DNA from: Chromera velia
Lineage: Eukaryota > Sar > Chromeraceae
NCBI GenBank assembly: GCA_018398765.1
Contig: JAHBMJ010002267.1
Location: 1 to 20,410, forward strand
DNA length: 20,410 nt
Reading direction: 5' to 3'
In this document: positions 1 through 20,410 of the stretch, in pieces
Numbering within the stretch: the first letter of the stretch is position 1
Layout: each line of letters starts with the position of its first letter
Position numbers and translations under genes: made by a program
Notes under the pieces: model-generated
Seen by the model: only the letters and a program-made list of their open reading frames with translations
Database searches by the model: none
Told to the model about the DNA's origin: nothing

Positions 1-350
1 TGAATTTCGCAAAAAGAGCAGGGCTTCGCCGTTCACAGAGAAATGAAGAGAAGTCAAATTCACTGTTAGGTAGAATGCGTGAAATTTATAAAAAGGGCAG
101 GAAAAGGCGGTACAGTCAGAAATTTCAGCAGCGCTTCGCGGTGTGGTCCTGTCTGATGTCGATTTATGGCAGAGGACAGAAAGTGGGGTTCCGTCAGAAA
201 TTCCAGCAGCGCTTCGCGATGTGGTCCTGCTTCTTCTTCTTGCAGGTACAGGACACCAAAGGGATGGCCAAGTCGAGGGCGTACAAATTGAGGTTTGAGT
301 TGATGGCTCGCAGGTGTGGGCTCCTGTAGTATGCGTGCAGATGATCACAG
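1..350. repeat. Partial tandem duplication, 78-bp period
   Basis: A block of about 40 bp starting at 115 (GTCAGAAATTTCAGCAGCGC...) recurs at 193 with few differences, giving a 78-bp period, a multiple of three. The minus strand is open from about 335 down to 62 and reads each copy as a repeat containing GPHREALL(K/E)FLT. No start codon or known domain is seen. It could be a decayed repetitive protein fragment or a simple duplication. Confidence 0.45.
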
Positions 351-780
351 CGTTCTGGTTTCCTCTGGGTGAACCTTCTCTGGGCGAAGAAGGTGGTCTG
401 CGTTGCTTGCAGAATAGTTGTTGTTCAGCAGAGAAGGTTGGTCTCCGTTCGCTCAGCTCTTTGATCTTGTTGATCTCGAGCTAGGCGTCACCACGTGTTA
501 AGGCCTACTTAGAGGGGTTGGCGCTAGTAAGTGCTTGCAGAGGTTCAAGGGTCTTCAGGGCTTGATGTCGCTGGAGCGATTCAGGTCGATCCTTAGTGAC
601 AGACTCGATCGATGTCAGGAGCATGGAGCTTTCTTGCGATTCAGTGATCAATCTGATTTCATAGTAGTCTTCCAGAAAGTCTTTCGGAAGTCTTTCATGT
701 GATTTCGATCGAAATACGACAGGCCAAAATCTGTATAGTACAGGACGTTAACGTCCCGTCTCTTTTCTTGTTGATCCTTA
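351..780. other. Non-coding stretch with two 14-bp palindromes
   Basis: No ORF of note is visible. ATTTCGATCGAAAT (702-715) and GGACGTTAACGTCC (743-756) are both perfect 14-bp palindromes separated by 27 bp. GATC and CGATCG words are frequent from about 590 to 715. No function is assigned. Confidence 0.5.
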
Positions 781-865
781 AAAAGGCAGGTAGCGAGGAT
801 TGAACCTATGATCTTCTGTTTGTTAATGTTATATATTAACCACTAGGTCATGAACGTAAGCGACA
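781..865 (-). repeat. tRNA-like relic, possible SINE head
   Basis: On the minus strand TGACCTAGTGG resembles a Pol III A box and, about 45 nt downstream, AGGTTCAATCC matches a B box / T-arm. The spacing is right for a tRNA. The anticodon stem does not pair (flanks TAACA and ACAGA around a TTAACAA loop), so this is not a functional tRNA. A tRNA-derived SINE head or a tRNA pseudogene fits best. No 3' body was delimited. Confidence 0.35.
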
Positions 866-1328
866 CACACCATTCTCTTTTGCTTAGCATTATTTTCGAT
901 TAAGTCAATTTATTTAATTCTCATTTTCTTTCTAGTCACGCTTTGATAGCGCATAGCACTGACGATCCAGCACAAGGCTCGAATTTAATATATATTATAT
1001 TTCAGACAAAACGCTAATATAATATAATGCAATATAATGTCATATATAAACTTAATATAATATGGGAGGATGAAGATTGGGTTGGAGGCTGGAGATGTTT
1101 TAGAGTCAGAGAATGAAGATCCGGCCTGCAAAATTTGATGATGACGCGTTTTTTTGGTTCATAAGACGGTTTTTAAAAAGAATTTAGAGGCAGGTTGCTC
1201 TGTTTTACTCTGTTTAAATGGGGGATGTGGTTGAATTAAGAGAGAAAGAAACATAAACATGGGCAAATTTGTATAGATCTTATATCATATTATATTATAT
1301 TTATATTATTATATTAGGGAAACACTAA

Positions 1329-1330
<2 letters not shown>
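866..1330. other. AT-rich intergenic DNA
   Basis: Contains clusters of TAATATAATAT-type words at about 985-1062 and 1280-1318. No coding signal or RNA gene is visible. Confidence 0.5.

Positions 1331-1362
<32 letters not shown>
1331..1362. repeat. (AT)16 microsatellite
   Basis: Uninterrupted AT dinucleotide repeat of 32 nt, immediately upstream of the 135-bp tandem duplication. Confidence 0.95.
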
Positions 1363-1364
<2 letters not shown>

Positions 1365-1388
1365 AATCCAAGCCTAGATGTAGGCCTA

Positions 1389-1643
1389 GATCCAGCATTA
1401 TCCAGGTACATGCACTGTGGCATCCCTAGGTACAGTGTGCTGTTAGAAGTATATAACTACCGGCCCTTCTCAGAAAGCTTTTGGTTACCATCAACTTGGT
1501 AACTAAAATTTGTCTTCAGCTTCGATCCAGCATCATCCAGGTATATGTATCCCTAGGTACACTATGCTGTTAGGAGTATACAACTACCGGCCCTTTTCAG
1601 AAAGCTTTTGCATGGTTACCATCAACTTGGTAACCAAAATTTG
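1389..1643. repeat. Two-copy tandem repeat, about 135-bp period, with hairpin
   Basis: Copy 1 starts at 1389 and copy 2 at 1524, both with GATCCAGCAT(T/C)ATCCAGG. They share long blocks (CTACCGGCCCTT, CAGAAAGCTTTT, TACCATCAACTTGGTAAC). Copy 2 carries a small deletion near the CATCCCTAGG block and a 4-nt CATG insertion before the hairpin. Each copy ends in an inverted repeat; in copy 2 it is perfect (GGTTACC, 8-nt loop, GGTAACC). It may be a remnant of a satellite or a duplicated transposon end. Confidence 0.85.
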
Positions 1644-1883
1644 GTAATTAATTGGAAAGGTCTGAAAGGACTACCACTACCGCGGTAATCTGGCCGTATC
1701 TGCCCGCAAATGTAGTGAATCGAGATCTAATATAGGAGAACCGCATCTTTAAAAACTGTGTATACGACGTAAAAAAGATAATTTTAAAACTTTTTTGACT
1801 TCAACTTATACGTATTTGTAGATATAAGAGATTATAGGGCTGGGAAAAGGTTCATTAAGAAAAGGTTCAAATCTAAAAAAGTG

Positions 1884-1941
1884 AACCTGTTGAACCTGTT
1901 TTGAACCTGTTGAACCTGTTGAACCTGTTTTGAACCTGTTT
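1884..1941. repeat. GAACCTGTT short tandem array (left subterminal)
   Basis: Six consecutive TGAACCTGTT units of 9-11 nt, varying in T number, just inside the left end of the candidate hAT-like element. They are preceded by two inverted copies (GGTTCA). Confidence 0.85.
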
Positions 1942-2520
1942 TGGAGGCCAGACGCGCGGCCACTGGCACAAGGCCGGCCAGGCCTGCACCGCCTATGGCC
2001 GATATAGGTGAAATAAGGAGCCGGAGCCGCGTACACAGCAACTGTCCCCAGCCGGTTCAATCTATTGTGTCGGACAGACGTATGTCAGCATATGTCAGCA
2101 TCATATATCACCATAAAAACTCATGCTGACGGTTGTAGAAGTGAAGAAGTACACGTGACTTACCAAGTTTTCCACTTGCAAGGCCCCGCATCAAAACAAA
2201 CAGTCTCCACTGAAGGAATGAGGAAGTATAGAGTTTGTTTGACAGCAGTCTGCATGACAGTGTAATTGTCATGATTGATACGATTATATAAATTTAATTA
2301 TAACATTTTCCAATTTTTTCAGGCTTTTTTGATTACTAATTTTCAACTATAAACAGTGAATAACTTGAGACTAGCACCTAATGTGAGCGTAAATATTGAT
2401 TTAAACTATTTAAAAACACTACTAAGGCATAGATTCTATAATAAAACGTTCTAAAAATGCATTAAAAGCTAATTTAAAGGCATAAAATAATACAAAAAAA
2501 TAAGGTTTCTATTAATTAAA

Positions 2521-2600
2521 AGTGAACCTGTTTTTGAACCTGTTTTTGAACCTGATTCAGGTTCATTACTTCGAAGTGAACCTTGAACCTTGAACCTTTT
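2521..2600. repeat. GAACCTG short tandem array (right subterminal)
   Basis: Three GAACCTG(TTTTT) units, one GAACCTGATTCAGGTTC palindromic unit and three GAACCTT units end at the right terminus of the candidate element. The motif matches the left array in the same orientation. Confidence 0.8.
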
Positions 2601-2617
2601 CCTAGTACTATAAGAGA

Positions 2618-2941
2618 ACTTAATTTACTAGGAATTTTACAATAAATCTATCTTTAGTACTCAATTTACCCACTAGTTTATCTTACTTAATTTATATTTG
2701 TACACCCAATAGACATCTTAAATAATTTTCAGAATGATTTTTCATATTATGATTCTTTAAAACTTGATTGATATCGTTATGAAGTTTAAAATTACTCTAA
2801 ATAGAAGTTACAGAACCGTCAGAACGGAACAGCTTCATAATTGGCCACAGTAGATGGAAACCAAACTTTTACCAGTCCAAAGTTCTTCATTAACCTTCAA
2901 CTCACTGAACTCAGTGATGATGGCATAATAATTAACTTTAA
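2618..2941. other. AT-rich intergenic DNA, nothing recognised
   Basis: No ORF, RNA gene or repeat is recognised here. Confidence 0.5.
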
Positions 2942-2968
2942 ATGATGATGATGATGATGATGATGATG
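2942..2968. repeat. (ATG)9 microsatellite
   Basis: Nine uninterrupted ATG triplets. They are followed by a compact segment (2969-3045) that contains an imperfect hairpin, GTATAGACTCT ... AGAGCGTCATAC. The arrangement of microsatellite plus short structured segment resembles the 3' tail of some retroposons, but no coding part adjoins it. Confidence 0.9.
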
Positions 2969-3045
2969 TATGGGGTTAAAGCCGGTGAGCCGTATAGACT
3001 CTGGCTAACCTAGAGCGTCATACATAGAGTTAAACTTTCGACTTA

Positions 3046-3977
3046 GGCCCCACTGGGGTAAATTGAATTGATGGGAGCCTGACAAGGGTGGGGAGGCGGA
3101 TGGAAGTGGAGGGTGGCTCCACTTCTGAGCAAACAGGCTTTTGCTTTATCTGGTAATTCTCTTACAGGCTGAGTTACAACATGCTCTCTATCCCACCCTT
3201 GAGACGATTAAGGACTGCCTGCATTTCGCCCGGAAGAGGGTCCCCATGACCGATCAAAGTGCCAGAACAGCACTGGCATGCCCGAGCGGAGGGAGAAACG
3301 AGAAGGAAAGGGAAAAAACAAGTACCTCAGGGGGAATAGAAAGGACGGAGACGGACTCCTCTGTTTCTGTGTCTTTTTTTTCCCCCAAGGGTCATGGGCC
3401 AGTGAGATTCCTTCTGTCAGTTCGTGTCAGTTAGAGGTCTGTCAGATGACCTCTAAAGAAAATTACCCGAGGCGGAACGGAAGGAGACGGAGATAGAAAA
3501 AGATCAAAACTCCCAATTTCCTTTGATTCCCTATCTTTTCTGCCGAAGACGTACAAGCAAAGGTTTCTCTCTCAGTTCAGTTCCTGCAGTTCGGTCAGTT
3601 CAGTCAGTTCAGTCGGTTTGGTCGGTTCATCCCTGAGGCATGACTTATTTTCCAGGGGAGTGAAATTGCAAGTAGTAAGCATGATAAAAAAATTCAAAAA
3701 GGGGAGAAAAAGGGAGAAGAAGAACGGAGAAGCCGTGTGTAGCATTCACCCCGCTCACAGACCCGCTTGTGAACCGCACGAGCATGAGCGCCCCGCGTGC
3801 CCCCCCGTACCTGTGCAGGCTTAAACCCATCACCTCCCACCGCCTCCCACGCTCACGCGAGGGGTGCCATCCGAGCTCCACAGCCTGGGCCTCTTGGGGT
3901 CGTCCGTCTCACGTTTCCCCCCCATATGCTTTTTGCTCACCCCCCGATTGATTCCGTTCCGCCCTTGTTTGTTCATT
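3046..3977. other. Intergenic DNA with short minisatellite
   Basis: No gene is assigned. An open stretch at about 3160-3290 follows an acceptor-like sequence (TTCTCTTACAG at 3157-3167 approximately) but matches no family I recognise. At about 3572-3630 there is a degenerate 9-bp array of (CAGTTCAGT)-type units. Confidence 0.4.
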
Positions 3978-3998
3978 AATCAATCAATCAATCAATCG
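3978..3998. repeat. (AATC)n microsatellite
   Basis: Five tandem AATC units. Confidence 0.85.
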
Positions 3999-4100
3999 GA
4001 TGACACACATTCGGACTGACATAACGAAATATTCCCCTCAAAAACAAGTACGGTCGTCAAGAATGAACAACGATGGGGAAAGAGTGAGAGGAAGTGAGAG

Positions 4101-4128
4101 AAAAGGAAGAAAGAAAGAAAGGAAGAAA

Positions 4129-4162
<34 letters not shown>

Positions 4163-4177
4163 AAAGAGAAAGAAGGA
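4101..4177. repeat. (GAAA)n microsatellite at the LINE 3' end
   Basis: An imperfect GAAA/GGAA repeat. On the minus strand it is a CTTT tract beginning about 25 nt after the last stop codon of the minus-strand LINE ORF (4200-4202). It may therefore be the LINE's own simple-repeat tail rather than an unrelated microsatellite. Confidence 0.8.
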
Positions 4178-4199
4178 CAGACTGAGGGAACACACACAG

Positions 4200-4707
4200 C
4201 TACTTACGAAGGCAATCGGAGATCGCCCGTGCGCCTGCAACAGGGTGCTTTTCGAGGAGAAGTGTGAAGATCTCCCTTACTTTCTTCTCATTTTCGCTCA
4301 CACCCCGTCCCAACTGCTGCTTAGCCATTTGTTGTGCCTACACAATCAAGTCCGACTTAGAGCGAGTGTCTCTTACTTCATCTAAAAGCCTATTCATGCG
4401 TCCCCTCTCCTTTTCGGTCCCTTTGCATTCAGTCAACTTATGGACAATATCATTCAGATAGCCACGTCCATGCAAATTGAGGGGGCAGTGCTCGCAGACC
4501 GTCTCTATTTCCCCGTTCGGAACCCCCCCCCCCCCCTAACAGTGCACGGGCAATCGGTCTGACGTTGGCCTCCGAACAGAGCACCCTCCTAGGGAGAGGT
4601 CGAACCATAGGAATACGCCGCCCGCTTGAGCCGGTCCATCCTCCCATGACAAGACGGGCCAAGCGCTGTCTAGACGGATGTTCGACTTGGAAGACTGAAG
4701 GCCTCAC
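4200..4707 (-). pseudogene. LINE ORF2 C-terminal CCHC knuckle region
   Basis: The segment contains a zinc-knuckle-like CX2C-X14-H-X4-C motif (CEHC ... H ... C, codons spanning 4425-4496). This is the usual C-terminal motif of APE-type LINE ORF2 proteins and probably contacts nucleic acid. Upstream of it a run of 14 G (C14 on plus, 4523-4536) lies between two coding frames, so homopolymer slippage has shifted the frame. After the knuckle, an in-frame TAG (4338-4340) interrupts an otherwise open, Lys/Glu-rich tail. That tail ends at TAG 4200-4202; CAG to TAG is the simplest explanation for the first stop. Confidence 0.75.
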
Positions 4708-4767
4708 TCCGTTAGGGAAAACCCCTTCCCATCCTACCTGCCCTCCCCTGCCCTGCCGGCCCTCTTT

Positions 4768-5483
4768 TTACAAAGAACGGGAAGTAGCTACAAACCAGTC
4801 GTCCAACCATTCTTGTGCCTCCCTACCTCTCCCTTCTACCGCGAGCTTTCTTTTTAATGCAGCTTTCTCTCCCGGGCCTGAAGGCACCCCCTCGACAGAA
4901 AAGAGTTCAGGAGCGAAAGGTCCCACCAACAGCTTGATGGACCTCCACCAATCGCCATAAAGGCTGTCTTTATAGAGATCTAAAAAGCCAGCGGGCATAC
5001 AGTGGGGTGTTAAGGAGAGGCTACGTAAAAAACCCCCCACTCTTTCAGTCAAAATAGCCCGTATCGGGCAAAGGCCGGAGATGAAGAGGGAAGGGACATG
5101 AAACGAATTGTGGGGAAGGCCGAAAACCCATCTAACAAAACGTAGTTGCAAATCATCCAACGCTTTCATGTCTGTCTGACTGAGGGAAAACGCTTCTAGC
5201 CCGTAAAGGGCCACAGGAATCCACAGGCCCTGAAAGAGCATAATTTTCGAAGTCGGAGAGAAACGACCAAGAGAAACACAGAGCCCAATGACCCCCCCGA
5301 GTGCCCTCTCTGCCACCCCCAGGCAATGTCTCACAGAGGAACGGAGAGATCCGCCTTCAAAAAAAGTGTAGCCTAAATACTTATACTGGCCTGTTCTCTC
5401 AACTTCCTTCCCTTCAAAGAAGATTGGCTGACTAATATTCTCCTTGCTGCAGGAAAGCCTCATTACTTTTATCTTTTTAAATT
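4768..5483 (-). pseudogene. LINE ORF2 post-palm (thumb/connection) region
   Basis: An open frame of about 240 codons continues the reverse transcriptase after the frameshift. It contains KYLGYTF (the KxLG motif after motif D), a conserved-looking ALYGLEAF segment (typical LLYGxE/W motif of LINE thumb regions) and RWVFGLP (the RxxLGLP-type motif). These are standard landmarks between the RT palm and the C-terminal knuckle in non-LTR elements. The frame stops at 4768 and the product continues in other frames toward 4200. I cannot assign a clade from these motifs alone. Confidence 0.82.
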
Positions 5484-6050
5484 GACCGTGAAGCCCTACG
5501 TCCGACAATATTCGGTCAATTTATTCATTCTTGCTTGAAGCCCATGTGAAGAACGACCAAACAGAACAAGGTCGTCAGCGTAACCAAGGCTTTCGAGAGG
5601 CTCAGGCCCCACACCGATCGTATCGTCCTGACTGACCCTGACTTTCCCTCTTTTCCTCTTCACCACTACTTCGGTCTTCTTGTTCCCCTTCCCAATGCGA
5701 ACCCCTCTCAATCTGCCTGCCTAAGGGTAGTCACACGTTCTGCTTTCTATAGACCTCTCGTCAGATACTGTTCCATCCTTCTCTGACTCTTCCCCCTCGA
5801 GCTCATCCTCTCGGTGAGCCGAGAGGCGGATGTGGCGGTGCAGATTATTAATGAACAGAAAGAAGAGCAAAGGAGAGAGAAGGTCACCCTGTTTCACCCC
5901 CACCCCTTCCTGTATCTCCCTATCTGCACCATCAACCCTCGCCCAGACATCAAAGTACATAGCATGCACTATCAAAACATCATATTCTGATACACCCTCC
6001 TCCCGAAGCCGTCTCAGCAACAGACCTTGAGGGACTCGGACCTTATCAAA
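5484..6050 (-). pseudogene. LINE reverse transcriptase palm fragment
   Basis: This part would copy LINE RNA into DNA at the nicked target. It begins with FDKV (motif A, catalytic Asp) at 6050. A motif with GVKQGDLLSPLLFFLF follows (RT motif B region), then the catalytic YADD at 5571-5582. The endonuclease and the fingers upstream of motif A are absent. A TAG at 5721-5723 interrupts the same frame between motif B and YADD. Shortly after YADD, a TAG near 5499 stands where related elements usually have Trp in a C.xWGLxVN-type motif, and a 1-nt loss in an A-run near 5480 shifts the frame. The catalytic motifs themselves are intact. Confidence 0.88.
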
Positions 6051-6052
6051 CG

Positions 6053-6759
6053 GTTAAATTTAGAAAATTCATAATCACTAAAATCGTCATATACTAGGCT
6101 ATATATTGCTTTAATTTGTTTTATGTTTGAAAGCGTTTTTTTGTTTTTGAGTGGGAAAACGTTCATGCTAGCGTTTACGATCATGAAAGCCTAGGTAATA
6201 GCTAGTAATAGCCTATTTATAGACTAAATTTAATTTATTATAAGTTTTTTCAAGCTGATCGATAAACTGACCGACGATAATATACAATTTTTTAAGACAC
6301 TGGCACCCAAAGTACCAATCCCAAAAATGGAACCACCCCCCTGGAAAGCACCAGAATACCGGAAGCACCCTGACTTGACAACACTGTGGTATTGTATAAT
6401 TCGTATTTTGCAATTTTAAATTTTTACTCTAACAAAAAAAAAAGAGAGCGGATTGCAATGCATTGCATTGCTCCCACATACTGGCAGGTGAATCAGTTCG
6501 GCTAGTAGCTGGGCTAGCTAGTCGGCTAATATAGCGATCAACTTCAATACAAAGGTGGTGGCCTCTAATGAGTCTCCATGCTGGTCCGCAACGAATCACA
6601 TTCAATTCATCGAAGTATTAAACGGAGACGAGCTTGTGAAGACTCACACTGAAGAGCGAACTAATAATGAATTCCTGCCTTTTCGCAACGACGACGCAGG
6701 CCCAAGTTTGTTTCTCTCGCAGACATTGTCTTGCTGTTCCAGTGCAGCCTGCCCAGCTG
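6053..6759. other. AT-rich spacer between LINE and Mic19 gene
   Basis: 6053-6450 is markedly AT-rich against its neighbours, with no coding signal. A perfect palindrome GCAATGCATTGC lies near 6454-6468. The part closest to 6760 should contain the Mic19 3' UTR; no clear polyadenylation signal was identified. Confidence 0.45.
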
Positions 6760-7032
6760 CTACCCCAGCCGACCGGTAACGCCCGCTGCCGCTCGTCGCG
6801 CACATTGCGTGTAGCGCTCCACAACCTGAGCGCACTTGAGCACGTCAGTCTGATTCGCCCGATAGCACTGAAGGACTCTCTGTCGCTCCCCTGCGCAGGG
6901 TTTCGGAAGAGGCTCGTACCTGCGAAGCGTCATGTCGTTGAAAAATGGGACGAGGAAGTTAGGGTCAAATAAATGCACACACAGTGAAATTCACAGGCCG
7001 AGCCAAAGAAGCAAAGGCTTCTCCGCAGGACA

Positions 7033-7079
<47 letters not shown>

Positions 7080-8015
7080 TACACGCAAACACACGCTCAC
7101 ACACGTTGCTACTTACGCACACACGCGAAAGCTCATGCGTACTCACACACGTACAGTCCCATACAGAAAGACATACACACGCTCAGTCCCATACAAAAAC
7201 ACATACACACGCACAGTCCCATGCATAAGGACATTCACACACGCACAGACCCACGCATGAAGACATACACACGCACAGACCAGGCTGCACGAAAATATGA
7301 CCGGAGACAATAACTGAAAGCAGGGACAGGCGACTGTTTTGGACAGAACAGAACGCGACCCGCGATTGCTTTGGCAGAGAAATAGAGAGACACACCAAAT
7401 GCCTCCTGTATTGAGCAGAGAGAAATCAGAACTGACGACACCAAGCGCCTAACAGTCATAGAGAAGGGAAGCTGAAGCGAAGGATAGGCCAAAACTCTCT
7501 TTAGGTCACTTAATGTTATTGTCGAGGGCATAAACTTTCGATCACTTCCACCAAAATGAGAAAAAGATAAAAAGGGGACTCCATCCATGCATTGTCCGTG
7601 AATGCGTCAGACAGACAGTCAGTGACAGAGTTTGATTTCTATTTCTATTTCTCCTTTCAAACAGACAGGCGACAGCGACACAGGTTTTTCTTTCTCTTCT
7701 GAGTTTTTTCTCGTTCATTGTGTTTTTCTTCTTTCTTCCTTATTGTCCTTGTGTTTCCTCTTTTGGCACACACGCAGACACAAAGAAAGACAGATTATGT
7801 GTTTTGTTTTTCCACGCACACAACAGACAGGAGAGGGAAGGAGGGAGTAAGCAAGGAGCGAAAGAAAGACAGAAAGAAAGAAAATAAATAAATAAAGAAA
7901 GAAAGAAAGCCAGCAAGCAAGCAAGAAAGAAAGAAAGAAAGAAAGAAAGAAGGGAAGGAAGCCAGCAAGCAAGCAAGCAAGCAAGAAAGAAAGGAAGAAA
8001 GAAAGAAAGAAAGAA

Positions 8016-8047
<32 letters not shown>

Positions 8048-8085
8048 AGAAAGACACAGAGACACACAGACACACAGACACACAT

Positions 8086-8158
<73 letters not shown>

Positions 8159-8321
8159 GAGAGAAGGAAAGGGAAGGAAGACAACAGAACGACCGGTCAC
8201 TTAGACTGTGTTGGCAAAGGGGTCGAAGACGGACAGAGTGAATGACGACAGACCAAGCGACAGAACCGGCAGTGAGGTAGACTGCGGTGTATGTTTTTTT
8301 GTACACCCTGTGTATGCTGAC

Positions 8322-8364
<43 letters not shown>

Positions 8365-9357
8365 AAGTGTACGTACATAGATTGGTAGTTTGCTGTGTGG
8401 GTGCCGCAAGAGAGTCAGTTCTGTTTCCTCACTTTCCCGCAAAATGTGAGTCAGAAAAGAAATGAAATTTCCGTGCCCCAGCACACAACGGCAAGAAGCT
8501 CTCCAAGAACATCGGGAGCGTCCAAAGGCATAAAAGAGAGCTGCCGCGCAAACAGGAAGGAGACTCTGGAGGGCGGGGAAGCAGCAGACAGAAATAGAGA
8601 GGCTAACCCGAAAGAAGACCGCAGTCATGGAGAAAGTTAGACGTGTGAATGTGAATACACAAAGCAGTAGGATGGGGTGGAATGTGTGCGCCAAATGGAC
8701 GGAGAATATACGTGGGCTTGATAAGAACAGATGTCCACACTTCTGGGTGCACTGAGTGATCGTACTCGTAGGAGAAATCGAAAGCAGAGAACGTCCCGCG
8801 AGAGAAGCAGAGAGAGAGAAAGGTACGGGAAAGGCAAAATGGGGGTAGACACAGAGAAGAAGGGAAGTGGAAGAACTAATTTTTGGGGATGCAGGGAAAG
8901 CGAAGAGATGGCAACAAGGGAGTGGGTGAGGGTACTAAGGGACACAGCAGAGCGGATGGACATATGGAGGTGGAGACGGGGACAAATGCACACACATGGA
9001 CCCACGGAGACGTGGGAGAATTGTTTGAAGTGACGAAATCACATACCTGAGTGATCTTTTTGAGATCTCATCAACTTTTTTTTCAGCCGCCTTGGATTCT
9101 CTCTCTTGAAGTTCTTCCAAAAGTTTTAGTCTCTCCTTCTCCTTTTGCGTCTCCGGAATCGCTGCTTCTGATAAAAATGGTACAGGCGGCCTTTGTAGGT
9201 AGGAATCATCCACGTCGTCTGCGCCTTCAGTCTCTTCCGACGGCCTGCTCTGCCCGCTTCCGGGTGTGTCTACAAACCGGTTCACGAACGTCTCATCTGC
9301 GCTGATCTTCACGGGCTCGTCTGACGGAGGAGGACTGTCACTCAGAAAGCTGCCCAT
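6760..9357 (-). CDS. Mic19/CHCHD3-type MICOS subunit, two exons, 156 aa
   Basis: Mic19-family proteins sit in the mitochondrial intermembrane space and link Mic60 to the rest of the MICOS complex at crista junctions. Exon 1 (9357-9047) begins MGSFLSD, where Gly2 suits N-myristoylation as in CHCHD3, and ends in a Glu/Lys-rich coiled coil (about residues 75-100). The donor is AG|GTATGT at 9046. Exon 2 (6919-6760) begins after CGCAG and joins in phase, so the junction reads ...SLR|YEPLPKPC. It carries the twin CX9C helices (CAGERQRVLQC, 10 residues, CAQVVERYTQC). Spacing and the LQCYR motif match human CHCHD3. At 156 aa it is shorter than human (about 227 aa), mainly in the coiled coil. An upstream in-frame ATG at 9381 is possible; the MG start is preferred for myristoylation. 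Confidence 0.9.
7030..7077. repeat. (CA)n-(GA)n compound microsatellite
   Basis: An AC run (7030-7050) passes directly into a GA run (7051-7077), inside the Mic19 intron. Confidence 0.95.
7151..7281. repeat. 30-bp minisatellite, about 4.3 copies
   Basis: Units begin at 7151, 7181, 7211, 7243 and 7273, with the pattern GCACAG(T/A)CCCA(T/C) followed by an ACA-rich half. The period is 30 bp except one 32-bp unit. The array probably grew from the adjacent CA-rich sequence. Confidence 0.85.
7858..8164. repeat. Compound GAAA/GCAA/CA/GA repeat block
   Basis: GAAA tetranucleotides with two interspersed (GCAA)n patches (about 7910-7924 and 7962-7984) run to about 8050. A CA tract (8052-8118) and a GA tract (8118-8164) follow. 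Most of the block is polypurine on the plus strand. The Ser/Leu/Phe/Cys-rich ORFs on the minus strand here are translations of the repeat. Confidence 0.95.
8321..8365. repeat. (CT)n-(AC)n compound microsatellite
   Basis: A CT run (8321-8340) followed directly by an AC run (8341-8365), in the Mic19 intron. Confidence 0.95.
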
Positions 9358-9870
9358 CTTACGAGGCAAGCAGAGGACCAACTCCGCAGACTGCTGTCAC
9401 AGTGAGTCACACTGCAAGAGAAATGAGGAGCTGACCGTGTCGAAGAGACGAGGAAAGAGGTAAAGGAATCAAGCACAGCTAGGGATGTCCAGATCAGATT
9501 TCGATCGGGCTGTGGAGAAGACGAATCAGTCCATTCCTGAAAATGAACGATATGCGTGGTTTAAATTGGCACTCGATCGAAAGGCTACAGAGGGAAGTGA
9601 CTTGCGGCAATGAACCATTTGCAAGTGTCAGCACATCTGGAAGGGCTTCGATCGGTCCTTTCATGTCCTTTCAGGACTTCTTTCAAGCTGCACATAGTGC
9701 ACACGACATCGCACGACCGTCTCTCTCTCTGAGCCGTCTCCATGCATGGGAGTGGCGCATCCATGCATTGGTCGCGCATTCGCGCGCATAGCGCGCGTCG
9801 GAGACTGCATGCATAATGCATGCATGCAAAAAATTTTATTAGTATAGAAAGAAGGAAAAAAAAAAAGAAA
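9358..9870. promoter_or_regulatory. Probable upstream region of Mic19 with palindrome cluster
   Basis: This lies 5' of the Mic19 start and before the plus-strand exon-like blocks, so it could be a shared promoter region. Between 9739 and 9830 there are CCATGCATGG, CCATGCATTGG, a GCGCGCATAGCGCGC block and TGCATGCATAATGCATGCA. TGCATGCA is a known ApiAP2 transcription-factor motif in apicomplexans; relevance here depends on lineage and is inference. No TATA box or initiator was identified. Confidence 0.3.
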
Positions 9871-9888
9871 AGACATTTGATCGTGTTC

Positions 9889-9998
9889 ATGCAGAAGGGC
9901 GGGCCTTCCTTGAGCTTGGGAAGGCCTGGAAGGGAATCAATGCTGTCAAAAAGCAACGCAAACTCTTGGTTAAAGAGATCCTTGAATTCTGAGAAGGG
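9889..9998 (+). CDS. Possible first exon of unrecognised gene (ambiguous strand)
   Basis: An ATG at 9889 opens a Ser-rich frame that could run to a weak donor (G|GTTGTC at 9999) and join in phase with the next exon at 10090. The same DNA is also open in another plus frame and on the minus strand. The minus frame reads NPFSEFKDLF ... LPGLPKLKEG, faintly like the linker before a Ty3/gypsy reverse transcriptase. Which frame is real cannot be decided by eye. Confidence 0.2.
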
Positions 9999-10089
9999 GT
10001 TGTCTGTATAGCTGCATGTTTTCTATTTTCTGTGTGAGCTATACAGAGACATGCAAATGTGCATATCAATTTACACGCGGGTCTTGCAG

Positions 10090-10407
10090 GCACGAGGAGT
10101 TCGAGATGGACGTGGGTCTTGCTCTTTGCACGATCCTTAACAGCCTGAGGCTTTCAGCCACCTCAGCAACCAAGAGCTCCATCCTTTGTCTCCAATCGGC
10201 TGCCCGAGACAAGTTGAACTTCAGGAAGAATTTCACAGAGTCGGACCCCGGAGAGCCCTCGTCCTCTTCCGGTGGCCCGGGGGGGCTCAGAAGCCCTCAA
10301 ATTCTTCAGCATGTGTCAGGACGACGCTGAAGACGAAACTTTGGCAGGCCAGCACGAGGCGTGGGATGAGGGGGTGGAGATTGTGAACAAAGCAAGCCAA
10401 GCAGAGA
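10090..10407 (+). CDS. Exon-like block of unrecognised gene
   Basis: It is preceded by an acceptor (GTCTTGCAG ending at 10089). The first part reads EFEMDVGLALCTILNSL and continues with an amphipathic, protein-like sequence to a Ser/Gly/Pro linker. At a run of seven G (10279-10285) the coding frame changes; downstream it reads SEALKFFSMCQDDAEDETL and onward. One G too many explains the shift, so this is either a sequencing or assembly error or a real frameshift; a 19-nt GT...AG micro-intron at 10271-10290 would also restore frame. The 3' boundary is uncertain. No family was recognised. Confidence 0.4.
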
Positions 10408-10414
10408 ATCAGTG

Positions 10415-10526
10415 CCTGCCCTTCTGCCTCTTGCTTTTGTGCTTTTTCGTCTTTCTGTCTCCTCATTCTCACCTCGCTCTCTCTTCTCCTCCCCCTGAGC
10501 CTCCATGCACTCTCATACCTTTTGAC
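10415..10526. repeat. 112-bp dispersed direct repeat, copy 1
   Basis: Begins CCTGCCCTTCTG and ends ATACCTTTTGAC. It is the same length as, and highly similar to, 12513-12624, including the internal block TCTTTCTGTCTCCTCATTC. The sequence is pyrimidine-rich but not a simple repeat. Confidence 0.85.
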
Positions 10527-10683
10527 TTGCCGATGCATACATATGTCCATGCATGTACATCCGTCTCTGGTGAAATGCTCGACCATGAGAGAGACTGCAA
10601 TATATATTCGGATTCTCATCTACTTGTCTTTTTGCTTGCTAGGTCTTTCCGTCTTCCATCCTTTCTCCTTTCCTTCCTTCCTA

Positions 10684-10798
10684 TCTGTTTGCCTGCTTGC
10701 CTGTCTGCCTGCCTGTCTGCCTGTCTGCCTGCTTGTCTATCTGTCTGCCTGTCTGTCTGTTTGTCTGCCTGCCTCTTTGTCTGCCTGTCAGACTCTGT
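10684..10798. repeat. (CTGY)n degenerate tetranucleotide repeat
   Basis: CTGC/CTGT/CTTG tetranucleotides in tandem. The Cys/Leu-rich ORFs here are products of the repeat. It lies in a probable intron. Confidence 0.9.
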
Positions 10799-10964
10799 CT
10801 GTTAGTCGTATAGACTGACTGGACGTCCGTTATAAGAGTTCAGAGGGAGACGGCTGCAATCGATTGGCTTTTGTACCTAAGGAATGAAAGGAAGAAAGGG
10901 GCGTACATGTTCCTAAAATTTATGGTTTTGCATTCCTTCTTTCCCCCCTCATCTGCTCTTGCAG

Positions 10965-11323
10965 TTGCAAAAGAGCTCTCTGAGCACCTCTGGGAAATCG
11001 TGACCAGCGCAACGGACATCTGTGTTGGTTTCCTCGTGGGCAGTCAGCCTGAGTGTCTGCAGCTCTTTGTCGACAGAGCCTGTCACAGAGGGGAGCTGTC
11101 ATTTAGGAGGCAACAAGACGCCGACATCCGCCCCCGCGAGGTCTTGCGGATCAACGTCCAGGACTTGTCTGCAATTAACCTCCTCACGATTGAGGATCTG
11201 CGGGGCTTGTCAATTTGCCCCCAGACCGAAGCTGTGCTGAAGGGGGGTGGAGTTCCGTTTGAGGTGGGAGATCTGGCGATCGAGTTTGTCAGGGAGAGCA
11301 AAGGGGATTCGAGCGTGTTTTTG
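10965..11323 (+). CDS. Exon-like block of unrecognised gene, about 120 codons
   Basis: A strong acceptor precedes it (pyrimidine tract from about 10935, then CTCTTGCAG ending at 10964). The frame reads VAKELSEHLWEIVTSATDIC and continues through CLQLFVDRACHRGELSFR, LRINVQDLSAINLL and VPFEVGDLAIEFVRES, then fades after about 11323. The composition looks like a globular soluble domain with alternating hydrophobic residues; no signal peptide or membrane segment is seen. No donor with good consensus was found, so the 3' end is approximate, and its phase does not join simply to the exon at 10090. I do not recognise the family. Confidence 0.5.
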
Positions 11324-11887
11324 GTCTCCCGGACATGCAATCCTGCGTGGAGACCTAATGGAGCTCCTTCTCATCTCTCTGCCCTTTTTTTGTGGAGAGA
11401 AAGTTAAGCACGACACTGTGAAAATCCTGACGCCGTCAGGTTGGTTGTCCACACTTCTTTGTGTGAATGACTGCATGGCTCATATCGTCTCCATTTTGAT
11501 CGTTTTACAGACCGTCGGAACGTAAACTCTGCGTACAGCTTGTTGTTTCTGGCCAGCGTCCTCTTAGTGGATGAATTACCGCTCATATTTGACTCTTCTT
11601 TCTCCTGTTTCCTTGACCTGCGTCTGCTCTTTTTTGCTGCGTACTCTCTGAACCTCCGCGTTTCTATGCAGGCACAAAGTGCATCAGTTTCTCTGGTGGT
11701 CCCATGTTTCACCATCCCAGGTTTCCCTCGTTCTTTTGAATCTTTGTTATTCTTTTGGAGCAAGAGAGCCATGTTTCTTTATCGTTTAGTTGATCTTTCA
11801 TGTCCCCATTTATGCGTTTGTGTATTCTTCGACATGAGTTTTCATCGAAGTGCCCCTGTTACATCTGTCTGACCTTGTCTTGTGCAG
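11324..11887. other. Probable intron of the unrecognised gene
   Basis: This lies between two exon-like blocks and is pyrimidine-rich toward an acceptor ending at 11887. The two ORFs here lack protein-like composition or family features. Confidence 0.35.
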
Positions 11888-11955
11888 AGCTCTTGGAGGA
11901 AGAAGGGGAATTCATGAGCCACCTGAGGAGGGCACAGACACAAAAGACCTGGAAG
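11888..11955 (+). CDS. Small internal exon of unrecognised gene
   Basis: It is bounded by CTTGTGCAG (ending 11887) and the consensus donor AAG|GTAAGG (11956). The frame reads ELLEEEGEFMSHLRRAQTQ then KTWK, a charged helical segment. This is the best splice-site pair among the plus-strand blocks. An alternative acceptor two bases on (GCAGAG|CTC) would put the exon in phase 0. Confidence 0.55.
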
Positions 11956-12160
11956 GTAAGGAAGCTTGCTCGAATTTTTGAGCATCTTCACATTCGTTTG
12001 ACTTCTCCGTTGTTTTCTGCTCTTGGCGGCCGCGTGTTATATGCGAGGTTTTTTGTGAATCTCTTTCGTAAATCAGAAGACTCGATCCAATTCGTATGTC
12101 TGACCATCAAATTCACTACAGGCACTTTCATGTTTTGTGTGAACAATTTTGCCTTCGCAG

Positions 12161-12211
12161 CCCTGCTGTTCAACGACTGAGATCCCTCTCTTCCATTGTC
12201 AGCTCCTTTAA
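12161..12211 (+). CDS. Possible terminal exon of unrecognised gene
   Basis: Acceptor GCCTTCGCAG ends at 12160. Joined in phase 0 to the preceding exon it gives 16 residues ending CQLL before TAA (12209-12211). The C-terminal CQLL would fit a CaaX prenylation signal, but with such a short exon this may be chance. Confidence 0.25.
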   Translation, partial: PCCSTTEIPLFHCQLL

Positions 12212-12831
12212 GTTTTGGAGAGACCTTTCTGCTTCGAAGCACTCAGTCTGTTCTAAACCTCTAGTAGGCACTGCTCGTCGAGTCTGTTTGATGGTGTTTC
12301 ACGTCTTACCTTCTTTGCTATTCCGCTTTGAGTATGCACTCCCTTGAGCGCCAGTCACTCTTCGTTTTTGTGTTTTTTGGTGCTGCACCTCTGTTCTCTT
12401 TTCTGTCTTCTTTTCTTCCATAAAGTCTTTCATATGTAAGACATCTGTGTATGCACTCACTCACCTACACGCAAACCGCGCTCCCGGCTCTCCCTCCTTC
12501 TCTGGCTTCGCTCCTGCCCTTCTGTCTCTTGCTCTTGTACTTTTCCGTCTTTCTGTCTCCTCATTCTCACCTCGCTCTCTCTCCTCCTCCCCCTGGGCCT
12601 CCATGCACACCCATACCTTTTGACGTACCATATTCTTCTTCTTCTTCTTCTCTTCAATCACTCATTTTGCGGGCACTTACCGACCCTTGTGGTCCTTCAG
12701 AGACTTTCAACACTTAAAAATTGACAGAGATCCCAACTGTTGCACACCATCGATCACTTTTGTGAGTCCGTCTCAGTCTTCTCTCTTGCTTCTCGGCTCT
12801 GAAGGGCCTGCCTGTGGCGTGCTCCCTCCTG
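12212..12831. other. Spacer holding repeat copy 2 and a TTC tract
   Basis: No gene recognised. It holds the second 112-bp repeat (12513-12624) and a (TTC)n tract at about 12634-12653. The 5' end of the plus-strand LINE may lie here but cannot be delimited. Confidence 0.4.
12513..12624. repeat. 112-bp dispersed direct repeat, copy 2
   Basis: Direct-orientation partner of 10415-10526, of identical length with scattered substitutions. The flanking sequences do not match. Confidence 0.85.
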
Positions 12832-13437
12832 ATGTTGGAGGAAGACACTTCAGCAAAAACTTCCCCCTCGGAAGAGGAGGCAAAAAGCACAAAGACAAAG
12901 AATTCAAATGCCGTATGCGTCTCTCATCAGCCCGGTCAGTCTGGGGAAACCTCGACCGACCAGAAAATTGACGCCATCCTGAAGGTGATGACTAAACTCG
13001 AGAGTTGCACCATCATAGAGAAGAGGGCGGATGAGTTGATTCAGCAGTCGGAGGATAGAACGGATGCAAAACTCTAAGAGATCCGTGAGGATATGGACGA
13101 AGAAAGAGTGGAGAACCTCCTGAATTGGGTAGAAAAAGAAACAAAGGAACAGAGGGAGAAAAATGGGTGGGTTGTGATCCGATCCCGTGGCCTCCCATTC
13201 CACATTCCCCTCACAGAAGAAGACAGGGAGAGGGCGGAGGGGATTGGGGCTCTGAAGGATGGCCAGTGGCTCCGCAATAGGCAGCATCCTCAGACCACGT
13301 ACTTTTTCTCCCCCATCCGACGTCTCGTCTCCCTCCTCTACTACCTGAAGAACGGTGTTGAAGACAAACACACAGGTGAAGACGAATGGGTGACGGAGGG
13401 GGTTTGGAGTTCAGAGTGGGAGTACCAAGATTTCTAG
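12832..13437 (+). pseudogene. LINE ORF1-like: coiled coil plus possible RRM-like region
   Basis: The ATG at 12832 (MLEEDTSAKTSPSEEEA) opens a frame with an acidic N-terminus and a heptad-like coiled coil (about residues 45-105, QKIDAILKVMTKLES onward). Next comes NGWVVIRSRGLPF, which could be the first strand of an RRM-like fold as in L1 ORF1 proteins. TAA at 13075-13077 interrupts the coiled coil, where Glu (GAA) would fit, and TAG at 13435 ends the block. ORF1 proteins bind LINE RNA and form trimers through such coiled coils. The assignment rests on architecture and on position upstream of an APE domain; no catalytic motif is expected. Confidence 0.5.
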
Positions 13438-13455
13438 CTTCTACAGAGAAGATAA

Positions 13456-14190
13456 AGGTTCCCGGGGGGCCCGTCATACACAGGTGAACTGAAATTCACC
13501 CCCGTGATTGCTTCCAAGTTCCTCCGTTTCGTAGACAGCCTGCGCGTCCAGTTGGGGCTGCAGTACGGAGAACCGATTGTCATCCCCCTTCCCTCAGGGG
13601 AAAATGCGCAGATATTAGTACACCCTGCCTCGACCCCCCTTCACCGCTTCTGGGGGCGGGTTGATAGAGCTCGGATGGCGATGGACAGGGGGGAGGCCTC
13701 AGAGATGCAGATGAATTTGCAGGCTCTTTACTCGGATGTCCGCTCCGATTTCTATTTGGCAGCTGGACCCATTGAGAGGAAGAGAGAGGGACTGATGGAC
13801 AGGCTGCGAGCCTTCAAGACGAAATGGAGAATAGGTTCGATTGGGGGGCAGCAGGGGGGGAAGTTTCCGCCATCAATGGACGAAGAACACCTACAGCAGC
13901 CCCTGCCTAGCTCTAGGAAGTTGCGCCTTCGGAGAACCCGCGAGGTCACTGCAGGCACCCCAAGCACTGCAGAGGTGCTACACAAGCACCGTCAAAAGCT
14001 TCAGGGAGGTGAGGGAAATGGAGTGGGGCGGGGCCTTCTCTTCGGCTCCCATCCTTTCCCTACAGACAGAGCCGGGAGGGGGTGGGGCGGGGGCCCTCTT
14101 CAGCAGCAGCAGGGGCAGGGGGGCCTCGGACCCTTCGCAGGCCTCTCTAAGCAGCAGCAATCCGGAGGGGGTGTAGTGGAGGGAGGCTAG
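13456..14190 (+). pseudogene. ORF1-like C-terminal block, Gln/Gly-rich tail
   Basis: The same frame reopens after TAA 13453-13455. It encodes a protein-like region (FLRFVDSLRVQLGLQYGEP to [15 protein letters not shown], about 115 residues), then a basic RRTRE segment and a low-complexity Gly/Gln tail ending at TAG 14188-14190. A short frame shift separates it from the preceding block: around 13420-13495 the better reading is in another frame. It may correspond to the C-terminal nucleic-acid-binding part of ORF1p, but no motif proves this. Confidence 0.45.
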
Positions 14191-14235
14191 ACCGGCAGCC
14201 TGAGGGTAGGGCAGCCAGGTGAGAGTCATTGTGCA

Positions 14236-15399
14236 ATGTCCATCGATTCTGCCTCTGGCGGGGAGGCTCTGAATGAAGAGAGGCTCCGGCGATTCAATGG
14301 TATCAGCCCCACTAGGGAACGAGGGGGGTCGAAAGCCATGGGGGGTCCGGGGGAAGGGAACGGGGGGGCTCGGCCCCCCCAGCAGCAATAAACTGCAAGC
14401 AAATGGGGGGGGGGACGGGGGAAGGTAATCAGAAGAAGCAGAGGGACACCACTCCCCTCCCCCCGTCTATGCGAGTCCCTCTACAGTGCCCCGTCTCTCG
14501 CCGCTGGTCCTCCGTTGCCTGTCTCCGTCGGCCAGTCCCCCCTCCCTCACAAGAACGTCCCGCACACCTTGAGACCAACGCGTTGCAACCCTCGTTTTTG
14601 TGGATGAGTAAAAAGATTGGACACCGTGCCCCCCACACAAGAAAGCAGGAAGGAGCGAGCGAAGGGGGCGCAGTCCAGGTGCGTCGGTCACCCGATGAAT
14701 AGACGTTTCTCCTCTTCTCCTTCTCACCATGAGTGTGCGAATCTTTTCGACAAGACAGCTCGACTCTTTGACCCCCTTGACATACCAATCCCTTCAGCCC
14801 CTCCTCTTTCCTCCCTTTTGCATCACTCCCTTTTTTCACAATCTCCTGACGCTAGCTTTTCTGCCTTGACTCCTCCGAAAACCCCTCCACTCACTTCTTC
14901 CTCCCTCACTTTTTCTGATAACCTGACCACTCACACGCCTGCTCCCTGTGCTGGGCTTGCGGCCCTTTTGCTCCCTTCGCCTGCAGGCGCATCTCTGCCC
15001 GCTGGGGTGGTGTGCAGAAACAGATGGTCTGTGCTGGGGGAGGAAGAAGAAGAAGATAGGAGCACCAACGTGAGTAGCCAGTCTACTCAGTCTTCTCCTC
15101 GCGTTTTTCTCCATCCATCGTCTCTCCCCCCACTTAGTTCCTGCCCTCCCGCATGGGGCTCTTGTCCGGTTTGGGATGGCTTGCCTTCTCTCCTTTCCAC
15201 TCTTCTTCCTCATTCTCCAGTCAAGGAATGCATTCCGCTCTCCTCTGTGATTCCTCCCCCTGGCTTCATCCCGATGAGTGGTTGGGACGGTCTGGGGTTC
15301 AAAAGTGAGATGACAAGGAAAAAGGCAGCGAGGAGGAACAGACGGTTAAAAGACAGAAAAAAAGAAGCAAAAAGAGAATTGAGAAGGGCACAGGGATAG
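14236..15399 (+). pseudogene. Pro/Ser-rich ORF1-type module 1
   Basis: Frame +1 continues with a short block MSIDSASGGEALNEERLRRF (14236-14391), then after TGA 14605 runs open for 260 codons to TAG 15397. It is Ser/Pro/Leu-rich and contains NRWSVLGEEEEED at about 15018-15056, similar to the aromatic-x-VL-acidic motif common in LINE ORF1 proteins. It ends in a strongly basic tail (RRNRRLKDRKKEAKRELRRA). The basic tail suits nucleic-acid binding. Stops at 14389 and 14605 show decay. The boundary between ORFs is unknown. Confidence 0.45.
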
Positions 15400-16845
15400 G
15401 TGAGTTCTGACGGTGCACTGAATACAGAATGTTTGGCTTCCCCCTCCCCCTCTTCCTCCCCTCCTCTCTCTCAATCTGGCCCGGGTCCTTTCCCTACCGT
15501 CTCTTGTTCGTCTTCAGATTCGTGTTCTTTTCCTTCCCCCACCACACCCTCTCCAGCTCGCTCTCTCCCGCTTCTTCCCCCCCCCCTATGTACCGTACGT
15601 GTATGCTGAATGATACATCCTTTCCATGTGTTCCTCCGTGCCTCTCTCTCCCTATTGTCTCTCAGTTCGCTTTTGGTCGGTCCTCATCTGTTATTCCCCC
15701 CCCTTCTTTTGTATTCATAGATTCTTGGCTTGGTTCCGTTCAACCCCCCGCCCCAACCCTCTGCTCGCCTCCGTTGCTTTCCCCTTCCCCATCTCATTTT
15801 CTTCCCCCCCCGCCACCTCCCCCTCTGCCTCCTTCCCCGGAGGCTCCTCCTCCCCCTCCTGAACCTCCTCCTCCTCCTCCTCGGATTTATGGTATGTATA
15901 TTTGTTCTTGTGTTGATGGTGTGGATTCCTCTGCCTGTTGACTGGGAAGGAGGATACGCAAACGGGGGAAAGAAGACAAACAGGCAGGCCTCTTTTCGCA
16001 CTCCTCTCCTACTTTTGCACCTCCTCCCTCCATCCTCACCCCCACCTTCTTCAACTCGCTCTTTTTCCTACTCCGCCCCCGGTTCTGGTATGGGAAAAGA
16101 AGGGGAAGCTAAGGAACGGGAAAGGGGGGGTGGTGAGAGGCCAGGCGGCCGGGGGCACTCGAGTTCTCCTTCGCACGCTTTGCCCTTCCTTTCTCCTTCT
16201 TCCCTTTTCTGTCCAGTCTTCCCTTCCACTCTCCCGGACGAGCCACCGCCTCTCAACTTTGCTGTTCCTGCTCTTTGTCCACCTGCCTCACTTCCATTTC
16301 CCCTCACTCCACCTCCAGTGGCACCCCCTCCTTTTTGCTCCTCCCTGTCCTCTCTGCCTGTTGTTCAAGCGGCCTGCGGACCAAGTTACGGTGTTCCTCA
16401 TGGTGCTTCTTTCTTCTCCTCAGCTTCTTCTCTCCCTCTTCCTCCGCCCATCCGTTCTCGTTCTGCTTTTTCCTTCCTACCCCCCTCGCAGAGAGAATGT
16501 GGACAGGGGGAGCAGCAGTCGAACAGACAGGCCTCAGGTAGCAAATTGGGGGACGGAGAGAAAAGTAAAGGGAGAGAGAGATATGATATTTTGTCTGAGG
16601 ATGCGTCGGACGGGGAGACGGCATGCTCGAGCGTGATGAGCACGGATCCAACTGCAGGCAAGTCCCTCTCCTCTCTTTCCGACTCGACTCTCTCCCCTCC
16701 TGCCTCTGATATCGTACCTGACTTTTTGTCTTCTCCCCCCCCCTGCAGCCAAGCCTCTCCAGAGTCTTTTTGCTTGGATCCGTCTCTTTTGTCTGGGGTA
16801 GAGAGGAAGAATCGTAGAAAAGGAAGGGGGAAGAAAAGAAGCTAG
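15400..16845 (+). pseudogene. Pro/Ser-rich ORF1-type module 2
   Basis: A second Pro/Ser-rich stretch repeats the plan of module 1: low-complexity Pro/Ser, then ERYDILSEDASDGET (about 16577-16621), a Ser/Thr/Pro segment and a basic tail KNRRKGRGKKRS before TAG 16843. Frame +1 stops occur at 15607 and 15718. In 15429-15941 frame 0 is the more protein-like (PPPPP-rich), so a frameshift is likely there. Hydrophobic Leu runs in frame +1 near 15830 are CCT repeats read in the wrong frame, not membrane helices. Confidence 0.4.
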
Positions 16846-17740
16846 GAAAAGAAGAGAAAGGAAGAGGGCAGGCGTCGCATCCCGAAAGTCTCAGCCGGAT
16901 CAGCCGGGGGAAGCAGGGGGCTCGGTTGCTTCGGAGACGGAGTGGGAGGTGGTGTAGGTGTTAGACACCCGCATCAATGAAGGGGGGCAGAAGGAGTATT
17001 ATGTGGATTGGGGCCCTGCTTTTTCGCATTCGTGGGAGTCGGCAGATAATTTGAAGCATTCGGAAGAGTTGAGAAGAGCTTTTTGGAGAGAGAGAAGGAA
17101 GGTGGCAGAAAGGAAGGTTTTGGTCGTAATTAGGGCCCGGGATGGGAGAGTAAAGATTGTTACCCTGAATGTCGCCGGCCTGAAGGCCAGGGAAGAGGAC
17201 GGTTCCCTCGCTCGTTGGCTGAGTGACATTGATTGCGATATTGTGATCTTGACAGAGACGTCAGAGGTCACGAGCCTCAGGGACGTTTCGTGCGATGGGT
17301 GGAAGGGAAAGAATTTCAGTCACAGAGAATGGTACCGGCGGCAGTTGGGCACGTGTAGGGCAGCGCATGACAGGGAATTGAAAACTGGGGGAGTTTGTGT
17401 GTTAGTTCGAGAAGAAAGATGGAGCGAATTGAAACCTGAAATCTCGTTGGTCGGCCCCAGTGTAGTGGAAACAAAAGTTCTGTTGGGGGGTTCTAGAAGG
17501 GTTCACATCTTTGGCATCTACCTGCTTAGCTCCTGGTCAGATCACAGAGACAGCAAGGTCTCTGACCATTTGAGTGACCTTTTTGGGGGGGTCCCCCTGG
17601 ATGTCGATAGAGTTGTGGTTGGGGACTGCAACACGCATACAGGCTCCCTTTTACCTGAGAATCTTCTCTGGTCCCATACAGATCTCCTCCTTCCGCCCAA
17701 AGAGTCTGGTAGCAGTGAGGAGCCTTTTGAGGGGGGAGGC
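16802..17740 (+). pseudogene. LINE ORF2 N-terminus: chromodomain-like segment plus AP endonuclease
   Basis: Frame +2 is open from 16802. After a basic stretch comes a chromodomain-like segment (16940-17100): EWEVV, TAG stop (16955-16957), then VLDTR, KEYYVDW, SWESADNL and an L..AF helix. These match the chromodomain pattern of (Y/W)xVE-LDxR, EYxVxW, xWEPxxNL. The endonuclease follows from 17150: VTLNVAGL (Asn), CDIVILTET (catalytic Glu), GGVCVLV, HIFGIYLLSS and VVVGDCNTHTG (the GDFN motif with Asp and Asn). The endonuclease nicks target DNA to start reverse transcription. The usual terminal SDH motif is missing; similarity ends near 17700-17740. One stop plus the 3' truncation make it inactive. 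Confidence 0.78.
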
Positions 17741-18290
17741 AATGGAGATGGTAGTGTTGTGGGGGATGGTTCGACGCGCAGTCGACACTCTCACTCTTCT
17801 ATTTGCTGTGTCAGCGTCATGCATGTCCACTCTTGTACTCTTGCTCCCAGTCTCTCTCATTTTTCCTTCTTCCCCCCCTTTTCTTTTTTCACTCTTCCCC
17901 CCTGAACCCCAGACAGACAGCGGGGAAGTAAAAACAACAGATAACATAAGACAGAGACAGCAAGAGAAGCAACACAGCAATATTTGCCCTACAGACATCC
18001 CGGCTGAAGTCCTCAGCCCCCAGGCGGCCGTTCTCAGGCACTGAAGACAAACAGCCTCTCCTTTCCCTGCCCCACTATGATCATTCTCTCATGCAGTCAC
18101 TTCTCTTCTTCGCGACATTGCCTCTTCTCTTTTGTGCTTGTATCTCTTCTCTTCGGCAATGACCTCAAAATCTCTACCTACCAGTTTCCTCACTTCTTTC
18201 TGTCCCTCTCTCTCCTTCTTTCATTCTTTTTTTCTTCCTTCTTTCCCTCCATCCGAACTACCTAGATCCCCAGGATGCATTCCTATCTAG
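17741..18290. other. LINE 3' breakpoint region, pyrimidine-rich
   Basis: The endonuclease frame runs on to 17905 but loses protein character. A second frame encodes a Gln/Arg-rich peptide at about 17906-18044 after an acceptor-like CCCCAG; its significance is unclear. The rest (18060-18265) is pyrimidine-rich and non-coding. Confidence 0.35.
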
Positions 18291-19943
18291 AGAAGCAAGA
18301 CAGTCAGGATGCAGAGAAACACTGCAGGAGAACTAAGCATCCAAAGCCAACGTCACCTCAACACACACTCTGTGAGGGGCATTCCACCTAATAAGAAGAC
18401 TGAGTAATAAACGGCTGGCAAGCGTCAGGCAGATGTGGGCCGGACGGGGGACCCGGGCCACATAGTGTGCATGGGTGTATCACGAGGCCGCGCATTGTGA
18501 AGTTGGGCATGCTTTCATTAAGTGATTTTAGTGAAGTGCATGCTTGATGTGTCTGCTTGACGTCATCACTAAGAATGCTCGAGATTGACATTAACTGCTA
18601 GACCAAACCAACCGATGTCTGTCAGACTTTAACCACCTGTATCTGATATTACTAAGACTCCCGTAAAACAGCTTACACACTCTCTTTCACCTCTCACACC
18701 CACTGAGTCTCCTTCCTCCCCCCGAAAACAAATTTCCTAAATTCAAGTTATTCAACCCTCAACCAAGAGAAAAACAATCCAGGAGTGCACTGACTTGGAG
18801 ATGTGCAGCAGCCGCGGTGCCCCCATGGCACTACTGAGCGTTTGGAAACGTGGTACACCTGATTGCGAGCGAAGACAAAAACCATACACCTCCAGTCACC
18901 ATAACCAAACCTCCACTCCATAAGATGCTCTTCCTCCTTCTATCCCAAACCTGTTATAGAGTAAAACAGCCAAGAGCATCTTCTGCATCACCTGGGCATA
19001 TTCTGTGTAGGCCTGGACACCTCGTGCTTCATTGCAGCATGATCAGCAGAGACGGCAGTCAGTCAGTCAGTTCAGTTAATCAGGTTGAATAGTTTTCTTC
19101 CTCAAGCTTGTCCTTCTGGACGGTGAGTGGACCCTCATCTCCAGCGGGCCAGCAACCTTGAGTTCCAAGAACTCCCTCAAGACAAAGAGAACAGAAAGAA
19201 ACACCGCACTCCGTTACATCTGGAAGAGAGTCTCAAATCTGCCACAAATTTCAATTCGAGAACAAACAACATAAAAGAGATGAAATCTCTTTTCTTTCAA
19301 CGAGTTTTTTCACTAACGAGCTGGTATTGCACTCTTGTCAGTACAGACCTTGCGTACAGTGGTGAGAATTCTCTGTCCAGTCTGACTGTTCATCAATAGT
19401 ATAAAGTTTGCGATCTATACCACATCCTAGACCACATCTGCCTCCGAGAGTCCCTGTATTGCCAAACGCTCTGCTAACCAAACTGTAAGCTGCGTGCATA
19501 CTGGGCTAAGTAATCATGAGGCTAGCAGTGTGGTGGGCTAGACAGAGATATTCTCGATCAGACGTTGATAGAGGGAGTTCCATCTTAGAGTTCTGACAAC
19601 AACCACTCATGTCAATCATTCAGCTTCTACTGCCTTCCAGGCTCTCTCTTGCTTGGCTACAGAACGCATGCCTCACTGTAAGTATCGTTTAGTGCACAGA
19701 CGCACGCGCTCATCGATCCCGCGCCTTACTCTATGTGAGTAGCCCATTGAGCAACTAAGTACCATGACAGCCTCGTGGCGGCGCCACGTACAGCCCCTAC
19801 AGTAATTCAACTTCATTCATGTTTGTCGGCAGTAGGAATGGTTTTGAAGTGCAAGACAAGAAATTCATGTGTCGTGATGAGATGTGTCATTGCATATATG
19901 CGTACATTGTGTGGAGTAATGTGCATGAATATATGGTGCATGC
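18291..19943. other. Intergenic DNA, no gene recognised
   Basis: Only short ORFs without family features are present. The one small structure seen is a GTGGCGGCGCCAC inverted repeat near 19776. No RNA gene is recognised. Confidence 0.5.
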
Positions 19944-20280
19944 TGTAATCAGCCACTTATAGAGAGGCGGCGGCAGGCGTGCAGTGGTCGGCCCGACTCG
20001 GCCGGTCCCGAGCCGCAGCGTTGCTTATCGGGGCAGCGCGGCTGGAGGCATTACGGAGAGCATGCATGTATTGATCCATACGGAGAGCATGCATGACGGA
20101 GAGCATGTATGTATTGATCCATGTTGTGAAGTTGATTCGCGCAATACTTCGAGTGATTCGATAAAGCAACTCTCAATAGATGAGAGCAGAAGCCGGACAG
20201 AAGTCGTGCAGTATTATTCCTGTATAGAGAACCATAAGATTAACTGGACTGTCCTTGACTGGACTCTCTAGTTCATTACA
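19944..20280 (+). mobile_element. Candidate 5' LTR of a retrotransposon (337 bp)
   Basis: The segment starts TGTAATCAG and ends TTCATTACA, so the ends form the 6-bp inverted repeat TGTAAT/ATTACA with the canonical TG...CA. It is followed directly by a primer-binding-site match. A TTATAGA box at about 19957 could serve as promoter, and a GATAAAG near 20159 is a weak polyadenylation candidate. The left boundary is inferred from the inverted repeat; the 3' LTR is outside the window. Confidence 0.6.
20051..20123. repeat. Short tandem repeat within the candidate LTR
   Basis: CGGAGAGCATGCATG-type units occur three times. Two full units carry TATTGATCCAT and one short unit lacks it. Such repeats in an LTR may act as enhancer elements. 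Confidence 0.8.
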
Positions 20281-20293
20281 TGGTAGCAGTTGG
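20281..20293 (+). promoter_or_regulatory. Primer-binding site, initiator tRNA-Met type
   Basis: TGGTAGCAG immediately follows the CA end of the LTR. The first nine bases complement the 3' end (CTGCTACCA) of eukaryotic initiator tRNA-Met, the usual primer of many Ty1/copia and Ty3/gypsy elements. Placement at the exact LTR boundary supports both calls. Confidence 0.65.
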
Positions 20294-20358
20294 TTCTTTC
20301 CTCCTTCTCCTCCTCAGGGTCTGTTGGTCTCCATCAGAGTGTCTCTTTCCCTCTCTGA

Positions 20359-20410
20359 TGCCAACTTCGGACGAAGACCAACCTCGTGGGGCTGACGGTC
20401 GTTTCATCTC
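20359..20410 (+). CDS. Possible start of retrotransposon gag, cut by window edge
   Basis: An ATG 79 nt after the primer-binding site opens a frame reading MPTSDEDQPRGADGRFI to the window end. Position relative to the LTR and primer-binding site fits a gag start. Only 17 residues are visible, so no domain can be tested and copia versus gypsy type cannot be told. Confidence 0.35.

Follow-up and report, generated by a model that had tools for sequence, protein, structure and literature searches.

A chromodomain directly before the endonuclease in LINEs of Chromera velia and its possible role in target choice

Introduction

Can a LINE carry a chromatin-reading module in front of its endonuclease, and could such a module help to choose where the element inserts? 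What decides where LINEs insert is not settled, and much of the thinking centres on the short DNA motif of the endonuclease, which makes the first nick of target-primed reverse transcription. To our knowledge, a chromodomain is not a standard part of ORF2 in APE-type LINEs. The question is raised by a stretch of 20,410 nucleotides from Chromera velia (contig JAHBMJ010002267.1, positions 1 to 20,410, hereafter the window), in which an earlier note had seen a chromodomain-like segment joined to a LINE endonuclease. Here, we analyse this locus and its relatives across the genome and weigh what the segment may do.

Results

Layout and state of the copy in the window

The copy in the window consists of the following features:

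12766 to 14190, plus strand: possible ORF1, charged and coiled-coil-like (by eye), with broken frames (window ORFs)
13476 to 17769, plus strand: part of the window common to other copies of LINE family A (blastn against L009-L016; the 5' edge differs per copy)
15721 to 16845, plus strand: N-terminal extension, rich in Pro and Ser, that contains a basic stretch (L010 and L014 translations; window frame)
16943 to 17089, plus strand: chromodomain, a Pfam match with a stop inside (PF00385, profile matches to solved chromodomains, structure model and Foldseek)
16955 to 16957, plus strand: TAG stop, absent from most copies (only in the window and L009, 2 of the 21 copies read)
17090 to 17158, plus strand: last part of the C-terminal helix, followed by a basic linker that leads to the endonuclease; under weaker constraint than the two adjoining domains (pN/pS between A and B of 0.55 over 16 codons, 17102-17149)
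17159 to 17638, plus strand: endonuclease domain of the APE type (PF03372, 25.8 bits, positions 1-157 of the 225 in the profile, residues 68-227 of a 315-aa frame)

In the translation of the window, one frame from 16904 reads SETEWEVV, a stop and then VLDTRINEGGQKEYYVDWGPAFSHSWESADNLKHSEELRRAFWRERRK, and continues into an endonuclease with LNVAG, LTET and GDCN. The earlier note had placed EWEVV-stop-VLDTR, KEYYVDW and SWESADNL in a single frame ahead of these endonuclease motifs, and this can be read directly from the translation. The N-terminal extension runs on into the chromodomain frame in other copies (translations of L010 and L014); relative to these, the window has a frame change at about 16845. 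Blastn homology of the window to the family A copies stops at or before 17769, and the reverse transcriptase (RT) of the window copy is thus missing. With the internal stop at 16955-16957, the frame change and the loss of homology, the window copy is dead. A programmed stop ahead of VLDTR was considered and rejected, as only 2 of the 21 copies contain this stop.

The portion of the possible ORF1 upstream of 13476 is not common to any fetched copy. We found no Pfam family above the cut-off when scanning 13078-13437 and 13456-14190, and no convincing match between the possible ORF1 and the ORF1 of family B. A fragment of another LINE lies elsewhere in the window, on the minus strand at 4666-6053. 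It includes a partial RT (RVT_1, 22.5 bits, below the cut-off), and its C-terminal part is 44% identical to a family E protein.

Both domains are recognised by profiles

We scanned the proteins with Pfam profiles, using cut-offs of 25.1 bits for Chromo (PF00385), 24.5 bits for Exo_endo_phos (PF03372) and 29.6 bits for RVT_1. Window positions 16889-17143, translated with the stop as X, match Chromo with 28.2 bits (hmmscan, E 1.8e-6), covering positions 1-52 of the 53 in the profile; on its own, the part downstream of the stop scores 19.2 bits and thus falls below the cut-off. In the 315-aa frame at 16958-17905, Exo_endo_phos is above its cut-off. Stop-free stretches of other copies, scanned unaltered, confirm that the segment is a chromodomain and that it is fused to an APE-type LINE endonuclease, as had been proposed. 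L028 has a stretch of 306 aa with Chromo (29.0 bits) and Exo_endo_phos (30.5 bits) in one frame, and L024 has a stretch of 571 aa with 28.2 and 36.9 bits, respectively; both copies contain stops farther out. The stop-free stretch of L019, only 66 aa long, reaches 36.9 bits for Chromo.

Comparison to solved structures gives the same picture for the chromodomain. A profile built from 10 stop-free copies matches solved chromodomains (CDYL at 1.9e-6, CDYL2, Chp1 and CBX5), and L028 as a single sequence matches CDYL (6.3e-6) as well as HP1 alpha, CBX5 (6.9e-6). PF03372 is above the cut-off in the window, L018, L024, L028, L049, L050 and L052, and is below it in L051 (14.1 bits). Among the proteins scanned from the window and the other LINE copies, there was no match to an integrase.

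Copies across the genome

The genome searched, which looks algal, comprises 177.8 Mb. It contains light-harvesting genes (58 matches), whose best solved match points to no particular organism. IMCp gave 11 matches but matched in a control bacterium as well, and ACDC gave none, as was the case for its controls. With the chromodomain-endonuclease protein of the window as query, 150 of 328 candidate places were scored. We fetched 20 of the best places, chosen for covering both parts, and read 21 copies including the window. The chromodomain and the endonuclease lie in one frame with near-equal spacing in all 21; as the fetched copies were picked by a search for both parts, this is not an unbiased count of the fusion. 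Searching with the chromodomain alone (150 scored of 251 candidates) yielded 36 places at E <=1.1e-12. Of these, 23 belong to subfamily B, with 82-100% identity to the query, and 13 to subfamily A (50-62%). At 35 of these 36 places, a same-strand match of the two-part query extends beyond the domain into the endonuclease, the exception being C3942. Below the top 36, aside from two short LINE fragments (C1833 and C1547), come two further places (E 3e-7 and 5e-7) and then a weaker tier of chromodomains at E 1e-4 and worse.

The earlier note had named two outcomes that would speak against its proposal, namely no chromodomain match and a segment separate from the endonuclease in other copies. We found a chromodomain match, and the segment is contiguous with the endonuclease in the other copies read. 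The earlier note had also asked whether intact copies keep the chromodomain, the endonuclease and the RT in one ORF. The first two are contiguous, but none of the 21 A and B copies has all three uninterrupted, and the ORF2 frame of each is broken by one stop or more.

Beyond this LINE type, the genome has no fewer than 150 strong chromodomain places (554 candidates, of which 150 were scored). Some chromodomains of the weaker tier, and others of the genome, are preceded by same-strand integrase matches, as on C224, C1845 and C265. Two stop-free chromodomain matches, C1119:14184-14345 (49%) and C884:72944-73111 (46%), resemble the LINE type more closely than do the remaining non-LINE chromodomains listed; they may be donor genes or further LINE families.

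Structure of the elements

The copies of subfamily B share about 6.0 kb, corresponding to L018 oriented 2186-8185. Their ORF1 has 278 aa and, on visual inspection, resembles a coiled coil; none of the Pfam families exceeded its cut-off (MerR-DNA-bind with E 0.04 and FTA4 with E 0.098 were below it). Their ORF2 encodes, in this order, an N-terminal extension, a basic stretch, the chromodomain, the endonuclease and the RT. In L018, the chromodomain and the endonuclease-RT part are in the same frame, which is broken by one stop. The family A copy L010 matches RVT_1 with 53.0 bits, and the interrupted L018 stays below the cut-off (26.1 bits).

Matches of the family A copies to the window start variably, at 13476, 13955, 15313, 15700, 16171, 16651 and 16792 in seven of the eight copies; the eighth, L011, starts after a run of N and was left out of this list. 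The 3' ends consist of CTAA repeats in 6/8 A copies and of ATCA repeats in 9/11 B copies, and the remaining copies end earlier. The elements hence combine a variable 5' truncation with a common 3' end, as expected of an APE-type LINE. Among 11 copies examined for target-site duplications, none showed a flush repeat in excess of chance expectation; an 18-base repeat in L020 (0 of 300 shuffles) does not abut the assigned element ends. In L021, a family B copy, ORF1 occurs twice in tandem (oriented 982-3063).

Selection on the chromodomain

Comparing A to B copies (108 pairs), pN/pS is 0.28 for the chromodomain, 0.30 for the endonuclease, 0.55 for the linker and 0.67 for the region before the chromodomain. 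These ratios are rough, since pS has reached saturation between the two subfamilies (0.76-0.83). Among A copies, the chromodomain has 0.39 and the endonuclease 0.48; among B copies, the values are 0.43 and 0.41, respectively. The rough ratios suggest that, while the elements were active, the chromodomain was preserved about as well as the endonuclease. We conclude that, in two LINE subfamilies, a chromodomain lies directly N-terminal to the APE-type endonuclease, is fused to it and is under constraint.

Predicted fold and candidate aromatic cage

We modelled 58 residues of the window (16937-17110, stop as Q) with AlphaFold from the single sequence. The best of five models has a pLDDT of 83 and a pTM of 0.58 (the other four: pLDDT 53-75.5), and it is predicted to form strands at 7-13, 19-24 and 32-35 and a helix at 36-57, that is, a three-stranded sheet followed by a C-terminal helix. 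When this model was searched with Foldseek, the 50 matches listed of 318 were all chromo, chromoshadow or tandem chromodomains, with a best E of 0.03 and thus no match below E 0.001. A model of 82 residues was poor (pLDDT 59.6); its first 31 Foldseek matches are of the chromo type and the later ones not all.

The likely cage places are W8, W30 and F34 of alignment A1, and they are invariant in its 10 stop-free rows. This alignment holds 10 of the 20 fetched copies, the other 10 having been excluded for stops; in two of those excluded, L010 and L018, the stop falls exactly on the second cage Trp. More generally, 8/21 copies (L010, L018, L020-L023, L025 and L026) have a stop in place of a Trp codon, either in the chromodomain or in its helix. 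Several copies are hit at the same codon, which may reflect shared descent or a bias of decay from G to A.

Trp instead of Tyr at the first cage position, as the earlier note had pointed out, is indeed present. The same change occurs in a structure among the Foldseek matches, dHP1 Y24W with trimethyllysine (6mha), and according to passages of the published work, Y24W is tolerated in HP1 and binds trimethyllysine more strongly (PMC7764450). The short loop of 7 residues between the two Trp is real, too, and L071 on C224, a chromodomain preceded by an integrase match, shares it. Compared to HP1, the loop is two residues shorter and the third aromatic residue is located one place later, which leaves the candidate cage unproved. 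Judged from the alignment, Trp, Trp and Phe of the A and B chromodomain are likely a candidate methyl-lysine cage.

More distant LINE families

Families E and F encode a degenerate chromodomain-like segment, a Ser-rich linker and then the endonuclease, and in families C and D a segment is found in the same place as the A/B chromodomain. In family D, the chromodomain-like segment, the endonuclease and the RT lie in one open frame of 1658 aa; the RT of L049, a member of this family, matches RVT_1 with 94.6 bits and has R2 and L1 as best solved matches. When one protein per family was scanned, those of C to F all stayed below the Pfam Chromo cut-off, and the profiles A2 (C/D) and A3 (E/F) found no solved chromodomain.

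We thus compared profiles directly. Against profile A6, which combines 5 LINE A/B rows with 10 other chromodomains of the genome, P was 1.5e-6 for E/F and 0.0047 for C/D, and an unrelated control gave 0.86; against A1, it was 4e-4 for E/F and 0.044 for C/D. Per 500 shuffles each, the number scoring as high against A6 was 0 for F, 0 for E, 4-5 for D and 15-109 for C. Against A1, it was 0 for F, 31-55 for E, 168-207 for D and 242-475 for C, such that this narrower profile supports F only. Based on these comparisons, we treat the segments of E and F as relatives of the chromodomain, that of D is likely a relative, and that of C is unproved on its own. By eye, families C, E and F are without Trp at the second cage place; reading of methyl-lysine is thus not general in this LINE group.

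The family F query found 76 places, comprising 48 at 82-100% identity over at least 53 of 61 residues, 17 at 36-45%, to which C209 and C923 of family E belong, and a remaining 11 that are fragments or intermediates. Between segment and endonuclease, the gap measures 254-603 bases in 31 pairs that were picked because both parts were listed. In the stretches read of families G (L054 and L055) and H (L057), no chromodomain is visible before the endonuclease; the corresponding stretch of L053 consists almost entirely of N. In a tree of 22 endonuclease rows, C and D group with A and B (95/95), and E to H are found on the opposite side of a midpoint root that serves for drawing only. With this arrangement, a single old gain of the chromodomain followed by losses is possible.

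Cys-rich clusters occur in the N-terminal part of ORF2 (L049:1507-1656, L050:634-783, L051:287-436, L054:526-801 on the minus strand and L057:1167-1712). By eye they resemble CXC motifs of the MSL2/tesmin type, an assignment that was not established by statistics: MSL2-CXC matched 1/7 members with E 0.39, and a search of solved structures with the clusters found no CXC domain. Lastly, the translation of L050 shows a family F LINE that is seemingly nested inside family A element sequence. This nested insertion fits chromatin steering but proves nothing, being one case with no control.

Discussion

Our main reading, to which we assign a probability of about 0.6, is that the window holds a dead LINE copy whose ORF2 chromodomain, placed before the endonuclease, would bind a methylated histone and thereby steer insertion. 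The chromodomain would bind the methylated histone tail via Trp, Trp and Phe and would hold the ORF2 protein and its RNA on marked nucleosomes. The endonuclease nick and target-primed reverse transcription would thereby be placed in chromatin of the same type, probably silenced and repeat-rich. The arrangement would thus be the LINE counterpart of the integrase chromodomains of chromoviruses, where the chromodomain of MAGGY recognises H3K9me2/3 and targets integration to heterochromatin, according to passages of PMC3350952. The position of the chromodomain directly before the endonuclease suggests that the A and B elements may pick landing sites by reading chromatin marks.

A wider version of this reading extends to the whole LINE group, which would share a chromatin-reading front end of ORF2 that guides the start of target-primed reverse transcription. 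The chromodomain would then be intact in A and B, remodelled in C to F and inherited over deep divergence, with zinc-finger-like Cys clusters preceding the domain in several families. We put this forward tentatively and give it somewhat less than even odds.

The chromodomain fold may instead be used otherwise, for binding RNA or DNA, for dimerisation or for contact with a host protein, as has been proposed for chromoshadow domains and for some retrotransposon chromodomains. The cage that is degenerate by eye in the relatives C, E and F would fit such a use, as would the basic residues located in the helix and linker after the domain. Furthermore, most plant retrotransposon chromodomains are described, in passages of PMC3350952, as being without two cage residues and yet persist. 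The invariance of all three aromatic positions in the stop-free A and B rows (10 rows, with the 10 stop-containing rows excluded) speaks against another use, which we consider rather unlikely.

The possibility that the chromodomain is a passenger without a role, gained once in frame, has much less in its favour. Decay of the ORF2 frame in each of the 21 copies and the endonucleases of G and H that come without a visible chromodomain could be reconciled with it. However, between A and B the chromodomain is as constrained as the endonuclease, which disfavours a passenger, and a relic is still detectable in the more distant families E and F; we thus regard this explanation as very improbable. That the domain is a misreading, either of Trp and acidic residues that happen to follow one another or of an LTR-element chromodomain beside a LINE fragment in one copy, could draw on the stop inside the window domain, the low score of the piece after it and the many other chromodomains of the genome, but it is rejected by the endonuclease match at 35 of 36 places and the stop-free two-domain stretches of L028 and L024, with Pfam and profile scores and the shared frame and spacing of the (both-part selected) 21 copies also against it, and has next to no chance of being right.

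If steering by the chromodomain is true, a histone reader fused to a LINE endonuclease would offer a clean and separable test of chromatin guidance, and LTR elements and LINEs would have gained the same kind of module. The genome supplies an internal control in the form of related LINEs with a degenerate or no visible domain. Within the titles, starts of abstracts and passages of the open-access literature, with Repbase and subscription papers outside this scope, we found no report of a LINE with a chromodomain. The terms chromodomain, LINE, LINEs and non-LTR are absent from the main text of the Chromera genome paper, searched for these terms (PMC4501334). For the centromeric LINE Celine, the authors report, in the passages available, no domain like the CRM chromodomain (PMC11288735).

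When comparing the elements to known systems, we find that they resemble L1 and other APE-type LINEs in having ORF1 before ORF2, an APE endonuclease followed by the RT, and 5' truncation. Their chromodomain is similar to those of HP1, CDYL and Chp1 in its profile, in the strand-strand-strand-helix layout and in Trp at the second cage place, whereas it differs in Trp for Tyr at the first place, in the loop that is two residues shorter and in a long basic C-terminal helix. Chronos (an oomycete Ty3/gypsy element), CoDi-I (a diatom Ty1/copia element) and Gypsy lineages of Ectocarpus, for which chromodomains or a Tudor domain are described in passages of PMC5348765 and PMC12477816, are likewise retrotransposons that independently acquired a histone-reader domain; as described there, all of these are LTR elements, unlike the LINE found here. 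A parallel in arrangement exists with chromoviruses (Ty3/gypsy, e.g. MAGGY): both fuse a retrotransposon chromodomain to the enzyme that joins the element to its target. Chromoviruses are defined by LTRs and an integrase with a C-terminal chromodomain, whereas here the LINE proteins scanned gave no integrase match, the RT is of the non-LTR type, and the chromodomain lies N-terminal to an APE-type LINE endonuclease.
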